Part shown: positions 1-64,000 of the stretch, one piece after another | How positions within the stretch are numbered: position 1 is the first letter of the stretch | Layout: every line of letters starts with the position of its first letter | DNA from: a virus | DNA: 64,000 nt | Direction: 5' to 3' (one strand) | IMG/VR virus record: IMGVR_UViG_3300032235_000637 | Coordinates: 1-64,000 of that record | Position numbers and translations under genes: made by a program | The notes under the pieces: generated by a model | What the model saw: the letters and a program-made list of their open reading frames with translations, nothing else | Told to the model about the DNA's origin: nothing | Database searches by the model: none

Positions 1-398
1 CTTTGATAACAATCAGCGAATGATTCTCCACCATTAGGACGACGATAGAAATCAAACAGGTGTTCACGTTCTTCTCTGGTTTTATATGTTTCGTATTCTT
101 CTCTAAGGTTTCCCCATTCACGTTCGCGAATCAAGACATGCTCTTCTTTATAAAATGGAGTATAGAGAGGAAAGTGTGTATTGATAATTTTCATTGTCTC
201 TTTTGCTCGCACATAAGGACTATGAATCAATAAAAATTCATTCGATGAGAGAAGCTCTGCACGAATCTCTTCCCCAACTTTATTTGCTTGTTCTTTACCT
301 TTTTCTGTTAGAGGAACAGACCAATCAGGCATTTTGAAATACACTGACTTGTTGATATTACCCTCTGACTGACCATGACGAGTGATTAGTAATTTCAT
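1..398 (-). CDS. Histidine phosphatase (phosphoglycerate-mutase-like), 3' end outside window
   Basis: The reading frame starts at the ATG at 396-398 and runs off the left edge, so about 132 N-terminal residues are visible. It opens MKLLITRHGQSEGN, the RHG catalytic motif of the histidine phosphatase superfamily, and continues with LTEKGKEQA and an SPYVRAKET segment, both typical of the family. It probably hydrolyses a phosphate ester or anhydride in the cytoplasm; the substrate cannot be told. It follows the RNA ligase gene with a 3-nt gap. A weak promoter-like AAAACTAATAT lies just before the start codon. Confidence 0.85.
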   Translation of the reverse strand, partial: MKLLITRHGQSEGNINKSVYFKMPDWSVPLTEKGKEQANKVGEEIRAELLSSNEFLLIHSPYVRAKETMKIINTHFPLYTPFYKEEHVLIREREWGNLREEYETYKTREEREHLFDFYRRPNGGESFADCYQ

Positions 399-401
399 AT
401 A

Positions 402-1790
402 TTAGTTTTCTTCCTCCATGTTAGTCTCTCCCTTGTCTCTATCAGCAGATTCACCGATCAAGAATTTTGGTGATTTATATTTCAGTGCAGTCTTCTTAGG
501 ATCACTTTCGTTACGAAGAACGATACCCTCATTGACAACACCAGTGGTGCAGAACTCGCAAGTCTTATCAAGATACTTGTCTTTCAAATCTGTTAGGAAT
601 TTCTCTCTCCATATCGAAGGATCGAAATCGGAATTGTAAAAAATATTAAACATATCTTTTGCTTTACCTTTGTAATAGACTGGAACATGTTTCAGTCCTT
701 CTATCATACAGAATAATTCAATTTCATTCCAAGAGCATTCATGAATACCATCGGGAGTATTCTTCGTCATACGATAGACAAAGAACTCCACTTCACCTTG
801 TTTGACACCATAATCGTAATTCTTTTGAACCATCTTGCTAGAAGATGTATAACCGACAATCTCGCCATAGATCGTGAACCCTTTAGGAATCTTACCCTCC
901 AAACGAGATGCAATCACACCCCAAACATTGTCAGTATATTTACCATCTTTACGGTTTTGCAGGACGTTTCTCGAAGAATATACCAACCTGTGTTCCGTCT
1001 CTTCCACACCCAATCCAATTTTCTTACCAAGATATCGGAAGATGTTGAATGGTTTCTTACACAGAACGTTACCCCCCACGAATGAAGTGCCATGATATTT
1101 ACTTGTGCAAACAATATCATCATCAGGATTGACCTTGAATATATTCTTACCCAAATTTTCTGTACTGTAATGGAATGCCCAATGACCATCCACAATCAAG
1201 CTACCGATACCATGCTTGTTCTTATCATAGAAGTAATTGATACCAGTGTATAGACGCTTACGAATAGGTAGAGGAAAGACACGAATAGTGCTTTCCACCC
1301 ACTTAGGAATACGTTTCTTAGGCTCATTCTGATTACCAGTATTACGCTGCACGGCGATGTATTTCTTCACCAGAAGATCATCCTTGACAGTATCGAAAGA
1401 CTCTCCCAATTTAAACACAGACTCTTTGACACCGTAGTATTCGGCAAGCTTGGATACTTTGAAAAGGAATCCTTGACTCGCAACCTCCCGAAGTTTGATA
1501 GCACGAACCCTTCCATTGGAAGCGAAGTAAGATTTCGTCTTACCATCGGCATTCAATTCTGGTTTATCCAATAGGTTTCCCCATGCTAGAAATGGTTGAG
1601 AGATGCTTGCCTCAACAGGAAAATATACTAATTTTTCGCCTTTTTGATAACTATCTTTAGCCACCACCACATCACCACCGAAGACGGTTAGAAGTTCTAA
1701 TTTGTCGGCATTAGGATGAATTTTGGGTTCAGGGCATTCAATTACCGTAGCAAGGTAATTCGGGTCACAATTTTTTGAGATACTAATCAT
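402..1790 (-). CDS. RNA ligase, Rnl5/DRB0094-like
   Basis: 462 aa. It carries the covalent nucleotidyltransferase motifs: motif I K231-YHG, motif III around E310 (FTIYGEIVG), motif IV NEGIVLRN at about 420-427 and motif V ALKYKSPKF with K437/K439. The first 110 residues (IHPNADKLELL, VVVAKDSYQKGEKLVYF) look like the N-terminal OB-fold domain of the Deinococcus DRB0094 RNA ligase family. The expected reaction is ATP-dependent sealing of RNA nicks. A second ligase of another family lies at 21162-22280 and a PNK-like protein at 29511-30014, so an RNA-repair role is plausible. It is transcribed behind a 28-codon gene that carries the promoter. Confidence 0.88.
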   Translation of the reverse strand: MISISKNCDPNYLATVIECPEPKIHPNADKLELLTVFGGDVVVAKDSYQKGEKLVYFPVEASISQPFLAWGNLLDKPELNADGKTKSYFASNGRVRAIKLREVASQGFLFKVSKLAEYYGVKESVFKLGESFDTVKDDLLVKKYIAVQRNTGNQNEPKKRIPKWVESTIRVFPLPIRKRLYTGINYFYDKNKHGIGSLIVDGHWAFHYSTENLGKNIFKVNPDDDIVCTSKYHGTSFVGGNVLCKKPFNIFRYLGKKIGLGVEETEHRLVYSSRNVLQNRKDGKYTDNVWGVIASRLEGKIPKGFTIYGEIVGYTSSSKMVQKNYDYGVKQGEVEFFVYRMTKNTPDGIHECSWNEIELFCMIEGLKHVPVYYKGKAKDMFNIFYNSDFDPSIWREKFLTDLKDKYLDKTCEFCTTGVVNEGIVLRNESDPKKTALKYKSPKFLIGESADRDKGETNMEEEN

Positions 1791-1792
1791 AA

Positions 1793-1879
1793 TTATTTTC
1801 GTTTAATAGCTTTGTAGAGAAAGTAAATTCCCGTTGCATAGATTACCACAAGGGCAATGATTGTCAAGATTTTTTTCAC
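1793..1879 (-). CDS. Small membrane protein, 28 aa, GTG start
   Basis: A very short frame opens with GTG at 1877-1879 and ends 2 nt before the RNA ligase start. The product begins KKILTIIALVVIYATG and is one hydrophobic helix followed by a basic tail ending in AIKRK. The GTG sits exactly 6 nt downstream of the -10 box TACAAT of the promoter at 1888-1904, the same geometry seen at other promoters here; this is the main reason to accept it. Function unknown; it could also act as a translated leader for the ligase. Confidence 0.6.
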   Translation of the reverse strand: MKKILTIIALVVIYATGIYFLYKAIKRK

Positions 1880-1887
1880 AGGGACAT

Positions 1888-1904
1888 TGTATTCTAGTTT
1901 TTAA
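1888..1904 (-). promoter_or_regulatory. Accessory-type promoter for 1793-1879 and RNA ligase
   Basis: The reverse strand reads TTAAAAACTAGAATACA then AT: the conserved AAAAACTAGA block plus -10 TACAAT. The start codon follows the -10 box after 6 nt. Confidence 0.7.
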
Positions 1905-1913
1905 GAGGGAGGA

Positions 1914-2351
1914 TTATTTTTTTTTATATCTATCGATCAAAGCATTTACATATTCTCTAGCATCTTCTTCAGACGCAAAACCATCTTTAGAAATATTCGA
2001 AATATATCGTTCAAGTTCTTCAGTGTTGTTTATATCATATGAACTAATCACATCAGCAAGCCAGAATTTCCACCCATCTTTATAGCATTGTGCTACGATG
2101 TTTCTAGCAGCACTAGCCATAAATCCAGTGATACCACCCTGATCATCACATTCACAAATGATACCATGAGTCGTCGTCATATCAGGATGATACCCAATAT
2201 TGAATTCTCCTTCAAAGTTATCCAAGTGCAACATCACATTGATTGCGATATTTACACAAGCAGAACCGTATCCATCGTCATTGATTTCAATTTGTTTTAG
2301 TAATGCTTCTTTATTTACCAGTCCTTTAATATCTTCTATTTTCTGTTTCAT
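1914..2351 (-). CDS. Hypothetical protein, 145 aa
   Basis: Not recognised. It is acidic and soluble, with a central HPDMTTTHGIICECDD stretch and a charged C-terminus ending in YKKK. Its ATG overlaps the stop of the upstream gene by 4 nt (ATGA type), so it is translated with 2348-2572. Confidence 0.7.
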   Translation of the reverse strand: MKQKIEDIKGLVNKEALLKQIEINDDGYGSACVNIAINVMLHLDNFEGEFNIGYHPDMTTTHGIICECDDQGGITGFMASAARNIVAQCYKDGWKFWLADVISSYDINNTEELERYISNISKDGFASEEDAREYVNALIDRYKKK

Positions 2352-2572
2352 AATTTTTCTTCGATTTCTTTCACTGTAATTACATATTTTGGTTTGCCCC
2401 CGACATTGATTTCCAAGGACTTATTAACTCCAACATATTGAATCATTGTTTGTAAGAAGTCACTGGTCACGGTATGTTTACCTTGTTTCCAAGTTCTACC
2501 ATCTTTACAAAGATAACCAGCAAACACATCATCAGACAATGCTGCCATGCCTAATCTAATTTCGCTTTTCAT
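2348..2572 (-). CDS. Hypothetical protein, 74 aa
   Basis: Small soluble protein, not recognised. It contains YLCKDGRTWKQGKHTV and ends in EIEEKL. It lies in an operon-like series with 4-nt spacing or overlap to both neighbours, downstream of the RadA-like gene. Confidence 0.65.
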   Translation of the reverse strand: MKSEIRLGMAALSDDVFAGYLCKDGRTWKQGKHTVTSDFLQTMIQYVGVNKSLEINVGGKPKYVITVKEIEEKL

Positions 2573-2576
2573 ATTC

Positions 2577-2852
2577 TTAAAAATAAAATCTAGTGTAACT
2601 CAGGTTTTTATTACGACTATCAAACCACCAACCTTGATATTTGTAACCTTTTTCAATCATAGCTTGAACAAAATCCGAATACAAATTCGGATCACAATGA
2701 CGAATGTTTATTATTAATTCGCTTTCAATTTCAATAATAGTTTTTCCATTGAAAGCACCATTTTTTATTTCACCACAAGCAATTTCCACCAAACGCTCAA
2801 CACTCGGTCTTGCAATTGCTCTAGCTTCTTCCGCTGTTAAAATGTTACTCAT
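2577..2852 (-). CDS. Hypothetical protein, 91 aa
   Basis: Not recognised. The N-terminus (LTAEEARAIARPSVERL) is helical and the C-terminus is aromatic (YKYQGWWFDS). Its start follows the RadA-like gene stop by 5 nt, so it belongs to the same transcript from the promoter at 3826-3842. Confidence 0.65.
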   Translation of the reverse strand: MSNILTAEEARAIARPSVERLVEIACGEIKNGAFNGKTIIEIESELIINIRHCDPNLYSDFVQAMIEKGYKYQGWWFDSRNKNLSYTRFYF

Positions 2853-2857
2853 AATTA

Positions 2858-3814
2858 TTATTTCGTTAATTCTTTATGTAATTTCTGACACTCTTGAGCG
2901 ATTTTCCACACAGCATTGACACCACGACCGAACTTTTGGAGCTTGCCTTCTCCAACCATTTCACGTAGAATGTTACCAGCGGTTTGTCCTGAGACGTTCA
3001 GCTTATCACAGATACGATCCAATGTCAAGTGAGGAGGTTCATCCATTGCAAGAATTTCTTGTTTACGCTTGTCGTTAGCAGGTTCTTTATCTTTCTTCTC
3101 TTTGACTTCCTCAGTAGGAGCAGTGTAAAGACCTTTGAAATCAAAACCATTGGCATTCATAATAGCCATGTGAGTCTTAGTCTCACCGAAGCGATTCTTA
3201 TAAACGTTGAAAATACGCAGTGTATTGTCATCAGGATCGACAGTTATTTTTAGATTCACATCGACGGCATGGATAATATCAGTACCACCTTTTGGAAGTC
3301 CTTGAGTCGTAACATGGAGGACGAATACCAACACGCAACCAGTCTCTTTAGCAGTGGAAAGAAGTAAGTCTTGTGCATATTGATAGAACTCCCGCTTCTT
3401 CATGTTCTTGTTAGAACGAAGAGCTTGAAAGCTATCAACGACCATCATGTCATAGGAATACATAGCAGCAGCAATTTCTTCCACATCCTTGATGTGTGCT
3501 ACATCCACATCAGTAACACCTAAACGCTTACAAGCATATGCGATTTGAATGTGAGACTCTTCACCAGATGCTACTGCCACACGCTTACCTTGATTTGTAA
3601 GCAATTGGGCAATCTGTAAAAGTGCGGTAGATTTCCCCGTTCCCCCTGGAGCGCAAATGGTGATGGCACTACCTGCCATGAATCCTTTGAATTGTTCAGT
3701 GCCAAACATAGTGTCAATCTCATCGTTACCAGTTGACATGCGATTGTAGAACGCATCTGGAATTTCAATGGATGAGCATTTGGCGAATTTGGTTTCGAGA
3801 GTATTGAGTTGCAT
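2858..3814 (-). CDS. RadA/KaiC-like P-loop ATPase with C-terminal winged helix
   Basis: 318 aa. Walker A is CAPGGTGKST (K61), followed by VASGEES at about 81-87, a hallmark of RadA/KaiC-type ATPases, and Walker B MMVVDS ending near D127. The C-terminal 60 residues (LTLDRICDKLNVSGQTAGNI) read as a winged-helix DNA-binding module. The RadA zinc finger and Lon-like domain are absent. Likely role: DNA recombination, repair or helicase-like remodelling. It is the first gene of its transcript; its ATG lies 9 nt after the -10 box TACACT. The family assignment is firm, the exact role is inferred. Confidence 0.8.
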   Translation of the reverse strand: MQLNTLETKFAKCSSIEIPDAFYNRMSTGNDEIDTMFGTEQFKGFMAGSAITICAPGGTGKSTALLQIAQLLTNQGKRVAVASGEESHIQIAYACKRLGVTDVDVAHIKDVEEIAAAMYSYDMMVVDSFQALRSNKNMKKREFYQYAQDLLLSTAKETGCVLVFVLHVTTQGLPKGGTDIIHAVDVNLKITVDPDDNTLRIFNVYKNRFGETKTHMAIMNANGFDFKGLYTAPTEEVKEKKDKEPANDKRKQEILAMDEPPHLTLDRICDKLNVSGQTAGNILREMVGEGKLQKFGRGVNAVWKIAQECQKLHKELTK

Positions 3815-3825
3815 TGTGCTACGAG

Positions 3826-3842
3826 TGTATTCTAGTTTTTAA
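3826..3842 (-). promoter_or_regulatory. Accessory-type promoter for RadA-like gene
   Basis: The reverse strand reads TTAAAAACTAGAATACA followed by CT. The -10 box TACACT lies 9 nt before the ATG at 3814. Confidence 0.7.
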
Positions 3843-3866
3843 TAAGTTCAGGGTTTTCGTTAATTT

Positions 3867-4340
3867 TCATCCAATATTTTCGTTAATTTTGCTCCATGCT
3901 TGAGACGAAATCCAAATTTCATCACCTTTTAATGCGTCACAGACTGATATTAGCTCATTGCACAATTTTTCTGTGTCTTTCTTGTAGGAAATAGCGTCTT
4001 TATCTTCGTACCATAAATTGAGTAACCTACCAACTTCTTTATACGTGGATATACAACGAATATCATTTTTATATTGTGTTATCACATCTTTATCAGACAT
4101 TTGATTCACATCTTCAATTCTACCCCATTTCAATCTCAAACGATACCAAAAGGATTTTAGGTAATAATCTTTACGAAGAAGATCAGCATGAGATTTTTGA
4201 TTTTCTTTAGCTTCTTTAAGCTTTTTTTCTCTCACTTTTTTGAGAACAGCTTTTACTTTGAGACATTTCTTTTTGATAACTTGCTTATCAAACAAGGCAA
4301 TACCGTTAATCGACTGATTAATTTGATCTTTGTTGTTCAT
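3867..4340 (-). CDS. Hypothetical protein, 157 aa, lysine-rich
   Basis: Not recognised. Residues 20-60 are very basic with a coiled-coil look (KKVREKKLKEAKENQKSH); the rest is helical with several tryptophans. It overlaps the 3' end of the upstream short gene by 23 nt. Nucleic-acid binding is possible from composition only. Confidence 0.6.
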   Translation of the reverse strand: MNNKDQINQSINGIALFDKQVIKKKCLKVKAVLKKVREKKLKEAKENQKSHADLLRKDYYLKSFWYRLRLKWGRIEDVNQMSDKDVITQYKNDIRCISTYKEVGRLLNLWYEDKDAISYKKDTEKLCNELISVCDALKGDEIWISSQAWSKINENIG

Positions 4341-4479
4341 TTAATTGAATATTTTTTTGTTTATTATAAAAATCGACTAGACCACCACGCCATGATCCAT
4401 CGTTGGCAATCACTTCTCCCGACTCCATATTCCAATGATAACCATCAGGTAAGATAATATCGGGACCGTCAAGCCACAT
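4318..4479 (-). CDS. Hypothetical protein, 53 aa
   Basis: The open frame extends further upstream through a poly-lysine stretch, but the ATG at 4477-4479 (MWLDGPDIILPDGYHW) directly follows the stop of the upstream gene as TAAGATG, so this internal start is preferred. Contains GSWRGGLVDFY. Function unknown. Confidence 0.5.
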   Translation of the reverse strand: MWLDGPDIILPDGYHWNMESGEVIANDGSWRGGLVDFYNKQKNIQLNEQQRSN

Positions 4480-4480
4480 C

Positions 4481-4681
4481 TTAAACGTATTCTTTTTTTT
4501 CTTTTCCTTCTTCTCTGACTTCATTTTTTTGATATTTTTCAATTCCTATAATAACGTTCTGTGCCAAATTGGTAGCCAATTCTTTATTGCAGCACAATAC
4601 TTTGTGTGTCATTCTTGACTTGTCATTAAAAATAATAACAGGGTAGAATCCGTTTTTAATTTTTCGATAGCTTGCTTTCAT
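4481..4681 (-). CDS. Hypothetical protein, 66 aa
   Basis: The start at 4681 (MKASYRKIKNGFYPVI) was chosen because it follows the stop of the upstream gene after AATAATATT, a common A/T-rich start context here. Longer versions would overlap the neighbour. It ends in a charged EEGKEKKEYV tail. Not recognised. Confidence 0.55.
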   Translation of the reverse strand: MKASYRKIKNGFYPVIIFNDKSRMTHKVLCCNKELATNLAQNVIIGIEKYQKNEVREEGKEKKEYV

Positions 4682-4685
4682 AATA

Positions 4686-4898
4686 TTATTTTTTATCAGA
4701 GTGTTCTTCCATAGCATTGAAAAAATCTTCAGTTGCTTTTTTTAGACTTTCAGGAATCGGATGCAGTTCATTCCATTTACGGATATGTAATTCCAATAAA
4801 TAAGGGATTCCATTATTTCTAGCTGCCATGCGTTTGATGGTATGGTATGCTTGACCATAAATGAAGTCATCCCAAAATTTAACGATTTTGTTTTTCAT
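4686..4898 (-). CDS. Hypothetical protein, 70 aa
   Basis: Begins MKNKIVKFWDDFIYGQAYH; basic first half, acidic second half. The ATG lies 6 nt after the TATACT -10 box of the promoter at 4906-4923. First gene of a short operon with the three genes downstream. Not recognised. Confidence 0.65.
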   Translation of the reverse strand: MKNKIVKFWDDFIYGQAYHTIKRMAARNNGIPYLLELHIRKWNELHPIPESLKKATEDFFNAMEEHSDKK

Positions 4899-4905
4899 GA
4901 CATGA

Positions 4906-4923
4906 GTATACTCTAGTTTTTAA
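4906..4923 (-). promoter_or_regulatory. Accessory-type promoter for 4686-4898
   Basis: The reverse strand reads TTAAAAACTAGAGTATAC then T; -10 TATACT, start codon 6 nt downstream. The CTAG of the motif also supplies the TAG stop of the TerD-domain gene. Confidence 0.7.
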
Positions 4924-6703
4924 ACAGATTCAGAATCGTGTCTTTTTCCAGACTTGATGGGGTCAAATCCACATCACAATCCTCGGAATTATCAACAATG
5001 ACAGCACCACAGAATTCCAACAGATCATTCACATGAAAGCAATTCTTCCATCTCTGAACCAATGCTCTTCGCATGATATCATTCTTACCACCAGTAGTCG
5101 ATACTTGGTTAGCACCTGATGCGAAATTCAATACAATGGCAGCATTGTCTTTACCATGCTTGGTGATCAAACCAACAACAGTCTGTCTTTGGATCGTTTC
5201 GGTTTGAGTAGTGAACCAAACATCGTTTGGATTCATCATATATTTTCTATCAACGTGACCACCTTTACCAATAACGATATTGAAAATAGAACCTTTTTGT
5301 TCACCATAGTATACATTATTCAGAATCAGATAATCATCATCAGCATCATCAACTCTGATATATTCGGTTGCACCATTATCGGCATATGTCATATCACCAG
5401 AATACATCACATTACCCTCGCCCTGATTATAACGAGCGTTCCATCCCACTTTGTTAAGTGCCACAGCAGACAAATCCAAGTCTCTTGCTCCTCCCGAATT
5501 TTCCCAATAAACACCCATAGCAATAGGAGATTTGGTCAAGAACATACTACCCATTGGCACATTACCAACAAACATCTTTTCCGATGTTGGGAGAGCGTAA
5601 TATACACCATCAGGGATATATACTTTCTTACCTTTCAGATTTGCTCCGAATTTTTGAGAAATAATTCTCTGGAGAAATCCCATTCTACCCACATACGATT
5701 TGTTATTTGGTGTAACATTCTCTACCCATGATTTACCATTACGAATGTTATACACTTTCGCATCAGCATTAACCGATTGTTTCAAGAATTGAAGACATCT
5801 TGCTAATTGGAAGAAGTTGGCATTTTGCACCAGATTCTCTTCCTGTTTAGATAATTCGTGAACAGAACAAGTAGCAATGTTATTGAGAATGTTGGACTTC
5901 ATGGGAACATGAAGAGTCTTACTAAGACGAGAAATTTTATTAATGGTTCTCGAAGATTCGTTCGACAACACTTGTTTGAAAGTGAGAAAAATAGGCTTAA
6001 ATCGGTTGAACACCTCTGCCAAGGATTCCACACTACAATTTGAAAATGCTCGGTTCACATAATATTTCTGATCTTTGGAGATGCCACGAATTTTCAGATA
6101 AGTGTCCTTATTCTTGATAAGGAGAGTGTTGCCAGTCGCTAGATAGATCAAGTATCTAACAAATTCCGAAGGGTCAGTGGGAACGATACCTTTCTCTTTA
6201 CAGATATACATCAGAGCTTCTTTGTTCTTGATGTTTTCACTACCAGTAAATTCGTAACCCAAGCTATTCAACAATTCAAGAACATCGATGATAGTATCTT
6301 GTTTAAGAGCAACACCAGACTTGAATAGATCGAGAGCTTTTTCAATAATTTCGTCTTTAGTCAGACCCCGAATCACCAAGAATTTGGTTTCCACTTGAGG
6401 AACATCCAATTCTTCATTGGGAAGATATACGAAAGACGATTGAAATCCCGTACCATAGGTAGTGAGATAATGAAGAATTTGATGTAGATACAATTCTTCT
6501 CTACTGGACTCCTGAATCACTTTCCAAGATTTATGGAAAGTAGCATTTAATTGTTTGCCTGTCAGTTTCTTATATAGAAATTGTTTGATTTCAGTGATGG
6601 CATGGGACGCAGATGGCTCCACGATGACACCATATTCAGGAAGAATTTTATATTCTCCCCCTTTTTTAGCTTGTACGCAATTGAATAATTCAAGTGATTT
6701 CAT
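4913..6703 (-). CDS. Large protein with C-terminal TerD-like domain
   Basis: 596 aa. Residues about 395-480 carry the signature of the TerD (tellurium/stress resistance) fold: D408-L-D410-L-S, then MYSGD (435-437), GATE (444-447) and a hydrophobic strand ending in YYG. Those acidic residues form the calcium site in known TerD proteins. The first 330 residues are mostly helical, with no domain I can name. TerD proteins are tied to membrane-associated stress and phage responses in bacteria; a virus-borne copy fused to a large helical region could counter or mimic such a system. Its promoter places the ATG 6 nt after TATACT. The upstream 350 nt hold the four-hairpin RNA. Confidence 0.65.
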   Translation of the reverse strand: MKSLELFNCVQAKKGGEYKILPEYGVIVEPSASHAITEIKQFLYKKLTGKQLNATFHKSWKVIQESSREELYLHQILHYLTTYGTGFQSSFVYLPNEELDVPQVETKFLVIRGLTKDEIIEKALDLFKSGVALKQDTIIDVLELLNSLGYEFTGSENIKNKEALMYICKEKGIVPTDPSEFVRYLIYLATGNTLLIKNKDTYLKIRGISKDQKYYVNRAFSNCSVESLAEVFNRFKPIFLTFKQVLSNESSRTINKISRLSKTLHVPMKSNILNNIATCSVHELSKQEENLVQNANFFQLARCLQFLKQSVNADAKVYNIRNGKSWVENVTPNNKSYVGRMGFLQRIISQKFGANLKGKKVYIPDGVYYALPTSEKMFVGNVPMGSMFLTKSPIAMGVYWENSGGARDLDLSAVALNKVGWNARYNQGEGNVMYSGDMTYADNGATEYIRVDDADDDYLILNNVYYGEQKGSIFNIVIGKGGHVDRKYMMNPNDVWFTTQTETIQRQTVVGLITKHGKDNAAIVLNFASGANQVSTTGGKNDIMRRALVQRWKNCFHVNDLLEFCGAVIVDNSEDCDVDLTPSSLEKDTILNLFKN

Positions 6704-6710
6704 AAGTTCA

Positions 6711-6728
6711 GTATATTTTAGTTTTTAA
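6711..6728 (-). promoter_or_regulatory. Accessory-type promoter for TerD-domain gene
   Basis: The reverse strand reads TTAAAAACTAAAATATAC then T; -10 TATACT lies 6 nt before the ATG at 6703. It sits directly after the last hairpin of the ncRNA unit. Confidence 0.68.
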
Positions 6729-6735
6729 AGTTAGA

Positions 6736-6780
6736 GAGCGAGAAGTAAAATTTTTGCGTAATTAGGAACTTCTGATGCTC
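6736..6780 (-). repeat. Hairpin unit 1 of tandem RNA array
   Basis: Outer stem GAGC/GCTC, 3-nt bulge ATC opposite C, inner stem AGAAGT/ACTTCT, then TCCTAA and an apical stem AAAA/TTTT. Confidence 0.7.
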
Positions 6781-6789
6781 AAAGTTAGA

Positions 6790-6838
6790 GAGCGGGAGGT
6801 AGAATTTCCATAAATTTATTTAGGAACCCCCTTTGCTC
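6790..6838 (-). repeat. Hairpin unit 2 of tandem RNA array
   Basis: Outer stem GAGC/GCTC, bulge AAA opposite C, inner stem GGGGGT/ACCTCC with one G-U pair in minus-strand RNA (an A-C mismatch if plus strand), apical AATTT/AAATT. Confidence 0.7.
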
Positions 6839-6853
6839 AAAGTTTGGAAAGTG

Positions 6854-6912
6854 TTTCAAACGGAAAGTAATAATTTAACAGATTATTTTTTAGGAACTTT
6901 CTTTGTTTGAAA
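6854..6912 (-). repeat. Hairpin unit 3 of tandem RNA array
   Basis: Longest outer stem, TTTCAAAC/GTTTGAAA, bulge AAA opposite C, inner stem GAAAGT/ACTTTC, apical AATAAT/ATTATT with loop CTGTTAA. Confidence 0.72.
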
Positions 6913-6919
6913 TTTTTTT

Positions 6920-6970
6920 AAGCGGAGAGTAATAATTTAACAGATTATTTTTTAGGAACTCTCGTTGCTT
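6920..6970 (-). repeat. Hairpin unit 4 of tandem RNA array
   Basis: Outer stem AAGC/GCTT, bulge AAC opposite C, inner stem GAGAGT/ACTCTC. The apical part is identical to unit 3. Confidence 0.72.
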
Positions 6971-7039
6971 GAAATTAATTTAACAGGTTTTTCGTGTTTG
7001 TCAAGAAAATATTTTAGATCATTTTAAATCATGTCGATA

Positions 7040-7058
7040 GTATACTCTAGTTTTTTAA
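7040..7058 (-). promoter_or_regulatory. Accessory-type promoter driving the ncRNA
   Basis: The reverse strand reads TTAAAAAACTAGAGTATAC then T. -10 TATACT is followed after 6 nt by ATG ATT TAA, so the usual start-codon position is filled by a two-codon frame. The motif overlaps the stop of 7055-7489. Confidence 0.68.
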
Positions 7059-7489
7059 ACGTAGTCTTCCTTATTACCGTAAGATGTGAATGATGGCTCA
7101 TTGAAGTCGATCCGACCATCATCATAGCCTTTATCGTAACCAGAATTAAAGGATTCGTGTCCAATGGTTTCCAGCAAATCATTGATGTCTTCTTGGTCTT
7201 CTTGGTCGATTTGATATTTACCAAGAATATTTTCAATTTGTTTATGGATGTTCATAGGTTCTTGTTTTTCTGTTATGTCGATTTCAATTTTATCATCATG
7301 AAATTTGATGATACCGTCTTGCACTAATTTATCAGTGATTTCACCGCACTTCGGATTACCACCCCATTGTTCTCTAGTTTTTAAAGAGAGATTTGGAGAG
7401 GCAAAGATCATACTTATTGTGGCGATTTCTTCGAGAGAGAATCTACCATCAAAAAGTTCCAGAGGTATTGTAATTTCATTTGTTTGCAT
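7055..7489 (-). CDS. Hypothetical protein, 144 aa
   Basis: Not recognised. The first 70 residues (IPLELFDGRFSLEEIATISM, then KCGEITDKLVQDGII) look like a helical DNA-binding-type module; the C-terminal half is acidic (GYDKGYDDGRIDF). It overlaps the upstream gene by 14 nt. Confidence 0.6.
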   Translation of the reverse strand: MQTNEITIPLELFDGRFSLEEIATISMIFASPNLSLKTREQWGGNPKCGEITDKLVQDGIIKFHDDKIEIDITEKQEPMNIHKQIENILGKYQIDQEDQEDINDLLETIGHESFNSGYDKGYDDGRIDFNEPSFTSYGNKEDYV

Positions 7490-7703
7490 ACTTTTCGCTG
7501 ATTATCTTAGTGGCATCCCACCAATCTGTCAAGTCATAATTTTCACTAATTAGGTGCATGGAACATTTTTCTTGATTTGTATATGATCGAGAGCATAAAA
7601 TAATATCCTCTCGACCACAAAGCACTAATGTTTCTTCCATGAGATGATGATATTCAGGATCATAATCAAGAACAGCAGTCCCCCCTAATTCCATTGGTAA
7701 CAT
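7476..7703 (-). CDS. Hypothetical protein, 75 aa
   Basis: The start at 7703 (MLPMELGGTAVLDYDPEYHH) follows the upstream stop as TAATATG; an in-frame ATG at 7721 would overlap the neighbour by 17 nt. Contains several Cys (LVLCGREDIILCSRS). Function unknown. Confidence 0.6.
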   Translation of the reverse strand: MLPMELGGTAVLDYDPEYHHLMEETLVLCGREDIILCSRSYTNQEKCSMHLISENYDLTDWWDATKIISEKYANK

Positions 7704-7704
7704 A

Positions 7705-8025
7705 TTAAGCTTGTAATCCATCTAAATATATTCCCAATGTTTCAATTTTAAAAATACCCATCAGATTGGTTCGATTGGCAGCACGATAGAAATTACCGCT
7801 TTGAAATCCAGAATTACCCCCATATACGAATGCCACTGCATTTGATTTAACACGTTGATAAAATTCTGGTAATTCGTTCGATACTCCAATATCTACCAAA
7901 AATTGAGCTAATCTTTGAATGGCATCATCGGAGGATTTTGAAGCACCGATGAACACGAACCCTAGATTATCACTGTGGTAATACTTGAGTTCATGAACAG
8001 GTAATGTCTTTTCTGGGATCATCAT
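7705..8025 (-). CDS. Hypothetical protein, 106 aa
   Basis: Not recognised. Contains GFVFIGASKSSDDAIQRLAQ and a glycine/asparagine-rich VYGGNSGFQSGNFY. ATGA overlap with the membrane-protein gene upstream. Confidence 0.6.
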   Translation of the reverse strand: MMIPEKTLPVHELKYYHSDNLGFVFIGASKSSDDAIQRLAQFLVDIGVSNELPEFYQRVKSNAVAFVYGGNSGFQSGNFYRAANRTNLMGIFKIETLGIYLDGLQA

Positions 8026-8213
8026 TCAGTGAATAATTTTACGATGACAATCAATGCCACAATAGCGATTACCAATAAAATGGAAATCCAGATAGGGGAA
8101 AGAACCCACCACCACGACCACGCAATTACTCCACACAATTTCAGAACCACAAATGCCACAGTCAAAAGACCAGCAAATCCAATTCCGCCATTACTACTAC
8201 TATTATCACTCAT
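8022..8213 (-). CDS. Small membrane protein, 63 aa, two TM segments
   Basis: After a Ser/Gly-rich N-terminus there are two hydrophobic segments (FAGLLTVAFVVLKLCGVIAW and WISILLVIAIVALIVIV) with three tryptophans between. It overlaps both neighbours by a few nt. Holin-like topology, but nothing else supports lysis; unknown. Confidence 0.6.
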   Translation of the reverse strand: MSDNSSSNGGIGFAGLLTVAFVVLKLCGVIAWSWWWVLSPIWISILLVIAIVALIVIVKLFTE

Positions 8214-8814
8214 TGTCTTGTTCTTCTTCTTGTTGTTCTAATTCTTTTAAAAATTCTTCTTCCGTTGGGAGATTATTTAAATCATATTTTTTCTTCAATT
8301 TGATTGGATAGTATCGTCGTTCCCCTTGGGCAGTCTCCACACATCCCACATCAGAAAACCTTTCACCCTCATGAGGTTCTTTAACAAATCCCTCATAGAC
8401 TTCAAAAGTATTTTCATCAAAGTCCACGACATAAGCCCATTCACAGAATAAAGAATCACCAGCAAAATCCAATCGATTATGTAACTTATCCATCTCCCAT
8501 GTATATGTCACTGATCTAAACAATTCACTTTTAGTATATGCCCCATTTTGAAGAAATTCCAAGATGTGACCACCACAATCCCTACTTAATTGTTGGGGTA
8601 ATGGTTTATTAGCTTCGTTGATCAGTTTAATTTCAGCATCATTCAGGAATTGAACTTGGCGAAGTCGTTTCTCCATCAGAGGACGATTCAGCTTATTTCT
8701 CAAGAAATTTAGAATCGTAATACCCTGACCAGATGGATAGCCATCCCATTGCCCGTATTGAGCTACTTTGTATTTCTTATCGATGACAGCACATGTCAAA
8801 TTTCGTGTTCCCAT
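8206..8814 (-). CDS. Conserved phage/bacterial hypothetical protein, 202 aa
   Basis: It begins MGTRNLTCAVIDKKYKVAQY with GQWDGYPSGQG following, the N-terminal signature of a widespread uncharacterised family in phages and prophages. The C-terminus is a run of Glu/Gln ending EEEQDNE. Function unknown. Confidence 0.7.
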   Translation of the reverse strand: MGTRNLTCAVIDKKYKVAQYGQWDGYPSGQGITILNFLRNKLNRPLMEKRLRQVQFLNDAEIKLINEANKPLPQQLSRDCGGHILEFLQNGAYTKSELFRSVTYTWEMDKLHNRLDFAGDSLFCEWAYVVDFDENTFEVYEGFVKEPHEGERFSDVGCVETAQGERRYYPIKLKKKYDLNNLPTEEEFLKELEQQEEEQDNE

Positions 8815-8815
8815 A

Positions 8816-9076
8816 TTATTGTTTGAAGTATTTGTTAGCGCGGGTTTTCATATGTTCAATTGCTTCGCTCACCGATTTAAGGCGATTATCAACTTTAGGC
8901 AATTGAAATTCATTCGCATTGGCACGAGCCACAGCAATTTTGATACCAAGCTCACGATCCCATTTGTCAATAGGATTATGGAGAGAGTATCCATAATGAA
9001 TTTTTCCGTCTTGTTTAAATGCCACAACGACTCCGTGTGGTTTCCGATTTTCATTTCTAATATAATTAATTAACAT
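8816..9076 (-). CDS. Hypothetical protein, 86 aa
   Basis: The frame is open past the promoter to 9151, but that part translates the promoter itself. The ATG at 9076 lies 9 nt after the TACACT box; the ATG at 9085 abuts the box and should lie upstream of the transcription start. Contains HGVVVAFKQDGKIHYGYS and a helical C-terminus. Not recognised. Confidence 0.6.
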   Translation of the reverse strand: MLINYIRNENRKPHGVVVAFKQDGKIHYGYSLHNPIDKWDRELGIKIAVARANANEFQLPKVDNRLKSVSEAIEHMKTRANKYFKQ

Positions 9077-9087
9077 TGTCTGCATAG

Positions 9088-9104
9088 TGTATTCTAGTTT
9101 TTTA
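9088..9104 (-). promoter_or_regulatory. Accessory-type promoter for 8816-9076
   Basis: The reverse strand reads TAAAAAACTAGAATACA then CT; -10 TACACT. Confidence 0.68.
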
Positions 9105-9107
9105 TTT

Positions 9108-9461
9108 TTACCAATCTGCGCTGTAAAGTAATTGATCGTTTTCAAAATCAAAGTCTCCGAGAATCCCTTTTAGAGTGGAGATGGTTCTATCAACGTTTTC
9201 CCAATACCATTCATCATACTCCGTTGAACCGAAGAAAAAACCACTTTGAGTTGGTAGAAGTTCTGTGTTTTTGGTTGTTTGTAATTCTTCCAACGTTTTC
9301 ACCAATTCTTCCAATTTTTCTTTGGATACTGGGGAGTATTCGCAATTATCAACTCCTTCCAAATTTTCAACAAACCACTGATGTAGTGCGTTGAATTTTC
9401 TCCAATAAGCAATTTCATCATTTTTCCGCTTTGCGGAATATAAACCCATATCTAATCCCAT
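9108..9461 (-). CDS. Conserved phage hypothetical protein, 117 aa
   Basis: Begins MGLDMGLYSAKR, then EIAYWRKFNALHQWFVEN and SGFFFGSTEYDEWYW. This Trp/Tyr-rich pattern recurs in a common uncharacterised phage family. Its promoter at 9488-9505 is unusual in lying about 24 nt before the ATG rather than 6. Confidence 0.7.
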   Translation of the reverse strand: MGLDMGLYSAKRKNDEIAYWRKFNALHQWFVENLEGVDNCEYSPVSKEKLEELVKTLEELQTTKNTELLPTQSGFFFGSTEYDEWYWENVDRTISTLKGILGDFDFENDQLLYSADW

Positions 9462-9487
9462 AATATTATTTTCGTTGTGGTGGTTAT

Positions 9488-9505
9488 TGTATTCTAGTTT
9501 TTTAA
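9488..9505 (-). promoter_or_regulatory. Accessory-type promoter for 9108-9461
   Basis: The reverse strand reads TTAAAAAACTAGAATACA then AT; -10 TACAAT. The ATG follows after about 24 nt, the one clear exception to the 6-9 nt spacing. Confidence 0.62.
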
Positions 9506-9805
9506 AAAGTCAAGTGTCATTTGATTTGGGTCTTCGGGTTTTGGTCTTACTGGAAAGTATTCTGTCGCATCATAAACTTCGTAGAACTTAGCGGTTTTTT
9601 CAGATGTTTTCCGAATAGAATCGGTTTCCAAATCCCCACAGTCGTCCCAATCACAGTCTTCAAGCGTTTCCACTGCTGCTTCGGAAATCAATTTCTTATC
9701 TCTCCATGTAATCTCTTCTCCTTTTGGGACTTTGATATAGATTTCAGAGTAAGATTTTTTAACCACCTCCACAACATAGTATTCGTATTCTGGTTCTTCT
9801 TCCAT
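9494..9805 (-). CDS. Hypothetical acidic protein, 103 aa
   Basis: Strongly acidic (MEEEPEYEYYVVEVV; LEDCDWDDCGDLETDS). It ends DPNQMTLDFLKN, a tail resembling short beta-clamp-binding peptides (QMTLDF); a sliding-clamp interaction is a guess. The stop overlaps the promoter of the next gene. Confidence 0.6.
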   Translation of the reverse strand: MEEEPEYEYYVVEVVKKSYSEIYIKVPKGEEITWRDKKLISEAAVETLEDCDWDDCGDLETDSIRKTSEKTAKFYEVYDATEYFPVRPKPEDPNQMTLDFLKN

Positions 9806-9811
9806 ATTTTT

Positions 9812-9910
9812 TTATTTTTTGGGTTTATATTCGTCACTTGCAGCTTTGCACATGGCAATCACCGCAAGCAAACAAAGACAGTAAAAGATTAACGATATAA
9901 AGCACCACAT
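9812..9910 (-). CDS. Small membrane or secreted peptide, 32 aa
   Basis: A short frame fills the gap between two genes: MWCFISLIFYCLCLLAVIA, then MCKAASDEYKPKK. It is a hydrophobic helix ending in LAVIAMC, which could be a lipobox, with a short charged tail. It starts 2 nt after the stop of its neighbour's upstream gene region and lies on the operon strand. Function unknown. Confidence 0.5.
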   Translation of the reverse strand: MWCFISLIFYCLCLLAVIAMCKAASDEYKPKK

Positions 9911-9911
9911 A

Positions 9912-10232
9912 TTATTCTCCTTTTTCTAATTTCTCCAATTCTTGTCTAAGATGTTCTTTTCTCCATTCCTGACGCTGCTCTTCTCGGATTCTATTTTCCT
10001 CAATTTGCTCTTCGGTATATGGGAAGATACCATCAATGTCCATATAGCCCTCATGTCTAAACCATTTGAAACTAGTATCCTCCACCTTCATTCCATCAGC
10101 ATAAGCATTCTTTAGCGTTTGCTGAAGTGCGTCGATTAAGTATTCAAGTGTCATTTCGTCTTCCCAGTCGAACTCCTCTGGATAGTATTCACAGAGATTA
10201 CGCTCGTCGTGTGTTTCGTGATTATAATGCAT
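9912..10232 (-). CDS. Hypothetical protein, 106 aa, paralogue of 10577-10873
   Basis: The start at 10232 (MHYNHETHDERNLCEYY) avoids overlap with the upstream short gene. The middle (TLEYLIDALQQTLKNAYADG, then DTSFKWFRHEGYMDIDG) aligns by eye with IEHLIKTLESLNKRA and DTSVEFYRGDDGFVEIS of 10577-10873; both end in a charged helix. Function unknown. Confidence 0.6.
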   Translation of the reverse strand: MHYNHETHDERNLCEYYPEEFDWEDEMTLEYLIDALQQTLKNAYADGMKVEDTSFKWFRHEGYMDIDGIFPYTEEQIEENRIREEQRQEWRKEHLRQELEKLEKGE

Positions 10233-10239
10233 ATTTTTA

Positions 10240-10323
10240 TTATGGTTCAAATTTTGCTCTAAGAGCTTCATAAACTGATTGACGGCGGGTGAATAGGTTT
10301 TTAATTTTTTGTAGTAATTTCAT
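10240..10323 (-). CDS. Short protein, 27 aa; likely duplicated gene remnant
   Basis: MKLLQKIKNLFTRRQSV then YEALRAKFEP. The end matches YEALKAKFEKP, the C-terminus of 10577-10873, and the DNA shares about 27 nt. It probably arose from duplication and decay of that paralogue; it may or may not be expressed. Confidence 0.4.
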   Translation of the reverse strand: MKLLQKIKNLFTRRQSVYEALRAKFEP

Positions 10324-10343
10324 ATTTGTTGTTCTTGATTATA

Positions 10344-10580
10344 TTAGAGTTCGTTCGTTTGAATAATTTCAACTTTAGGATATTTTGTTCCATCAAATCG
10401 CCAAAGATCTTTTTGAGCCGCTTCTAAAGATTCGTATTCCTTTTCATGTGAAAGCTTATAGCCGAGGGAGTATGTATAGCTTTTAACAGGTTTCCATTTG
10501 TTAAACCACCCACATTCTTGAATTTCAAAAAACACAGTGCCATCAGGCCAACTCTTCTTAACGATGCGTAATTTTTTCAT
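10344..10580 (-). CDS. Hypothetical protein, 78 aa
   Basis: Begins MKKLRIVKKSWPDGTVFFEI, a beta-rich soluble protein with EYESLEAAQKDLWRFDG. 4-nt overlap with the upstream paralogue gene. Not recognised. Confidence 0.65.
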   Translation of the reverse strand: MKKLRIVKKSWPDGTVFFEIQECGWFNKWKPVKSYTYSLGYKLSHEKEYESLEAAQKDLWRFDGTKYPKVEIIQTNEL

Positions 10581-10873
10581 GGCTTTTCAAATTTTGCTTT
10601 AAGAGCTTCATATTGTCTACGCTCCCAATCAAGTTGTTTTTGGTTTCTGACAGCATCGTCTGCTTCAGCTTTTGTAACCTCTTCGGATGTCATATATCGA
10701 GTTGCGGAAATTTCAACAAAGCCATCATCTCCTCGATAAAACTCGACAGATGTATCAATTGCTCCTTGCTCCTTTGCTCGTTTGTTAAGGCTCTCAAGAG
10801 TTTTAATTAGATGTTCAATTGACTCACCATGGGCAAAGTCACCGACACTCAATTCAAATTGTTTTGTTCTCAT
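10577..10873 (-). CDS. Hypothetical protein, 98 aa
   Basis: Begins MRTKQFELSVGDFAHGES and ends YEALKAKFEKP. Parts of it recur around it: its 5' end at 11208-11237, its 3' end at 10240-10270, and a full paralogue at 9912-10232. Not recognised. Confidence 0.65.
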   Translation of the reverse strand: MRTKQFELSVGDFAHGESIEHLIKTLESLNKRAKEQGAIDTSVEFYRGDDGFVEISATRYMTSEEVTKAEADDAVRNQKQLDWERRQYEALKAKFEKP

Positions 10874-10888
10874 ATCTCGTTTTGTTAG

Positions 10889-11161
10889 TTAAGCTACTAC
10901 TTCAGGTGTTACACGATACCAATAATTGTATTGTTTCTTAATAGCCTCTTCAGCCTTTTCAATACTAAAGAAAGTTATGTGCTGGTATTCACCCATACAC
11001 ACTCTAAAAGATAGGAATCGTTTATCTGAGTATGGTGTGACTGGCGCACCCCACCAGAAGAAAAATTTTCGGCGTTGAACAATGTAAGTGAAGTAATTAG
11101 GTCGTTCATCATATTGCACTTTGACGATTCGGTATTTTGCTCTGAATTTTTCGTATGTCAT
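10889..11161 (-). CDS. Hypothetical protein, 90 aa
   Basis: Begins MTYEKFRAKYRIVKVQYDER. Aromatic-rich (FTYIVQRRKFFFWWGAPV). A GGAGG lies about 16 nt upstream, one of few Shine-Dalgarno-like strings here, but too far to be convincing. Not recognised. Confidence 0.6.
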   Translation of the reverse strand: MTYEKFRAKYRIVKVQYDERPNYFTYIVQRRKFFFWWGAPVTPYSDKRFLSFRVCMGEYQHITFFSIEKAEEAIKKQYNYWYRVTPEVVA

Positions 11162-11235
11162 AAGTAAATAATAATTCCTCCAAAGTGTTTAACGTTTGAT
11201 GAGTAGTTACTCAATTCAAATTGTTTTGTTCTCAT
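11158..11235 (-). pseudogene. Duplicated 5' fragment of 10577-10873 (25 codons)
   Basis: The frame starts MRTKQFELS, identical to the first nine residues of 10577-10873, then diverges and stops, overlapping the next ATG. About 29 nt are an exact direct repeat of the start of that gene. Best read as a recombination scar; a leader-peptide role is possible. Confidence 0.45.
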
Positions 11236-11260
11236 ATTTTTTATTGGAATAGTTTGTTTG

Positions 11261-11434
11261 TTATTTTATATCTAATGTGAAGAAAGTGATTTTCCTATCT
11301 CCGTGTGTTGATTGTATTTTTACAATAGCTTCATCCTTAGCCTCTTTTTCTGTTTCGGCTTCTACCGTGATGTAAAGAGGCATAAAAGTAAAGATACCTT
11401 CAACAGCATAATTCCAAGTATATGTTTTGTTCAT
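11261..11434 (-). CDS. Hypothetical protein, 57 aa
   Basis: Begins MNKTYTWNYAVEGIFTFMPL, then YITVEAETEKEAKDEAIVKI, ending FFTLDIK. A small beta-alpha-beta-like protein with the EAETEKEAKDEA helix seen in many small phage proteins. It overlaps the stop of the upstream gene as TAATG. Confidence 0.55.
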   Translation of the reverse strand: MNKTYTWNYAVEGIFTFMPLYITVEAETEKEAKDEAIVKIQSTHGDRKITFFTLDIK

Positions 11435-11628
11435 TAGTCTTCGTTATCAAGAGTTTTCACTGTCTCGCAAATTAAACCAATAATTGTGCCAATCCAAGCA
11501 ACTAAGCTGAGAAGTCCAATTGGAATCACCTGTGCTTGATTTGAGTTATAACCAATACCCAATGTGATCATCCAGATTGAGCTTGCTGTCCAAGCTCCGA
11601 ATAAGTAGATTAATATATTTTTTGACAT
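11434..11628 (-). CDS. Small membrane protein, 64 aa
   Basis: Two hydrophobic segments (LIYLFGAWTASSIWMITLGI and VIPIGLLSLVAWIGTIIGLI) and an acidic tail KTLDNED. Next to another small membrane protein. Function unknown; a holin-type role cannot be excluded. Confidence 0.6.
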   Translation of the reverse strand: MSKNILIYLFGAWTASSIWMITLGIGYNSNQAQVIPIGLLSLVAWIGTIIGLICETVKTLDNED

Positions 11629-11637
11629 AGTGTTAGT

Positions 11638-11877
11638 TTAAGATAAAATGTTTATTAAGATAATAATAAGAGAGCCTAATGTTGATATGATTGTAGCAAA
11701 CATAACTATTACAAATGGCAGCATTATTGTTACATCGCCTTTGCCGCTCTCAGCATTAGCACCAGCCACGTAGGAAAGTATGTGCGTTACAACCAACACA
11801 GCACTGCATAGAAAAATTATCGCAGCAGTATGATTGTCCATAGGAGGGTTAGTTGCTAGAAGTATAAAGTAATTCAT
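11638..11877 (-). CDS. Small membrane protein, 79 aa
   Basis: Three hydrophobic stretches, including AAIIFLCSAVLVVTHILSYV and IISTLGSLIIILINIL, separated by NAESGKGD. Unknown function; same operon as 11434-11628. Confidence 0.6.
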   Translation of the reverse strand: MNYFILLATNPPMDNHTAAIIFLCSAVLVVTHILSYVAGANAESGKGDVTIMLPFVIVMFATIISTLGSLIIILINILS

Positions 11878-11886
11878 ATTTTTTTA

Positions 11887-12063
11887 TTATTTTAATGTTG
11901 CGATGTAGTGCCATTGTCCTTGATAAAAGCTCATCAAATCCCAATAGCGGTTATTAGTGTGAACAATCTTATGTTCTGATCCAAACATATATGCTTGCGC
12001 ACGACAAGGAATCAGGTTTTTGACGATGGATTCAATTTGTTTTTGTTGGTCTTCTGTTATCAT
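11887..12063 (-). CDS. Hypothetical protein, 58 aa
   Basis: MITEDQQKQIESIVKNLIPC then RAQAYMFGSEHKIV and YQGQWHYIATLK. Starts as TAATG overlapping the upstream stop. Not recognised. Confidence 0.55.
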   Translation of the reverse strand: MITEDQQKQIESIVKNLIPCRAQAYMFGSEHKIVHTNNRYWDLMSFYQGQWHYIATLK

Positions 12064-12671
12064 TATTTTATTTTTTCCACATCTTCTTTATTATACCAAC
12101 CTCTCCATCCACCAGTGAAATTAACCATAATTTCATCCTCAATGATCTCACTAATAAACCCTTCTTCACCAAAAGATAATGTATAATCAGGATTGATTAC
12201 TTTCACTCTATCATCTACTTCCAGATTGTCAAGACATTCTTCAAGTTCTTCGTGCGCTGCTCTGCGTCCATCGCATATCTCACATTCACAAGTGGGTTTC
12301 TCTAGCTTATAGAGAGAACCGTTCTCGAATTTGGCAAGACCTTTCAAGTCCACCCAAACAGTGAAAGGGACACCCCAACCAGTCATGCCAACAGTAATGT
12401 CGCGGCAATAGCTTGCAACCATACACTGCACTTCGTAATCGGAGAAGTCACCATTTTGAGGACGACGATTCTTACCATGGATTCGTTGTCTTCGTTTGGG
12501 GTCGATTTCTTCGATGATTTCAGATTCCGAAAACCATTTACGATCATCGCTATCATCGAAAATAAAAAATTTATAAATAGTGGGAGAACCTTCTTGCTCA
12601 CCAGAATAAATGCCTCTTAAAATCCGATCTCCATCTTTCAGGCGATATGTTTTTCCTTTGATTGGTTTCAT
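12063..12671 (-). CDS. Hypothetical protein, 202 aa, possible zinc site and SH3-like end
   Basis: Contains a CECEICDG cysteine cluster near residue 127 and a C-terminal beta-rich segment (VDDRVKVINPDYTLSFGEEG) with the feel of an SH3/KOW-like barrel. The N-terminus (GKTYRLKDGDRILRGIYSG) may be a second small barrel. No function assigned. Confidence 0.6.
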   Translation of the reverse strand: MKPIKGKTYRLKDGDRILRGIYSGEQEGSPTIYKFFIFDDSDDRKWFSESEIIEEIDPKRRQRIHGKNRRPQNGDFSDYEVQCMVASYCRDITVGMTGWGVPFTVWVDLKGLAKFENGSLYKLEKPTCECEICDGRRAAHEELEECLDNLEVDDRVKVINPDYTLSFGEEGFISEIIEDEIMVNFTGGWRGWYNKEDVEKIK

Positions 12672-12675
12672 ATTA

Positions 12676-12873
12676 TTATTTCTTTTCTACCCATTGATAA
12701 ATCACTTCGTCATTCTCATTGATGACTTTCTCCATATATCCACGTTTGAATGCTTCTTTTTCAAATTTTTCTTGCATAGTTTTTGGAGCAACTCCAGCTA
12801 CAACCAATGTAGCCATGACCACAGCAGTCCCAATAGCAATTCCCATACAAGTTCCTAATATAAAATCTTCCAT
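12676..12873 (-). CDS. Small membrane protein, 65 aa, one TM segment
   Basis: N-terminal glycine-rich helix (LGTCMGIAIGTAVVMATLVV) followed by a charged cytoplasmic part ending YQWVEKK. Unknown. Confidence 0.6.
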   Translation of the reverse strand: MEDFILGTCMGIAIGTAVVMATLVVAGVAPKTMQEKFEKEAFKRGYMEKVINENDEVIYQWVEKK

Positions 12874-12874
12874 A

Positions 12875-13375
12875 TTATTTCTTTTCTTTTAAGTGTTCAA
12901 TAAACGAAAACCAAACCTCATTCCAAAACCACGCCACACACCATTTGTCTTTGTGTCGAATGAATTCATATGGACATTCAATCCCTTCCAATCTAGCAAT
13001 ATCATCCATTGTTTCTGCATACTCAACCTCTGTCCAAATATCTCTAGCTTTAATTTTGGAAATCCGATTATTCACTCTCAAATTGATCACATAGTCACGA
13101 ATGTCTTTTTTGGTTTGATCTTCATCATATTCTTCCAATTTGCGCGAATCGAATAATTTATTCATAGTGTAATCGGCATGTAAATCGATTAAAAATTCGT
13201 GTAGAGTATAGTTACCTCGATGTGTCCACCAATGACACCCATTCAACTCCTGATAATGAGGGCATGATACCGACACATAACCAGTAGATGGTTGTAGTGT
13301 AATGATAGCTTCACTACCGATGCGATAGGTTTCCAAACCATCCATCATGGTAACTGCATGTTTTTTATATTTCAT
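12875..13375 (-). CDS. Hypothetical protein, 166 aa
   Basis: Begins MKYKKHAVTMMDGLETYRIG; contains VSVSCPHYQELNGCHWWTHR and a helical region DYVINLRVNNRISKIKARDI. It overlaps the 2H phosphoesterase gene by 4 nt and is therefore probably co-expressed with it. Not recognised. Confidence 0.6.
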   Translation of the reverse strand: MKYKKHAVTMMDGLETYRIGSEAIITLQPSTGYVSVSCPHYQELNGCHWWTHRGNYTLHEFLIDLHADYTMNKLFDSRKLEEYDEDQTKKDIRDYVINLRVNNRISKIKARDIWTEVEYAETMDDIARLEGIECPYEFIRHKDKWCVAWFWNEVWFSFIEHLKEKK

Positions 13376-13806
13376 TTGATTGTAATCATTTTAGGCCACC
13401 ACGGATGAACATTACCGTGTTTTCCGTTCGCAAGTGTAATATGAAGTCCACGGTAGCCATTGTTCTCCACGATATTAAGGTCTTTTTTCATATTGTCAAG
13501 CACTTCCGAATAAACTTTCAGATAAAACATGATGAATCCTTTGGTCTGACCACCTTGTATTACACATGGATCATACTGAAAATTCACACGTTCTCCATCA
13601 TAATACACAGCACGTTGCCAATTGACATCTTTGTGAAATTTGGGATTCGTAATAGTGATGTGAGCTTTATGTAAAGGACGTTGTAAGAGAATCCAATATT
13701 TTTTTGACAGATGCCAGTGGTAATAATCAATAATATCAGGAGAAGTCTCAACGACGATGCGTTGTCTATCTCTTTCTACTTTAATTACCCCACTGGCATT
13801 GATCAT
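13372..13806 (-). CDS. 2H phosphoesterase, candidate Acb1-like anti-CBASS nuclease
   Basis: 144 aa from the ATG at 13806, 6 nt after the -10 box; the longer open frame only translates the promoter. Two HxT motifs are present, H49-I-T51 (HITITN) and H122-I-T124 (HITLAN), the catalytic pairs of 2H phosphoesterases. Single-domain size, the 73-residue spacing of the motifs, the upstream DYYHWHLSKK segment and VNFQYDP resemble the T4 gp57B/Acb1 family, which degrades cyclic nucleotides that activate CBASS. The 2H fold is well supported; the Acb1 role is inferred, and other 2H roles (RNA 2',3'-cyclic phosphodiesterase) remain possible. Confidence 0.65.
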   Translation of the reverse strand: MINASGVIKVERDRQRIVVETSPDIIDYYHWHLSKKYWILLQRPLHKAHITITNPKFHKDVNWQRAVYYDGERVNFQYDPCVIQGGQTKGFIMFYLKVYSEVLDNMKKDLNIVENNGYRGLHITLANGKHGNVHPWWPKMITIK

Positions 13807-13814
13807 ACACCGAT

Positions 13815-13831
13815 TGTATTCTAGTTTTTTA
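13815..13831 (-). promoter_or_regulatory. Accessory-type promoter for 2H phosphoesterase
   Basis: The reverse strand reads TAAAAAACTAGAATACA then AT; ATG exactly 6 nt after TACAAT. Confidence 0.72.
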
Positions 13832-14326
13832 TTTTTTAACTCTCCAATCCACCACGACCTTATCAAAAGGTTCTACCTCATGAATACCATCCCATTCGAC
13901 TTCTGTTCCATTGTAGGACTGGTAATATCCTGGAATGTAATAATAACCATGGAGAACACCCTCTCTTTCGACTTTAAAGACACAATGCCAGTGTTCACCT
14001 TCTCCTTCTCCACCACCCTCTTGATCAACCACTTCAATAACCCAGTCAAAGAATTCCAATTTATTCTTTCGATATGGGAAATCATAAGGTTCCACACCAT
14101 ATTTCAATTCACCATTTGTTGGATTTTTGAGGAATTTCTCACATTTTTCTTCATCTGTGAAGAAATCAAGAACTTTCTTAATATTCTTCGGATTAAAATT
14201 CACCAAAAAATCTGCTTCCGCTTTCTCAGCTTCCGCTTTTTTCAGAGCTTCCGCTTCTTTCTTAACTGCTTCTAATTCTGTGTTCAATTTCTTGATCTCT
14301 GCTTCAATTTGTTCTTTCGTTTTCAT
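13829..14326 (-). CDS. Hypothetical protein with N-terminal coiled coil, 165 aa
   Basis: Residues 1-40 are a Lys/Glu/Ala coiled coil (IEAEIKKLNTELEAVKKEAE). The remainder is beta-rich with a glycine loop (DQEGGGEGEGEHWHCVFKV). It overlaps the upstream NTase-fold gene by 4 nt. Function unknown. Confidence 0.6.
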   Translation of the reverse strand: MKTKEQIEAEIKKLNTELEAVKKEAEALKKAEAEKAEADFLVNFNPKNIKKVLDFFTDEEKCEKFLKNPTNGELKYGVEPYDFPYRKNKLEFFDWVIEVVDQEGGGEGEGEHWHCVFKVEREGVLHGYYYIPGYYQSYNGTEVEWDGIHEVEPFDKVVVDWRVKK

Positions 14327-15099
14327 GTTGTTCTTAATTTATTTTCTGTTTCTGCTTGTTTAAATTTATCAATATATGAGAAATCTCTATCGCTTCTCAG
14401 GACATCAATGTTTGTTAGGATGAAGAATTTGAACCAGCCACTACTCATGGTTGTAGCCAATTTCTTCAAAGCTTTCTGATACGCTTCAATTTTTGAGAAT
14501 TTGAAGTCACGGGGGATCAACCATCTTTCCAATGCAGTCACCCATACTTCCTCTTTCACAAGATTTAATTTATCATCATAGGATAATTTGTCAAATCCTT
14601 TTTTAGAGCATGACACACCTTCATACACCAAAGATTCGTATAATGGTTTATCGTAGATAGCCACAGCTTCATGGATGTCATCGTGAACATACTTACGTTT
14701 CACTGCATCCTCAAAAAATGTTTCCGAATCCTTTCCTTTCAGAGATGCCCACTTAACTCCATGGAGATTGGTAAAGCCTTTGACCAATTTTTTATATAAT
14801 TTTTCATCGACAACACATCCTTTGGATTTCAAAAAACAAACATCTGATACATGTTTTTCCCAAAAGATGTTCCATCCCAAATGAGCCAATTTTAAAGTAT
14901 AAATGAAATTTAAATCGAGATATACAGCATCTTCATTATTGTCTAAAAAATACTGAAATTCGGGAATCCAATGGTATTCCACTTCTTTAGAAGAAACACC
15001 ATCTTTGGAGATATAATCAACATCCTTTGGTGTTCGAGGAAAATCAGGACACCAATGTTTGATCGCTGTCGATCCGTATACCAAAAGTTCTTTACTCAT
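14323..15099 (-). CDS. Nucleotidyltransferase-fold protein, 258 aa
   Basis: The N-terminus LLVYGSTAIKHW followed by PKDVDYI gives the GS...DxD pattern (G9-S10, D26, D28) of the minimal nucleotidyltransferase fold, seen in a common phage family. The rest is helical. Substrate unknown. First gene of its transcript, ATG 6 nt after TACAAT. Confidence 0.68.
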   Translation of the reverse strand: MSKELLVYGSTAIKHWCPDFPRTPKDVDYISKDGVSSKEVEYHWIPEFQYFLDNNEDAVYLDLNFIYTLKLAHLGWNIFWEKHVSDVCFLKSKGCVVDEKLYKKLVKGFTNLHGVKWASLKGKDSETFFEDAVKRKYVHDDIHEAVAIYDKPLYESLVYEGVSCSKKGFDKLSYDDKLNLVKEEVWVTALERWLIPRDFKFSKIEAYQKALKKLATTMSSGWFKFFILTNIDVLRSDRDFSYIDKFKQAETENKLRTT

Positions 15100-15107
15100 G
15101 CACCGAT

Positions 15108-15125
15108 TGTATTCTAGTTTTTTAA
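15108..15125 (-). promoter_or_regulatory. Accessory-type promoter for NTase-fold gene
   Basis: The reverse strand reads TTAAAAAACTAGAATACA then AT; start codon 6 nt downstream of TACAAT. Confidence 0.72.
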
Positions 15126-15326
15126 TTCTTTCCAGCGTTTTTTAGCTTTTTTCAAACACTTAATAATTCTCTTCAATGTCTCAATATCTTTAATTTCGCC
15201 ATTGTTTGGTAATCCAGAGATGAGTGCAAACCACTTATCTTCTTTGGCAAGTGTTACCTCAAAATGAATGAGATTGTTATCATTATATGTTTTAAACACA
15301 ATTTCTTCGCTAATTTCTTCTTCCAT
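15114..15326 (-). CDS. Hypothetical acidic protein, 70 aa
   Basis: The start at 15326 (MEEEISEEIVFKTYNDNN) follows the upstream stop as TAATAATTATG; the longer frame overlaps the neighbour. Ends KKAKKRWKELKN. Not recognised. Confidence 0.6.
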   Translation of the reverse strand: MEEEISEEIVFKTYNDNNLIHFEVTLAKEDKWFALISGLPNNGEIKDIETLKRIIKCLKKAKKRWKELKN

Positions 15327-15331
15327 AATTA

Positions 15332-15804
15332 TTAAATCCAATCGGGTTTGTTTCTTTTCCAAGCATGGATATGCTTCTTGTCCAAGATAATATATTGTCG
15401 GTATTTGTCAATTGCTGACAAAGATTCAAAATTTGATAGCTTACGACACTCGCAGTCATCAGCAATAGCGATAGCGAATGGTGTCAAATCCCAAGAGTCA
15501 AACCCCAATAGATGAGCATGGTCTTCACACCATTCCAATACTGCTTGAGACTTGTGTATCTTTTCATAACGTGCTGTATATTCATCGAAGATGGCATGAC
15601 CATGAGCAATAGCCCATTGGAAATTATCATAGCTTGCGCGAACCCAAAGGCTACTTGGATGATTACGATGCGAGGGGCGATATGGAGCGTCCACGTTTTG
15701 TTCGTGATATGCAGTACATAAGAGTTGTACAAGCTCCAGACCCATCTTAATACAATGGGCATTAACCAGCCACCTAGCGGACTGGTCGGGACAGGGTGAT
15801 GTAG
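15332..15804 (-). pseudogene. Conserved phage protein split by LAGLIDADG element (body)
   Basis: This is the body of a common uncharacterised phage family that normally starts MNIF... and carries an HC..KM..E..QLLCTA block. Here the body reads TTSPCPDQSARWLVNAHC, then IKMGLELVQLLCTAYH, YRPSHRNHP and a Trp-rich end HAWKRNKPDWI. The first four codons (ATG AAT ATC TTC) and the promoter lie 850 nt away at 16649-16687. The motif AATATCTTCA occurs at both ends of the intervening element; deleting one copy restores a 161-aa frame exactly. In the present state only an internal ATG at 15745 (MGLELVQLL) could be used, without the promoter, so it is probably inactive unless the RNA is joined. Confidence 0.72.
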
Positions 15805-15844
15805 TGAAGATATTGATAATTTAAAAAAGTTGAGGTTAAATGAA

Positions 15845-15850
15845 TAAATA
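15845..15850 (+). promoter_or_regulatory. Late-type TAAATA for the LAGLIDADG gene
   Basis: TAAATA lies 6 nt before the ATG at 15857, close to the 5-nt rule of the late genes. Confidence 0.45.
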
Positions 15851-15856
15851 ATGTAT

Positions 15857-16651
15857 ATGACAATGACCGATAAAATTTGTAGTAAATGTAAAATCAATAA
15901 AAGCGTTTTGGAATTTTATAAAAGAAACGATACTAAGTGTGGATTTAGATCACATTGTAAATCATGTGTAAGTACCCGCGAAACAGAAAAAAGAGATAGA
16001 CAACGAGGTAGTAAAAGAAAGAATTGTAAATATTCTTTTAACGAAGATAGATTATTACAAGATGATTTATTAACTTGGTATATTGCTGGATTATTAGCTG
16101 CCGATGGACATATTCATGAAAAAAAACAGAGTGTTTCTTTGACTTTAAAAATGGAAGACATTGAAACTATTAAAATTTTTAAAGAATATTTTGAATATGA
16201 TGGTGTTGTGTCAATGTATCAAAACAAATATCCATATGTTCGTATTAATGGCTCCAAAAAAACTGTCAGCATATTAAATGATAAATTTAACATCACCCCG
16301 AAAAAATCTTTAACATTACTTCCACCGTGCAATATACCATCGTCAGAACATGCTCTAGCATATATAATTGGATATATAGATGGCGATGGTTGTATTTATA
16401 CAACACCAAAAATAACGCAATTACAAATTTTAGGAACTGAAGATTTGTTAAATTTCATATTAGGGGTTTTTTCAGAGTATTGCAATGTTAGTAATTTAAG
16501 ACCTAGAAAATCTTCAAGTGAAAACGTATTACAAATTTGTTTTTCAGGTAATCTCACAAACAATAAATGTAAATATTACAATATCTTGAAAAAAATGAAA
16601 GAATTGCCTGTTCCGAAAATGGAAAGAAAATGGTCAAAGTTGGTATTTTGA
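15857..16651 (+). CDS. LAGLIDADG homing endonuclease with N-terminal Cys cluster
   Basis: Two LAGLIDADG helices are visible: WYIAGLLAADGHI and YIIGYIDGDGCI, each ending in the acidic catalytic residue, so it is a two-domain monomeric enzyme. The N-terminus has CSKC and CKSC pairs, a zinc-finger-like module. About 264 aa. An ATG at 15851 is also in frame, but 15857 fits the TAAATA spacing. Only this gene and 34001-35338 break the minus-strand run before 35 kb. Its TGA lies inside the right 10-bp repeat. Confidence 0.88.
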   Translation: MTMTDKICSKCKINKSVLEFYKRNDTKCGFRSHCKSCVSTRETEKRDRQRGSKRKNCKYSFNEDRLLQDDLLTWYIAGLLAADGHIHEKKQSVSLTLKMEDIETIKIFKEYFEYDGVVSMYQNKYPYVRINGSKKTVSILNDKFNITPKKSLTLLPPCNIPSSEHALAYIIGYIDGDGCIYTTPKITQLQILGTEDLLNFILGVFSEYCNVSNLRPRKSSSENVLQICFSGNLTNNKCKYYNILKKMKELPVPKMERKWSKLVF

Positions 16652-16669
16652 AGATATTCATGAGCAGAG

Positions 16670-16687
16670 TGTATTCTAGTTTTTTAA
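16670..16687 (-). promoter_or_regulatory. Accessory-type promoter with detached start codon of the split gene
   Basis: The reverse strand reads TTAAAAAACTAGAATACA then CT, and 6 nt later ATG AAT ATC TTC at 16650-16661, the original first codons of the gene now at 15332-15804. Confidence 0.72.
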
Positions 16688-16740
16688 TGTGTGGTATATC
16701 ACTCATAAATCGAGTTAATGTTGTATATACCACACATTAA
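16684..16740. repeat. 16-bp perfect inverted repeat
   Basis: TTAATGTGTGGTATAT at 16684-16699 and its exact complement at 16725-16740. It overlaps the stop of 16737-17165 and ends at the promoter. There is no U-tract in the minus direction, so an operator or processed hairpin is as likely as a terminator. Confidence 0.65.
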
Positions 16741-17165
16741 CCATCATATGCACCCAATTGTCTCCAGCCTCTTCTACCATATACATAACCACAACCATCG
16801 GCGTGTCCAGTGTTCTTATCAACATTAACCAATTGCCCACAATTTTCACATCTCATGTATCGGTCTGTTGATGTTGCCATGGAAATAACTTTAAGACATT
16901 CTCCTCCAGCACCTACTTCCGAATTGCCTTCGATTTCCGCCGATTTCTTAAACCATTCTTTCGATACACCAGCTAGTAACGGTGGTTTATTTGTGGCACT
17001 GATTGAGATATGGTTAGTTGCGAGTGTAACAAGAAAATCTTCAACCTCGTCCAATACTCTTTCAGGTACTCCACCAGCTTGATCTATCGCTTTCCAGAAT
17101 GACTTCCAATTTTGGAAATAGATTTCGTATGCTTCGGTTGTTAATGTTTTTCTAGTCGGTCCCAT
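16737..17165 (-). CDS. Hypothetical protein, 142 aa, C-terminal zinc-finger-like
   Basis: Ends with MRCENCGQLV and NTGHADGCGYVYGRRG, a CxxC...H...C zinc-binding pattern. The N-terminal part is helical (YFQNWKSFWKAIDQAGG). ATG 7 nt after TATAAT. Function unknown. Confidence 0.65.
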   Translation of the reverse strand: MGPTRKTLTTEAYEIYFQNWKSFWKAIDQAGGVPERVLDEVEDFLVTLATNHISISATNKPPLLAGVSKEWFKKSAEIEGNSEVGAGGECLKVISMATSTDRYMRCENCGQLVNVDKNTGHADGCGYVYGRRGWRQLGAYDG

Positions 17166-17173
17166 GTTTGTAA

Positions 17174-17191
17174 TTATATTTTAGTTTTTAA
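17174..17191 (-). promoter_or_regulatory. Accessory-type promoter for 16737-17165
   Basis: The reverse strand reads TTAAAAACTAAAATATAA then T; -10 TATAAT, start codon after 7 nt. Confidence 0.68.
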
Positions 17192-17193
17192 AT

Positions 17194-17225
17194 GAAAAAT
17201 GCCCCATATTTCAGGGGCATTTTTC
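17194..17225 (-). terminator. Rho-independent terminator after 17233-17487
   Basis: Stem GAAAAATGCCCC / GGGGCATTTTTC with an 8-nt loop and A/T flanks. It separates the upstream operon from the next promoter and could work both ways. Confidence 0.78.
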
Positions 17226-17232
17226 GGTGGGA

Positions 17233-17487
17233 TTAGAACGAGCGGATACCGTTCAGCCTAATCTCAGTTGCTAAGTCTCGAACATCTACACTCGCCCATT
17301 GTGTGGAGTGTTGATTCTTAGAAATGGCAACATTAGCACCTCCTCCAAGGATATGGAACGATCCATCTTTAAGTTGAATCATCTGAACTGAAAAAAGCTT
17401 CGGATGTTTGCGTTGATCACGGCTACGTAGCCACTGTTTGTTTTTTCGGTTGTTTTTTACTGTTTTTGTTGTTTTGTTGTTTTCCAT
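17233..17487 (-). CDS. Hypothetical basic protein, 84 aa
   Basis: N-terminus extremely basic (KTVKNNRKNKQWLRSRDQRK), C-terminus with LKDGSFHILGGGANVAIS. Possibly nucleic-acid binding from composition. Not recognised. Confidence 0.55.
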   Translation of the reverse strand: MENNKTTKTVKNNRKNKQWLRSRDQRKHPKLFSVQMIQLKDGSFHILGGGANVAISKNQHSTQWASVDVRDLATEIRLNGIRSF

Positions 17488-17526
17488 ATTTTTTTATATT
17501 ACTATTGTTTTCTTATTTGTCAACTG

Positions 17527-18177
17527 TTAATGGTGATCAACAGTTAAAATATCTTTGGTAGACATCACATCTTCCACTTCTTCAAATGACCAAATATCTC
17601 TCTTGTAATCCCACGACACATCCAACATCTTACCAAGATGGTATTCTGGATTTCTAGTCTTGTCGGTATTGTGTTGGTGTCCACTGATCATCCACGCTGA
17701 GTGGCGCATGTGATTCCAAGAGTGGATTGGAAAATGTTGTAGGATAACACTTTTCTTACCAACTTGGAGTTCTTGGTAATTACCCAAGAACACTACATTG
17801 TTAAATCGCATGGGATACACTTCGATATCAGGATCACCGTATATTTCCAATACTGTTCGCCGATAGATACGGAAAATGTTTGATTCATGATTCCCATAGA
17901 TGTAATTAATATTCTTACAATTGATTCGTGAGAACCATTCCAGAACTTGTTCATCTGTAGCATTCAAAAATCCATCTCCAAGAAAATATAAAAAATCATC
18001 TTCTTTAACTCTCGCATTGATTTTGTTCACCACATCATCCAAAGATTCTTGAGGTGACGAATAACCACGCATCTGCCAAATAGGAACATCCCACTTCGGA
18101 TCATGGTAATTATGCCAATCACTTGAGAAAAAGATTTTGTTTCTATCTTCCCATTTATGTTTAATAATTTTATTCAC
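17527..18177 (-). CDS. Calcineurin-like metallophosphoesterase, 216 aa, GTG start
   Basis: Metal-binding motifs appear in order: SSDWHN (D20, H22), FLGDG (D68), YGNHES (95-100), ILQHFPIHSW and SGHQHNT. This is the classical binuclear phosphoesterase fold. Substrate unknown. The GTG start overlaps the upstream stop (GTGAATAA). Confidence 0.85.
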   Translation of the reverse strand: MNKIIKHKWEDRNKIFFSSDWHNYHDPKWDVPIWQMRGYSSPQESLDDVVNKINARVKEDDFLYFLGDGFLNATDEQVLEWFSRINCKNINYIYGNHESNIFRIYRRTVLEIYGDPDIEVYPMRFNNVVFLGNYQELQVGKKSVILQHFPIHSWNHMRHSAWMISGHQHNTDKTRNPEYHLGKMLDVSWDYKRDIWSFEEVEDVMSTKDILTVDHH

Positions 18178-18406
18178 CTTGTTTTATTTTTTCAATAATA
18201 TCATCGATACCTTGAATGATTTCAAAGGTAGTATCATCTTCCACTACCAAACATGGCACATTACGAATACCATGTTTTTTAAACCATTCAATGTTTTGTG
18301 GATCATTATAATTTTTAATCTCCACAGTTAATTCCAATTTCTCCAGTCTTGCTTTAAGCAAGTGACATGGACCGCAAGTTGCACTCGTTGCTAATATTTT
18401 CTTCAT
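18170..18406 (-). CDS. Thioredoxin/glutaredoxin-like protein, 78 aa
   Basis: Redox motif CGPC at residues 11-14 in TSATCGPCHLLKARLEKL and the cis-proline strand NVPCLVV, typical of thioredoxin-fold proteins of phage NrdC size. Likely a reductant for ribonucleotide reductase or general disulphide exchange; no nrd gene is in the window. Confidence 0.82.
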   Translation of the reverse strand: MKKILATSATCGPCHLLKARLEKLELTVEIKNYNDPQNIEWFKKHGIRNVPCLVVEDDTTFEIIQGIDDIIEKIKQGE

Positions 18407-18411
18407 AATTT

Positions 18412-18720
18412 TTATCTATAAAACATTTGTTGGTCAATCGGAACTTCACACCATACATCAGGCTGTTTCCAAGGAATTTCATGCCATGATGGTAATGGGA
18501 TACCGTGATGCTTCTCGTATTGTCCATTCTTAGATTTTTTCATTTTATCAAAGCAATCTCTCAACTCGTCCAAATTTGATTTAGGTGGTTGTTTATCCGT
18601 CTGGAACAATTCACATAATCCTTCATACAAGGATCGAGCTTCTTCTTCTGTGTATACATAATTCTTACCGTTGATGGTAATGGTTACTTTTGATTCTTTT
18701 TTAACTGTTACCTTATTCAT
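18412..18720 (-). CDS. Hypothetical protein, 102 aa
   Basis: Begins MNKVTVKKESKVTITINGKN and continues with a helix EEARSLYEGLCELF, then a proline/tryptophan-rich end (LPSWHEIPWKQPDVW). Not recognised. Confidence 0.6.
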   Translation of the reverse strand: MNKVTVKKESKVTITINGKNYVYTEEEARSLYEGLCELFQTDKQPPKSNLDELRDCFDKMKKSKNGQYEKHHGIPLPSWHEIPWKQPDVWCEVPIDQQMFYR

Positions 18721-18722
18721 AA

Positions 18723-19019
18723 TTATTTCATCACTGTTTCTAGCATAAATCTTTGAAAACGCTTCTTAAATTCTTTTTCAAAAACACCATCAATCCATCG
18801 TTCACCAATTCCGTGATAACCCGATAATGGTTTTTCGTATTCGACACCATTTTTAAAAACGCCATATATTTGCTCTGTCTTATCTTCCATATCGTTGTGA
18901 TACATGGGAGTTCCGTAAGTATTGGTCACACTTTTGATGGTATAGCCCGATGCTATTAAAAATTTTAAACGAAAATCTTTATCAAATAAGTTTATCATAT
19001 CTTTTTCAGTTATAATCAC
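18723..19019 (-). CDS. Hypothetical protein, 98 aa
   Basis: The GTG at 19019 overlaps the upstream TGA as GTGA and is preferred over a TTG one codon earlier. Contains YGVFKNGVEYEKPLSGYHG. Not recognised. Confidence 0.55.
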   Translation of the reverse strand: MIITEKDMINLFDKDFRLKFLIASGYTIKSVTNTYGTPMYHNDMEDKTEQIYGVFKNGVEYEKPLSGYHGIGERWIDGVFEKEFKKRFQRFMLETVMK

Positions 19020-19417
19020 CAATCAACATTAATCATATACTCACCAGCCTCCAACAAACCTTTTTTGTGAAGATCGTTCGCAATAGTTCCCAAACAAGGG
19101 TAAAAATTACGTTCCCACCAAAGATGAATAGCCCATTGATCTTCGCGAATAAACTCTTCTCCCTCTGATAGAGGTTGTTTAGGATCTCGTTCCAGCCATT
19201 TAGCAAATTTAATACCTCGAATCCCTCCATTGACTACTTCGGGGATGCTGTCAGGCATTTCATCGTCATAATCTTCTTCACTTGGAACTGTTAAGCTATA
19301 TAATCCTCTGCCAACACAACCATTTTGTTGTTGAAAGATATATGGTTTACCATATGTTTCCTGCACCAATTTATCCCATTCGGAATCATCTATAATTTTC
19401 TCTGTTCTGTATTTCAT
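19016..19417 (-). CDS. Hypothetical protein, 133 aa
   Basis: Contains YIFQQQNGCVGRGLYSLTV and WAIHLWWERNFYPCLGTIA. Acidic and aromatic-rich. It abuts YqeY by 1 nt. Not recognised. Confidence 0.6.
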   Translation of the reverse strand: MKYRTEKIIDDSEWDKLVQETYGKPYIFQQQNGCVGRGLYSLTVPSEEDYDDEMPDSIPEVVNGGIRGIKFAKWLERDPKQPLSEGEEFIREDQWAIHLWWERNFYPCLGTIANDLHKKGLLEAGEYMINVDW

Positions 19418-19418
19418 A

Positions 19419-19856
19419 TCAATTCAATTTTGCTCCTACTGTTTGAGAGATTCTCTTATTATCGCATTGACCATTTGCTGCTTCAACAACTGCCTTGATC
19501 ACTCGACCCATATCTTTTTTACTTGATGCGCCAAGATTGTCAATAGCCAATTGCACGTTCTGTTCGAGTTCAGCATCAGACCATTCGGTAGGCAAGTAGC
19601 GTTGAAGAACTGTGATTTCCACAAGCTCTTTATCGGCTAATTCTTCCCTACCTCCTGCACGAAATTGTGTTACACTATCTTGTCGTTGTGCAATCTGTTT
19701 ACGAATCAACCCAATGATTTCATTTTTATCCAATTCGCCTCTCTTGAGAATTTGTGCATTGGTAATTGCGCTCTGCAACATACGCAATACGCTCAAATCT
19801 ACTCGAATCTTATCGCGCATTGCTTGAATTGTATCTTGTTTAATTTTTTCTAACAT
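19419..19856 (-). CDS. YqeY-like protein (GatB/YqeY domain)
   Basis: 145 aa, full length for the family. Signature segments are REELADKELVEITVLQRYLP, GASSKKDMGRVIKAVV and the C-terminal KRISQTVGAKLN. YqeY proteins are related to the tRNA-binding tail of the GatB amidotransferase; a role in tRNA or aminoacylation is suspected but unproven. Operon member between small unknown genes. Confidence 0.85.
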   Translation of the reverse strand: MLEKIKQDTIQAMRDKIRVDLSVLRMLQSAITNAQILKRGELDKNEIIGLIRKQIAQRQDSVTQFRAGGREELADKELVEITVLQRYLPTEWSDAELEQNVQLAIDNLGASSKKDMGRVIKAVVEAANGQCDNKRISQTVGAKLN

Positions 19857-20143
19857 TCTCTTAATTCCTCTCTTTTTCCTTTTAACATTTGTGTTGCTAC
19901 TTTCAATAATTCGTCACCATCTTCCATGTCAGGTGCGAAAAATTTATAATCTTCCAATTGATCATCATCTCCGACAACTCCAAGAACGGCATCCGCAAAC
20001 AATTCACCTAAACCCGACTCATCATAAGCTTTACTAAACATACGCATTTGCTGCTCATCTTCAGTCAGATTGTTTAAGTCTAATGTGCCGTTTTTTTCTT
20101 TCTCAAGATACTGTCTTGCGATTTCCATGCTTTCTTCTAACAT
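19850..20143 (-). CDS. Hypothetical acidic protein, 97 aa
   Basis: Rich in Asp/Glu (VGDDDQLEDYKFFAPDMEDG). 7-nt overlap with YqeY. Not recognised. Confidence 0.6.
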   Translation of the reverse strand: MLEESMEIARQYLEKEKNGTLDLNNLTEDEQQMRMFSKAYDESGLGELFADAVLGVVGDDDQLEDYKFFAPDMEDGDELLKVATQMLKGKREELREC

Positions 20144-20144
20144 A

Positions 20145-20570
20145 TTATTGTTCTTTCACTTCTCCTTTTTTCAATACCATTTTAAACGATACTCCAAATT
20201 TGTCAATAAAGAAATCTTCGAAGTCTTTGAATTGTTGGTGTTTTTCATCATACCATCCGTGTTCGTTTTCAGGCAAGCTAAAATGGATAGATTTGCCGTC
20301 TGTGGAAAATATATGCAATGTTTCCGTATAACTTTTAAATCCTGGAGTATAAGGACAATCCTCATACATCCAGTCGTTAAACCATTTCATATCAGAAACT
20401 TTGAATGTCTTATCGTTCCATGTAAACTGAGAATCTAAAATGATTTCATCCCTTTGTTTCTCAAAGATTTCAACATGCTCTTCGAGATTTTTGATTTTTG
20501 TTCGACGAATTTCTTTGATCTCATCCTTGTAGAATCGTATATATTTATTTAAAAAATCTATTTTATCCAT
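20145..20570 (-). CDS. Hypothetical protein, 141 aa
   Basis: N-terminal charged coiled-coil-like helix (IRRTKIKNLEEHVEIFEKQR), then beta-rich with DGKSIHFSLPENEHGWYDE. Not recognised. Confidence 0.6.
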   Translation of the reverse strand: MDKIDFLNKYIRFYKDEIKEIRRTKIKNLEEHVEIFEKQRDEIILDSQFTWNDKTFKVSDMKWFNDWMYEDCPYTPGFKSYTETLHIFSTDGKSIHFSLPENEHGWYDEKHQQFKDFEDFFIDKFGVSFKMVLKKGEVKEQ

Positions 20571-20574
20571 ATGT

Positions 20575-20913
20575 TTATCTTTTTACTACTGCGAATCCTT
20601 TCTTTCCTTTGAGCCATTCATAGGCTTCAGCACCAGTGAACCATTGAGCATCTTTACGAGGTCCTAAAGCAAACCATCCATGACGAATGTATGTGTAGTC
20701 GATGTATTGCTGATCTTCACCGCAAAAGTTAAGAACGTTGTTGCGACTGACTTTAATCAGATAGTCGCCCTCACGACTGTCCCTGAGTATTTGGCGATTA
20801 GATGCAGTCTTTTGCCAACTGGTTAGTTGTTGATATTCCGCAGACTCAGTTTGCTCTCGCAATTTTAAAATTACTGCTTGCATTCGTTTTTCGAAAATTG
20901 TCATATTATTCAT
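20575..20913 (-). CDS. Hypothetical protein, 112 aa
   Basis: The start at 20913 (MNNMTIFEKRMQAVIL) gives an ATGA overlap with the upstream stop. Ends WFTGAEAYEWLKGKKGFAVV. Not recognised. Confidence 0.6.
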   Translation of the reverse strand: MNNMTIFEKRMQAVILKLREQTESAEYQQLTSWQKTASNRQILRDSREGDYLIKVSRNNVLNFCGEDQQYIDYTYIRHGWFALGPRKDAQWFTGAEAYEWLKGKKGFAVVKR

Positions 20914-21131
20914 ATTTCTTCTATCCATTCCCATTCACAGCAAGGTAAATGTCTTCCATTTTCATCCAGTGCATACTTCCAATTGTTGGCATCTGTGCTT
21001 TCCAAATCGCCATCTATCGGCTCCATATTACAGGAACACTTTCGCGGCACACAGTCATCACAGGCGTATTCACCACTAGGCATATAAACCCATGAAGCTT
21101 CTACCTTTTGGCAGTATGGACAGATGATCAT
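20910..21131 (-). CDS. Cys-rich zinc-ribbon-like protein, 73 aa
   Basis: Cysteine pairs CPYC, CDDC, CSC and CC are spread over the protein (MIICPYCQKVEA, YACDDCVPRKCSCN), consistent with one or two zinc sites. Function unknown. Confidence 0.62.
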   Translation of the reverse strand: MIICPYCQKVEASWVYMPSGEYACDDCVPRKCSCNMEPIDGDLESTDANNWKYALDENGRHLPCCEWEWIEEI

Positions 21132-21161
21132 AGCTTATTTTTTTATTGTTTTTTGGTTTTT

Positions 21162-22280
21162 TTATAATTCTAAGATTTTCTCCATTGCCTTGCGCACAAC
21201 TTTATCATCAACCTTACGATTGTCAAGTAGAAGAAATGCAATAGCAGTCTTCCAATCACAAAACTCTTGTTGAATTGCAATTGCTTGTTCTTTGCGAGTT
21301 TCGTAATTCTGAATAAAAGGAATACGCTCATTCATATTGTCCACACCCTTTACGAACTTAGCATAGGCATCAGTGATTTCTTGGATAAATGGTTTACATT
21401 TTTCCGCGATCTCAAAATCGAGTAACTTTTCAATATGGCTATAGAAATCTTCATATTTGGTGAATTTTGGGGATTCCATAAATACATCCAGAACATTTTT
21501 TACATTTTTAATTCCAGTAGCAATTTTATGAAGTTCACAGTATTCACTAGCTTTGATTTTCTTCAAGGTTTGGTTATCGGGAGAGTAGATAACCACACCC
21601 TCTTTACCTTTCCATGCTGTCACATCGGCAATACACTCTGACAGAGACTCGTAATGATATTTTTCAGGACGACCAATACGCAAAGTCCATTGCGCAAAAT
21701 GATCGACAATATCTTGTTTCCAGTATTCACCCGTCTCATTGTCAATCACTCCCAAGAGAGTCAGAGTTGGTTCGTCATGCTCTCGTAGAACAATTGTGTT
21801 TGTAGGAGTTGTCCATTCAAATAGCATCGAAACATGATTCGTTTCACTCTCACTCTCACCAGATAAAGCGTTACACATGTCCCAATGACCGTTATCGAAC
21901 ACCCACGGATATTTTTTTACCAGTAGATCAATTTCATGACCATTAGGAAGTTGGCGAGCATCTACAGTGCCACGGGTTCTGGTAATCCACTGACCTTTGT
22001 ATCGAGAGACAATTAAAAGACTACCATCCAACTTATGTCGAGCTTCAAATTTCCAACAATCTTTCCATGGTTCAAATGCTGGTTGCTCTCCGAAATTTGT
22101 AAATTTTCGGAATCCTTGGCTGATTACGAAATTGTCAGACTTCCGCACAATACAAGAACGGAAACGAGTATTTTCGTCGTTCCATTTTACGCTCATGTCT
22201 TTCGGCGTAATAAGCCAACATTCGTCACCAGCGATGACGCAATCTTTAAAATTAAATTCTTCTTTGTTTGGTAGTTTCAT
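21162..22280 (-). CDS. RNA ligase, T4 Rnl1-like
   Basis: 372 aa. Motif I is RHKLDGSLLIV with K83 the expected AMP-accepting lysine, motif IIIa SMLFEWTTPTN (E155), motif IV WKGKEGVVIYS (E227) and motif V LKKIKASEY (K241/K243). The helical C-terminal 120 residues fit the T4 Rnl1 type. T4 Rnl1 rejoins tRNAs cut by host anticodon nuclease together with Pnk; the same defence-reversal role is plausible here. T4 co-localises its ligase and kinase genes less tightly than this, but the kinase-like gene lies 7 kb away at 29511. Confidence 0.85.
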   Translation of the reverse strand: MKLPNKEEFNFKDCVIAGDECWLITPKDMSVKWNDENTRFRSCIVRKSDNFVISQGFRKFTNFGEQPAFEPWKDCWKFEARHKLDGSLLIVSRYKGQWITRTRGTVDARQLPNGHEIDLLVKKYPWVFDNGHWDMCNALSGESESETNHVSMLFEWTTPTNTIVLREHDEPTLTLLGVIDNETGEYWKQDIVDHFAQWTLRIGRPEKYHYESLSECIADVTAWKGKEGVVIYSPDNQTLKKIKASEYCELHKIATGIKNVKNVLDVFMESPKFTKYEDFYSHIEKLLDFEIAEKCKPFIQEITDAYAKFVKGVDNMNERIPFIQNYETRKEQAIAIQQEFCDWKTAIAFLLLDNRKVDDKVVRKAMEKILEL

Positions 22281-22281
22281 G

Positions 22282-22719
22282 TTATCGAATTGTAAAATTT
22301 TTCTTATATTTTTTAGGAATGTCTATGAGAAATGCTTGGCATTGTTTTTTTGTCTCAAAAGCGTGAGGGAGATTAAAATCAAAAATAACACCTTCTCCTT
22401 TGTTCAAATAACATTCATTGATTCTTTTACCATTCCATGCAAAAAGCTTCCCCCAGCCCGAAATCATCAAACAGAGCGTCATTGCTGATTTTGGAGAAAG
22501 AGTGTCGATATGCATCCCTACATTACCAAAGGCGTGGATTCCATGATTATAAACTTTTGGTTTTCTAATGCCACGATTTTTCAAAAACTCCTGAACAAAA
22601 TCTTTAACTTCTATTGAATCATCAATAGGATCAACATCTCCATGTTCAAGTTTTCGTTGATATTTTGAATAGAATTTAAGTATTTTTGCTGTTTCTTCGC
22701 TTGAGATTTCAATTTTCAT
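22282..22719 (-). CDS. Cupin / 2OG-Fe(II) dioxygenase-like protein, 145 aa
   Basis: The C-terminal half reads as a double-stranded beta-helix: GMHIDTLSP, CLMISGWGKLFAW, GEGVIFDFNLPHAFE. An H-x-D with a distal H could be the metal triad of 2OG-Fe(II) oxygenases. The first 60 residues are helical. Substrate unknown. ATG 6 nt after TACACT. Confidence 0.6.
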   Translation of the reverse strand: MKIEISSEETAKILKFYSKYQRKLEHGDVDPIDDSIEVKDFVQEFLKNRGIRKPKVYNHGIHAFGNVGMHIDTLSPKSAMTLCLMISGWGKLFAWNGKRINECYLNKGEGVIFDFNLPHAFETKKQCQAFLIDIPKKYKKNFTIR

Positions 22720-22727
22720 GAGTTCAG

Positions 22728-22743
22728 TGTAGTCTAGTTTTTA
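22728..22743 (-). promoter_or_regulatory. Accessory-type promoter for cupin-like gene
   Basis: The reverse strand reads TAAAAACTAGACTACA then CT; start codon 6 nt after TACACT. The CTAG also provides the TAG stop of 22734-22895. Confidence 0.68.
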
Positions 22744-22895
22744 TCAATTTGTAATGGTTCGCTATTTGATAATTCATATACAGTGCAAGTATCATCCAAA
22801 CCTAATTTATTCAATAATAAATCCATAGGTTCGGCCTCAATGATACTATAAGCATTTCCACTATTTGTCTGTCTTATTACAATATATTTTTTCAT
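22734..22895 (-). CDS. Hypothetical protein, 53 aa
   Basis: MKKYIVIRQTNSGNAYSIIE, then AEPMDLLLNKLGLDDTCTV and a short acidic/polar end. It starts ATGA-style on the upstream gene and its TAG lies inside the next promoter. Not recognised. Confidence 0.6.
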   Translation of the reverse strand: MKKYIVIRQTNSGNAYSIIEAEPMDLLLNKLGLDDTCTVYELSNSEPLQIDKN

Positions 22896-23215
22896 TGATT
22901 ACTATTTCCGCTCAATTTTTTATTAATTTCTTTTAGCGGTCCTTTAAGCTCGACAAATTCACTCTTGGGGATTATTACATGCTTATCACACCACCGACAC
23001 CACTGGTCAATACCATTTTTATTTACGCCACATTCCGTTTTACTCCATTCGTGACCAGTGGTTTTCCCACATAGCCATGTCTTGATTTTATGTATCAACT
23101 TAATACGTTTCGACCATAAAGGCCAACAATACCATAATTGAGGATATTGTTCATTCGGATATTTTTTATTTTTAGGATGTAATTTCGCAAAAAATAAAAT
23201 AATTTGTTTAATCAT
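22892..23215 (-). CDS. Hypothetical protein, 107 aa, zinc-finger-like end
   Basis: The start at 23215 (MIKQIILFFAKLHPKNKK) overlaps the upstream stop by 8 nt. Contains GKTTGHEWSKTECG and QWCRWCDKHV, a compact C/H cluster. Not recognised. Confidence 0.55.
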   Translation of the reverse strand: MIKQIILFFAKLHPKNKKYPNEQYPQLWYCWPLWSKRIKLIHKIKTWLCGKTTGHEWSKTECGVNKNGIDQWCRWCDKHVIIPKSEFVELKGPLKEINKKLSGNSNQ

Positions 23216-23807
23216 TTTCTTCGTGTCCATCGAGTCCAAATTTTGATTTAATATTATTAATTGTTGTTTCAGCATATCCCACTCCACCGTAGTTTGTCAT
23301 GTGTTCTCTGAGCACTTTTTCAAACTCTATTGCAAGATGGTATTCGATTCCTGGTCTAACATGATCCACTGCAAATGGTTCGTCGCCGTGCTTTTCAACT
23401 ATCGCAATAAGCCTATTATCATAGGGACCGTTCAAATCTCGAAAATCATTCTGTAACTTTCTTTGAGGCATATATTCCCCCGTATAACATTCCACGTTCA
23501 TACCTTGAGATACTAAAGCATGAGATATAAGTTGCATGATTTCTGACTTTCCAGAACACGGGAGTCCTCTGATTAAAATTTCAATTGCTGCCTTTTGTTC
23601 ACCAATATTCTCATCAAAAGCCGAGATGCGAGATGTAAGAATGTCTTCATAATCTTGCATAATCGAAATTTGTTTATGGATTTGTTCCTGTTCCATCGAA
23701 CTTAAAGTAGGGAACACGGGATTTTCGGATATAAATTTCTTCAAAGCATTCAACTGTTTGAGTAATTGATTACGATCTTTAATTAATTGTTTTTGATACT
23801 GTTTCAT
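23208..23807 (-). CDS. Phage helical domain fused to P-loop NTPase, 199 aa
   Basis: The start at the ATG at 23807 is preferred over an upstream TTG. Residues 1-60 (LLKQLNALKKFISENPVF, then MQDYEDILTSRISAF) match a small helical phage family that usually stands alone. Residues 75-110 carry a Walker A, IRGLPCSGKSEIMQL, in a kinase-like context. Nucleotide binding is likely; reaction unknown. Confidence 0.62.
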   Translation of the reverse strand: MKQYQKQLIKDRNQLLKQLNALKKFISENPVFPTLSSMEQEQIHKQISIMQDYEDILTSRISAFDENIGEQKAAIEILIRGLPCSGKSEIMQLISHALVSQGMNVECYTGEYMPQRKLQNDFRDLNGPYDNRLIAIVEKHGDEPFAVDHVRPGIEYHLAIEFEKVLREHMTNYGGVGYAETTINNIKSKFGLDGHEEND

Positions 23808-23815
23808 TGTTTTCT

Positions 23816-23881
23816 TCAAAAATTTTGTTGATGATAATATCTTGCCATTGCTGTTTCTTCGGTTGAGATTTCAATTTTCAT
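23816..23881 (-). pseudogene. Duplicated 5' fragment of the cupin-like gene (21 codons)
   Basis: MKIEISTEETAMARYYHQ copies the start MKIEISSEETAK of 22282-22719; about 32 nt are nearly identical. The frame stops after 21 codons, just upstream of the P-loop gene. Probably a recombination remnant, possibly a translated leader. Confidence 0.5.
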
Positions 23882-23890
23882 AATTTAAAT

Positions 23891-24283
23891 TTAATAACTA
23901 ACTTTTCCAAGTCGATCTTCAATTGATTTGCCGCGAATTTTTCCGTTGATTAAAACAAACTTCTTTTTATTTTTACCATACCAACGCTTCTCATCTTCTT
24001 CTGTTTGTAAATATTGATTCGGCAATTCCCACTGTCTATTTTTTAACATTTCTTTTATAACCTCTTCGATTTGAATCTGCGCTTCTTCAGGGATTTCCCA
24101 TTTTTGGTTACGCTCCTTCCAAGCCATCTCGACACCCCAACGAATAAAGTCCTCCGATTCTTTGACAAACTCTTGTTCGCAAAGCTTAATATCCATCCAA
24201 TCATCAACATACCCATTCCACATTTTGATTTCGGGATTGCCTTTGATTTTTTGCAATTGTTCGATTAATTGATTTTTTTTCAT
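23891..24283 (-). CDS. Hypothetical protein, 130 aa
   Basis: Begins MKKNQLIEQLQKIKGNPEIK, a start typical of small phage proteins of the LIEQLQ...GNPEI type. Remainder helical and Trp-rich (WAWKERNQKWEIP-like region). Not recognised beyond that. Confidence 0.6.
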   Translation of the reverse strand: MKKNQLIEQLQKIKGNPEIKMWNGYVDDWMDIKLCEQEFVKESEDFIRWGVEMAWKERNQKWEIPEEAQIQIEEVIKEMLKNRQWELPNQYLQTEEDEKRWYGKNKKKFVLINGKIRGKSIEDRLGKVSY

Positions 24284-24516
24284 TGTTGTTTAAATTTATA
24301 ATGCTCAAACCATTCTTCTAAAGTAAAGAATTCGACATCTTTATCAGATTTGTTAAATTCGTGACCCAAAAACCAGAAAAAGTATTCAGACTTTTCTTGT
24401 AAATCACAAAAGTCAACATAAGCCCGTTCAGGTGATTCGTATTCAAATGGGATGACTTCAGTTCCTGACGCTTCGTAAGGAACTGACCAATCGTATCGTA
24501 AAATTAGTTTCTGCAT
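24280..24516 (-). CDS. Hypothetical protein, 78 aa
   Basis: Contains FEYESPERAYVDFCDLQEKS and FFWFLGHEFNKS. 4-nt overlap with the gene downstream. Not recognised. Confidence 0.6.
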   Translation of the reverse strand: MQKLILRYDWSVPYEASGTEVIPFEYESPERAYVDFCDLQEKSEYFFWFLGHEFNKSDKDVEFFTLEEWFEHYKFKQQ

Positions 24517-24519
24517 GGT

Positions 24520-24861
24520 TTATGAATAATCTTCTACTTTGTATAAACTATTATCAGTTGTAACGTAAGTCACGCCATTCCGCTCTTCCACATTCCGAAC
24601 AATCGAGCTATGGAAAACACCACGCATTTCGATCAATGCTCCTGTGGTGTCAGATCGGAAAAATCGATTCATTAAAATTTGTCGATCAACTTCAATTTCA
24701 CCAATCAATTCACCGACCATTTCATAAGCAATTGGTGGGGATTTACCTTCAAAGAATTGTTCCCATCCTCCACGCTCTTGATCAATTCTATATTCTTCGA
24801 TTGTTTGCGCTTGAAGCACAAGACTGTTAGGGTTTACGTCTATTTTTGTTAATCTTTTCAT
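24520..24861 (-). CDS. Hypothetical protein, 113 aa
   Basis: The start at 24861 (MKRLTKIDVNPNSLVLQ) lies 6 nt after the TACAAT box; the longer open frame only translates the promoter. Beta-rich end VTYVTTDNSLYKVEDYS. Not recognised. Confidence 0.65.
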   Translation of the reverse strand: MKRLTKIDVNPNSLVLQAQTIEEYRIDQERGGWEQFFEGKSPPIAYEMVGELIGEIEVDRQILMNRFFRSDTTGALIEMRGVFHSSIVRNVEERNGVTYVTTDNSLYKVEDYS

Positions 24862-24868
24862 GCTACTA

Positions 24869-24887
24869 TTGTAATCTAGTTTTTTAT
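24869..24887 (-). promoter_or_regulatory. Accessory-type promoter for 24520-24861
   Basis: The reverse strand reads ATAAAAAACTAGATTACAA then T; start codon 6 nt after TACAAT. Confidence 0.68.
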
Positions 24888-25123
24888 TTGTCTCTCCCAC
24901 AATATTGACAACGCTCTGCCAAAATTCCATTTAATTTGCGTCTTCTTTCTGGTGTAATAGCGAATTTGTGTCCTGTCTTTTCAAAGCATTCTTGATACAA
25001 TTCAGCCTCTTCTTTCAACCATTTTTTAGAAGCTTCTGCCAATAAAGAAGAGCGTTCTTCAGAATGTTTATCCAGTAATGCGCGATGTTTCCTCCACATT
25101 TCTTTACCAAGTTCTTTACTCAT
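24884..25123 (-). CDS. Hypothetical protein, 79 aa
   Basis: The start at 25123 (MSKELGKEMWRKHRALL) overlaps the upstream stop as ATGAGTAA. Charged helix with a C-terminal CQYCGRDK and GHKF, perhaps one zinc site. Not recognised. Confidence 0.58.
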   Translation of the reverse strand: MSKELGKEMWRKHRALLDKHSEERSSLLAEASKKWLKEEAELYQECFEKTGHKFAITPERRRKLNGILAERCQYCGRDK

Positions 25124-25385
25124 ACCATCCAAATAATCGCATCACATCATCTTTTTGCTTACCACCATACTTCAATGCTGATTGTAGTAAATACAACCCA
25201 TTGCAAGCCTCACTGCCACCACAACCAGCACCACATATACACATTCTCGCGCCACCAGCACCGCTTCTGTGACTATCATGACACACCTTAAAAAGCGCAT
25301 CAACAGCTTTGTGATTCCTGATTAGGCAATCATCGCACCAAGTGTAATTGTCGGATGATTTTTTACCACAGTAGCATTCTTTCAT
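25116..25385 (-). CDS. Cys-rich protein, 89 aa
   Basis: Ten cysteines in ECYCGKKSSDNYTWCDDC and ARMCICGAGCGGSEACNG, arranged as zinc-ribbon-like clusters. Possible zinc-binding adaptor. Function unknown. Confidence 0.6.
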   Translation of the reverse strand: MKECYCGKKSSDNYTWCDDCLIRNHKAVDALFKVCHDSHRSGAGGARMCICGAGCGGSEACNGLYLLQSALKYGGKQKDDVMRLFGWYE

Positions 25386-25693
25386 AATTTTTCCAATTTT
25401 TCAAAATCTACCACATGATCCTCTTCTACCAAATATTCCCTACACCAATTTCCACCACCAAAAAAATTAATCCACGATCCAACATATTCCATCTCACTCC
25501 ACCCATGTTCTTTACAATCAGGTAAAGCATAATAAAGTTCTCTAAATTTAATATCGTCTCTTTCGATGAAAGCGGCATGAAGAATATCCATCTGTCTTTG
25601 AAGCTGTTCACCTTTAAAGCATTTTTTCAAACGACGAATCTCTTTTTTCAAATCGTAATCATAGACTTCTGTTTTTGTAACTGTTATTTTCAT
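25382..25693 (-). CDS. Hypothetical protein, 103 aa
   Basis: Begins MKITVTKTEVYDYDLKKEIR with a basic helical middle (LKKCFKGEQLQRQMD). 4-nt overlaps on both sides. Not recognised. Confidence 0.6.
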   Translation of the reverse strand: MKITVTKTEVYDYDLKKEIRRLKKCFKGEQLQRQMDILHAAFIERDDIKFRELYYALPDCKEHGWSEMEYVGSWINFFGGGNWCREYLVEEDHVVDFEKLEKL

Positions 25694-26157
25694 ACTTCAC
25701 GATTTTTCAAAATGTATTCAATTACTTTCTTCGTCTCTGCTTGAATATGTTTAACATCTTTCAAAATATTCTGTAGATGATCGGTATCGCAATTCTTTAG
25801 GAGAACGCATTTCAGAGGTGATTTACCATCTTTACCACGAGTCCCCCAAATAAAATTCTCGACTTGCACTTCGATGCTATCACAATTTGGATGTTCTTCA
25901 GGTGGTAGGATTCTACCTTGTTTCACATCCCAAACACCATTGATTTCTTTTCGATTATATTTGTTATAAATTTCTGCGAAATCTTCATCAACTTCAAACC
26001 AAACTCTTTTACCTTCCAAAGAATAGCGATTGTAGCCACCGTAAAAATTAGTGTGGGGTTGACCACCATCAAACATCATGTCACCATGAGTCACATAATG
26101 ATAGTGATGGAGCGATGCGATGAATTTCTCACCGTCTGTTATTCCTAAAAGTTTCAT
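25690..26157 (-). CDS. Hypothetical protein, 155 aa
   Basis: Begins MKLLGITDGEKFIASLHHYH; Tyr/Gly-rich (FYGGYNRYSLEGKRVWFEV) and a helical C-terminus. ATG 6 nt after TATACT. First gene of a run down to 24884. Not recognised. Confidence 0.62.
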   Translation of the reverse strand: MKLLGITDGEKFIASLHHYHYVTHGDMMFDGGQPHTNFYGGYNRYSLEGKRVWFEVDEDFAEIYNKYNRKEINGVWDVKQGRILPPEEHPNCDSIEVQVENFIWGTRGKDGKSPLKCVLLKNCDTDHLQNILKDVKHIQAETKKVIEYILKNREV

Positions 26158-26164
26158 GATTATA

Positions 26165-26182
26165 GTATACCTTAGTTTTTAT
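26165..26182 (-). promoter_or_regulatory. Accessory-type promoter for 25690-26157
   Basis: The reverse strand reads ATAAAAACTAAGGTATAC then T; start codon 6 nt after TATACT. Confidence 0.66.
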
Positions 26183-26397
26183 TTTCCAAAAATTGTTTCC
26201 ATTGTGTTCATTTGATCAATTGTTTCGCGAACTTCTTCTTCACTGATTTGTTCATCATCTTGATTAAGGACGCGAAATGGATAGGACAGTTCTCTTACTT
26301 GCTCTATGATGGGCATCAAATAGCGGCGATAATCGCCCATTGTCCAAGTTTGCCCACCATCGTCGGAGTATTCGTAATAATAAAATTTATGTTTCAT
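26179..26397 (-). CDS. Hypothetical protein, 72 aa
   Basis: MKHKFYYYEYSDDGGQTWTM and an acidic helical end (DEQISEEEVRETIDQMN). Not recognised. Confidence 0.6.
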   Translation of the reverse strand: MKHKFYYYEYSDDGGQTWTMGDYRRYLMPIIEQVRELSYPFRVLNQDDEQISEEEVRETIDQMNTMETIFGK

Positions 26398-26405
26398 TTT
26401 GTTGA

Positions 26406-26534
26406 TTAATTGTCAGAGAAAAGAGCGATGATTATTGCTGTTGCGTATGCTGCCCAAACAAAAAACAGTTCAGGGTTGCGTTTGTGAAATTCCCATTCTT
26501 CGCGTAGATGTTCTTTATATTCTTTCCATTTCAT
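26406..26534 (-). CDS. Small membrane protein, 42 aa
   Basis: MKWKEYKEHLREEWEFHKR then a hydrophobic helix LFFVWAAYATAIIIALF and a short SDN tail. It overlaps the end of 26515-26712 by 20 nt. Function unknown. Confidence 0.55.
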   Translation of the reverse strand: MKWKEYKEHLREEWEFHKRNPELFFVWAAYATAIIIALFSDN

Positions 26535-26712
26535 ATTTCTGGTGTCTTCGGTAATTATCAAATCTTTCAATCAGATTGTCAAGTTCTAAATTGTGATATT
26601 CTCCTTTTGTGATGATAGCTCTATCAGCTTGCAAAATTGAATAACAAGTGGAGAGACGAATATTTTTATCGGGGTCTTCTATTGTAATTGTAATTGTTTC
26701 GTTGCCTGTCAT
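26515..26712 (-). CDS. Hypothetical protein, 65 aa
   Basis: Begins MTGNETITITIEDPDKNIRL; ends in a charged helix FDNYRRHQKYEMERI. ATGA overlap with the HNH gene. Not recognised. Confidence 0.58.
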   Translation of the reverse strand: MTGNETITITIEDPDKNIRLSTCYSILQADRAIITKGEYHNLELDNLIERFDNYRRHQKYEMERI

Positions 26713-27290
26713 TGTTTCAATAGTTCAGGGTTCTCGAAATTCTCATATATTTTTAATATTTCTTTTGCCCATTTAATTTTATCCTCTACCCTTTGTCCAC
26801 TTGGCTGCGTAGTATTCCAAAGTTCTAGGTTAGATAATTCATTATTTTGCCTATTTCCATCTTTGTGGTGAACATTTTCACCTTTAGCAAGCGGTCTTTC
26901 AAGATATTTAGACATTACTAATCTATGTTCACCGATATAACCTTTTTTTGTCGTGTTAGGGTGATTCGGTTCGTAAACCATAACATATCCATTTGCATCT
27001 ATAATTCTTCCACCCTTCCATCCACAACTTCTTTTGCCCTTATGTGCCAATGCGCTATTTTTACGAGCAAGTTCTGAAAACTTAGGTTCTAATGGTTTTA
27101 ATCCCATTTCTTTTATAAATCCCGTCCAATTACCAAATCTCTGACGTATGGGCATATTACTCGGAGTCTCTGAGTCCAAGTAATATTGCTCTGCGGTAGG
27201 TCTCGCACCAAGTCTTTGTTCCAAATCCTTGAATGACTGTATCAGTTTCTTCTTCGTCCATTTGATAGACGCTTCCTTTGATGTTTCCAT
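26709..27290 (-). CDS. HNH homing endonuclease
   Basis: 193 aa. The C-terminal half has GEHRLVMSKYLERPLAKGE, VHHKDGNRQNNELSNLELW, the HNH motif of phage homing enzymes. Residues 10-65 (LEQRLGARPTAEQYY, then RQRFGNWTGFIKEMGL) match the homing-endonuclease-associated repeat used for DNA recognition. Its start overlaps the YopX-like gene by 134 nt in another frame, and its tail FENPELLKQ resembles the normal end of YopX proteins, suggesting insertion into that gene. Confidence 0.85.
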   Translation of the reverse strand: METSKEASIKWTKKKLIQSFKDLEQRLGARPTAEQYYLDSETPSNMPIRQRFGNWTGFIKEMGLKPLEPKFSELARKNSALAHKGKRSCGWKGGRIIDANGYVMVYEPNHPNTTKKGYIGEHRLVMSKYLERPLAKGENVHHKDGNRQNNELSNLELWNTTQPSGQRVEDKIKWAKEILKIYENFENPELLKQ

Positions 27291-27588
27291 GTTTATCTAT
27301 TATATCGCCTTCATAAACTTCTTTCAAGTTGTTCTTGTCTTTCATGCCAGTAAATTGAACGAGAACATATCTCGGCTCATTCACAATCTCACTGCCACGA
27401 AAATAATAATTAGGAGCAGGATTGGCATTATAGCGCGTTTTACGATCACCATCAATTGCACCAACAAAATCAGTTAGCTGTCCTGTGAAGGGATCAATCT
27501 GCCAATTGCTAAAGCAATGCAGTGAGCAATCGTTCTCAGCCCATGCTTCGGCTTGTCTGTCCCAGATACGGAATTTTAATTCTCTCAT
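27157..27588 (-). CDS. YopX-like protein, probably C-terminally altered by HNH insertion
   Basis: 143 aa. MRELKFRIWDRQAEAW, VLVQFTGMKDKNNLKEVYEG and DIIDKHG are the YopX signature (R-[KR]-FR-WD...QFTG-KDK...YEGDI). The last 40 residues do not look like YopX; they are the out-of-frame translation of the HNH start. Function of YopX proteins is unknown. Confidence 0.72.
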   Translation of the reverse strand: MRELKFRIWDRQAEAWAENDCSLHCFSNWQIDPFTGQLTDFVGAIDGDRKTRYNANPAPNYYFRGSEIVNEPRYVLVQFTGMKDKNNLKEVYEGDIIDKHGNIKGSVYQMDEEETDTVIQGFGTKTWCETYRRAILLGLRDSE

Positions 27589-27591
27589 ATT

Positions 27592-27852
27592 TTACCACGC
27601 AATTAAAGTTCTAAGCTGGTCAGTAATAGTATCAAATAAACCATTTGGCCAAAGAAGTTGACCCTTTTCATTGATTGGACTCTCCGCATTTTTGTAACGA
27701 ACACTGAAACCAGTCGCCGCAGCTTGCTTGATTTGAATGCGAAGGTCGTTAAATTCATAATCATTTTCAACAGTGCCGAAATACTCACCGTTTAGGTAAA
27801 TGTCGGCAGGTTCAGGGTAAATTTTTCGAATTTGAATATCAGTAATTTTCAT
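27592..27852 (-). CDS. Hypothetical protein, 86 aa
   Basis: MKITDIQIRKIYPEPADIYL, GEYFGTVENDYEFN and KGQLLWPNGLFDTI. Not recognised; operon with neighbours at 1-4 nt. Confidence 0.6.
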   Translation of the reverse strand: MKITDIQIRKIYPEPADIYLNGEYFGTVENDYEFNDLRIQIKQAAATGFSVRYKNAESPINEKGQLLWPNGLFDTITDQLRTLIAW

Positions 27853-27853
27853 A

Positions 27854-28135
27854 TTATTCTTTTAATAGATTTTTTAATGCATTGATCAGATCGAGAACTG
27901 TCGCATCACAACATTGACCATTATCAACATGCTCTTCTGTGAGATATTTTAAAGCTTCCACCAATGGTAGATTTTCTTCTACAGTTGTAACATAAACTTC
28001 ATGAGCTTTCAAATTGTTGATTTTTTCCTGCAATGCAATAAGCTTGCCAGCGAGTTCTACATTGGATTTTCCAAGTTCTTGATTGGAGGTTTGTAGCTTA
28101 GAAAAGTCTTGAACGATGTCAATATTCGGATTCAT
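27854..28135 (-). CDS. Hypothetical coiled-coil protein, 93 aa
   Basis: The first half is a Gln/Glu/Leu coiled coil (ELAGKLIALQEKINNLKAHE); the second half contains CCDATVLDLINALKNLL. Not recognised. Confidence 0.6.
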   Translation of the reverse strand: MNPNIDIVQDFSKLQTSNQELGKSNVELAGKLIALQEKINNLKAHEVYVTTVEENLPLVEALKYLTEEHVDNGQCCDATVLDLINALKNLLKE

Positions 28136-28458
28136 TTTTTTTGTAATGTTTTTAATATCGCCAATGCTTTTTCTTTACGATTTGCCACAACAGCATCGTC
28201 CATATTTCCACCAACAATCTCATAAAGATTCAAAATATAAAGCCTTTCTTCGCCTCTTGTGAATGAAGCAATGATGTCGTGTGTGGCGTTTGCATCTGAG
28301 CAGTAATCGGGATATGGAATATCATCATCGTCATCATCGTCATATTTAGTCCATGGACCACTATGGACGATTTTGGCAAAAGACCAACCATATTCTTTGG
28401 GTTTAAATATCCACCCCCGCAATTTAGCAATAGCGATGTTGATTTCTTTATTGTTCAT
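28132..28458 (-). CDS. Phage ABA-sandwich-like protein, 108 aa
   Basis: The start at 28458 (MNNKEINIAIAKLRGW) overlaps the upstream stop. The IAIAKLRGW opening and DYCSDANATHDIIASF match the small phage ABA-sandwich family of unknown function. Contains a run of seven Asp, which pauses the fold between strands. Confidence 0.65.
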   Translation of the reverse strand: MNNKEINIAIAKLRGWIFKPKEYGWSFAKIVHSGPWTKYDDDDDDDIPYPDYCSDANATHDIIASFTRGEERLYILNLYEIVGGNMDDAVVANRKEKALAILKTLQKK

Positions 28459-28942
28459 CTCTTTGTTTCTGATAATGTTCATCGCAGCGCGTTTTCCACC
28501 ATCCTGTGCTGCGCAACTCACCATCTTTACCACAGACTTCGCAGACTGTCAAGGATTTTTCTTCCCATTTGCGACAAATACCATAATATTCATCGCGATA
28601 GATTTCCCATGCACCCTCACTCTTTTCCAAATCACCTTGGGGAGTGAATTTGCCAAATTTTTCTTTAATAATGCATCCTTTGTATTGAAAGATGTGACCT
28701 TCTGCGGCAGCTTTTTCAGCAAGCTTCTGCAAATCTTCACAAAAGCCGATTACAATATCTTTCCAACCGATACCATGTTCAAAACCATAGCGTAGATTCA
28801 CCATATCTTCTTTCTTGACGAAATCTTTGTAGTATTTTCCCCAAATATCAATAACATACTCCGATGGTTCTAAGAAAATCTTGGGAAATTTTTCGACGAC
28901 TGGTAGCCAGTCTTTGTTTACGTGTTCTTTAATGAATTCCAT
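28448..28942 (-). CDS. Hypothetical protein, 164 aa, C-terminal zinc finger
   Basis: LRYGFEHGIGWKDIVIGFCE, IIKEKFGKF and CEVCGKDGELRSTGWWKTRC followed by DEHY: a recurrent phage/bacterial family with a C-terminal CxxC...CxxxH zinc site. Function unknown. Confidence 0.68.
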   Translation of the reverse strand: MEFIKEHVNKDWLPVVEKFPKIFLEPSEYVIDIWGKYYKDFVKKEDMVNLRYGFEHGIGWKDIVIGFCEDLQKLAEKAAAEGHIFQYKGCIIKEKFGKFTPQGDLEKSEGAWEIYRDEYYGICRKWEEKSLTVCEVCGKDGELRSTGWWKTRCDEHYQKQRDEQ

Positions 28943-28946
28943 AATT

Positions 28947-29111
28947 TTAAAATTTGTCCACCCATGCTGGACGTTGAGGTTTTGGTTTTGGGTTACACTG
29001 CAATTTGAATGATGCTATCTGCTCTTGCACATGTTTACGCATGGCGAGTGTTTTTGCTTGTGATAGGTTAATCTCAAAGCACGTAAGAATAATTTGTTGA
29101 TCACGGGTCAT
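28947..29111 (-). CDS. Hypothetical protein, 54 aa
   Basis: MTRDQQIILTCFEINLSQAK, a basic helix, then a proline-rich tail NPKPKPQRPAWVDKF. It fills an otherwise empty 190-nt gap. Not recognised. Confidence 0.55.
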   Translation of the reverse strand: MTRDQQIILTCFEINLSQAKTLAMRKHVQEQIASFKLQCNPKPKPQRPAWVDKF

Positions 29112-29138
29112 TGATTTACTTCCTTCTATTCACAGTTT

Positions 29139-29489
29139 TTACACTTCAGTGTCTTTGACGAATTTTCCATCGACCATTTTCCCAGAGCGTTTTGAGATCA
29201 CTTCATATGCTTGCTGTAAGCACTCTTCCAAGGTGAACCCATACATCTCACATACTCCAATCAAGGTGACTATGGTGTCTCCAATGCCATCTTTGATTTC
29301 AGTGAGTGAATCAATTTCTTTTCCTTCGCCGTTTGTAACTGTGTTAATTCCATAAGAGTGTAGCACTGCGGCATCTCGCGTCTCTGTTAGCTCTTCCTGC
29401 GTTTTCTCTAATTGTTTGAGAGGATTACTATTTTCAATGATTCCTTTTGCGTGAAACCAATCTACTACATCATCAATTAATAAGTTCAT
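29139..29489 (-). CDS. MazG-like NTP pyrophosphohydrolase, 116 aa
   Basis: All-alpha NTP-PPase pattern: LEKTQEELTETRDAAV supplies the first acidic helix, EIKDGIGDTIVTLIGVC the second, and YEVISKRSGKMVDGKFVK is the typical C-terminal substrate loop. Likely removes pyrophosphate from a nucleotide, housekeeping for dNTP pools or (p)ppGpp-type signals. Confidence 0.78.
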   Translation of the reverse strand: MNLLIDDVVDWFHAKGIIENSNPLKQLEKTQEELTETRDAAVLHSYGINTVTNGEGKEIDSLTEIKDGIGDTIVTLIGVCEMYGFTLEECLQQAYEVISKRSGKMVDGKFVKDTEV

Positions 29490-29510
29490 ATAATTTATTT
29501 GTTTGTTCGT

Positions 29511-30014
29511 TTATCGTAATTTTAAGCTATTTTTAATATTTTGCTCTTGACGCTCAAGAACATGATCAGGCACATTATGAATGTTTTTATTGCCATGACG
29601 ATTCTCAAGCACCAATGAGAAAACCATAATACCACGTTTTTCCGCTTCGTCAAGATAAAATTTGTAGTCGCTTTCTTTCGTGTTCGTATTTGAGACTACA
29701 ATGGTATCTGCAAACGGTGAGTCAAGCAATTCCAAATACTTGTCTTGGCAAGCTTTGTGAGCCTGTCCAAGCTTGGAAGCATCGAAATTGTAATTACCTT
29801 GTTCGTCTGTGAAGAAATCATCGGCACAGCAAATGAAATCACTGGACTCTAGAAATTCAGCAAAAGTAGATTTTCCCGCTCCACTCGTCGCACGAATAAC
29901 CACTACACGTTTCAACGAATAATCAAGTTTAGATGCGAAAAACGCATTCAATTCTTCGTCTGACGTATTCGCTAATTTTTCATCAAATGCTTTTTTAAAT
30001 TCTTCAGGGTTCAT
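29511..30014 (-). CDS. P-loop kinase, polynucleotide-kinase / NEDD4BP2-like
   Basis: 167 aa. Walker A is RATSGAGKST (K48), followed by CADDFF at about 63-68, KLGQAHKACQDKYLEL, VSNTNTKESD and a lid-like ENRHGNKNIHNVPDHVLERQ. This set is typical of small PNK-type kinases in phages. 5'-hydroxyl RNA/DNA phosphorylation would complement the two RNA ligases; the substrate is inferred. ATG 7 nt after TACAAT. Confidence 0.75.
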   Translation of the reverse strand: MNPEEFKKAFDEKLANTSDEELNAFFASKLDYSLKRVVVIRATSGAGKSTFAEFLESSDFICCADDFFTDEQGNYNFDASKLGQAHKACQDKYLELLDSPFADTIVVSNTNTKESDYKFYLDEAEKRGIMVFSLVLENRHGNKNIHNVPDHVLERQEQNIKNSLKLR

Positions 30015-30023
30015 GTCGCCAAT

Positions 30024-30041
30024 TGTAGGCTAGTTTTTTAT
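30024..30041 (-). promoter_or_regulatory. Accessory-type promoter for PNK-like gene
   Basis: The reverse strand reads ATAAAAAACTAGCCTACA then AT; start codon 7 nt after TACAAT. Confidence 0.68.
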
Positions 30042-30218
30042 TCTCATCCACCAATCCGATATTTCCATGTGGAATTGGCGTTCGTTCTTGATTTCTCCTT
30101 CTTTGAGGTAGATGTAGGACTCTGGAAATTCCGCATCCGTATCTGACCACACTTCAATTACATCATCACCTTCTTTCATAATGAAGGTGTAACTGTTAAT
30201 ATTACCTGTATATTTCAT
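30030..30218 (-). CDS. Hypothetical protein, 62 aa
   Basis: MKYTGNINSYTFIMKEGDDV, beta-rich, ends HMEISDWWMRIKN. ATGA overlap with 30215-30388. Not recognised. Confidence 0.58.
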   Translation of the reverse strand: MKYTGNINSYTFIMKEGDDVIEVWSDTDAEFPESYIYLKEGEIKNERQFHMEISDWWMRIKN

Positions 30219-30388
30219 TGTCTAAATTTTTTAATCAAAACATCATGATAACCTAAATCTTGTAATTTATGATGCTCCTTTAGGGCATCTTCTAATGTAT
30301 CAACTCTTTTTTTCAAAAAATGGAGTAGTCCATCTCTTTCTTTTCTATAGGAAATAATATAATTTCCATAATTGAATTTATCTTTCAT
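30215..30388 (-). CDS. Hypothetical protein, 57 aa
   Basis: MKDKFNYGNYIISYRKERDG, LLHFLKKRVDTLEDALKEHH, then KLQDLGYHDVLIKKFRQ. A small alpha-beta protein that fills the gap upstream of 30030-30218 with overlaps on both sides. Not recognised. Confidence 0.58.
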   Translation of the reverse strand: MKDKFNYGNYIISYRKERDGLLHFLKKRVDTLEDALKEHHKLQDLGYHDVLIKKFRQ

Positions 30389-31248
30389 AGTCTTGTAATC
30401 ACTTTTTTTAATATTTGTTTGAATTTATATGATATTGGGTTGTTTGGTAGGTTTTTCCAATGAGCAATCAATTCAGCGAACCACTCATCGAAGTTCGTGG
30501 CAGCATAATCAGATGGTAATCCCATTTTCTTTGCTACTAGCTCTCTCAATTTCTCATTTTTCTTACCTTCCAAATTTTTTCTTCTTGTTTTTCTCTCGAA
30601 AAAAGCATCCAACATTTTTTTGTATTCGTTTCTCAAAAATGGTTCAACTTGTTTCGACATCCTATCGGACAGAAAGTGAGCATATTCATGCATAAGAACA
30701 TCTATATCATCAACATAAAATTGATCTAAATAAATAATTCTATCATGGTAAACACCAGAAGGTGATGTTTTACTACCAATAATATTTAAATTTTTGAATT
30801 TTGGATTTGTTTTGGTATTCGTAATAACAATCTTTGGTTTTCTATTTGGTAGTAGATCACGGTAATCTCGAAACAACATCTGAATCAATCTTTTCATTGT
30901 TCTCATGTTGAGAGAACCTTGTTTAAAATCCTGATCGACATACTTGTCTTTGAATACATTGATACCATAGTCGGTGAAAAGTAATTCACCCTCTACTTTG
31001 GTTCGTAGATAATCAGCTTTCAGACGTTTCTCGTATTCAGCTTTTTTAGCATTACGAAATCTATCAATCAATTCAGAAGGAACTTTTAGTTCCTCCATTT
31101 TATTGATTTTATCTGCTTCTTCGGGAGGTAGGTTTTCCTTCTCTTGGTCTACCCAATCCTTATAATTAGGCACACCCTCGTCTTTCAACTCCTGTTTACG
31201 AAGTCGATTTCTCTCGCGTCTTTCAAAGAATAATCCAAAAGAATCCAT
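30385..31248 (-). CDS. Zinc metallopeptidase-like protein, 287 aa, late promoter
   Basis: The motif VLMHEYAHFLS contains HExxH (H187, E188, H191 from the start at 31248), and TNFDEWFAELIAHW supplies a third-ligand glutamate at about 259, as in gluzincin-type peptidases. The N-terminal 130 residues are charged and helical. The ATG at 31248 lies 5 nt after TAAATA, so it is expressed late; virion maturation or lysis are options. An upstream TTG is less likely. Confidence 0.68.
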   Translation of the reverse strand: MDSFGLFFERRERNRLRKQELKDEGVPNYKDWVDQEKENLPPEEADKINKMEELKVPSELIDRFRNAKKAEYEKRLKADYLRTKVEGELLFTDYGINVFKDKYVDQDFKQGSLNMRTMKRLIQMLFRDYRDLLPNRKPKIVITNTKTNPKFKNLNIIGSKTSPSGVYHDRIIYLDQFYVDDIDVLMHEYAHFLSDRMSKQVEPFLRNEYKKMLDAFFERKTRRKNLEGKKNEKLRELVAKKMGLPSDYAATNFDEWFAELIAHWKNLPNNPISYKFKQILKKVITRL

Positions 31249-31253
31249 GTGAT

Positions 31254-31259
31254 TATTTA
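31254..31259 (-). promoter_or_regulatory. Late promoter TAAATA for metallopeptidase
   Basis: TAAATA, 5-nt spacer ATCAC, then ATG. It lies within the end of the neighbouring gene. Confidence 0.62.
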
Positions 31260-32345
31260 ACCACAAATGGTTTTACCCAATGTCGCGATGTTGGCTAATC
31301 CACTGTTGATCATGACTTGCTCCACACCAAATGTCTCTTGACCAAGAGCTACGATATTAAAACCTTGTTGCCAGTTAAATGTCGTACCGTATGCAGAGTT
31401 CAGCGAACAAAGACAACCACCTTCAAAACCATAAATTTGTTTTTCAGGACGATTACCAACAGCAGGAATGCGTTGACATGTGCTACCGATTCTGTGAGTA
31501 TGACCATGTAGAATAGATGCGCCCCATTTATCAATCTCACCACGAGCAGAATAACCACCATTCTTACGCACAGTCGTTCCGTGTGTAACAATCAAACCAT
31601 TCAAATCCACGTAATCAACATGCTCAACTTTATTTTGATAATCACCCATGAACACGTTCTGATAGCTTAGTCTTTCAGTGATTTCTGGAAGGCAACCAAG
31701 TTCTCCCAAACGATCCGATAGATAACGTCTCCATCTACCATCAATCGATTGACCGCTGTGATTGGAAACGGTTTCATAGATTTTAGCACCATTGGACACG
31801 GAAATCAGATCATCCAAAAATTGATGATATGCCTTACGCTCATCCAAGAGACTCCAATGCTTTTTAATATCTTTTGGATATTTGGAAATGGCAAGCATAT
31901 CCATAGTATCACCATTCAATACAATCGTTCTTGGTTGCAATTCAGCAATTGTTTCAAGAAAGATATTGATAGCCGATTCGTCATGGCAACCAAAATGGAA
32001 ATCAGAACCAACGACAGCATACTCATTCAATCCGTAAGACACTGAATTATTATTCAGACTATTGACTTTAATTGGAGCAAGTTGTTCGAGAAATGCAAAG
32101 ACTTCATCCTCTGTCTTTTTGAATTTCTGTGGTTTGTCACGTTGCATATTTTCCACTACGTAACCCTGTTTATGAGATACAGTAGGTTTCACATCTTCAT
32201 ATTCGGATGTGATCACATTATCCTCATAATAACGTTTGATCCAGCCTTGGGCTGTTGATTTAGGCACTCCGTATGTATCGTAGATCATTGAAAATGTCCA
32301 ACCTTTATCAATACGCGCATCGATTACTTCTTGTTTATTTATCAT
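31257..32345 (-). CDS. HTH plus calcineurin-like metallophosphoesterase, 362 aa
   Basis: Residues 1-40 (GWTFSMIYDTYGVPKSTAQG) are a helix-turn-helix. The phosphoesterase core shows GSDFHFG (D115, H117), LNGDTMDM, VSNHSG in place of GNHE, LIVTHGTTV and LHGHTHR. The SNH variant may affect chemistry. A DNA-directed phosphatase or nuclease is suggested by the fusion. Similar architectures occur in T4-like phages of marine hosts. Confidence 0.75.
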   Translation of the reverse strand: MINKQEVIDARIDKGWTFSMIYDTYGVPKSTAQGWIKRYYEDNVITSEYEDVKPTVSHKQGYVVENMQRDKPQKFKKTEDEVFAFLEQLAPIKVNSLNNNSVSYGLNEYAVVGSDFHFGCHDESAINIFLETIAELQPRTIVLNGDTMDMLAISKYPKDIKKHWSLLDERKAYHQFLDDLISVSNGAKIYETVSNHSGQSIDGRWRRYLSDRLGELGCLPEITERLSYQNVFMGDYQNKVEHVDYVDLNGLIVTHGTTVRKNGGYSARGEIDKWGASILHGHTHRIGSTCQRIPAVGNRPEKQIYGFEGGCLCSLNSAYGTTFNWQQGFNIVALGQETFGVEQVMINSGLANIATLGKTICG

Positions 32346-32353
32346 CGCTTTTA

Positions 32354-32698
32354 TTACTTAATTTCTTCTTTGTGTTTTTTAGCCAATTCTTTATTATGTT
32401 GATATTTTTGTATAAAATGCTCATCCCCTTGAACTGTATGTTCTGTATCATCCCACCCATCATCATAACCCATGTCATCCACTGTCGTGGTATGAACATT
32501 GATCTTGTCACCATCCTCTGCGGTTGCTTGTCGTATTCCAATAATTTTTCCTTCATCGTCTTTGATGAGAATAGAGCATTTCCCATCATAATACCATGGG
32601 AGTCTCATAAGATAGGTGATAGCTCCTCCGAAATTGATTTCACAATTTCCTTCAGGATCAAGCTTGTTTAGCTCTTTAATGAGTTCTTTCGTTTTCAT
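32354..32698 (-). CDS. Hypothetical protein, 114 aa
   Basis: MKTKELIKELNKLDPEGNCE is a common phage opening. Acidic middle (DDMGYDDGWDDTEH) and a lysine-rich tail. 4-nt overlap with the gene upstream. Not recognised further. Confidence 0.6.
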   Translation of the reverse strand: MKTKELIKELNKLDPEGNCEINFGGAITYLMRLPWYYDGKCSILIKDDEGKIIGIRQATAEDGDKINVHTTTVDDMGYDDGWDDTEHTVQGDEHFIQKYQHNKELAKKHKEEIK

Positions 32699-32949
32699 AC
32701 AAATGAGGGTTTCACTTGACCTGTTTCAACCGCTTCCCAAAAAGTTTTCAATTTTTCAATATCTGCTGATTCCATGTCCGATAATAGAACTTCATCACCA
32801 TCATCAACATATTTCACCCAAAAAGCATCAGATTTGAAAATGATGTAAGCATTCATATCATCATTCCACCCTTCTACTTGGACACAATCACCGACGAACA
32901 ATTCTTCGCCAGTATGGTCGGTCATTCCAGTATTTATTTTATTTCGCAT
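32695..32949 (-). CDS. Hypothetical protein, 84 aa
   Basis: The start at 32949 (MRNKINTGMTDHTGEELF) overlaps the rmlB stop as ATGCGAAATAA; an ATG at 32958 is an alternative. The GEELFVGDCVQVEGWNDD segment looks like a small barrel. Not recognised. Confidence 0.52.
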   Translation of the reverse strand: MRNKINTGMTDHTGEELFVGDCVQVEGWNDDMNAYIIFKSDAFWVKYVDDGDEVLLSDMESADIEKLKTFWEAVETGQVKPSFV

Positions 32950-33910
32950 ACGATCCATATTTATTTTTATAAAATTCCACAGTCTCTTTGAGAGCTTCGT
33001 CATGATTCCGTAATTCAAAAGGAATATGAGATTCGATGGCATAACGGAAGTCATGCCCCTTTCTATCTTCGACAAATTTGATATTAGGTGTCACTCCCAA
33101 TATACTACCAATATCTTTGATCATGTCAAGGTTTGTTTTTTCAATTCCCGAACCAATGTTGGTAGAACAGTATGGATTACTAGCGATTTCCAACAACCAT
33201 TTGTTGTGATCTTCAACATGAATCCACTCACGGATGTTCTCTCCTGTTCCATAGACAGGAATTGGTTCACCTCTTACGATAGAGCGAATTACAGTGGGGA
33301 GAAATTTCTCATTTGCTTGGTGCTTACCGAAATTGTTACAGCAGTGTGTCGTGGTGATGTCTAATCCATAAGTCGTGACATAAGAGTTAGCAATCAGATC
33401 AGCAGATGCTTTGGATGCAGCATAAGGACTTCTTGGGTTGAATGGTGAATCTTCTGTGAATGCGGGGTCATTCACGTTCAAGTGTCCGAATACTTCGTCA
33501 GTGGAAATATTAATAACTTTTGCTTGAGGTTGATATTTTCGCACCCATTCCAATAGAGACACCATACCAATTACATTATTTTCAATAAATGCTTCGGGAG
33601 AATTGATGCTGCGATCAACATGAGATTCAGCAGCAAAATGGAAGATGTAATCGAATTTCCATTCTCTAGCTCGACTCAAGGATGAGTCTAAATTCATAAT
33701 ATTTTCCCTATATTCATAATATAAATTATCAGGATTTGATGTGATCCAATTGTAAGATTCTTTTATCAAAGGTCTTGCGCCAATTCCATACTTATCGATA
33801 TTCACCAACTGGAGATTTTTATATTTTCGGAGAACCATTTCAATGAAATTACTCCCAATGAATCCACACCCACCAGTAACCAACACTTTACAATTTGTTA
33901 AATCAATCAT
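32939..33910 (-). CDS. rmlB: dTDP-glucose 4,6-dehydratase (RmlB-like)
   Basis: 323 aa SDR enzyme. Rossmann motif TGGCGFIGS (12-20), HFAAESHVDRSI, the STDEVFG catalytic loop with T/D/E, and SPYAASKASAD containing YxxxK. It makes dTDP-4-keto-6-deoxyglucose. rmlA and an rmlD-like gene lie at 45.2-46.9 kb; rmlC is not in the window. The sugar could decorate virion proteins or DNA, or modify the host surface. Confidence 0.9.
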   Translation of the reverse strand: MIDLTNCKVLVTGGCGFIGSNFIEMVLRKYKNLQLVNIDKYGIGARPLIKESYNWITSNPDNLYYEYRENIMNLDSSLSRAREWKFDYIFHFAAESHVDRSINSPEAFIENNVIGMVSLLEWVRKYQPQAKVINISTDEVFGHLNVNDPAFTEDSPFNPRSPYAASKASADLIANSYVTTYGLDITTTHCCNNFGKHQANEKFLPTVIRSIVRGEPIPVYGTGENIREWIHVEDHNKWLLEIASNPYCSTNIGSGIEKTNLDMIKDIGSILGVTPNIKFVEDRKGHDFRYAIESHIPFELRNHDEALKETVEFYKNKYGSYAK

Positions 33911-33989
33911 ATTTCCCTTACTTTAGCGTTGAATTAACCAATGTCAAGAGTATTTTTTAAATCATTTCAAAAAATTTCATCATATTGAC

Positions 33990-33995
33990 TAAATA
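33990..33995 (+). promoter_or_regulatory. Late promoter TAAATA for TnpB-like gene
   Basis: GACTAAATA followed by the 5-nt spacer TTTAT and the GTG start codon, the same context as late structural genes. Confidence 0.7.
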
Positions 33996-34000
33996 TTTAT

Positions 34001-35338
34001 GTGACCACTTTGAAAATCAAACACGAATGTGATTCTGATCTGACAGCATTTCTCAGGGAATGTAATAAGATCAAAAGGATTGCGTTTAATTTGTTCAAAA
34101 TAGAGTATGATAGAAATGTAGTCAATAAGATTATCAAAAATGATTACAATATCAATTATAATTTGGTTGATATTTCTATTTTGGAATATCAAGTTAGTAA
34201 CGCTTTTGATTTGATGAAATCCTGTAAAGAACGTAAGCAATCTAAAATGACTTTCGGTTCTTTATTACAATGGAAAAGATTTAATAAGGGAATCATCTCT
34301 AAAGAGGAATTTAATAATATCAAAAATACCCAACCAATTCTATTTACTGGTAGATCAAACGAGTCGTTTGGTAATCGTAAGATAAAATTAGATATTTATA
34401 ATAAACAAATTATTTTCAAACGCACCAAAAAAGACCACTATAATCTCAAGATTATCACATCCAATTCTCGTTGGAAAATGCTTGAGAAGTTGCAGAATTA
34501 TTTTGAATTCAATTCTACGCCAATCACTTATAAATTAGATAATAATTATATTTATATAACTTTTGATGAGTCAGTTCTAAAAGAACGCGAACACCATTTT
34601 ATTGACAATAGAATCGCTGGATTAGATTTGAATCCAAATTATATCGCTTTTACTATTAGGGATTTCAATAATGATTCTATCGTTCATAAGACTGTTTATG
34701 ATCTTACCAAGTTAAATGATACTCATAATAAGAATAAAAAAGATCATGAAGTGGTGGAAATCTCTAAGAGTATTTCAAATCTCTGTAAGCATTATAAAGT
34801 GGAGTGTGTTGGTCTTGAAAAACTTACTATGACTTCCAAGAATCATAACAAGGGTCGTAAGCTGAATAGATTACTTAATAATTCTTGGAATCGTAATAGA
34901 TTCGTTAATAATCTCAAGAAACGTCTTAATATTTTAGGTATTAAAAATCAAGAATTGATATGCGCTTATTCATCTACCGTGGGATGCTTAGATCATCCAG
35001 AAGAAACAGACAGTATTGCAGCAGCCTTGGAAATGGCTCGTCGTTGCTATGTATTTTTAAATCGCTATGTTAAAAAGCGTAAAGAATTTTCAGATGTGGA
35101 TGTTATGTTCCCATCGTTCAACAGGGGTCTGATAAAAGAGAGATGGAATTCAATTCTATCAGACTATAACCCTAAGAACATGGGATACAAAGGTATTCAC
35201 GAATATCTGAAAGCTAATAAGAAATCGAATGAGTTAAGATTTCTCTTCAAGGACTATGATTTTAGTTCTTGGAGTTGTTTTAGTCTAAAATCATACAAAA
35301 GTTTGGTAGCTTGCTACCAGAATGTGTTTGATTTATGA
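34001..35338 (+). CDS. TnpB-like RuvC nuclease lacking the zinc ribbon, GTG start
   Basis: 445 aa. The split RuvC nuclease of the TnpB/Cas12 superfamily is complete: RuvC-I IAGLDLNPNYIAF (D209), RuvC-II VECVGLEKLTM (E273) and RuvC-III TDSIAAALEMARR (D337). The CxxC zinc ribbon normally between II and III is replaced by ICAYSSTVGCLDH. About 100 residues follow RuvC-III, an unusual C-terminal extension. The first 190 residues match the wedge/recognition part only in length and basic character. No TnpA partner or transposon ends are seen, and it is driven by a phage late promoter, so it looks domesticated. RNA-guided nuclease, resolvase-like enzyme or homing factor are all possible. Confidence 0.72.
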   Translation: MTTLKIKHECDSDLTAFLRECNKIKRIAFNLFKIEYDRNVVNKIIKNDYNINYNLVDISILEYQVSNAFDLMKSCKERKQSKMTFGSLLQWKRFNKGIISKEEFNNIKNTQPILFTGRSNESFGNRKIKLDIYNKQIIFKRTKKDHYNLKIITSNSRWKMLEKLQNYFEFNSTPITYKLDNNYIYITFDESVLKEREHHFIDNRIAGLDLNPNYIAFTIRDFNNDSIVHKTVYDLTKLNDTHNKNKKDHEVVEISKSISNLCKHYKVECVGLEKLTMTSKNHNKGRKLNRLLNNSWNRNRFVNNLKKRLNILGIKNQELICAYSSTVGCLDHPEETDSIAAALEMARRCYVFLNRYVKKRKEFSDVDVMFPSFNRGLIKERWNSILSDYNPKNMGYKGIHEYLKANKKSNELRFLFKDYDFSSWSCFSLKSYKSLVACYQNVFDL

Positions 35339-35349
35339 TAGCTCAAGAG

Positions 35350-35355
35350 TAAATA
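35350..35355 (+). promoter_or_regulatory. Late promoter TAAATA for 35361-35825
   Basis: GAGTAAATA, 5-nt spacer TCAAT, ATG. Lies in the 22-nt gap after the TnpB-like gene. Confidence 0.62.
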
Positions 35356-35360
35356 TCAAT

Positions 35361-35825
35361 ATGGATCACGATGAAGATGATGATTTTTTGAATGCGGAAG
35401 TGGATGATATTATTTCACAAATCAAAAATCAATCAAAAATTGTTAATCAATTACCAAAAAATAAACCAGATCTCAAGAAAGAAGATTTGGAAGAATTTGT
35501 TATTACCAATGCTGGTAAAGTCGTGAATCATTCTTTGGAAATGGTTGAGAATCTTAAATTGGAAGTTCTTGCTGGTGCAGATTCCAAGTTGATTGAGTCT
35601 GTATCAGAATTGGTGAAAGCTACCACATCTGCGATTGATGCTCTTTCCAAATTAAAAATATCGGAGGACAAAATCAAAGCACAGAAAGAAATCACTCAAA
35701 TGAATATTCAAGCAAAAATCATTCGAGATGAAGAGGAGAGCAATACTCCAAAATTAACTTTCACTAGAAACGATATCATCAAATTGTTGAATCAAAAAGA
35801 AGAATCACCAGTAGTGGATGTTTAA
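35361..35825 (+). CDS. Acidic helical protein, possible small terminase-like
   Basis: 154 aa from the ATG at 35361 (MDHDEDDDFLNAEVDD), chosen for its late-promoter spacing. The middle is a long helical hairpin (LVKATTSAIDALSKLKISED). Length, acidic start and helical core are reminiscent of T4 gp16 small terminase, but the terminase large subunit is 19 kb away and no motif proves it. It ends overlapping the convergent gene by 4 nt. Confidence 0.45.
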   Translation: MDHDEDDDFLNAEVDDIISQIKNQSKIVNQLPKNKPDLKKEDLEEFVITNAGKVVNHSLEMVENLKLEVLAGADSKLIESVSELVKATTSAIDALSKLKISEDKIKAQKEITQMNIQAKIIRDEEESNTPKLTFTRNDIIKLLNQKEESPVVDV

Positions 35826-36733
35826 TTACCCAACTGTCCATCGACAGTATTGAGTTTGTATTCTTCGTTCTTGTCTGGTTTCTGTATTTTGAGAACAGTG
35901 TCTCTCTTATCAAAAACATCACCGAAGATATCTTCTTCAAAGATTTCATCCTTGTCTCCTTCTTTCAATTCTTTCTCAAATACATAATTTGAAGATGTTG
36001 CATTATTCTTTTCTGAATCGAATGGGGAGTAATCTTTTTTATCTCTAAAGATTCGGAAATGCTCTTCTCCAATAACTTCTTTAACCTTATCGAAAATTTG
36101 ACTTCTGATGTCTGACATCTTCACACGATAGTAAGAGTCCTTGACATTGATTGTGCCATGAGATTTTTGTTGCCATTCTCCTGTTTTCTCCAGTGAATAT
36201 CTTTGCTGCGGTGCTTTATCAACAATTGGTAAGGTGTTGTCATTCACCACACTAGCGTTCAAAGAAGAACGAAACATCTTCTCTACTTCTTTATTGGCAG
36301 ATACTATCATGTTCTGTATGAATTTTGGAGACTTATTGTAAATGTCCACTGGTATTTCCAATGGGTAATCACCATCTTCGAATAAGGTAGTGTTATGTCT
36401 AGTTATTTCTTTATTACCAACATTTCCAAGTATATCAGGAATCGCTTCAAAATACTTTTTATCCTTTGCCAATTCTTTAGCATAAGATGACAACGGACCA
36501 TTCGATAATTGCTTGACGTAATAGGCAATGTCCCATGGTTCCAAATCTTTTCCTTCTTCATCCAATTTATTAATAAATTTTTCCAATTGGTTGAGTCCTA
36601 ATTCGTAAATCTTTTTAAATTCTATCATGAACTCAATTTCCACTTTGGAAAATTTGTCATCAATATTTTTATAATTCACCAAATCTTCTTTAGTGAATAG
36701 AATGCTACGGAGTATTTCAATTTTATTTCTCAT
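35822..36733 (-). CDS. Putative virion/baseplate-region protein, 303 aa
   Basis: Charged helical protein with no recognised domain (EFKKIYELGLNQLEKFINKL; FRIFRDKKDYSPFDSEKN). It is the last gene of a baseplate operon beginning at 41182 or 39294 and overlaps the hub-like gene by 4 nt, so a structural or assembly role is inferred from position only. Confidence 0.55.
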   Translation of the reverse strand: MRNKIEILRSILFTKEDLVNYKNIDDKFSKVEIEFMIEFKKIYELGLNQLEKFINKLDEEGKDLEPWDIAYYVKQLSNGPLSSYAKELAKDKKYFEAIPDILGNVGNKEITRHNTTLFEDGDYPLEIPVDIYNKSPKFIQNMIVSANKEVEKMFRSSLNASVVNDNTLPIVDKAPQQRYSLEKTGEWQQKSHGTINVKDSYYRVKMSDIRSQIFDKVKEVIGEEHFRIFRDKKDYSPFDSEKNNATSSNYVFEKELKEGDKDEIFEEDIFGDVFDKRDTVLKIQKPDKNEEYKLNTVDGQLGN

Positions 36734-38040
36734 TCAACTTCATTTTTTATTTTGCTACTACTACCAACGTAGGTCTTACAGCATTTGAATTCATTAGTAT
36801 AGGTATCACTCGAAAAAATATGGCGCACTTCTGTTACAAACCACCTACCATACATTTTCGTATCACCTTTTTGTTTCACTTCTCCAATTTTAACAATATC
36901 TAAAAATTTACCTGCTTCTCTTCCAGTGAATCCTATGTTACTGAAAATACAATTCAAATTATAAAATGTTAATAAATTACACATTTCAGCTTCCACCATT
37001 TTCACAGTATCTTCAACTTCATATGGTGTTCTATAATGTCTAAATTTTTGTTTCGTGGTTTTATTTCTCACGACAAATGGTTTGGGACTACCACCAATTG
37101 CTTTGAAAACATCAACAAATTTGGTCTTCCATTTTTTCTCAATATCTTCCAATTTTAAAATTTTCATTTTTTGGACACCTAAAAATTTGTCATACCCATG
37201 AACAACTGAATTGATAAAGAAATCATTATTCCATTCATACAGAGGTGTATTATATGCGAAATTTTTCAAACCACTGGAAAATTTACTAACTTTCGCATCA
37301 GGTGGTGGGTTGTTTTCATTTTCAGCAACGCTTTTATCTGACAAATCAGCAGTGGTAAAAGCATCTGTCGTATTTTTTTTATTTTCTGAAAAAATCTTGG
37401 TGAGATACATCATTTGATATTTCCCAATTTTTTTATTTTTCATTATGAGTGCTTTAGTATAAAGTTCTCCATCTTTACCATAAAAATATTTTAGTAGATG
37501 ATAGACCAAATCAATGTATCTGAAAGACATGGGTGGTATGTAAGAAAAATCAAAATCTCCGCTTTCCCAATTTTCTTTATCGATTTTATCTTCTCCCAAT
37601 AATTCAATAAAAATGTCTTTTAAGATATCACCTATTTTACCACTGAACGATTTGTTGTATGGAATGGTGTCCATAAACGGTAACATATCTTTATGGATTA
37701 TCTTAAATTTTTTAATATTTTCCGAACGAACTTCAACATCTCCACTGTTATCTTCTTGTAATAAGATAAATTCTTCTTCTATTTTTTCTTCCTCATCTTT
37801 GGGTTTTAAGAAAATTTTAACTTCATCTCTTCCATCACCTCTTAAAAGATATTTCTCTTCGAATAAATCATAAGGGTTTGCGACAGCAATCGTTCCCCTT
37901 AAAAAAGGATTGAAAATACTATCTACCAAAGTTAAACCTTTGACAGCAGAACTAGCATATTTATTTTCATCTCCGTCAGAATTTTTAAACGTGTATTCGT
38001 ATTCAAATTCTACATCATTTATCTTACATACCTCAGCCAT
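36730..38040 (-). CDS. Baseplate hub-like protein (gp27/gpD type), 436 aa
   Basis: Beta-rich, opening with MAEVCKINDVEFEYEYTF and VDSIFNPFLRGTIAVANPYD; the end GRWFVTEVRHIFSSDTYTNE has the pattern of hub proteins where a barrel rides on the tail tube (R/W-V..V.H.F....Y.N). It lies next to gp53-like and gp48/54-like genes. Assignment is from context plus this terminal pattern. Confidence 0.5.
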   Translation of the reverse strand: MAEVCKINDVEFEYEYTFKNSDGDENKYASSAVKGLTLVDSIFNPFLRGTIAVANPYDLFEEKYLLRGDGRDEVKIFLKPKDEEEKIEEEFILLQEDNSGDVEVRSENIKKFKIIHKDMLPFMDTIPYNKSFSGKIGDILKDIFIELLGEDKIDKENWESGDFDFSYIPPMSFRYIDLVYHLLKYFYGKDGELYTKALIMKNKKIGKYQMMYLTKIFSENKKNTTDAFTTADLSDKSVAENENNPPPDAKVSKFSSGLKNFAYNTPLYEWNNDFFINSVVHGYDKFLGVQKMKILKLEDIEKKWKTKFVDVFKAIGGSPKPFVVRNKTTKQKFRHYRTPYEVEDTVKMVEAEMCNLLTFYNLNCIFSNIGFTGREAGKFLDIVKIGEVKQKGDTKMYGRWFVTEVRHIFSSDTYTNEFKCCKTYVGSSSKIKNEVE

Positions 38041-38441
38041 TAGAAATGCCTCCCATTGAATATAGTATTTTTTGTAATATCGTTATAAAGCAATACTCTG
38101 TATTCCAATTTGATATATTTCAACCTTATACCACCATCAACCCAAAATGGAGGGTTTTGGATTTGGTCTTTATTCATCAGATACAAAATCCACCATGATT
38201 TAATATCACCGTAAATTTTATAAGATAAAGTCGTCATGGGCATTCTGGTTGTCACATCATAAAATTCCACGAATTCTGGATCTAAATCTACTAAATCAAT
38301 TTTATTTAAAATATTATAGAAATAGAAATCTTTATCATCGACCTTTTCTGTATATACTCTAAAAATACGCTCATAATCCCCAATATTCAGCGTGGAAAGG
38401 GACTCTATGTTATTTTGGTAATCTCCTCGTTTTTCTTCCAT
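38040..38441 (-). CDS. 53: Baseplate wedge gp53-like protein, 133 aa
   Basis: The core YDVTTRMPMTTLSYKIYGDI then KSWWILYLMNKDQIQNPPFW matches the gp53/LysM-like pattern: start of the wedge domain, a YG-x-WW segment and N-x-I-x-x-P. It starts 2 nt after the stop of the tube-initiator gene. Function: joins adjacent wedges in the baseplate. Confidence 0.65.
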   Translation of the reverse strand: MEEKRGDYQNNIESLSTLNIGDYERIFRVYTEKVDDKDFYFYNILNKIDLVDLDPEFVEFYDVTTRMPMTTLSYKIYGDIKSWWILYLMNKDQIQNPPFWVDGGIRLKYIKLEYRVLLYNDITKNTIFNGRHF

Positions 38442-38442
38442 A

Positions 38443-39294
38443 TCATTTAACTTTGTCCATGAAGTTGCTAACTTCGGTTGTCAATGAAGTGAGTGACATT
38501 GTAATTTGATAGCCATCAGGTGTGATAGCACCATTTACGAGTCTTCTCGCACCGATCATACTAACAGAAAAATTGCTACAATAAGCCCATCTCATGTATC
38601 TCAAACCCTTTAATTTTACTTGGTAAATATGAGGAGGTTCCATGGTAATGGATGTTAGCCTTTTTGGTCTATTAATTCTTGTTAATTTATCAATCAAATC
38701 ATAATTTTTCTGAACAGCATCTCCATTTATCGTGTTGAATAATGGGAATGTTATTTCCAATGCACCATCGTTCTGTGCATATTGATATAATTTAGGTGTT
38801 TCAATGTAAGAGCCAGGTGCGGTAGACATTCCTTTACCAAATCCACCAGCAGCTTTTTTAAATTCTTCCATATTACCTATACTAGAAACCATTTCCCCTC
38901 CTTGTTTTACCAATTTAGAAATATTTTCTTTACCTTTAAATTCTTGCAAAGGTGCTAATATCTCATTAGAACCAGTTTGTAGCAAACTGTCAACTTTCGC
39001 TAAGGCTCCGTTTTGAAAAGTATCACCAAATTCATTTGAGAACGATCTAACACTATCACCAAAGTATGGTATAAAAAAATCATCAACTTTTTCAACGTTT
39101 TGATACAATCCTTCATAAAATTCATCAGCACTTTTAGCTGTAGCCAAATTTATATAACTCTGTAACCTATTCAAAGCGGCACTCGATTTTATTTTATAGG
39201 ATGACAATTTTACATAAGGCGCAACATTTCGATATGGACTATTTCTGGGAACAGAAGTCCAGTCGTATTCTTTATGTACATTGATCGTAGCCAT
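38443..39294 (-). CDS. Baseplate tail-tube initiator, gp48/gp54-like, 283 aa
   Basis: The C-terminal half reads ITFPLFNTINGDAVQKNYDL, LTRINRPKRLTSITMEPP, VKLKGLRYMRWAYCSNFSVS and GYQITMSLTSLTTEVSNF, the pattern of T4-type tube-cap proteins. The N-terminal 150 residues are helical. Its late promoter places the ATG 6 nt after TAAATA. Confidence 0.65.
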   Translation of the reverse strand: MATINVHKEYDWTSVPRNSPYRNVAPYVKLSSYKIKSSAALNRLQSYINLATAKSADEFYEGLYQNVEKVDDFFIPYFGDSVRSFSNEFGDTFQNGALAKVDSLLQTGSNEILAPLQEFKGKENISKLVKQGGEMVSSIGNMEEFKKAAGGFGKGMSTAPGSYIETPKLYQYAQNDGALEITFPLFNTINGDAVQKNYDLIDKLTRINRPKRLTSITMEPPHIYQVKLKGLRYMRWAYCSNFSVSMIGARRLVNGAITPDGYQITMSLTSLTTEVSNFMDKVK

Positions 39295-39300
39295 TGATAT

Positions 39301-39306
39301 TATTTA
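39301..39306 (-). promoter_or_regulatory. Late promoter TAAATA for gp48/54-like gene
   Basis: TAAATA, 6-nt spacer, ATG at 39294. Confidence 0.58.
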
Positions 39307-39307
39307 A

Positions 39308-41182
39308 TTACGCGAATGCATATGGAGAACTACCATAATCACCTCTACTTGTATTCAAAGATACTTGAGAGGATGGTTTACTTTTAGAACCACCACCAGA
39401 ATTGGGAATAATTATTGGACTCGCAGAGCCTCCACCACTACTACCAGCAAGAACTTTATATGTCTGCATACCAATATTTCTGATATCTGTCAGAATAGCA
39501 ATTTGCTCTCTACCAATCAATACCAAATCATCTACGTGTTGTTTACGTTTATCATCAACAACTTCTACTTTCTTTTTATTGGGGTTTTCTTTCCAACCAG
39601 ATTTTTCATACTCTTCAACAGAATTCCAACCCATTTTTTTGGCATTTTCCTCTACCTCTTTGTCACCACCTCCGAATAAACTGAAATTTTTAATTTTATC
39701 CAAAACACCATTCATGATATTTTTTAACGTGTCGAATAGGTTGGTGATGACACTCATAACTGAGGTTCCGATGTTTTTAAGATTTTCAATAATACGGACC
39801 ATAAAATCACTACCCAAAAATTCTTGCACCGATTTAAAAAGACCAGAAAACCACTCACCGACTACTTTCAATGTAGGAGTTATCTGTTCCCAAAGACCAG
39901 AAAACCAATTGGTTATTTTACTCCATAAACCACCTGTTTCGGCTCCACCACCTTCAATCATAGGTTCTGATTGTGATTGATCATCATCTAAAATTCCCAA
40001 CCATTGTAGAGGTGTTTTCAAAAAAGAAGGCAATTTTTTCAATTTATTCTTAACCCATTCTTTAATTCTACCGAACCAAGAAGTGTTTGGTTTTAAATCT
40101 TTTTTCTCTTCTTTATCACCGAAGAAGCCCATCAGAGTTTCAATACCCATAATGATCGGTCCCATACCTGCAAATGATAGTATACCAAGTCCAAATTGTT
40201 TCAGACCTTCCATAATATTACCACCTTTGAAAGCATCGTAAGCCATACCCCAACGCTTGAAGCCACCAATCACTGGCAACCACAAAGCATTGTCCCAAAT
40301 CCAGTTGCCAATACTTTTTGCCATGTCTCCTAAAATGTCCAATTTAGCAGAATTTTTATCCTTTGCTCCTGCTGTCTTGGCATCCAACCAAGCATTCAAA
40401 ATATCCAAACCTATGGTAAGAGGTATAGCAATAATCGAGCCACCTGGAATTAAATTTAATAATCCAGCCAAAGCACTGAGAACGTCGATAACACCCCCCA
40501 CTGTATCGCCATCCATGAAGCGAGAAATAGCAAAACCTATGGATATGATAGTGCCAATCAAGGGAATTTTTTTAAGTATTTTAGCTAATGGTTTCAAAGC
40601 ACCAACGATTCTACCCATGAATCCTTTACCCAACAATTTACCAGCGAATTTGAAAGGTGCTGTAACAAATTTAGAGAATGTTCCTAACATTCCTTTAGCT
40701 GCTGTCATGAGCATCTTGATACCACCTGATATACCAATTTTAGATAGTATTTTCAAAGCACCTTTAAACGGACCGTCAGTTAAAAGACCCATTATCAAAG
40801 CACCCGCACCACCTAATAGCATCAAAATACCACCAAGCATTGACCCTTTCTTGGGCATTTCCAAATCGCTTTTACGACCACCAGTTTCTAATTTCTTAGC
40901 ATTTGGTATGATTTTTTGAACAGATGTTTTAAGTGCTTTATCACCCTGAAATTTTCGCTGCATTTCAAAAAATGTCTTTGCGAAAATAGATGCGACCTCT
41001 TTAGTCTTCTTCTGTTCTTCATTAGAAAGAGAGCTTTTGACTTTTTTATTTGGATTGGAATTTCCTGTTTGGAGAACATTCTTGTCAGATATATTCTCCC
41101 CTTCAGGTACACCCCTTGTCTCATTGATCGTTTGTAACAGACCAAGTACTTCTTCTAATAAGGGAACGATATTAACACTCAC
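39308..41182 (-). CDS. Tail tape-measure candidate, 624 aa
   Basis: Long protein with a hydrophobic Gly/Ala/Ile central region (GGILMLLGGAGALIMGLL; IPLIGTIISIGFAISRFMDG) flanked by charged helices. The end NTSRGDYGSSPYAFA is a sharp motif whose NTSRGD core recurs in 41203-42729. Tape-measure length sets tail length; 624 residues would suit a tail close to that of T4. The GTG start lies 5 nt after TAAATA. Confidence 0.62.
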   Translation of the reverse strand: MSVNIVPLLEEVLGLLQTINETRGVPEGENISDKNVLQTGNSNPNKKVKSSLSNEEQKKTKEVASIFAKTFFEMQRKFQGDKALKTSVQKIIPNAKKLETGGRKSDLEMPKKGSMLGGILMLLGGAGALIMGLLTDGPFKGALKILSKIGISGGIKMLMTAAKGMLGTFSKFVTAPFKFAGKLLGKGFMGRIVGALKPLAKILKKIPLIGTIISIGFAISRFMDGDTVGGVIDVLSALAGLLNLIPGGSIIAIPLTIGLDILNAWLDAKTAGAKDKNSAKLDILGDMAKSIGNWIWDNALWLPVIGGFKRWGMAYDAFKGGNIMEGLKQFGLGILSFAGMGPIIMGIETLMGFFGDKEEKKDLKPNTSWFGRIKEWVKNKLKKLPSFLKTPLQWLGILDDDQSQSEPMIEGGGAETGGLWSKITNWFSGLWEQITPTLKVVGEWFSGLFKSVQEFLGSDFMVRIIENLKNIGTSVMSVITNLFDTLKNIMNGVLDKIKNFSLFGGGDKEVEENAKKMGWNSVEEYEKSGWKENPNKKKVEVVDDKRKQHVDDLVLIGREQIAILTDIRNIGMQTYKVLAGSSGGGSASPIIIPNSGGGSKSKPSSQVSLNTSRGDYGSSPYAFA

Positions 41183-41187
41183 CTAAT

Positions 41188-41193
41188 TATTTA
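41188..41193 (-). promoter_or_regulatory. Late promoter TAAATA for tape-measure gene
   Basis: GTTAAATA, spacer ATTAG, GTG start codon at 41182. Confidence 0.65.
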
Positions 41194-41202
41194 ACTATAT
41201 GA

Positions 41203-42729
41203 TTACCAATCACCGCAAGCCGCTGCTTTTGGGGAACCTGGTTTAGCAGAAGAACATTTATGTCTCGCACGGAAAGACTTCCTGCGTTTTGGGTTGTCTT
41301 TACCGACTCTTACACCAGCTTGACCCCAATGGATTCTTTTATAAGAACCATCTGGTTGTCTAGCGCATTTAGTCCATTTTTTACCTTTTCTATCACTAGA
41401 TGCTTTTTTTGTCGGACCAGTGCATTTACTTTCAAGCAATGCGTTGACTTCTTGAAGATCGATCATGAAGTCATTAACATCCAAATTGAAAGAAGATGCG
41501 TATCTTACTGCCAATTCATCGAAGGATTCGGTGATGTTTTCTGCTTTTAATGATGAAATTATTTTAATAGCAGCATTAGCTTTACCTCTTATTGCTTGAA
41601 ACGGTCCTTTTGCAAGGTTGATGAGCATATCTTTTTTATTTTTATCAATTTTTTGTTTTTTGAGATATGCGATCAAGTCGGGTCTAATTTCTTCCCATTC
41701 TCTCTCGTTTTTAATTTCACTCATACGAGTCATCATACCATCCCCCTTAGTAAGAGAATCTGCACGTTTTTTCTGTTTCATGTTCAGCGCAATGGCAGGT
41801 GATTTAAGAATAATATGGGAGAAGTAATTCACCAAAGAAAACAATGGTAAATTTTTATATAATTGTTCAATCGCAATGCTATAATTATCACCTCTACTGG
41901 TGTTGAAGAAATTTTGTTTAGAATTTTCATATCTTTCTTGTTGTAATTTTAAAAACAATTTCAAAGGATTTGAATCATCAGAGGATAACAACATTTCCAA
42001 CAATTGCATTTGCACTTGAGAATTTTTTTCAACTTCTTTTTGAAGCATTTCATAATCTAATTCATGAAGAGGGATGATTCGAGATTGAGATTCTTGACCA
42101 TCGATCATAAGCGCATCTGATTGTTTTTTGTAAAGACGCTTCGCAGTATCTCTGATAACATAAAGCATTTGCTCCAAATAACTATCACTCAACTCCTCAT
42201 TTTCCAATGCTACGTTTTCAATTTGTGAAAAGACATTATCCAATTCTCCTTGTTCTTCATCTTTTTGAGCTTTTAAGTCTTTCAATTCTTTCTCAAACTC
42301 AGCCACACTTGGATCTTGACGTTTTTTAGGATCATTCACAATCGTGATCAATCGGTTAATTCTACCCCAAAGATTATCAATTGTTTTTGGTTTGTATTTA
42401 ATAACACTTTCTTGGTATGCTGAAATTTGTTTACGATTTTTCTTAAAACCGTTCATAATACCTCTCATTTGATCAGCAAATACTTCATCGTTTTTCAACA
42501 ATTGAAACGCCTTTCCGAGTAATTTAATAATCGATACTTGATCGGACATCCCTTTATCAGCGGGATCTTTTTGTTCTGGTTTAAATATTTCTGGATTGTA
42601 ATTACTTTTACCAATTGGAGATGAGGAGATACCAGACGGTCCTTCGGATTCCGATGCTCTGTAAAATCTTTCTCCTGGTTTAGTTCCCTTTGCTTCCAAT
42701 GCCAATGTGTATAAATCTTCGAAATTCAT
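41203..42729 (-). CDS. Virion-associated candidate, 508 aa, with conserved Cys/Trp/Lys end
   Basis: The start at 42729 (MNFEDLYTLALEAKGTKP) fits TAAATA spacing. Most of the protein is charged and helical. The last 75 residues, CTGPTKKASSDRKGKKWTKC, RIHWGQAGVRVGKD and RRKSFRARHKCSSAKPGS, form a basic Cys/Trp motif found in proteins of phages and some giant viruses; I cannot give its formal domain name. Probably a structural or DNA-associated protein. Confidence 0.58.
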   Translation of the reverse strand: MNFEDLYTLALEAKGTKPGERFYRASESEGPSGISSSPIGKSNYNPEIFKPEQKDPADKGMSDQVSIIKLLGKAFQLLKNDEVFADQMRGIMNGFKKNRKQISAYQESVIKYKPKTIDNLWGRINRLITIVNDPKKRQDPSVAEFEKELKDLKAQKDEEQGELDNVFSQIENVALENEELSDSYLEQMLYVIRDTAKRLYKKQSDALMIDGQESQSRIIPLHELDYEMLQKEVEKNSQVQMQLLEMLLSSDDSNPLKLFLKLQQERYENSKQNFFNTSRGDNYSIAIEQLYKNLPLFSLVNYFSHIILKSPAIALNMKQKKRADSLTKGDGMMTRMSEIKNEREWEEIRPDLIAYLKKQKIDKNKKDMLINLAKGPFQAIRGKANAAIKIISSLKAENITESFDELAVRYASSFNLDVNDFMIDLQEVNALLESKCTGPTKKASSDRKGKKWTKCARQPDGSYKRIHWGQAGVRVGKDNPKRRKSFRARHKCSSAKPGSPKAAACGDW

Positions 42730-42734
42730 ATTAT

Positions 42735-42740
42735 TATTTA
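42735..42740 (-). promoter_or_regulatory. Late promoter TAAATA for 41203-42729
   Basis: GATAAATA, spacer ATAAT, ATG. Back to back with the divergent late promoter at 42751. Confidence 0.66.
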
Positions 42741-42750
42741 TCAAAAAGAC

Positions 42751-42756
42751 TAAATA
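42751..42756 (+). promoter_or_regulatory. Late promoter TAAATA for 42762-43580
   Basis: GACTAAATA, spacer ATCTT, ATG at 42762. Confidence 0.68.
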
Positions 42757-42761
42757 ATCTT

Positions 42762-43580
42762 ATGGGTAAAAAATTTGATGCAATCTACGAGTCCGTTATT
42801 TCTAGAGGTGAAGCTGGAGGTTATCTTCCAGGCGACTGTGTGAAATTTCGCACTGGTTATAAAAACACGGAAACCTACAAGCATATGCCATCCACTCTTA
42901 AAAAAGAAGTTGATGAATTGGCTACTTGTGGATTGAATATTAAAGTTGTTCAAGTAGGTGATAAACAATCAGGATTTTCCGCTGGTAATCAATTCAAACC
43001 AGCAGGTTGTGCTGTGTTGACTATCGCTGCTGATCACGGTGGTGGTAGAACTTATGGTAGAGTCACTGTAACTACTGATATGGTAGATGAAAGTGATGGC
43101 GTTCTAGTTCCTGATAAATTTAAGAAAAAAGATGTAGTCATTATTAAACCTATGGAATTAAAAGTCGATCCAAATCTCATTACCAATGTAACTGATAAAG
43201 GAAATGGTAAGAATACTCCAACAAATCTTAAATTGGCGGGGGAATCCAAATCTTGGGAATCCGTGAATGAATTGACCATGATCTATGAGGAAACATTGAG
43301 AGAAAAATTCGATTTCAAAAAAGCCGATAGAAATAAAAATGGTGAATTGGAAGATTGGGAAGAAAATATAGGTAAAAAAGTCTTTGGTGATGACGAAGAT
43401 GAGGATGAGGGTGAGGGAGACAAAGATAATGAGGATTGCGGCGAGGAACAAGATGAGCAGGATGCTTGCTATAAAAAAGTAAAATCCCGATATGATGTGT
43501 GGCCTAGTGCATATGCTTCTGGCGCATTAGTTAAATGCAGAAAAGTAGGAGCAAAAAATTGGGGGAACAGTAAAAAGTAA
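42762..43580 (+). CDS. EF-hand-containing protein with Trp/Lys-rich end, 272 aa
   Basis: The ATG at 42762 fits the promoter; the longer frame is antisense to the neighbour's start. FKKADRNKNGELEDWEENIG is a canonical EF-hand calcium loop (D-x-N-x-N-G-x-L-x-x-W-E). A polyacidic linker follows, then CYKKVKSRYDVWPSAYASGA, LVKCRKVGAKNWGNSKK, a small motif shared by phage and giant-virus proteins. The N-terminal 130 residues are beta-rich with KPAGCAVLTIAADHGGGR. Role unknown. Confidence 0.62.
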   Translation: MGKKFDAIYESVISRGEAGGYLPGDCVKFRTGYKNTETYKHMPSTLKKEVDELATCGLNIKVVQVGDKQSGFSAGNQFKPAGCAVLTIAADHGGGRTYGRVTVTTDMVDESDGVLVPDKFKKKDVVIIKPMELKVDPNLITNVTDKGNGKNTPTNLKLAGESKSWESVNELTMIYEETLREKFDFKKADRNKNGELEDWEENIGKKVFGDDEDEDEGEGDKDNEDCGEEQDEQDACYKKVKSRYDVWPSAYASGALVKCRKVGAKNWGNSKK

Positions 43581-43840
43581 TGGAACGAATGTCCCAAAGA
43601 CAGTTACTGGAAAATTTACGTGATTGGTTCGCTCCTCATGTAGATAAAAAAGGTAAGAAATTTAAAGGTTGGATCAACTGTAAAACAGGCGGACCTTGTG
43701 GTAGAAAAGATACATCAAAAGGTTCTTACCCTGCATGTAGAGCTACGAAAGCCGATTGTAAAAAAATAAAAGGCAAGATGTATAAAAAGAAAAGCTCTGA
43801 AAGAGTTAATTGGGAAAAGAATAATAAAAAAGATAAATAA
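43580..43840 (+). CDS. Small basic Cys protein, 86 aa
   Basis: MERMSQRQLLENLRDWFAPH, KGWINCKTGGPCGRKDTSKG and YPACRATKADCKKIKGKMYK: a small Cys/Lys module of a type seen in phages and algal giant viruses. TAATG overlap with the EF-hand gene. Function unknown; DNA or virion binding suspected from charge. Confidence 0.6.
   Translation: MERMSQRQLLENLRDWFAPHVDKKGKKFKGWINCKTGGPCGRKDTSKGSYPACRATKADCKKIKGKMYKKKSSERVNWEKNNKKDK
43834..43839 (+). promoter_or_regulatory. Late promoter TAAATA for 43845-44321
   Basis: GATAAATA, spacer ATAAT, ATG. Overlaps the stop of the preceding gene. Confidence 0.62.
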
Positions 43841-43844
43841 TAAT

Positions 43845-44321
43845 ATGGCTAGATATAATAATGAAGATCAACGTAATTTGGAAGAACTCTTGGAAGAAGG
43901 ATTTTTAGACCGTTTTAAGGCTCGTGGCGCACAAGCACTCGGAGCGGTTAAAGGTGCTGGACAACAATTGAAAGGTAAAGCACAGCAATTTGCAGGTTCT
44001 GCTCTTGGCAAAACTGCTGAATTGGGTGGCAAGGCACTAGGTGTCGATGCTTCTCAAGGTAGTATGGCTGCAAAAGGTAAAGAACTACAAACACAAGGTC
44101 AAGGTAATATCGCGGCGGGTGGTAATCAAGGCGACAATGCTAAATTGGATTCTTACTCCAAAACAGTTGATGTTAAAATTGATAAACTTGTCCAAGAAAT
44201 CACTAACGATTTGTCCAAATTGGGTATTCAAATCCCATCTAATAAGACAGGTCTTATTACAGGAGCTTCAAAGGGTTTGAAAACACATCTATTGAACGTT
44301 TTACAAAATTTAAAACAGTAA
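43845..44321 (+). CDS. Ala/Gly-rich helical protein, 158 aa
   Basis: After LEELLEEGFLDRFKARGAQA comes a low-complexity Ala/Gly/Lys/Gln helix (GAVKGAGQQLKGKAQQFAGS), then a compact C-terminal segment. The start resembles small late proteins of T4-like marine phages. Its 3' end overlaps the convergent clamp-loader gene by 12 nt and the terminator at 44385 follows. Confidence 0.55.
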   Translation: MARYNNEDQRNLEELLEEGFLDRFKARGAQALGAVKGAGQQLKGKAQQFAGSALGKTAELGGKALGVDASQGSMAAKGKELQTQGQGNIAAGGNQGDNAKLDSYSKTVDVKIDKLVQEITNDLSKLGIQIPSNKTGLITGASKGLKTHLLNVLQNLKQ

Positions 44322-45227
44322 TTCTTCCAACTGTAAAAGACAAGCGATACAACATATCTCCCTGTCAGTAACAGAAATCATTTTAAACAAGCTATCCGCA
44401 ATTATTAGGATAGCTTGTTTTTTTATAGTATCATCAATTTGTAGATCATAGAAATGATTCAACAAATCTTTCAAAAGAGCTTCGTGATCAGAATCAAAAA
44501 GCTCTTCGTTCTCAATGAGAAACTTTCTGGTTTCCAGTGTCTTACCCGACTTGAGATTATTATAAATTAATTCTAATGTCTCATTAGTATCCTTCTTTGA
44601 TTCAATAGTGAGGATACCAGACTTGGAGAACTTCTCCAACTCATTGATGCATTTCCTGATATCGGGAAAATGACTCTTAATTAGGTTCACCAGATTCTTC
44701 TTCTGATCATCAGGAATCTCCACATTCTCTTTCCTAAGAATATCCACACAACGACGAGTGACATCTTTCAGGGATGTGTAGAGTGTGAGACTCTGACAAC
44801 GAGACTGTAGAGCAGGGATGATACGATGTTTGTAATTACCTGTGAGGATGAATCGTGTGGTGGATGAATAGGACTCCATGACATTACGCAGAATCCCCTG
44901 CGCCTGTTTGGAGATACCATCTGCTTCATCCAGAATTACAATTTTCAATCCACCATCGAAACTCATTGTCTGAGCAAAACCGATGACTTTCTCTCGAATT
45001 GTATCCACACCGTTTTCATCAGAGGCATTAATATACAAATAATCACAATCCAAAATATCTTTAGCGATGATTTTGGCAAGACTGGTCTTACCGCTTCCAG
45101 CAACACCAGTCAGTAACAAATTCGGGATATCTCTACCAAAATTTTGGATTATTTGTCTTGTTTTACCATCAACCATCAGATCATCCAAAGTCTGTGGTCT
45201 ATATCGTTCAACCCATAAATCGCTCAT
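44310..45227 (-). CDS. 44: Clamp loader large subunit (T4 gp44-like)
   Basis: 305 aa AAA+ ATPase: WVERYRPQTLDDL opening, Walker A GVAGSGKTS (41-49), Walker B ILDEADGI, and the SRC arginine-finger motif ALQSRCQSL. It loads the sliding clamp onto DNA and supports late transcription in T4. Oddly, it is the last gene of an operon with rmlD-like and rmlA genes; its ATG overlaps the rmlA stop. Confidence 0.88.
   Translation of the reverse strand: MSDLWVERYRPQTLDDLMVDGKTRQIIQNFGRDIPNLLLTGVAGSGKTSLAKIIAKDILDCDYLYINASDENGVDTIREKVIGFAQTMSFDGGLKIVILDEADGISKQAQGILRNVMESYSSTTRFILTGNYKHRIIPALQSRCQSLTLYTSLKDVTRRCVDILRKENVEIPDDQKKNLVNLIKSHFPDIRKCINELEKFSKSGILTIESKKDTNETLELIYNNLKSGKTLETRKFLIENEELFDSDHEALLKDLLNHFYDLQIDDTIKKQAILIIADSLFKMISVTDREICCIACLLQLEELLF
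44385..44424 (+). terminator. Rho-independent terminator inside the convergent clamp-loader gene
   Basis: Stem AAACAAGCTATCC / GGATAGCTTGTTT (13 bp) with a 10-nt loop and a T-run. It would end the plus-strand transcript from 42762-44321, yet its DNA also encodes residues near the clamp-loader C-terminus. Confidence 0.7.
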
Positions 45228-45964
45228 ACATCAATACCAATAGCATGGTTTGATCGTTTGTCAATAGTTCTTACGAGATTTGCACAGTCCAATAGGGAAT
45301 CGAAGTCACCAATGTCGAACCAAAAACCATCCAGTTTCTCAACATTGACACCTTCCTTCTCATTCATCAAGCGAATAAGGTCAACGATTTCCAGTTCTCC
45401 TCTTGCCGATGGTGCGACCTTTTTAGCCATTTCAACCACTTCATTGGAAAATACATAAAGACCGATTACAGCATCTTCTGAGATAAATTCTTTAGGTTTC
45501 TCCACAATTTGTTTGATCAAACCATTTTCATCAGTTTCCACCACACCATATGCCGATGGGTCTTTTACTTTGTAAGTGTAGATTGTATTTGATTGGGGAT
45601 GAATCGGTGAGTTACCAATGATAATATTATCACCAAGGATCAAACAGATTTCATCTGCATCTTTAATAAATTCTTCACCAACAATAAAAGCATCGACAAG
45701 ACCACGAGGTTTGTCCTGAATTGCATAAGTCAGATTCAGACCGAATTTACCACCATCTCCCAACAAAATCTTAAATTGTTTTTGTTGTTCCTCATCAGCA
45801 TTGATAATAAGGATATCTTGATAACCCATCTCCTTCAGTGTTTGAAGGGGATAGGCGATCACTGGTTTTTTATAGATACCCAATAATTGTTTGGATGTCG
45901 TTTTTGTAATGGGGTATAAACGAGTTGCTTTCCCTCCCGAAAGCACAATTCCTTTTTTAGTCAT
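45224..45964 (-). CDS. rmlA: Glucose-1-phosphate thymidylyltransferase (RmlA-like)
   Basis: 246 aa. GIVLSGGKATRLYPITKTTS is the pyrophosphorylase loop, KQLLGIYKKPVIAYPL follows, then LGDNIIIGNS and the VEKPKEF segment. It activates glucose-1-phosphate with dTTP, the first step before RmlB. Slightly short at the C-terminus compared with bacterial RmlA. It overlaps both neighbours. Confidence 0.88.
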   Translation of the reverse strand: MTKKGIVLSGGKATRLYPITKTTSKQLLGIYKKPVIAYPLQTLKEMGYQDILIINADEEQQKQFKILLGDGGKFGLNLTYAIQDKPRGLVDAFIVGEEFIKDADEICLILGDNIIIGNSPIHPQSNTIYTYKVKDPSAYGVVETDENGLIKQIVEKPKEFISEDAVIGLYVFSNEVVEMAKKVAPSARGELEIVDLIRLMNEKEGVNVEKLDGFWFDIGDFDSLLDCANLVRTIDKRSNHAIGIDV

Positions 45965-46892
45965 AAATTTTATACAGTTCGTCTTCAGAGATTTCTTGTT
46001 GTTTCTTTAATCTTTCCTTCTGATCAGCGATGATTTGTTCACAACATTCAATGATTGCTTGCTTCTCAGTTCTGATTGGAAAGATTTCTTGCAATTTGTT
46101 AGTATCCAACACACAGTTAGAACGATTCGCATATGCTTTCAATTGTGATCTATCTACCAATTTCCAATCAGAATTGTGCATACCGTATGATTTTAGAATC
46201 TCACAAATCTCCTCTGTTTTCAGTGGTTCGGGATTGGTAACATTGTAAATCTCTTTACGAACCCAATAAGTATCATCATTCAAAGTGCTAATAAGGCATT
46301 GCACGAAATCACAAAGATCAGGAATGTATGTCTTGGAATTTACAAGATTCAATAAATCATTATATTTTTTAATTTTGGTGAAATAATTTCGATATGAATT
46401 ATCTTGACCAAAAGGCATTCTAATTCTCAAAACAATACCTTTCAAATCTTTTGCAAGATTTTCGTAAGCATGTTTGGATCTACTGTAGAATGAACTGTGA
46501 TTTTGAAACAGTCCGAAATTAGGAGTATCTTTTTCCGACCACTCTTTGTCGTATCCATCATAAAGACAACCAGTAGAAACGTGGATGTAGTAGACTCCCA
46601 ATGAGTCACATGATCTATTAATTTCCAAAGGAATAGTGGTGTTTAATTTCCAACATTCTTCTTTTTCCAATTCTGCTTGGTCTACGTTAGGTTTACCAGT
46701 AAATCCTGAACAATTTATTACCGTTCTAATATTATTATTGAGAATGAATTTCTTCAATACTGACATGTCATGGTAATCAAGATCGTTTCTCGATTTAATT
46801 TGGATGCTGAATTGATTGGATTGTAAATGGTTAAAAAGGTAATTACCAATGTAACCCTTTCCTAAAATTAAAATATTATTGTTCTGGCTCAT
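45957..46892 (-). CDS. RmlD-like NAD(P)-dependent sugar reductase/epimerase
   Basis: 311 aa SDR. ILILGKGYIGNYLFNHL (Rossmann GxGxxG), VINCSGFTGKPNVDQAE, HVSTGCLYDG and YSRSKHAYENLA with YxxxK. It resembles dTDP-4-dehydrorhamnose reductase but with a longer C-terminal helix (IIADQKERLKKQQEISEDEL). With RmlA and RmlB it could produce a dTDP-6-deoxyhexose; final sugar unknown. Confidence 0.78.
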   Translation of the reverse strand: MSQNNNILILGKGYIGNYLFNHLQSNQFSIQIKSRNDLDYHDMSVLKKFILNNNIRTVINCSGFTGKPNVDQAELEKEECWKLNTTIPLEINRSCDSLGVYYIHVSTGCLYDGYDKEWSEKDTPNFGLFQNHSSFYSRSKHAYENLAKDLKGIVLRIRMPFGQDNSYRNYFTKIKKYNDLLNLVNSKTYIPDLCDFVQCLISTLNDDTYWVRKEIYNVTNPEPLKTEEICEILKSYGMHNSDWKLVDRSQLKAYANRSNCVLDTNKLQEIFPIRTEKQAIIECCEQIIADQKERLKKQQEISEDELYKIYD

Positions 46893-47100
46893 ATTCGTTC
46901 TCGATAAATTCTCTGATATTGATTAGACTACAAGTATCATTCTCTTGAATAAAGTCAAGGACACCTGCGCAGAAATCTTCAGCCATTACTGAAATTTCCG
47001 TGTCTTCAATTGAATCAAGAAAATCTTGAAAATCGTTAATAGATTTAATAATTTTCTCTTCGTGAGTTTCCAATTTTTTAAGTATTGTGTTTTTCTTCAT
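46876..47100 (-). CDS. Hypothetical protein, 74 aa
   Basis: The start at 47100 (MKKNTILKKLETHEEKII) follows the upstream stop as TAATATG. Acidic and helical. It lies between the gp26-like and rmlD-like genes. Not recognised. Confidence 0.55.
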   Translation of the reverse strand: MKKNTILKKLETHEEKIIKSINDFQDFLDSIEDTEISVMAEDFCAGVLDFIQENDTCSLINIREFIENEYEPEQ

Positions 47101-47101
47101 A

Positions 47102-47833
47102 TTAATTATCAAAAAATGTTATGTCAATGTCAAATGTTTTTTCTTCCCCATCGATAACCACTTTCGTTTGGCTTCTATCGATTTCTTTAACTTTATCAAT
47201 GAATTTAGCAATGTCTTGATTGATGGTCAGAGGCAAGTTCTCGATCACTGAAATTCTATCTTTGATAGACAATTCAGAGAAACTCAAAGATTTTTCACCA
47301 AATTTCACACTCTTGACGAATTTAACAATTTCAAAAGTGAATAGATTAGTCAGATTCTTTCCGACATCTTTTTCTCCATCTTTTTTCAGAATATCAATTG
47401 CATAATTGATAACTTTATTTTCTTCAGATAATGTAGGGGTATCCAGTTCTACTGTCACTACACCCTCGACAGTATGTTGGAGAGGGATATCAATTTTCTC
47501 CAAAATTTTGATGTCTCTGATATTAATCTCTCCATCTGATGTTTTAACAATATCACCTAAACTTTCCTTTCTTAATTTTAAGATAACAGGAATTTTATCG
47601 ACAACCAACCAACCATTACTTCCAGTGTTTTCGACGATGATATCATTCAACATTTTTTGGAATTTCAAAACACCAACAGTTCCTTCTGTGAAGGTTGAAA
47701 TGATATTTTTTTGTTGTTTGAATGATAAAGGAGCGCAATCAAACTTTTCACCAGTAGTGATACAATTCACTTTGAATTTTGTATTTTTTAAATCTTGGAT
47801 ACTGTCCAAGAAGTTCTTAACATTATTGTCCAT
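47102..47833 (-). CDS. 26: Baseplate hub factor, gp26-like, 243 aa
   Basis: The N-terminus KVNCITTGEKFDCAPLSFKQ with KNIISTFTEGTVG is the pattern of T4-type gp26 proteins in marine phages (PLS-KQQK...). The rest alternates helices and strands. ATG 5 nt after TAAATA. Likely needed for hub assembly. Confidence 0.62.
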   Translation of the reverse strand: MDNNVKNFLDSIQDLKNTKFKVNCITTGEKFDCAPLSFKQQKNIISTFTEGTVGVLKFQKMLNDIIVENTGSNGWLVVDKIPVILKLRKESLGDIVKTSDGEINIRDIKILEKIDIPLQHTVEGVVTVELDTPTLSEENKVINYAIDILKKDGEKDVGKNLTNLFTFEIVKFVKSVKFGEKSLSFSELSIKDRISVIENLPLTINQDIAKFIDKVKEIDRSQTKVVIDGEEKTFDIDITFFDN

Positions 47834-47838
47834 GCCCG

Positions 47839-47844
47839 TATTTA
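47839..47844 (-). promoter_or_regulatory. Late promoter TAAATA for the gp26-rmlD-rmlA-44 operon
   Basis: AGTAAATA, spacer CGGGC, ATG at 47833. Confidence 0.62.
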
Positions 47845-47911
47845 CTACTGAAGATCAAATGTCAATAAAAAATCTACAAAAAATACAACCAAGACAACAC
47901 CTTAGAATTTT

Positions 47912-48160
47912 TCATCGTTCTTCCACCTTCCAATCAGTCCTGAGAAGCGTGTAACCATCGGACATTTCAGGCAACACATCACCAATTATCGCCATTCTCA
48001 GCTTATCATAATTCGCAACCACCCGATCATACTCACGCAATGACACAACTAAAGAAGCCGAACAAGACGCTTCTGGCAACACGCCGAAAGTGTCTGTTTG
48101 GGAATCGGAGTTTACATCGGCGTGTGCCAGAGCTTGACGTTGTGTAGAATTATCATTCAT
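47912..48160 (-). CDS. Hypothetical protein, 82 aa
   Basis: Polar N-terminus (RQALAHADVNSDSQTDTFGV), helical C-terminus (LREYDRVVANYDKLRMAIIG). Composition differs from its neighbours (more Ala, Ser and GC-rich codons). Not recognised. Confidence 0.5.
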   Translation of the reverse strand: MNDNSTQRQALAHADVNSDSQTDTFGVLPEASCSASLVVSLREYDRVVANYDKLRMAIIGDVLPEMSDGYTLLRTDWKVEER

Positions 48161-48196
48161 AAGATTAATATTTATTATATGCTAGAAAAATATCAA

Positions 48197-48895
48197 TTAA
48201 AAAAGTTGCGGTGTTTCGGGAACATCACTTTTCATTTTATCGATATAATATTCGATATCCATAATGGTAGAATCCATTAAAATCTTACCATCAATTTTCT
48301 TCGATAGATAATAGATGATATCTCGAAAGTAATCCATATCATAGGAATAAAACAAACCTTTAACCATTTCGTATGGTAAAGATGTTAAGAAGTTGATTTC
48401 CATGTTTTCCAGTGCAGCATTTTGCAAAATGACTTTTTTATCCTCTGCATTTATTAAAAATTGTATCATCTTATTGTAGAAATCTGCTGGTAATTTTTCC
48501 AACATTTCATCTTTAACTTCATCTGACAATTCCGTAAAATCAATAACAAAATTACCGTATTCTATTTTTTTAATAAAATTGGATACAGATAGAATATTCA
48601 ATTCTTTTACAAATTTACTTGGGATATCGACTAATACTTTTATATTTGAATGTTCAAACCAAGTAGGTTGAGTGTGAAATCCATTCAATTCTTTTATAAG
48701 ATAATCCAATGATATTTTTATATTTTTCTCTTTTATATTAAAATTGATAGTATATGATACATATTTCTCCCAATTCTTTAAGATATTTACGAACTTTTCA
48801 TGTATATTATCACCTTTGAATTTGTTCAAATAATCCATGAAAAAGTCCTCATCTTCCTCCAAACATTTTTTTATATCGTTGATCGTTATCCTCAT
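48197..48895 (-). CDS. Putative baseplate assembly protein, 232 aa
   Basis: The start at 48895 (MRITINDIKKCLEEDEDF) overlaps the upstream stop as TAATG. Acidic, helical, Phe/Tyr-rich; repeated short helices separated by I/L-K-I strands. No motif recognised; role inferred from its place behind a tube-like gene. Confidence 0.5.
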   Translation of the reverse strand: MRITINDIKKCLEEDEDFFMDYLNKFKGDNIHEKFVNILKNWEKYVSYTINFNIKEKNIKISLDYLIKELNGFHTQPTWFEHSNIKVLVDIPSKFVKELNILSVSNFIKKIEYGNFVIDFTELSDEVKDEMLEKLPADFYNKMIQFLINAEDKKVILQNAALENMEINFLTSLPYEMVKGLFYSYDMDYFRDIIYYLSKKIDGKILMDSTIMDIEYYIDKMKSDVPETPQLF

Positions 48896-49503
48896 TACAC
48901 AGCAATCTGTTCGTAATTCTGACAAGCAAATGTCACAGATTTCACAGGGAATTCTGTATTCTGATAATCCATCGTAAACCCTTCAACACCAGTGGGAAAT
49001 GCTTTTCTAAAGATATAACCTTTTCTCAATTCGCCACCATTCGTGTATTGTTTTACTGTGATATCAGCTTTGAGATTTGCACCTGCTTCGATCAAACCTT
49101 TTATTGATAAAGCTATGATCCAAGGTCTAAAGTATTCATGCTCCAAATCTTTACGTGTTTCCAAGAAGTTCACGGAAAAGCTACGTGATAAGAAATCTTG
49201 TCTGTTATTCAACACATATCCTGGTAAAAATCCACCACTATTTTCACCAATTGAACTGGAACCAAAGTTAGCACCTTCAGTTGGAATTGTCACTGATTGT
49301 GCTGGTAAAATATTACCATTTTTCGTCATGGAATTAGGAGTGATCTTAGCTCTCCATTTTTCCTGCGCCAATTGTAAATACTGATTTATAGAATCATTAG
49401 ACACTCCATCAATAGATACTGACCATAATACTGGTATAGAAAGACAGTATCTAGCGTCCCCTGAGAACGCTTGGAGAAAATCTTCAATCTGTGGGTTGGA
49501 CAT
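48895..49503 (-). CDS. Tail-tube-like protein (gp19 fold), 202 aa
   Basis: IPVLWSVSIDGVSNDSINQY, RQDFLSRSFSVNFLETRKDL, YFRPWIIALSIKGLIEAG and FRKAFPTGVEGFTMDYQN follow the layout of T4-type tube and tube-related proteins. One of three such proteins in the cluster. Late motif is the variant TAAGTA 5 nt before ATG. Confidence 0.6.
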   Translation of the reverse strand: MSNPQIEDFLQAFSGDARYCLSIPVLWSVSIDGVSNDSINQYLQLAQEKWRAKITPNSMTKNGNILPAQSVTIPTEGANFGSSSIGENSGGFLPGYVLNNRQDFLSRSFSVNFLETRKDLEHEYFRPWIIALSIKGLIEAGANLKADITVKQYTNGGELRKGYIFRKAFPTGVEGFTMDYQNTEFPVKSVTFACQNYEQIAV

Positions 49504-49508
49504 GTAAT

Positions 49509-49514
49509 TACTTA
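49509..49514 (-). promoter_or_regulatory. Late promoter variant TAAGTA for 48895-49503
   Basis: ATTAAGTA, spacer ATTAC, ATG at 49503. Confidence 0.5.
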
Positions 49515-49519
49515 ATCAC

Positions 49520-50089
49520 TTAGACCAGTCCACGATAGAAATGATACGCGAAAGTCGCAGTGAATGTTTTAATTTCACCAGTTCCATCAGCAATTTCATA
49601 AGAAACTTCACTGATATTTCTAAGAGAAGCACCAATCAATTGGATGGTTCTACCGACTTGCATTTCACTACCCGATGTTACATTAGAACCTCTTTGGCAA
49701 GGAATTTGAAGAACATCCAAAGTGATTACAGACTCATATCCTGGCATACAAATATTGCCAGTAGTGGTTTCATTGTCGAAAAGAATTCTACTTGCTCTTT
49801 CAAGTTTCTCTCTGATATCCAAATTTTGATCGAGATAAAATTCTACAGACCAACCTTCAGAACCTGGATAGCTAGATTTTCCAGGAATATTGAAAGTTTG
49901 ACCTGAATAATTCACCTGTTTGTTTTCAATATCTCTTCCAGGAAAAGTAGCTGTTTTAGCGTAAACAAGATCAGTCTCACCATTCAAGGAGAGTCCTGTG
50001 ATGTCGATTTGTTTAACACGGAAGAGGAAGTCGCGAGCAAATTGTTTTTGCATCGCCTGATTCATAAAATTCTCGATGGTAGTGGCCAT
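49520..50089 (-). CDS. Tail tube protein (gp19-like), 189 aa
   Basis: The ATG at 50089 (MATTIENFMNQAMQKQFA) fits the promoter; a longer frame overlaps the endonuclease gene region. DFLFRVKQIDITGL, ATFPGRDIENKQVNYSGQTF, GSEGWSVEFYLDQNLDIREK and ETTTGNICMPGYES match the tube fold: beta-sandwich with FPGR and a W-V strand. A likely major tube protein or tube-end protein. Confidence 0.65.
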   Translation of the reverse strand: MATTIENFMNQAMQKQFARDFLFRVKQIDITGLSLNGETDLVYAKTATFPGRDIENKQVNYSGQTFNIPGKSSYPGSEGWSVEFYLDQNLDIREKLERASRILFDNETTTGNICMPGYESVITLDVLQIPCQRGSNVTSGSEMQVGRTIQLIGASLRNISEVSYEIADGTGEIKTFTATFAYHFYRGLV

Positions 50090-50094
50090 AATAA

Positions 50095-50100
50095 TATTTA
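50095..50100 (-). promoter_or_regulatory. Late promoter TAAATA for tube gene
   Basis: GTTAAATA, spacer TTATT, ATG at 50089. Confidence 0.65.
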
Positions 50101-50103
50101 ACT

Positions 50104-50865
50104 TTAAGATGTGATTTTTCTCCAAATAAAGTTTCCAGCACTTTTTCTTTTCCCATTACAAACAGAACCGATATGTCCACTATCTATACCAGTCTGCCTC
50201 ATAGCTTCTTGTATTGATGAATATCTTGCAACAAATTCCCCTGATTTAGTATATTGTTCCACTTCTATACGATCCTTTCGATTCATCATTAATTTATTTT
50301 TATGATCATCAGATGTTTTTTTACCATATCTCCCATTTCTCTCACCTCTTCTGGAATCTCCCATTTTTTTCTTCGTCTCCTCTGACATTTTTTTACCATA
50401 CATAGGATGGTTTTCCCCACTCTTGGCTTTTGACATATTTTCTCTCCATTCTTCTGTGATGACTCTCCCTTTAAAAATTTCACTTCTTTTTTTGCGAGCT
50501 TCAAGAGATTGTGTTGCTGAATATCTATTTTGCCCTCTTGAACAAACATTGTATCCATTTCCACTCATTAAACTATTGTGTTCTTTTATTAATCTCTCTT
50601 CAATATCCAATAATTCTTCCTTAGACATATCGGGATAATATTGATATTTGAAGGAAAAATTTTCTAAACCATGTTTATTAATAGCTCTCAATATGGGTCT
50701 AGGAGTATCTATATTCGATTTATGATATGAATATACTCGCTGTCTCAGATTCATAGTTTCTCCGATATAAACCTTCCCATTTATTTCATTTTTTAAAATA
50801 TAAATAGCAGGGTATTGATCATATTCAGTTGCTTTACCTAAATTGTAAATAGTAGTTCCAGCCAT
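50104..50865 (-). CDS. GIY-YIG homing endonuclease with NUMOD3 motifs
   Basis: 253 aa. AIYILKNEINGKVYIGET supplies the IY...YIG catalytic motif, with R43 and a glutamate in EERLIKEHNS. Residues 150-200 hold NUMOD3-type repeats (GENHPMYGKKMSEETKKKMG; NGRYGKKTSDDHKNK), and a helix-turn-helix end SGHIGSVCNGKRKSAGNF. It sits between sheath and tube genes and has adopted a late promoter. Confidence 0.9.
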   Translation of the reverse strand: MAGTTIYNLGKATEYDQYPAIYILKNEINGKVYIGETMNLRQRVYSYHKSNIDTPRPILRAINKHGLENFSFKYQYYPDMSKEELLDIEERLIKEHNSLMSGNGYNVCSRGQNRYSATQSLEARKKRSEIFKGRVITEEWRENMSKAKSGENHPMYGKKMSEETKKKMGDSRRGERNGRYGKKTSDDHKNKLMMNRKDRIEVEQYTKSGEFVARYSSIQEAMRQTGIDSGHIGSVCNGKRKSAGNFIWRKITS

Positions 50866-50870
50866 AATAC

Positions 50871-50876
50871 TATTTA
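50871..50876 (-). promoter_or_regulatory. Late promoter TAAATA for GIY-YIG gene
   Basis: GACTAAATA, spacer GTATT, ATG at 50865. Confidence 0.65.
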
Positions 50877-50900
50877 GTCATTTGTCAAAAATTTCAATAA

Positions 50901-50935
50901 AAAAAATCCTGATCAGTAAAAACCAATCAGGATTT
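50901..50935 (-). terminator. Rho-independent terminator after tail sheath
   Basis: Stem AAATCCTGAT / ATCAGGATTT with a 12-nt loop; a T-run follows in the minus direction. It isolates the strongly expressed sheath gene from the endonuclease gene. Confidence 0.78.
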
Positions 50936-50956
50936 GAATATTATTCAGTATTTAGA

Positions 50957-53368
50957 TTAGATCAACTCATCAAAGTTTGCATCAGATCTAGTCGCCGTAA
51001 AGGTGCAGAGGATGAACTCTCCAGTTCTCGTTGGTTTGATTAGAATATCAACTTTCAGTTCATTGCTGTCAATGACTTGTGGTGTATTATTTCTCTCATC
51101 GCAGACGATCAAGTAATCATAGCAACCACCGTTTTCTTTCGCAGTTTTGAAGATTGGGTCTAGTGTATTGACCAATCTGGTGCGAGTGAATTCATTGTTA
51201 GGTTCAAACACGAAGAATTGTGCTGTTTTCTTGGTAGGTCTTTCCAGAGCAAGGAACAATCTACGAACATTGATACGATCAAATGCACTTGGTTTGCGAG
51301 ACATCGTTTTTTGACCGAATACCACGATTCCTTGAGATGCAGAGAACATAACAGGGTTGATATTCACTTTGTAAAGTTCATCACGTTGTTTCTGATTAGG
51401 ATTGATAGCGATGTCCAAAGCGTTGGTTACAAGACCACGAGTGAATCCAGCAGGAGCAGACCATGGGAATTCAGCAGCATCGCTACGAGCCATGATAGCA
51501 GCTTGATAACCAGAGAATGGAATCCAAACTTTCTCACCAGTGAAATCATCATAAGCTTGCACCCAGTTACCATAGGTAGCAGCGTAGGAGGTGTTTTCCA
51601 ATTCAAATTGGTGTCTCATTGCCCAATAAACGTCCAATTGGAAGTTCTTGGTTTTATCAGCAAGAATCTTACTATTTCTACCAGTCACAAGAATGTGACG
51701 GATTGGATCAGCAATGAAGATACAGTCACCACGACCACCAGTGTTACTTGGGAGGTTACAGAAATTCTCAAATTGATTGAAGACTGCACTGTAGCTTCCA
51801 CGAAGATCGGTAGCAACCGCATCGTTGAAAATATCTTGTGATGTTCTAAGAGAATCGACTTTCGCTTTCAATGCAGGATTGTATAGAGTATCGTCGTAAT
51901 AAGGCGTTCCAGCGGCAGATGCCATTGTGAACACTGTTCCAAGACCACCTTCGACTACGACATCAATGTCGTAAATCTCATCGTTTTTAACACTTTCCAA
52001 AGCACGATTGATTTTATTTGGAATGCTTCCAATCAATTTCTGTGTAATTTTAGTTGGGCTATATGCACCAAGAGGATACAGAGCATCAGCTTTTACTTCC
52101 AAATCCTTAACAATTTCATCCAATTGTTGTGCAAATGCTCCGAACTTGTTGGTAGCAGATAAACTACCACCAGCAGACAATTTGCTAACTTCGTTGTAGA
52201 AATTATCAGTAAACACTCTGATTTTTTTCTGAGGAATGCCAGCGGAATCCAAAGAAGATTGTGTAAATTTATTGGAAATGTATGGGTTCACCATGACTTC
52301 CACATTACGAGCATTGGTATCTTGTGTTTCCAAGAAGAATGGAACAGATGGACCACCTGTAGGATTGAGTTGAGTACGGAATGTATCAATCGAACCAACA
52401 ATTCTGTCATCCAGAACGAAATCCAATTTGAAAGATTCTGTAGCATAAATGCTCTTACGAAGTTTGAATACTCCCAAATTTAAGAGGTCATCATCTTCTC
52501 TACCATCAATGTTGTAATCTGTAAGATTCTCCATGATTTGAGAGATGCTATTGGAAGCTCCACTTGCAGTAGAAGACAGATTGAATTGCAGAGTGCCATT
52601 TGGAATCTGAGTATAGGTGCTGTGGTAGAGAGAAGTCAAGCTAGTAGTATATGCACGAGTAACAGCATTGAATGGGGAAGCGGGGTCGATGTTAGTATTA
52701 TCGCAAATACCAACATAGTAACCTTCAAATTGACTGTTGATGGTGGTCTGAGCTTTATCAAGCACGATCACACCAGCATTACCCAAAGAGCTAAGAGACG
52801 CGCTAAGTCCGCTAGTAATTCCTGTTCTTGTTTGAGAATTTGAACTCCATTCGAACAAGGTTCCTTCGATTGCTTGGGCATATTGAGTCTCAGTTAGAGT
52901 AACTTGGATAGGGCTACCCAAGATGTAGGTAGCAGCAGAAAGATCCAAATTAGTTGTAACTGATGCCGACAAATTGGCAATCGTAGAAGCAGAAAGAGCG
53001 GGATTACTCAAACTCGCAGTTGAAACAACATCAGGTTTAACTGCAACTACTGGATAAACCAGTGCAGTGTGTTGTGTGCCGAATCCATCACCAGAACCGC
53101 TACCATAAGGAATGCGGAAAGTGTAGATGTTGGCAGGAGAATTCAGAAGTTCTCTTACAGTATAATAAAAATATCTTTCAGCACTATTCGTTGGTGTGCC
53201 GTAAATCGAATCCAATTCGTCTCTAGTAGTGATTTTGATCACTTCATCTGATGGACCTTGTGAGGTGAAACCAGTCACGAAAACGTTAGTACCAACATTT
53301 GTTGGTGCGATGAGACTCAAATCTCTTTCGAAAATTTCTACTCCTGGGCTATTGATTGTTCGTTGCAT
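50957..53368 (-). CDS. 18: Contractile tail sheath protein (gp18-like), 803 aa
   Basis: The start at 53368 (MQRTINSPGVEIFERDLSL) fits the promoter. SPGVEI, VGTNVFVTGFTSQGP and DELDSIYGTPTNSAERYFYY are the sheath N-terminal signature; near the C-terminus APAGFTRGLVTNALDIAINP, GQKTMSRKPSAFDRINVRRL and FEPNNEFTRTRLVNTLDPIF are the conserved sheath polymerisation core. The central 450 residues form extra outer domains; the protein is larger than T4 gp18 (659 aa). Confidence 0.93.
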   Translation of the reverse strand: MQRTINSPGVEIFERDLSLIAPTNVGTNVFVTGFTSQGPSDEVIKITTRDELDSIYGTPTNSAERYFYYTVRELLNSPANIYTFRIPYGSGSGDGFGTQHTALVYPVVAVKPDVVSTASLSNPALSASTIANLSASVTTNLDLSAATYILGSPIQVTLTETQYAQAIEGTLFEWSSNSQTRTGITSGLSASLSSLGNAGVIVLDKAQTTINSQFEGYYVGICDNTNIDPASPFNAVTRAYTTSLTSLYHSTYTQIPNGTLQFNLSSTASGASNSISQIMENLTDYNIDGREDDDLLNLGVFKLRKSIYATESFKLDFVLDDRIVGSIDTFRTQLNPTGGPSVPFFLETQDTNARNVEVMVNPYISNKFTQSSLDSAGIPQKKIRVFTDNFYNEVSKLSAGGSLSATNKFGAFAQQLDEIVKDLEVKADALYPLGAYSPTKITQKLIGSIPNKINRALESVKNDEIYDIDVVVEGGLGTVFTMASAAGTPYYDDTLYNPALKAKVDSLRTSQDIFNDAVATDLRGSYSAVFNQFENFCNLPSNTGGRGDCIFIADPIRHILVTGRNSKILADKTKNFQLDVYWAMRHQFELENTSYAATYGNWVQAYDDFTGEKVWIPFSGYQAAIMARSDAAEFPWSAPAGFTRGLVTNALDIAINPNQKQRDELYKVNINPVMFSASQGIVVFGQKTMSRKPSAFDRINVRRLFLALERPTKKTAQFFVFEPNNEFTRTRLVNTLDPIFKTAKENGGCYDYLIVCDERNNTPQVIDSNELKVDILIKPTRTGEFILCTFTATRSDANFDELI

Positions 53369-53373
53369 ATAAT

Positions 53374-53379
53374 TATTTA
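53374..53379 (-). promoter_or_regulatory. Late promoter TAAATA for sheath gene
   Basis: GCTAAATA, spacer ATTAT, ATG at 53368. Confidence 0.68.
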
Positions 53380-53405
53380 GCAAATACCGAACAAAAATTT
53401 CCTAT

Positions 53406-54011
53406 TTAAGAAAGAGTCTGATTATATCTATCACATCCTAACAAATTGATGTGCATTTGTGAGAAAACAAAGGTAAATCCACTTTCAATCTCCATTTCAC
53501 CCGTCTCGTTCTGAGAAAATGCCAATTCATCAATTGATGTCACAAAAGCTTTAGTATATTTAAATTGGATTACTTTATTATCATATTCATCCAAACCATA
53601 CATCGTAATATCTGTTTGGTAATCGGAGAAATTACCATCGACTACAATTCCTTTTGCATTGAATTGTCCTGTTTTTTGGTCATGTTGTAAGTTCAACCAT
53701 TGATAAATTGCCCAGTAATTATTATAGCCAGAATCCACCTTAAATTTTACATTTACAGGAGGATATGGATCTTTGGAGTGGGATGACACATAAAGAGTAT
53801 CGCCAGCATATCGAGTCGCAATCGCTTTGATTGTCAGACCTGGAACCATTGTCCCATAGATACTGAATTGCACACTATCAGGGATGATCGTATTGTCATT
53901 TCTCGTGTAATTTGATTGGATCTTCTTGAGAATTGGGGGTAGATCAAATACCAGAAGGAATTTGTCTTTTCTTGTTCTGTTAAGAAAGCTTTGGACTACG
54001 GGAGTTGACAT
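53406..54011 (-). CDS. Tail-tube-like protein (gp19 family), 201 aa
   Basis: The start at 54011 (MSTPVVQSFLNRTRKDKF) fits the late motif. FLLVFDLPPILKK, DSVQFSIYGTMVPGLTIKAI and GYNNYWAIYQWLNLQHDQKT fit the tube-protein layout with a W-hairpin. Position upstream of the sheath suggests tube-end or tail-completion use. Confidence 0.55.
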   Translation of the reverse strand: MSTPVVQSFLNRTRKDKFLLVFDLPPILKKIQSNYTRNDNTIIPDSVQFSIYGTMVPGLTIKAIATRYAGDTLYVSSHSKDPYPPVNVKFKVDSGYNNYWAIYQWLNLQHDQKTGQFNAKGIVVDGNFSDYQTDITMYGLDEYDNKVIQFKYTKAFVTSIDELAFSQNETGEMEIESGFTFVFSQMHINLLGCDRYNQTLS

Positions 54012-54015
54012 ATCA

Positions 54016-54522
54016 TTACTTATCAAGAATACTTAATGGAAAGCACTCTTTCAATAAGATATAAAATGGTTCATAGAAATAAACATTATCGGGAGGATGC
54101 TCCACTGACCACATTTTAACCATTTCATCAACTTCGTAGCCATTATATCCTTTTTCAGCGTTTTGTGCAACGTAGAATTTCCATTGAGGGTTGTTTTCAG
54201 CGAATTTATAGAATTTTTTAATATTTTCTTCTATTTTCTTTTTCGGAATTGATCTTTTAGCACCAGCTTTTGTCACTGTTGGAATGGCGTAAGATTTCCC
54301 CACCCTACCCTCTTGAATCCCTTCAGAACAGCCTTTTACATTATAAAGACCTTTCCATCCATTTGGTTTTAAGTGATAATCATAATTTCTCCAAACGTTA
54401 CCAGACTGCCCGAAAGATGCCCAAGCTGCCGCTCCTGCACCATGGAAACCTTGATGATTGCTACCAAATACCCACACCTCATCATCTTTTAATTCGGTAA
54501 TATACTTGGAGTATGATTTCAT
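54016..54522 (-). CDS. Macro-domain-like protein, 168 aa
   Basis: EVWVFGSNHQGFHGAGAAAW, then FGQSGNVW and GKSYAIPTVTKAG: the FGSN..G.HGAGAA...SYAIPT pattern of a macro-like family in phages and bacteria that probably binds ADP-ribose-type ligands. The C-terminus (PQWKFYVAQNAEKGYNGYEV) matches the second half of the fold. ADP-ribose removal to defeat NAD-based immunity is conceivable but unproven. Confidence 0.65.
   Translation of the reverse strand: MKSYSKYITELKDDEVWVFGSNHQGFHGAGAAAWASFGQSGNVWRNYDYHLKPNGWKGLYNVKGCSEGIQEGRVGKSYAIPTVTKAGAKRSIPKKKIEENIKKFYKFAENNPQWKFYVAQNAEKGYNGYEVDEMVKMWSVEHPPDNVYFYEPFYILLKECFPLSILDK
54017..54022 (-). promoter_or_regulatory. Late promoter variant TAAGTA for 53406-54011
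   Basis: ATAAGTA, spacer ATGAT, ATG at 54011. Confidence 0.48.
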
Positions 54523-54710
54523 TTCATCAAATTTAAATAAAACACTTGTCCAGTGGGATAATCGATAGGCATGAGTCCGACGATCTCTTCACTAAGCGCA
54601 GACGGAGGCATCTTGTATAGAAGACTTCTAATCTTTCTAAATATTCTCCCTCTCCTCTTCACAAGAATGAGAGATTGGCCATAAAGCTGCCTGTATATTT
54701 TATTTTTCAT
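54519..54710 (-). CDS. Hypothetical protein, 63 aa
   Basis: Basic first half (LVKRRGRIFRKIRSLLYKMP), then hydrophobic SEEIVGLMPIDYPTGQVF. ATGA overlap with the macro-like gene. Not recognised. Confidence 0.52.
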   Translation of the reverse strand: MKNKIYRQLYGQSLILVKRRGRIFRKIRSLLYKMPPSALSEEIVGLMPIDYPTGQVFYLNLMK

Positions 54711-54740
54711 ATAAAAATACTAACAAAAAATCTACCAATG

Positions 54741-56513
54741 TCAACCAAAATATTTATTCATCGCATCCCATTGCTCATAAGAAATATTCCTATCAGGATT
54801 GGAATAAACAGAACCTTCAGGTAAGAACCATCCCTGTGCTTCCAAATCTGCCATGTCGCTAGCTGCCATTGAACCTGAACCACTAAAAAGCATTGGTGCT
54901 AAGTTAGAATTTTCAATTTTAGCAACTTCTTCATTGGTGTATATGGATGTGGCTGATTTGTATTTGAATAGTCCTTGGTCGATTGGTTTGATAACCAATG
55001 GTTTATCACAATCGTCTAGTTCATCAATTTCAAAATATAATTCGGTGATATCATTATACAATGCCATGAGCATCCAAACAGTTGCCATAACTCTATCGTC
55101 ATGTTCTCCTGCTTTTGCTTTCCAAGAACCATTTGAATATCGAACAAATGTTTTGAATTCTTTCAAACAATCTATCGAACGGAAAGATACTGCTCTTGTT
55201 TCATTGACAAAATATCGCATATTAAGCACTGCTTTATATTTCGTATTGATATGAGAAATCATACCATTCTGTTTGTTTTTGTGTGCTTCTTTCGCACCCC
55301 AAGAAACCAGATTTTGATACATGAACTCGTTTGCCAATCGATCACAAACACCTGATCCTTGGTTGTTTCTCTCTATGAGTAGCAGAGGATTGCCCCAATG
55401 ACCACAAATTTCATTGACCACATTTGTGAATTCTGATGGACCGATTTTGTTGTTGACATATTCAGCAACTTGCACGATTTCTTTTGGATTGGTAATATCA
55501 AAGATTTCCAAAACAGATGCATCCAATCCGACACCTTCCGCAACGTCACCACCAATGGCATATATTTTCTCCTGATCATACTCTTCCCAAATTTTGTAGT
55601 GACCATCTTTGAGAATATGTTTTGGTTCAGAGCATTCCGATTTTAATTTATCGAATAATGCTTCGTCAATCGACTGTTGGCTATTATCCAAGAATTCGTT
55701 ACCATATTCCTGATTAAATGCTTCATAAGAACCCAAATCTTTGATTTGTTCTTGTTTCCACTCTTCGTCACGACCTGGAACTTCCCACCAATCAATACGC
55801 TCATAATGGAATCTGTTTTCCTTTTTGGTTGCACCGATATATAGACGATGGAATAGATTCCCAACACCATTTGGGGTTGATGTGATAAGAATCCTAGATG
55901 TTCTAGCACGAGAAATTGTTGGATATACCGATCTCCAGAAGTCTTCAACAATACTCTCTGGTTCGATGAAAGCAAGCTCATCTAACAACAATAGGTTAAT
56001 TGTTTTACCCCTTGCAGCATTACCAGTGGTGGTTGAAATCTCAATGCTACTACCATTAGCCAATTCCAATCCAGTATCACCCCATTTTTTAATACCTGGC
56101 TTCAACCAGTTAGGCAATTCCATGTAAGCAAGTCGGACTCGTTTGAAGATGTTTTTAGCAGTTTCCTCTTTGTTAGCAACGATAACGATGTTTTTATGGT
56201 CTTTGAAACATGCTTCATGTAAAGCTAATGCTGTTGCGATGGTGGTTTTACCACTCTGTCTCGATGATAGAACAATATTGAATCGGTGTTCATCAAAAGC
56301 TTCTAACAGTCTCTCTTGATAATCAAACAAAGGAATGACTTTCTTACCTTCATCGGGATCAATAATATAAAAGTAATTTGATGCGAAATATAAAAGAGAT
56401 TCCTTACACTTCTCTATCTCCATCACCATTTCTGGTGTATATTCAAACACTGCATCAGCAGTTGGGAGATTGGGATTACCCATATACTCCTGTCTTTTTC
56501 TTTTAGCAGCCAT
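54741..56513 (-). CDS. 17: Terminase large subunit (gp17-like)
   Basis: 590 aa. ATPase: Walker A SSRQSGKTT (84-91), Walker B LLLLDELAF and coupling motif TSTPNGVG. Nuclease: GGDVAEGVGLDASVLE with the first Asp, LLIERNNQGSG with Glu, and HDDRVMATVW with the last Asp. It cuts concatemeric DNA and pumps it into the prohead. Length is close to T4 gp17 (610 aa). It directly follows the neck gene. Confidence 0.95.
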   Translation of the reverse strand: MAAKRKRQEYMGNPNLPTADAVFEYTPEMVMEIEKCKESLLYFASNYFYIIDPDEGKKVIPLFDYQERLLEAFDEHRFNIVLSSRQSGKTTIATALALHEACFKDHKNIVIVANKEETAKNIFKRVRLAYMELPNWLKPGIKKWGDTGLELANGSSIEISTTTGNAARGKTINLLLLDELAFIEPESIVEDFWRSVYPTISRARTSRILITSTPNGVGNLFHRLYIGATKKENRFHYERIDWWEVPGRDEEWKQEQIKDLGSYEAFNQEYGNEFLDNSQQSIDEALFDKLKSECSEPKHILKDGHYKIWEEYDQEKIYAIGGDVAEGVGLDASVLEIFDITNPKEIVQVAEYVNNKIGPSEFTNVVNEICGHWGNPLLLIERNNQGSGVCDRLANEFMYQNLVSWGAKEAHKNKQNGMISHINTKYKAVLNMRYFVNETRAVSFRSIDCLKEFKTFVRYSNGSWKAKAGEHDDRVMATVWMLMALYNDITELYFEIDELDDCDKPLVIKPIDQGLFKYKSATSIYTNEEVAKIENSNLAPMLFSGSGSMAASDMADLEAQGWFLPEGSVYSNPDRNISYEQWDAMNKYFG

Positions 56514-56515
56514 AA

Positions 56516-57307
56516 TTAAAAGTAATTACCATATATACTCCCATCACTGCCTCCTGTAGATGGTGGGAATATCTCATTTCTCACAATATCATCGGAATTT
56601 TCCGTATAGATCTTATTGGCACTCAAAGCACTGGACAATTCAGGGAACAATACTGAAGATATTTTACCGAAGTAAGAATTATCAGCATTTTGTTGATTGA
56701 ATGCTTCTCTAGGTTCATTGGTAACGAAATTGTGTTCACTACGAACTGCTTTCAGTCTCCATACATAATGACCCATTGCGGGGTTGAGTTCTGATTGGTC
56801 TTCGTCCATCGCCTCTGACACTTCAAATATCTTAGCACTTCTACCATTAGGTCTATCACATCCAAATGGATAAACGATAATCTTGTCCTGTGATTTGGGT
56901 TCTACTGGATGATTTTGGAAATAACTCAAAGAACCGAATTTCGTCTCAAATTCATCGATATGTAAATACAATGTTAAAGTATCAGGGGAGTCCATACCAG
57001 CCAAAGCATAAATTGGAGAACCATTTTCCATTTGGATATATGCTTTGATTTCCATTGCACTCAACCAATACATCGTGGTATGTTCTCCATAAATAGAATT
57101 CATTTGGTCTGGTTCAAAAGTATTGACCATATAACCAATTGTTACACCATAGTTATTGATGAGTTCTCCAAATTGAGAATTAAAAATTGCTCTTTCTGCT
57201 TGGAAATTAGATGGATCAGCGAATCCACCACAATTAGGACGATATACACCAGCGAAAATTTTCTCAGGTGTTAAGCATGATAAAGGTATTGTTGGACATC
57301 CAGCCAT
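56516..57307 (-). CDS. Neck protein, gp14-like, 263 aa
   Basis: INNYGVTIGYMVNTFEPDQM, SIYGEHTTMYWLSAMEIKAY and LTLYLHIDEFETKFG follow the T4 gp14 pattern (YG...Y....D.IYGE...IKAY...). The T4 order of neck then terminase genes is kept. It would close the head-tail connector. Confidence 0.62.
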   Translation of the reverse strand: MAGCPTIPLSCLTPEKIFAGVYRPNCGGFADPSNFQAERAIFNSQFGELINNYGVTIGYMVNTFEPDQMNSIYGEHTTMYWLSAMEIKAYIQMENGSPIYALAGMDSPDTLTLYLHIDEFETKFGSLSYFQNHPVEPKSQDKIIVYPFGCDRPNGRSAKIFEVSEAMDEDQSELNPAMGHYVWRLKAVRSEHNFVTNEPREAFNQQNADNSYFGKISSVLFPELSSALSANKIYTENSDDIVRNEIFPPSTGGSDGSIYGNYF

Positions 57308-57666
57308 TATTTTTTAATTTCTATGATTTTTCCGCATTGTTGACCATGAAGATTGGTAAACATTTTTATAACTTGATTGGAATTCTTTCTTTTGATTTCT
57401 TTACCATCTTCAAATTCAATACCACCCAAAGATCCCAACTCTTTTAATAATTCATCACCGATCAAAATTTGACCATTGGTTCTGATCTTTTGATATGGCC
57501 CTTCAGTTGAGATATTTTTTCTATTAACCATACGGACAATATCACTACCACCTTTTTTGTTGTCAGGATTGACTAGACTTTGTTTAATATTCCCAAAAGC
57601 ATCTTTATGGCGGTATTCTAATATGACACCGTTGTGTTTTTCGAAAAATTCCAGAAAAGATTCCAT
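57307..57666 (-). CDS. Hypothetical late protein, 119 aa
   Basis: The start at 57666 (MESFLEFFEKHNGVILEY) fits the promoter. Basic and beta-rich (KIRTNGQILIGDELLKELGS). Lies before the neck gene with a 1-nt overlap; head-tail region role inferred. Confidence 0.55.
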   Translation of the reverse strand: MESFLEFFEKHNGVILEYRHKDAFGNIKQSLVNPDNKKGGSDIVRMVNRKNISTEGPYQKIRTNGQILIGDELLKELGSLGGIEFEDGKEIKRKNSNQVIKMFTNLHGQQCGKIIEIKK

Positions 57667-57671
57667 ATTAC

Positions 57672-57677
57672 TATTTA
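57672..57677 (-). promoter_or_regulatory. Late promoter TAAATA for 57307-57666, gp14-like and gp17-like genes
   Basis: CTTAAATA, spacer GTAAT, ATG at 57666. Confidence 0.65.
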
Positions 57678-57682
57678 AGAAA

Positions 57683-57712
57683 AAAGGGAGAATCACCACG
57701 ATTCTCCCTTCT
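57683..57712 (-). terminator. Rho-independent terminator after 57737-58783
   Basis: Stem AAGGGAGAATC / GATTCTCCCTT (11 bp) with a 5-nt loop and a T-run in the minus direction. Confidence 0.78.
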
Positions 57713-57736
57713 TGAGTTTATTTTTTCTAGAAATTA

Positions 57737-58360
57737 TTAGCGGAAGAAATCTTCCGACTGTCTCAAATCAGACACTTTGTTTTGTTTGCCGTAATTTGGT
57801 TGTTTTGCACCATGCAGAGCATGACCGTAATCACCATCGTTACCAACTTTATCAGTGGTTCCAGTTACTTTGGTTCCTTGATTCTTAGGTTGTGGGCGAC
57901 CACCAACTTTGTTGTTTTTGGATTGAAGTTTGTGAGAGCCGTCTTTGGAGTTTTTAGCACCAATCGTTCCATCGTTACCAACTTCATCGGTAGGATAAAA
58001 GTTTTGTTCATCTTCTTCTGCGTTGCTGTATTCCTCTTCATCGTCATACATATCGCCTTCTTCATCCATTTCATCGCCTTCTACATCGAAATCGAGATCA
58101 TCTCCTTCGTCACCGAGGTCTTCTTCACCTCCAAGAACGCCCATAAGAACATCATGAAGTTTCTGAGCAGTAGCACGGTCGAGAGTAAAGGTAACTTCAT
58201 CACCCATGTCTTCATCACCCATGTCTTCACCCATGTCATCACCGAATTCGTCATCAGTAGGAGCATCGGAAAGACCCAATGCAGCGTTTTCAGCGTCTTC
58301 GGAGAAATCGCCGCCCATCACAGATTCAAACAATTTATCAAATGTAGATTTTTTCATCAT
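57737..58360 (-). CDS. Nested short form of 57737-58783, 207 aa
   Basis: Begins MMKKSTFDKLFESVMGGDF. The opening resembles the N-terminus of stand-alone small acidic late proteins. TAAATA lies exactly 5 nt before the first ATG, inside the longer gene and in the same frame. Either a separate product or the original gene to which the longer N-terminus was joined. Confidence 0.5.
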   Translation of the reverse strand: MMKKSTFDKLFESVMGGDFSEDAENAALGLSDAPTDDEFGDDMGEDMGDEDMGDEVTFTLDRATAQKLHDVLMGVLGGEEDLGDEGDDLDFDVEGDEMDEEGDMYDDEEEYSNAEEDEQNFYPTDEVGNDGTIGAKNSKDGSHKLQSKNNKVGGRPQPKNQGTKVTGTTDKVGNDGDYGHALHGAKQPNYGKQNKVSDLRQSEDFFR

Positions 58361-58783
58361 AAAAGTATTTAGTCTTTCTCTTGCAATTTTTTTAGATTCT
58401 TCAACAATATTTTCTTCAGCCTCTTCTCTTTGCATATTTTTTTTCATATCTTTGAGATTTTTCTCAAGAGAAGCTTTTTCTTTATCAGAAAGATTAGGAT
58501 TTTTCAATTTTTTCTCAATTTCAGAAATTCTATCATATTGTTTTTCTTCGTTGTCTTCTTCATCACAACCACAATAATCATCGTTCAATGCTTTATGGAA
58601 ACCATCTGCTTCTGTCGGTCCTCCTTTTTGGATACCCATTTTATCATTGAATGCGTTTTTCGACATTTTAGGAATTTTTTTGGATTTGTTGATATTTTCC
58701 TGAGCATTCTCATTCACAACGGTTTTAACGTTTTTAAGCATTTCCCCGTAAACATCTCCTAGTGTTGTTTGTTTTTTTCTCAT
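57737..58783 (-). CDS. Acidic late protein, 348 aa, possible scaffold/prohead core
   Basis: Very acidic and low-complexity in the middle (DEFGDDMGEDMGDEDMGDEV; MYDDEEEYSNAEEDEQN), charged coiled-coil in the first 140 residues, basic polar end with KVGGRPQPKNQGTKVTG. Composition resembles prohead core or scaffold proteins. An internal late promoter at 58366 precedes an in-frame ATG at 58360, so a second 207-aa product is likely. Confidence 0.6.
   Translation of the reverse strand: MRKKQTTLGDVYGEMLKNVKTVVNENAQENINKSKKIPKMSKNAFNDKMGIQKGGPTEADGFHKALNDDYCGCDEEDNEEKQYDRISEIEKKLKNPNLSDKEKASLEKNLKDMKKNMQREEAEENIVEESKKIARERLNTFMMKKSTFDKLFESVMGGDFSEDAENAALGLSDAPTDDEFGDDMGEDMGDEDMGDEVTFTLDRATAQKLHDVLMGVLGGEEDLGDEGDDLDFDVEGDEMDEEGDMYDDEEEYSNAEEDEQNFYPTDEVGNDGTIGAKNSKDGSHKLQSKNNKVGGRPQPKNQGTKVTGTTDKVGNDGDYGHALHGAKQPNYGKQNKVSDLRQSEDFFR
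58366..58371 (-). promoter_or_regulatory. Internal late promoter TAAATA
   Basis: GACTAAATA, spacer CTTTT, ATGATG at 58360, within the coding sequence of 57737-58783. Confidence 0.6.
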
Positions 58784-58786
58784 AAA

Positions 58787-59152
58787 TTATGGTTGGTATG
58801 GTTGATCGGTTACAGTTACAGTTCCAGTATTAACATCTATATCGAATGAATTAGTTGGATATTTCAATTCAACAGTAGAACCATCAAATTGTGCCAATTC
58901 TGAAATGAATTGGCACAATTTAGCGTGAAAATGGAAAACTTTGAATACATCAACTCCCAATTCATCGATAATTTCTTGAGGAGTTAAATTTTCATGATTC
59001 CACATGATGTCAATACCATCTCTCTGGGTTTTAACCAAATTGTTAAAGCAATTTTTTGATAATTCTTTAATACGTCTGGTGGTATTTTCCAGTCTAACCT
59101 TCTTTGGCACTGGTACTCGTAATGGTATTGTGTTGTCTCCTAATAATGACAT
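58787..59152 (-). CDS. Late structural candidate, 121 aa
   Basis: Begins MSLLGDNTIPLRVPVPKKVR; helical middle RRIKELSKNCFNNLVKTQRD; beta end TVELKYPTNSFDIDVNTGTV. Contains a 15-bp perfect inverted repeat. Promoter spacing 5 nt. Not recognised. Confidence 0.58.
   Translation of the reverse strand: MSLLGDNTIPLRVPVPKKVRLENTTRRIKELSKNCFNNLVKTQRDGIDIMWNHENLTPQEIIDELGVDVFKVFHFHAKLCQFISELAQFDGSTVELKYPTNSFDIDVNTGTVTVTDQPYQP
58886..58921. repeat. 15-bp perfect inverted repeat inside a coding region
   Basis: AAATTGTGCCAATTC, 6-nt loop TGAAAT, and the exact complement. It encodes FHAKLCQFISEL-AQFDG-type residues in the host gene but has no T-run. Confidence 0.7.
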
Positions 59153-59156
59153 GTTA

Positions 59157-59957
59157 TTATTTAGCTAAATTTTTCCAAAATTCGTAACCTTTTAGTGTTT
59201 TACATATATCTTCTCCTAAAATCTCATTTGCTTTAGAATTGGAAGGGATGATAGAATTTTTTATTGTGTGTAGATCAACGTAATTATACACTGTATCATC
59301 CTCTGGTGTCTTATTGACTATATTATTGAAATCGTGTTCAATTTTAGGAATATCTAAAAATTCCCAAACCTTATCCATAACATATTGTGGATTATGTGTA
59401 AGATAATCGTAATCAATCAAAAGAAACCTGTCACTATAACCTCTCAAAAAGGCATCCTTTAAAATTGCATACGCTGATCCGACTTCACCTTGTAGACTTC
59501 CCCAATGCTGCATTCTACCCTCAGTTGTGACGCATTGAGGCATCGGACCTTGAGGTGGGAATTTATATGAACCTTTTCTATATAAAGACTCGAAAGAAGC
59601 TAAAACATCTTTGATGTCTCTCACAGGGGCAATAATTTTAACTTTTTTACCTGTTATTGTTTCGATCATTTCTATATTATGACCCCATGCTCTCGACTTA
59701 TCAAAGATGTATGGTTTTTCGGTGTTGTGGTAATTGTAAAATACTGTATTGAGTATTCTTTTCAAGTTTTCATCAGCAGAAGCATTCTTATCAGCACGGT
59801 GTTCTAGCATATTAGACCAAGAAACCTTAATACTGTTTAATAGATTTGGCAAGCCAGAGGTAGGAGTGCAGAATACGTTTTCATTCTGTGCCAATAAGTT
59901 CATGAGTAGTGTGCTACCAGATCTTGGTAGACCTCCAACAAAAAATATTTCTTTCAT
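59157..59957 (-). CDS. Sulfotransferase family protein, 266 aa
   Basis: FFVGGLPRSGSTLLMNLLAQ is the 5'-phosphosulfate-binding loop for PAPS and APVRDIKDVLASFESLYRKG the 3'-phosphate-binding region. The rest matches soluble sulfotransferases in length. It could sulfate a glycan or protein; its place next to the tail-fibre candidate and the presence of rml genes suggest a glycan. Late motif is the variant TAAATC. Confidence 0.82.
   Translation of the reverse strand: MKEIFFVGGLPRSGSTLLMNLLAQNENVFCTPTSGLPNLLNSIKVSWSNMLEHRADKNASADENLKRILNTVFYNYHNTEKPYIFDKSRAWGHNIEMIETITGKKVKIIAPVRDIKDVLASFESLYRKGSYKFPPQGPMPQCVTTEGRMQHWGSLQGEVGSAYAILKDAFLRGYSDRFLLIDYDYLTHNPQYVMDKVWEFLDIPKIEHDFNNIVNKTPEDDTVYNYVDLHTIKNSIIPSNSKANEILGEDICKTLKGYEFWKNLAK
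59158..59163 (-). promoter_or_regulatory. Late promoter TAAATA for 58787-59152
   Basis: GCTAAATA, spacer ATAAC, ATG at 59152. Confidence 0.65.
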
Positions 59958-59962
59958 CCTAA

Positions 59963-59968
59963 GATTTA
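59963..59968 (-). promoter_or_regulatory. Late promoter variant TAAATC for sulfotransferase
   Basis: GACTAAATC, spacer TTAGG, ATG at 59957. Confidence 0.5.
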
Positions 59969-59975
59969 GTCTATA

Positions 59976-61286
59976 TTAGGCAGGAAGAAAGGCAATTTTT
60001 CTCAAAACACCATTTATTCTCACAACTAAAGCAGTATCACCGTTTGTCGTGGATAGAGGTACTGATGCTGATCCAAGAACGAGTTGATTCCGTGCGGTAG
60101 GAACAGCACCATTACCTAAAGCAATACAACCTGATAAAGATGCACCAGAATTTGAACCAATGAAGATAGAATCATTTGCATCAGTAGCATTAAGACCAGC
60201 ATTCTGCCCTATAAAAATAGAATTATTTGCATTTATAGCACCGCTACCAGCATTATAACCTAAAAAATTAGAATTATTCGCATAGGTAGCATCATTACCA
60301 GCCTTCTGACCTAAAAAATTAGAATGATTCGCAAATTTAGCCTTATAACCAGCATCAAAACCAAAGAAATTGGAATTATTCGCATATACGGCATAAATGC
60401 CAGTGCTACCACCACCCGCCCTCTGACCAAAGAAATTAGAATTATATGCCTCTTCGCATCGTTCACCAGCCTCAAGACCAAAGAAATTAGAATTACTTGC
60501 ATTGGTAGCATTATTACCAGCATATCTTCCTAAGAAATTGGAATTATTCGCATCATCAGCTTGAAAACCAGCATTATAGCCTAAGAAATTGGAATTAGCT
60601 GCATTGATAGCATCATTACCAGCACCATTACCTAAAAAATTAGAATTATTTGCACTATCAGCACTACTACCAGCACCATTACCTAAGAAATTAGAATTAT
60701 TTGCACCTGTAGCACTACTACCAGCACCACTACCTAAAAAATTAGAATTATTTGCATTATCAGCACTACTACCAGCACCACTACCTAAAAAATTAGAATT
60801 ATTTGCACCTGTAGCACCGTTACCAGAGTAAAGACCTATGAAGTTAGAAGAATATGCATTTGTAACACCAAACCCAGCATATCTACCTACAAAGTTAGAA
60901 TCAGTCGCATTTGTAGCACCAACCCCAGCAGCGTAACCTACAAAAAAACTATTTAAGATTGGTGTATTGATAGGTAGGCTACCTATGTTGATCGCACTCG
61001 AAGCAAATGTCTGTGTCGATGAGAAATTGTTATCAACGTTCACTTTCGCATAATTAGCGGAATTAGCACGGAAAGTGGTCGCAGTGCTTTGCCAGTTGGA
61101 TGATAAGCTACGAACTGTGGTTGTAGTGCTTTGCCAATCAGAGGATAAGCCACGAACTGTGGTATCCGTATAATTTTTGATAGAGCTTAAAGGAGTATTA
61201 TATGTCACCCCTCTTTGATTCAAAATAAAAGTCTCACCACCAGATAGAGGTGTTGTTGCTGGATCATATTGGGAAATCTTAGGCAT
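59976..61286 (-). CDS. Tail-fibre/adhesin candidate with 17-residue repeats, 436 aa
   Basis: After an N-terminal segment (MPKISQYDPATTPLSGGETF) with two TT/SS-rich copies of LSS-WQST, residues about 110-395 hold roughly 16 repeats of consensus NSNFLGxxAGxxAxxAN, one with a 5-residue insert (TGIYAVYAN). Such repeats form beta-rolls in trimeric adhesins and fibres. The C-terminal AVPTARNQLVLGSASVPL is a typical phage/bacterial fibre end with a short final strand region. Likely receptor-binding or a whisker protein. Confidence 0.72.
   Translation of the reverse strand: MPKISQYDPATTPLSGGETFILNQRGVTYNTPLSSIKNYTDTTVRGLSSDWQSTTTTVRSLSSNWQSTATTFRANSANYAKVNVDNNFSSTQTFASSAINIGSLPINTPILNSFFVGYAAGVGATNATDSNFVGRYAGFGVTNAYSSNFIGLYSGNGATGANNSNFLGSGAGSSADNANNSNFLGSGAGSSATGANNSNFLGNGAGSSADSANNSNFLGNGAGNDAINAANSNFLGYNAGFQADDANNSNFLGRYAGNNATNASNSNFFGLEAGERCEEAYNSNFFGQRAGGGSTGIYAVYANNSNFFGFDAGYKAKFANHSNFLGQKAGNDATYANNSNFLGYNAGSGAINANNSIFIGQNAGLNATDANDSIFIGSNSGASLSGCIALGNGAVPTARNQLVLGSASVPLSTTNGDTALVVRINGVLRKIAFLPA
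60190..60960 (-). repeat. 51-bp tandem coding repeats
   Basis: DNA repeats encoding the 17-residue units; the block near 60590-60800 is almost identical between units, the outer ones diverge. Confidence 0.75.
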
Positions 61287-61291
61287 ATGAT

Positions 61292-61297
61292 TATTTA
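61292..61297 (-). promoter_or_regulatory. Late promoter TAAATA for tail-fibre candidate
   Basis: GACTAAATA, spacer ATCAT, ATG at 61286; divergent from the promoter at 61307. Confidence 0.68.
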
Positions 61298-61306
61298 GTC
61301 ATCAAT

Positions 61307-61312
61307 TAAATA
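61307..61312 (+). promoter_or_regulatory. Late promoter TAAATA for gp25-like gene
   Basis: ATTAAATA, spacer ATAAT, GTG at 61318. Confidence 0.65.
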
Positions 61313-61317
61313 ATAAT

Positions 61318-61803
61318 GTGAGTATTAAAATATCATCTCTTCAAAAGTCGAAAGCACAGAAAAATGCAAGTTCTTCAGGATATTTGTATAAAGATGTCGA
61401 TTTTGACCTCAAGCCAGCTTATTCTTACAATAACCAATTGAATAGAAAAGAGAATTTGAAGGATATTCAAGCCACATTCGATGTCGAAGCGATTAAAAAT
61501 AGTATTGTTAATTGTTTCTTGACAGCACCTGGTCAAAAGATATTGAATCCTACCTTTGGTATTGATCTGAGAAGATTTTTATTTGAACCTGTGGATGATT
61601 ATACCTCAGAAATCATCGAAGATGACATCTCAAGCAGATTACCTCTTTTAGAACCAAGAATTACAGTGACAAATGTTTCGGTATTTGCTGATCCTGATGC
61701 ACAGGAATATCGAATTTTTCTACAAATCAATATTCCATCTTTAGATGTGGAAGGTTTAAGTATCAAATCAAAATTAAATACCATCGGTTACACTATCCTC
61801 TAA
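61318..61803 (+). CDS. 25: Baseplate wedge gp25-like protein, 161 aa, GTG start
   Basis: DVEAIKNSIVNCFLTAPGQK, LNPTFGIDLRRFLFEPVDD and SRLPLLEPRITVTNVSV carry the gp25/lysozyme-like wedge signature (N.L.T.PGE....P.FG..L...LFE). In T4 gp25 starts sheath assembly. It is longer than T4 gp25 (132 aa) at the N-terminus. Confidence 0.9.
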   Translation: MSIKISSLQKSKAQKNASSSGYLYKDVDFDLKPAYSYNNQLNRKENLKDIQATFDVEAIKNSIVNCFLTAPGQKILNPTFGIDLRRFLFEPVDDYTSEIIEDDISSRLPLLEPRITVTNVSVFADPDAQEYRIFLQINIPSLDVEGLSIKSKLNTIGYTIL

Positions 61804-61806
61804 ATA
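61801..61806 (+). promoter_or_regulatory. Possible late promoter TAAATA for gp6-like gene
   Basis: CTAAATA overlaps the gp25 stop; the spacer to ATG is 7 nt rather than 5. Confidence 0.4.
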
Positions 61807-61813
61807 ATAAAAA

Positions 61814-63619
61814 ATGAAAGAATCTATTGAATACAATTTACCGAAAAACGCTTACATCAATTTCGATGCGCTTTCTCTCAAAGATTTCATCATTCAAAAA
61901 TTGAATGAAAATTCTAATTTCACTGATCAGAATTATGAGGGAAGTAACTTAGCTTCTTTTATTGATATCATCGCTTTTAGTTACCATGTTTTACTGTTTT
62001 ATTTGAACCAGACAGCTTCGGAGAGTATGTTCTCTCAAGCTACGATTTATGAGAACATCAACAAAATCGTAAATTTGATCGGGTATAAACCAACTGGTAA
62101 ACAAACATCTCTAGTTCCTGTGTCATGTGTGGCAAGCAATTCTTTGGGAGTTGGTAACTACACATTAAGAAAATATGGATATTTCTTGGTTGATAAAATC
62201 CAATACACGATATTGGAAGATTTCAATTTTGAAAAATCAATTACTGGTTCTCAGGATATTGATAGTATTAAAAATAATTTAATCCTTTATCAAGGCACAG
62301 TTGGTGAATATCCAATATACACTGCAAATGGTGATGAATTTGAAACTCTCCCGATTGTAGTAGTTAATAGAGTCGATACCAACGATACCAGATTTATTGC
62401 TGATGGGACTATCAGTGTGTATGTCAAAGAGCAGAGTGATGGTAAATGGTATGAATACCAAGAATTGGATAATATTTTCCTCGCTAAAAACGATGATCGT
62501 TACTACAGTGTTCGCCTGAACGATTCAGGGTTCCATGAAGTCAAATTCGGTAATGGTGTTTTCGGTAAAAAAATTGAATCTGGTGATGAAGTTGCAATTT
62601 ATTACATCCTGAGTGATAACATCAATGGTATTATCAGCAAAGGTGCTATCAATGGTAACAAATTGTTCAATTTCAACTCCACTATATTCACTCAAATCTA
62701 TAATGATACCACAACTTCCAACAGTGAGAATGTCATTGATTCTGTAAACAATTCGTTTCTGTATTTCACCAATACAGACAATTCCACTGCTATATCGGAA
62801 GCAGAAAGTGTTGAGCAAATCAAAAACAACGTTCCAAAATATTTAAATTCTCAAATAAAATTGGTAACTGAGGATGATTATGATACTTTCTTGAACAAAG
62901 AGATATCGAATATCATTTCTTCTGTTAAGACTGTCAACAACAAAATTTTTATTGATAGTTACATTGACTATTTCTACAAAATCTGCGTTGATCCCAATAA
63001 ATCAAACAGAGTAATCATAAATCAAGTAAATTTCGCAGATTCTTGTGACTTCAATAATGTAAACGTGTTCTGTGTTCCCAAATTTAGTCTAAAAGATGAT
63101 GGCATCTATCCACCGTTTCTATCAAATAGCTTGAAAAATTTGATTATTGAAAAAACAAAAGATAGAAAAATTTTAAGCCATGAAGTAGTCCCTCGTGATC
63201 CAATTTATGTCGCTTTCGATATTGGATTTACCAATGGTGTCGCCAACAAAAGCGTCTTGGATACGAGTAAATTGGAAATTGTTCGTAAAAACGATTCTAA
63301 AACAAATCCTGAAAATTTGAAAAAGAAAGTTGGTGATATCATCTTGTCGTTTTTCGATAGTTCAAGAAATGTTTTGGGTCAAAAGCTGGATATTTCATCG
63401 CTGACATCGGACATATTAAGTTTGGAAGGAGTCGCCAATATAAGAACAAGAAATGGTAATGAAATTTTCAATGGTATTTCATTCGTATCATGGAATCCTA
63501 TTTATGAGGATGTTGATGATCTTATTATCAATCAAACGACGACATTACCATTCTTTAAATTCCCTTATTTCTTCAATCCTCAATCAATATATCAAAAAAT
63601 TTCAATAGTAAATGAGTAA
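61814..63619 (+). CDS. 6: Baseplate wedge gp6-like (J family) protein, 601 aa
   Basis: IDIIAFSYHVLLFYLNQTAS and ATIYENINKIVNLIGYKPTG match the N-terminal part of T4-type gp6; FHEVKFGNGVFGKKIESGDE and YILSDNINGIISKGA match the baseplate J-like core, and VTEDDYDTFLNKEIS is the conserved follow-on. gp6 forms the baseplate iris that controls contraction. Slightly shorter than T4 gp6 (660 aa). Confidence 0.88.
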   Translation: MKESIEYNLPKNAYINFDALSLKDFIIQKLNENSNFTDQNYEGSNLASFIDIIAFSYHVLLFYLNQTASESMFSQATIYENINKIVNLIGYKPTGKQTSLVPVSCVASNSLGVGNYTLRKYGYFLVDKIQYTILEDFNFEKSITGSQDIDSIKNNLILYQGTVGEYPIYTANGDEFETLPIVVVNRVDTNDTRFIADGTISVYVKEQSDGKWYEYQELDNIFLAKNDDRYYSVRLNDSGFHEVKFGNGVFGKKIESGDEVAIYYILSDNINGIISKGAINGNKLFNFNSTIFTQIYNDTTTSNSENVIDSVNNSFLYFTNTDNSTAISEAESVEQIKNNVPKYLNSQIKLVTEDDYDTFLNKEISNIISSVKTVNNKIFIDSYIDYFYKICVDPNKSNRVIINQVNFADSCDFNNVNVFCVPKFSLKDDGIYPPFLSNSLKNLIIEKTKDRKILSHEVVPRDPIYVAFDIGFTNGVANKSVLDTSKLEIVRKNDSKTNPENLKKKVGDIILSFFDSSRNVLGQKLDISSLTSDILSLEGVANIRTRNGNEIFNGISFVSWNPIYEDVDDLIINQTTTLPFFKFPYFFNPQSIYQKISIVNE

Positions 63620-64000
63620 TTACCAACAATTTGATTTTAAAATCGTTGATTACAAAAACGAACAAGTTCTTAGTGCATATGCTCTAAAGGAAACACCGTT
63701 AAAATTTATACCAAATGTTAATAATTTTGTATATATTAGAGTTTTGTGGGATTTCGGTGATGGGACATATTCCACATCATTAACTGCTAACAAATATTAC
63801 GATAAGCCTGGAAAATATGATACCAATCTAACAATTTTCGATTGCTATTCAAACGCTATTATATCAAATACAATTAAAACAGTTGATATCAAAGACTATT
63901 TGGTAAACACCTTTAGAATAGACTTTGAAGATGCATCGTATTATGATAATATTACATGGAAAAATGGAAAGATTTCAGGTCCTTTAATTGCTTCGGCAAC
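63612..64000 (+). CDS. PKD-domain virion protein, 3' end outside window
   Basis: The ATG at 63612 overlaps the gp6-like stop (AATGAGTAA). 129 residues are visible. VLWDFGDGTYSTSL followed by ANKYYDKPGKYDTNLTIFD is a canonical PKD immunoglobulin-like repeat (DFGDG...Y..pG.Y.v.L). Such domains decorate phage baseplates, tails and capsids. Likely a baseplate or fibre-attached protein. Confidence 0.8.
   Translation, partial: MSNYQQFDFKIVDYKNEQVLSAYALKETPLKFIPNVNNFVYIRVLWDFGDGTYSTSLTANKYYDKPGKYDTNLTIFDCYSNAIISNTIKTVDIKDYLVNTFRIDFEDASYYDNITWKNGKISGPLIASA

What the first reader, a model, noticed from the sequence alone, without database searches (positions are those of the whole stretch)
6736..7032. 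Four tandem hairpins with compensatory covariation in a promoter-driven non-coding unit
A local-type promoter at 7040-7058 drives a gene-free segment of about 300 nt. Four hairpins share one architecture: outer stem, 3-nt bulge opposite a single C, 6-bp inner stem, UCCUAA in the internal loop, A/U apical hairpin. Stem sequences change between units but pairing is kept (inner GAGAGT/ACTCTC, GAAAGT/ACTTTC, GGGGGT/ACCTCC, AGAAGT/ACTTCT; outer AAGC/GCTT, TTTCAAAC/GTTTGAAA, GAGC/GCTC twice). One unit pairs fully only as minus-strand RNA, through a G-U pair, which agrees with promoter direction. This is what selection on RNA structure looks like. I recognise no family. Options: an RNA decoy for a host RNA-targeting or RNA-sensing defence, repeated antitoxin-like units, or a tandem regulatory leader of the TerD-domain gene.
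Basis: partly seen in the sequence, partly recalled or inferred. Interest (0 to 1): 0.88.

Follow-up and report, generated by a model that had tools for sequence, protein, structure and literature searches.

The report
tRNA-mimicking RNA array with protein partner
A phage carries four small RNA hairpins that share one constant 'handle' and, in at least two of them, display an exact copy of a tRNA's anticodon loop; the same handle with many other tRNA pieces accompanies one unnamed protein family in well over a hundred phage and bacterial loci, often beside RNA-repair genes, so it looks like an undescribed decoy or sensor for tRNA damage.

Summary
The four hairpins are real and more than chance. 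Call the shared part the handle: outer stem, ANA bulge opposite a single C, 6-bp inner stem, then UUCCU. It belongs to an RNA family with no Rfam match. A covariance model built without the window or its close relatives finds exactly these four units (E 3e-13 to 1e-8; next best 1.7). I found 366 distinct descriptor matches (328 with the consensus bulge) beside one protein family: helical-repeat N-terminus plus TerD-like C-terminus, with no Pfam, NCBIfam, PHROG or PADLOC match. In 296 Bacteroidota genomes the six with the full-length gene are exactly the six with the RNA.

The new result is what sits on the handle: tRNA pieces. Units 1 and 2 carry the exact tRNA-Asn(GUU) anticodon loop; relatives carry Lys, Asp, Cys, Ile, Gln or Glu loops, T-arms, whole tRNAs, or circularly permuted tRNAs. 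In Bacteroidota the array usually follows an RtcB-family gene.

Most likely these are trans-acting small RNAs held by the HEAT-TerD protein as decoys or sensors for tRNA-cleaving enzymes. Family, linkage and mimicry are well supported; protein binding and decoy function are inferred. It resembles Ro60/Y RNA in plan, but the protein failed the TROVE test.

The parts
6977..7004 (-). sigma-70-like promoter TTGACA-16-TAAATT with TG before the -10; predicted start at the base of unit 1
   Evidence: consensus scan; same arrangement before unit 1 in L002, L003, L006, L020
6920..6970 (-). Unit 1: outer AAGC/GCUU, bulge AAC opposite C, inner GAGAGU/ACUCUC, UCCUAA, anticodon-stem-loop head
   Evidence: R1 covariance model E 2.7e-11
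6931..6949 (-). Head of unit 1: AAUAAU-CUGUUAA-AUUAUU, 6-bp stem with the exact tRNA-Asn(GUU) anticodon loop (6937-6943)
   Evidence: fold; loop identical to natural tRNA-Asn loops
6854..6912 (-). Unit 2: outer UUUCAAAC/GUUUGAAA, bulge AAA opposite C, inner GAAAGU/ACUUUC
   Evidence: R1 E 3.3e-13; fold
6869..6887 (-). Head of unit 2: same tRNA-Asn(GUU) anticodon stem-loop
6790..6838 (-). Unit 3: outer GAGC/GCUC, bulge AAA opposite C, inner GGGGGU/ACCUCC (one G-U); no clear anticodon-type head
   Evidence: R1 E 1.1e-11; fold
6736..6780 (-). Unit 4: outer GAGC/GCUC, bulge AUC opposite C, inner AGAAGU/ACUUCU; head AAUU-ACGCAAA-AAUU (7-nt loop, Cys(GCA)-like; CUGCAAA at this place in L003)
   Evidence: R1 E 9.8e-9; fold; L003 sequence
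4913..6703 (-). 596-aa partner protein: helical-repeat N-terminus plus TerD-like C-terminus
   Evidence: AlphaFold2 pLDDT 93; Foldseek to SCP2 chain 9a6r_B and to viral tellurium-resistance-like proteins; strict co-occurrence with the RNA
402..1790 (-). RNA ligase, same strand, 3.1 kb downstream; possible functional partner (inferred)
   Evidence: phrog_968 2.6e-56; PF09414 1.7e-9
21162..22280 (-). second RNA ligase, T4 Rnl1/gp63 type; possible functional partner (inferred)
   Evidence: phrog_562 1.9e-39

Best explanation
The array encodes trans-acting small RNAs. Each has a constant handle and a variable head that copies part of a tRNA: an anticodon stem-loop, a T-arm, a whole tRNA, or a circularly permuted tRNA whose anticodon arm runs into the handle. 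The neighbouring HEAT-TerD protein most likely binds the handle and keeps the RNAs as a ribonucleoprotein. The heads act as decoys or sensors for enzymes that cut or modify tRNAs, in company with RNA ligases that repair them. Shown: the RNA family, the covariation, the linkage to the protein, the tRNA mimicry, the RtcB-family/RlaP neighbourhood in Bacteroidota. Inferred: that the RNA is expressed, that the protein binds the handle, that the heads are attacked or sensed, and that repair enzymes act with it. My estimates: RNA family with this protein as partner 0.93, tRNA mimicry 0.9, decoy or sensor function 0.45.
For: Model R1, from 62 units excluding the window and its close relatives, finds exactly the four window units. 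Covariation score 0.798 versus 0.269 shuffled and at most 0.21 for slid pairings. Descriptor hits 459 on the gene strand versus 37 on the other. In 296 Bacteroidota genomes the six with the full-length protein are exactly the six with R1 RNAs, all beside the gene; of 19 phage records found by the RNA alone, 15 carry the protein and the other four are short contigs. Forty-three of 276 distinct simple heads have a stem of 4 bp or more with a 7-nt loop identical to a natural anticodon loop, versus 0.9 in shuffles, 1 reversed, 3 reverse complement; viral heads alone 11 of 131 versus 0.6, 0 and 2. Lys(UUU) loops recur with different stems in cyanophage S-CRM01, gut phages and Bacteroidota. Fifteen of 24 long-headed units give a tRNA when circularised, four when linear; controls 0 of 24 and 0 of 72. 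In Bacteroidota 38 distinct tRNAs carry the same handle, closed, in the anticodon region. Neighbours there are RtcB-family, WYL and RlaP.
Against: No expression, binding or cleavage data. The descriptor requires UUCCU, one C and pairing, so conservation of those inside the set is partly by construction. Most heads are A/U-rich hairpins without an exact natural anticodon loop, window unit 3 among them; a looser stem criterion discriminates poorly (72 versus 24-30). Many Bacteroidota units are close relatives, so counts are not independent. RNA ligases are absent from several of the phage records tested, some of them fragments. For the analogous YrlA, the tRNA-like domain was not cut by the nuclease studied (PMC7790460).
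Confidence: 0.5

Rival explanations
1. A Ro60/Y-RNA-like RNA-surveillance complex: the RNA gates and tethers the protein, and the tRNA-like heads recruit a tRNA-binding partner (nuclease, ligase or modification enzyme) rather than being bait.
For: Same plan as YrlA: handle stem plus tRNA-like module with closed acceptor, beside an RNA-binding-type protein and an RtcB-family gene. The vertebrate Ro60 site is a helix with one bulged C and a 3-nt bulge on the other strand (PMC4726728).
Against: The protein is not TROVE by profile comparison (probability about 0.2%) and no Ro60 is in the Foldseek top 50. Many heads are only anticodon stem-loops, which Y RNAs are not known to carry.
Confidence: 0.25
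2. A cis-acting leader: the HEAT-TerD protein binds the tandem hairpins in its own mRNA and autoregulates.
For: In the window the array lies between a promoter and the start codon with no terminator-like site; in many Bacteroidota loci and in two large phages a unit sits just upstream of the gene.
Against: Arrays occur downstream of the gene (L039, L063, L089, L097, L017) and up to about 100 kb away; a leader has no evident need for tRNA heads.
Confidence: 0.13
3. A tRNA-maturation element: the handle is cut out, as an intron or as permuted ends, and a ligase makes functional tRNAs.
For: tRNAs with the handle in the anticodon region and permuted tRNAs exist, beside RtcB-family genes.
Against: Most units, including all four in the window, hold no tRNA body; anticodon stems of several handle-bearing tRNAs look degenerate by eye.
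Confidence: 0.06
4. A type III toxin-antitoxin RNA array.
For: Tandem structured repeats before a gene.
Against: The gene is a 596-aa HEAT-TerD protein without nuclease match; units also lie far from it.
Confidence: 0.02

Closest known systems
Bacterial Y RNAs (YrlA) with Ro60/Rsr in rsr-yrlBA-rtcBA operons
   Same: Stem handle with a C and a 3-nt bulge, tRNA-like module with closed acceptor in permuted units, gene for a partner protein next to an RtcB-family gene; the tRNA-like domain has been proposed as competitive inhibitor of an anticodon nuclease (PMC7790460).
   Different: Protein is not TROVE; bulge and C directly opposed and the tRNA module on the other side of them; tandem units with many different heads, mostly hairpins including anticodon stem-loops; no Rfam Y or YrlA match in the window.
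Permuted and intron-containing tRNAs
   Same: Some heads are circularly permuted tRNAs; some tRNAs carry the handle in the anticodon region.
   Different: No bulge-helix-bulge noted and no evident mature tRNA; window units have no tRNA body.
Type III toxin-antitoxin RNA repeats (ToxI, CptI, TenpI)
   Same: Tandem structured RNA repeats upstream of a protein gene.
   Different: No toxin-like RNase; different repeat anatomy; tRNA-copying heads.
TerD family proteins
   Same: C-terminal half has the TerD fold (Foldseek to SCP2; DLDLS motif).
   Different: Fused to a helical-repeat domain of unknown family; no member reaches Pfam TerD.

Membership tests
Ro60/Y RNA (YrlA) system | TROVE-domain protein partner | tested here: not met
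   hhalign against a TROVE alignment, probability about 0.2%; no Ro60 in Foldseek top 50; the Chryseobacterium genome G003 has a separate true TROVE gene
Ro60/Y RNA (YrlA) system | RNA matches the Rfam Y or YrlA models at the gathering score | tested here: not met
   none in the window or ten related loci; one 36.4-bit YrlA match, below the cut-off of 69, spans two neighbouring tRNAs in L105
Ro60/Y RNA (YrlA) system | stem with a single C and a 3-nt bulge on the other strand | tested here: inconclusive
   both present, but directly opposed and with orientation reversed relative to the loop (PMC4726728)
Ro60/Y RNA (YrlA) system | tRNA-like module with closed acceptor stem | tested here: met
   permuted tRNAs in relatives, but not in the window's four units
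Ro60/Y RNA (YrlA) system | next to RtcB | tested here: met
   RtcB-family gene within 4 kb in 67 of 80 bacterial loci; the window has RNA ligases of other types
Type III toxin-antitoxin | adjacent ToxN/CptN/TenpN-like endoribonuclease | tested here: not met
   no such match
TerD family | TerD fold in the C-terminal half | tested here: met
   Foldseek 9a6r_B E 3.9e-4 and viral TerD-like proteins; that SCP2 is a TerD protein is my own knowledge
TerD family | Pfam TerD above cut-off | tested here: not met
T-box riboswitch (considered because of tRNA relation) | Rfam T-box match | tested here: not met
Undescribed handle RNA family (this work) | found by covariance model R1 built without the window and its close relatives | tested here: met
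   four hits, E 3e-13 to 1e-8

The most novel reading that the evidence does not exclude
An undescribed widespread ribonucleoprotein system in which an array of small RNAs displays pieces of many tRNAs on one protein-binding handle as baits, so that an attack on any tRNA by an anticodon nuclease or similar enzyme is absorbed or sensed and linked to RNA repair, used by both phages and bacteria.
Probability: 0.4. Interest if true: 0.95.

Novelty: categorically new. Interest (0 to 1): 0.9.

Why it matters
It adds an RNA family with a tightly linked, unnamed protein family, in phages and Bacteroidota chromosomes, with heads that copy anticodon loops, T-arms and whole or permuted tRNAs. If the heads are decoys or sensors, it is a general answer to tRNA-cleaving enzymes that works by displaying tRNA parts. 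It gives a second protein family, unrelated by profile to Ro60, with a Y-RNA-like plan beside RNA-repair genes, so the open question of what bacterial Y RNAs do becomes testable in an independent case.

Tried and rejected
Ro60/TROVE membership of the protein, my first idea: rejected by profile comparison and Foldseek. Rfam at gathering score on the window, and at relaxed thresholds around the array: no relevant family. DNA similarity to known phages: none. Pfam, NCBIfam and PADLOC for the protein: none. Relaxed anticodon-loop test (3 of 5 stem pairs): too many matches in the controls, so only the strict test is used. Distant relatives of about 750 aa in four Bacteroidota genomes: no R1 RNA in the short stretches held. 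Type III antitoxin and pure 5' leader: see rivals. Literature: ten searches found no description, but the library holds open-licence papers only; Burroughs and Aravind 2016 (10.1093/nar/gkw722), which surveys RNA-repair operons, is not held and may mention the protein.

Full report
What was checked. The stretch folds better than all 200 dinucleotide shuffles. The promoter position needs correction: the site conserved in relatives is TTGACA-16-TAAATT at 7004-6977, so an RNA would begin at unit 1.

Relatives. The gene just downstream (4913-6703, 596 aa) has relatives in cyanophages S-CRM01 and S-CBWM1, gut phages, large phages, and Bacteroidota chromosomes. The hairpins keep their place upstream of the gene in L002, L003 and L006 while their sequences change. 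A descriptor (outer stem of at least 4 bp, 3-nt bulge, 6-bp inner stem ending in U followed by UCCU, single C) gives 459 hits on the gene strand and 37 on the other over 166 loci, 366 distinct; 328 remain after requiring the consensus bulge and stem end. Among the 366 the bulge is AAA, AUA or ACA in 316, and 93 different inner stems occur.

Test of the RNA family. I aligned 62 diverse units, none from the window or its close relatives, and counted pairs: 97.9% paired, 205 cells changed on both sides, covariation score 0.798 against 0.269 in shuffles and at most 0.21 for slid pairings. The units had been chosen for pairing, so the stronger test is the model R1 built from them: in the 64-kb window it finds exactly the four hairpins, E 3e-13 to 1e-8, with nothing else below 1.7. 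Inner stems hold 11 G-U against 1 A-C, which fixes the RNA strand.

Link to the protein. In 296 Bacteroidota genomes the six with the full-length protein are the six with R1 RNAs, all beside the gene. Two DNA-pattern scans for the RNA alone returned 19 records that I tested: 15 carry the protein; the other four are contigs of 6-36 kb. In a 424-kb phage eight units are scattered, one just upstream of the gene and others up to about 100 kb away. In several loci the array follows the gene. So the RNAs probably act in trans, although a leader copy may regulate.

The protein. AlphaFold2 gives a confident model (pLDDT 93). The C-terminal half is TerD-like (Foldseek to SCP2, 9a6r_B, E 3.9e-4; viral tellurium-resistance-like proteins). 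The N-terminal half is helical with only weak matches to HEAT/ARM-type proteins; 'HEAT-TerD' is my working name for it. No Pfam, NCBIfam, PHROG or PADLOC family matches. It is not TROVE/Ro60.

The heads. In window units 1 and 2 the fold leaves a 6-bp stem with loop CUGUUAA, the tRNA-Asn(GUU) anticodon loop. Over 276 distinct simple heads, 43 have a stem of 4 bp or more and a 7-nt loop identical to an anticodon loop of tRNAs found in the same loci; shuffled heads give 0.9 on average (maximum 4), reversed 1, reverse complement 3. Twenty-four of the 43 are the Lys(UUU) loop, many from related Chryseobacterium; but phage heads alone give 11 of 131 against 0.6, 0 and 2, and 23 new heads found by DNA pattern give 4 against 0 and 0. 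Lys loops occur on different stems in S-CRM01, gut phages and Bacteroidota; Asn, Asp, Cys, Ile, Gln, Glu, Ser, Pro and Thr loops occur too. Other heads hold T-arms (37 units). Of 24 units with heads of 60 nt or more, four contain a linear tRNA and 15 give one when the unit is circularised, with the handle in the anticodon loop; controls give none. So several heads are circularly permuted tRNAs. In Bacteroidota the opposite arrangement occurs: 38 distinct tRNAs carry the handle, closed by a short loop, in the anticodon region. Both arrangements give the same structure, a tRNA-like body whose anticodon arm continues into the handle.

Neighbourhood. In 67 of 80 bacterial loci an RtcB-family gene lies within 4 kb upstream, with a WYL regulator in 61 and RlaP, an RNA-repair nucleotidyltransferase, in 38. 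Many are Chryseobacterium, so these are not independent events. The window's phage is a myovirus (tail sheath, terminase) with two RNA ligases, one T4 Rnl1-like. Of eleven phage records tested, seven have RtcB or an RNA_ligase domain.

Interpretation. A constant handle with varied tRNA pieces, one linked protein and RNA-repair neighbours suggests small RNAs held by the protein that decoy or sense tRNA-attacking enzymes. Lys(UUU) is, from my own knowledge, a known target of PrrC and of the PARIS nuclease, and Asn and Asp of colicin E5; this fits but proves nothing. The closest parallel is Ro60/Y RNA: the rsr-yrlBA-rtcBA operon holds a tRNA-like Y RNA beside RtcB, and its tRNA-like domain was suggested to compete with an anticodon nuclease (PMC7790460). 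The plan is similar; the protein and RNA are not members by the tests made.

Limits. Nothing here shows expression, binding or cleavage. The descriptor builds in part of the conservation. Unit 3 has no clear tRNA head, and unit 4 only a Cys-like one. Literature coverage was limited to open-licence papers.

Noticed in passing
L098 3689-3798; L105 3456-3569 and 3579-3695; L112 765-877; L169 3485-3601 and 3674-3794: tRNAs in Bacteroidota with a roughly 40-nt insert in the anticodon region that is the same handle motif, closed by a short loop.
   Followed up: partly
L071 3047-3173, L040 3682-3803, L085 2946-3079, L015 4615-4732: Circularly permuted tRNA modules (T-arm, closed acceptor, D-arm) inside handle hairpins of phages.
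   Followed up: partly
Genome G003 (Chryseobacterium), contig C5 409308-410054: A true TROVE/Ro60 gene in the same genome as the HEAT-TerD gene, about 390 kb away.
   Followed up: partly
L205-L208: Proteins of about 750 aa in four Bacteroidota genomes that match residues 101-226 of the family and have no R1 RNA in the stretch held.
   Followed up: no
Small heads in many loci, e.g. L007, L026, L039, L047, L111: A recurring UUGGA-type apical sequence in A/U-rich heads, not explained.
   Followed up: no
window 15851-16651 (+): LAGLIDADG-type homing endonuclease on the strand opposite to its neighbours.
   Followed up: no
window 14323-15099 (-): Phage protein with DUF7275 and phrog_6944, unknown function.
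   Followed up: no
window 2858-3814 (-): RadA/DnaB-like ATPase between the HEAT-TerD gene and the RNA ligase, conserved in L003 and L006.
   Followed up: no
67 Bacteroidota loci, e.g. L142 2176-3567: The RtcB-family neighbour matches Pfam RtcB mainly over its C-terminal part (residues 189-444); it may be a divergent RtcB.
   Followed up: no

Follow-up and report, generated by a model that had tools for sequence, protein, structure and literature searches.

In the genome of an IMG/VR virus we identified a LAGLIDADG homing endonuclease gene that interrupts a conserved phage gene (hereafter the host gene) between codon 4 and the remainder of the gene. Together with a late-type promoter and a substitute 5′ end for the host gene, this nuclease gene probably constitutes a mobile cassette that spreads by homing. 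The stretch of DNA analysed, hereafter the window, covers bases 1 to 64,000 of a record of 88,489 bases, and the T4-type terminase and tail sheath encoded there point to a myovirus. A DNA search with positions 13300-18200 found no match in isolate phages. The features of the locus are collected in Table 1.

Table 1. Features of the interrupted host gene, the inserted cassette and the associated promoter-like motifs, in window coordinates.
Feature	Position	Strand	Remarks
Host gene body with substitute 5′ end	15332..15817	-	phrog_624; N-I-F-T-T-S-P-C-P...; first codon ATC, not ATG
Foreign (putatively co-converted) host-gene tract	15563..15814	-	Versus L004: 62-70% over the first ~200 nt, then 95-100%
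Left copy of TGAAGATATT	15805..15814	.	Codons 2-4 and first base of codon 5, substitute 5′ end
Cassette leader	15815..15842	-	Ends ATT ATC; 23/28 nt in common with the scar-like L013
Predicted N-terminal peptide of substitute-start host protein (or its fMet form)			NIFTTSPCPDQSAR
Late-promoter-like TAAATA	15845..15850	+	Followed by nuclease ATG at 15857
LAGLIDADG homing endonuclease gene	15851..16651	+	266 codons, intact; antisense to host gene
Right copy of TGAAGATATT	16649..16658	.	Contains the TGA that ends the LAGLIDADG ORF
Stranded host-gene remnant	16650..16661	-	Codons 1-4, ATG AAT ATC TTC
Stranded early-type promoter-like motif TTAAAAAACTAGAATACA of host gene	16668..16687	-	6-8 nt before ATG
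TTAAAAAACTAGAATACA sites, examples	24884, 22742, 16684, 15122, 13829, 9502, 9102, 7055, 4921, 3840, 1902	-	
TAAATA-N-ATG sites, from a total of 19	61297-, 59163-, 53379-, 50876-, 42740-, 15845+		

The host gene was assigned to phrog_624 (E 1.3e-45), relatives of which are encoded in 562 of 50,697 isolate phage records. Its product scores 16.1 bits against the pyrimidine dimer glycosylase family PF03013, below the Pfam cut-off of 23, and has no solved structure among its relatives. An AlphaFold model (pLDDT 70.7, pTM 0.60, N-terminus below 50) gave 0 Foldseek matches at E <= 0.001. An initial reading of the DNA without database searches (the sequence-only reading) had placed the LAGLIDADG ORF antisense after codon 4, between two copies of a 10-bp repeat, and held that excision of the segment restores the host frame. 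Both repeat copies lie where it had put them, the strand and coordinates of the ORF agree, and the joined flanks give ATGAATATCTTCACTACATC..., an uninterrupted MNIF protein. A third copy of the repeat, at 56654, is unrelated.

The insert measures 844 bp, of which 801 nt are occupied by the LAGLIDADG ORF, the sole ORF of note, leaving 43 nt outside it. The gene probably starts at the ATG at 15857 rather than at the first codon of the ORF. Two motifs, WYIAGLLAADG and YIIGYIDGDG, were recognised by the LAGLIDADG pattern with its acidic residues, and Pfam LAGLIDADG_3 matches over two stretches (34.9 bits; curated cut-off 22.5). With a domain above the cut-off and both motifs, the ORF falls among the LAGLIDADG homing endonucleases (PF14528; PDB 2dch and 3fd2 by sequence), which have the same domain and the two catalytic motifs; unlike the known enzymes compared, it is borne by neither intron nor intein. 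The protein also has an N-terminal Cys4 zinc-finger-like stretch resembling phage endonuclease VII/HNH families. It had no match among isolate phages; five distant LAGLIDADG loci were found (L024-L028, of which L024 is a kinase-like fusion), and a scan of genome contigs gave 6 loci at 36-40%.

Could the insert be a self-splicing intron whose ORF runs antisense, with MNIF-TTSPCP restored when the RNA is joined? The frame restored on joining the flanks would fit, but this appears extremely improbable: Rfam gave no group I/II match in 15300-17000 at E up to 10 and no intron family at gathering score across the window, the ORF fills almost the entire insert, and two relatives considered below (L006 and L053) hold a complete ATG-started copy, which makes splicing unnecessary. 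The sequence-only reading was thus right that this is not a normal intron-encoded ORF, given the lack of an Rfam intron match and the 43 nt outside the ORF, and the RNA joining that it had envisaged is not needed, since the relatives show a stranded old start beside a substitute start. An intein was ruled out, as the ORF is antisense to the host gene and has its own stop codon. A transposon with a target-site duplication also fails to describe the element, there being no transposase-type ORF of note and the site in the empty allele L004 being unlike the repeat. Nor is this a free-standing gene of the seg/mob type, as the nuclease gene lies between remnant codon 4 and substitute codon 2 and not beside its target.

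Scans of viral contigs returned 19 and then 25 loci, and the scans and the window together provided 26 host-gene copies without double counting. The site is empty and the gene ATG-started in 21 of the 26, several of these being near-duplicates. An ATG start is found in 23, namely the 21 empty copies, L006 and L053, and is missing at the start position of three: the window and L020 have ATC and the LAGLIDADG ORF, and L013 has ATT and no nuclease. In the empty allele L004 the upstream flank is identical to that of the window over 84 nt, up to ATGAATAT. Relatives with an empty site and a contiguous MNIF sequence, anticipated by the sequence-only reading, are thus plentiful; TTSPCP, which it had taken for the continuation, is not the local empty-site sequence, as L004 reads MNIFATSKCP. 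TTSPCP belongs instead to the incoming cassette, which runs on into the host gene. Codon and block comparisons omitted the near-duplicates L008, L009, L012, L014, L015, L019, L049 and L051 as well as L016, L017 and L055, and the nearest-relative ranking omitted L022 (one-codon shift). Separately, the pattern AAATTATYAATATCTTC occurs in at least 119 stretches in viral contigs; among the 80 loci listed, tblastn found host-gene relatives in three, including the L011 and L012 contigs, where a different nuclease gene contains the match.

The window and L020 carry the same cassette, with 0/844 mismatches across the insert and a further 41 identical nt at the beginning of the downstream gene, and the insertion looks recent on this count. 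Relative to L004, with identities computed in 40-nt blocks, the last clustered mismatch of the window tract lies at offset +251. In L020 the foreign tract extends to about +32, beyond which there are scattered differences only. Judged by this comparison, the inserted unit reaches past the left repeat copy into the host gene, for about 250 nt in the window and about 32 nt in L020. One cassette is therefore present in two phages but ends at a different right-hand boundary in each. Such boundaries are what double-strand-break repair from a donor would predict, and later recombination could mimic them.

The same design recurs in L006 and L053 with another nuclease family. Here an antisense endonuclease VII/HNH-like gene (phrog_3322; 77% identical between the two loci) is inserted after about codon 24, leaving a 24-codon remnant of the old start behind the old promoter, and on the other side stands a complete ATG-started gene. 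Remnant and substitute start agree at 61/66 nt in L006, and at 39/72 nt and 11/24 amino acids in L053, where the substitute start differs strongly from that of all other copies compared. At the junctions (codons 24-25) Lys-Met stands in the remnants and Lys-Gln in the substitutes; this change may have abolished the cut site, but several empty copies also have Lys-Gln. In a tblastn control over 26 loci an upstream remnant was detectable only in L006 and L053, the four-codon remnants of the window and L020 being too short for this test. BLASTP found no significant similarity between the window LAGLIDADG protein and the L006-type nuclease (E 0.057). A CxxC...FYxR...CxxC stretch that fits the phage endonuclease VII/HNH families is present in both nucleases (window 15857-16000; L006:1404-2105), and is perhaps a DNA-binding module common to LAGLIDADG and HNH-like nucleases. 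Downstream of the host gene in L053 (3504-4132) there are three successive short ORFs of VRDSVWDSVEDSV-type repeats.

These relatives bear on the 10-bp repeat, which the sequence-only reading had rightly singled out as needing an explanation. By analogy with them, the favoured reading is that codons 2-4 occur in two places, the stranded remnant and the substitute 5′ end; L006 and L053 hold a 72-nt version of the same arrangement. A target-site duplication is disfavoured and probably does not apply, because codons 3 and 4 of the remnant agree with the cassette and disagree with L004, the closest empty allele, and because the relatives have the 72-nt version; at offsets 5, 8 and 9 the empty L004 site and the repeat have different bases. 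The remnant frame runs on into a 35-codon antisense ORF, and in 4/4 cases (window, L020, L006 and L053) the nuclease ORF ends at the remnant or within about seven bases of it. Taken alone, the four-codon remnant of the window is indistinguishable from a join by microhomology, and our reading of it leans on L006 and L053, whose nucleases are of a different kind. A possible, if unlikely, alternative is that a free-standing divergent nuclease upstream of an ATG-less L013-type gene was copied one-sidedly into an L004-type phage, one end joining by gene homology and the other by the 10-bp microhomology, from a donor that had no remnant. The repeat is indeed only 10 bp long and takes in the stop codon of the nuclease gene, the leader occurs in L013 without a nuclease, and the 5′ end of the same gene adjoins a free-standing sense HNH gene in Synechococcus phage DSL-LC02. 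However, remnant codons 3-4 fit the cassette and not L004, and the full remnants, single site and homologous nucleases of L006 and L053 favour two-sided homing there.

We then consider the substitute start itself. In the window and L020, ATT ATC are the only codons between an in-frame stop and codon 2, and in L013 the corresponding codons are CTT TTT AAA ATT ATT. The next in-frame ATG, GTG or TTG comes at codon 25 of the window and L013 copies and at codon 17 (TTG) in L020; the program ORF list places the window start at Met25. The match of the window leader to that of L013 was equalled by 1 in 200,000 random stretches of the fetched loci, which included copies of the L013 contig. Across codons 2-23 the window and L013 differ at 10.5 of 14.2 synonymous sites, near saturation, versus 5.5 of 51.8 non-synonymous sites, and the L013 protein is conserved here also against ATG-started copies. 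We infer that this region is translated in the ATG-less copies, with ATC/ATT as the start; were initiation to take place at that codon itself, the product would not differ from that of an ATG start. In L013 a promoter motif stands directly before the cassette leader, and the locus looks like one that has lost its nuclease and remnant, but it could instead be the ancestral donor locus.

No recognisable promoter or Shine-Dalgarno sequence precedes ATC/ATT in the window; this, and the fact that only 3/26 copies lack ATG, may mean that the window gene is damaged. That the host gene is inactivated in the window and L020, with the downstream ORF decaying or giving a truncated product from Met25, would be in keeping with the absence of a conventional start codon before codon 25 (codon 17 in L020) and with an insertion that appears recent at 0/844 mismatches. 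We regard it as rather doubtful, as L013 is likewise ATG-less yet conserved in protein over codons 2-23, the window ORF is open across all 160 codons, and there is no second host-gene copy in the 88-kb record, which may be incomplete. Translation of the downstream gene from another frame in the leader with a frameshift, or by some route other than ATC/ATT, is improbable. T-rich and A-rich runs do stand right before the gene (TTTTTTAAA / TTTTTAAAA), but the upstream frames differ between the window and L013, no common start codon or shift site was seen by eye, and the two share ATT one codon ahead of the old ATG position. For L013, a +1 shift of frame at TTT TAA was rejected, the window having no such site.

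The promoter-like motifs suggest separate expression of the two genes. The stranded motif TTAAAAAACTAGAATACA is now directed into the antisense strand of the nuclease gene; on the window minus strand it recurs before many genes, often 6-8 nt from ATG, a spacing that implies near-leaderless mRNAs. Shine-Dalgarno-like motifs were found at 7/84 starts called with a crude ORF picker (up to 91 nt of candidate starts). TAAATA closely precedes the ATG of 19 window ORFs of at least 60 codons, including the sheath gene, and TAA[AG]TA-N5..6-ATG precedes 5/5 nuclease genes examined. This TAAATA-ATG class resembles the T4 late promoter. It precedes structural genes with leaderless geometry, and includes a divergent pair at 42740-/42751+. 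With its own late-like promoter, the nuclease appears to be expressed late and independently of the host gene.

Cleavage, homing and non-AUG initiation are the steps that we infer for the cassette. The nuclease would cut nuclease-free phrog_624 copies near codons 1-5, and repair from a cassette-bearing phage would paste in the nuclease gene and the donor 5′ end, the gene-conversion tract continuing some way along the host gene. Beyond the nuclease gene, the recipient's promoter and its codons 1-4 would be left stranded. The resulting allele would be immune to cutting, because each junction retains only half of the putative site, and the host gene would be usable only if started from the substitute end, at ATC or the preceding ATT. 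A more elaborate and quite speculative version of this scheme is a natural home-and-rescue drive aimed at the start codon. The nuclease site would then span the initiation region, and AUG recoded to AUC/AUU would make the allele uncuttable and still be translated, in a phage that is near-leaderless and poor in Shine-Dalgarno sequences; once the nuclease had gone, as in L013, the phage would retain the scar and the non-AUG start, and antisense RNA from the stranded early promoter would delay the nuclease until late infection. Engineered home-and-rescue gene drives reportedly insert a nuclease cassette into a gene and supply with it a recoded rescue portion of that gene. They are Cas9-based, and their likeness to the phage cassette is one of design only.

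The closest known systems are fungal. The account of mobile ORF (mORF) gene hybrids in PMC3630166 describes a foreign C-terminus together with an endonuclease ORF (LAGLIDADG or GIY-YIG) in mitochondrial genes, the hosts being atp6 of Allomyces macrogynus and atp6, atp9, cox2 and nad3 of Glomus sp. (PMC3630166). On that account these hybrids and the phage cassette share a homing ORF, a foreign terminal replacement and a stranded native terminal part, and in both the replacement segments are diverged in DNA and conserved in protein (PMC3630166). This combination is clear in L006 and L053 and is present in the window and L020 with a four-codon remnant. In the fungal hybrids it is the 3′ end, and so the C-terminus, that is replaced, with the ORF downstream and in some cases in phase with the gene (PMC3630166), whereas the 5′ end is replaced in 4/4 phage cases. 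The phage cassette further differs in that start codon and promoter are replaced, the nuclease is antisense and two nuclease families use one gene. By analogy, we view it as a 5′, antisense, phage counterpart of the fungal mitochondrial 3′-end elements. Partial duplications near homing genes are also reported for two other fungal mitogenomes (PMC6279837, PMC7902536).

T4-like phages carry both free-standing and gene-splitting endonucleases (PMC2988022, PMC10448857). The portions of PMC2988022 at hand describe free-standing seg/mob endonucleases, intronless homing, promoters of their own or borrowed, and some insertions that displaced transcription starts or split genes (mobA, mobE); they do not describe, for the T4-like set, a duplicated or substitute 5′ end with a stranded remnant. 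Nor did we find such an arrangement for any phage in the open-access PMC literature, outside which most subscription papers fall, and this absence is weak evidence of novelty. In DSL-LC02 (L184, OR032571.1 39172-39768) the HNH-type gene lies in sense orientation, without a remnant, and shares 35 bp with the 5′ end of the phrog_624 homologue. With an endonuclease gene here as well, the gene start is a repeated target of nucleases. At the 3′ end of a neighbouring phosphatase-like gene (window 17527-18177), L005:1820-3473 and L011:1864-3507 contain two different LAGLIDADG-type genes in convergent orientation. The last ~200 nt of the phosphatase-like gene are foreign in L005 (38-72% versus the window, after 94-100% upstream), a pattern like that of ordinary intronless homing accompanied by gene conversion. 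Lying beside their target gene, the L005 and L011 nucleases fit the free-standing seg/mob type.

In summary, these loci suggest that a selfish nuclease needs neither intron nor intein to occupy a protein gene if it brings a replacement for the part that it breaks. That two nuclease families have entered one gene with the same design suggests a general route. The ATG-less alleles are natural material for testing AUC/AUU translation of a conserved phage gene, and the cassette may be seen as a natural counterpart to recoded rescue drives. Moreover, gene callers will mis-annotate such genes, as with the window gene called from Met25.
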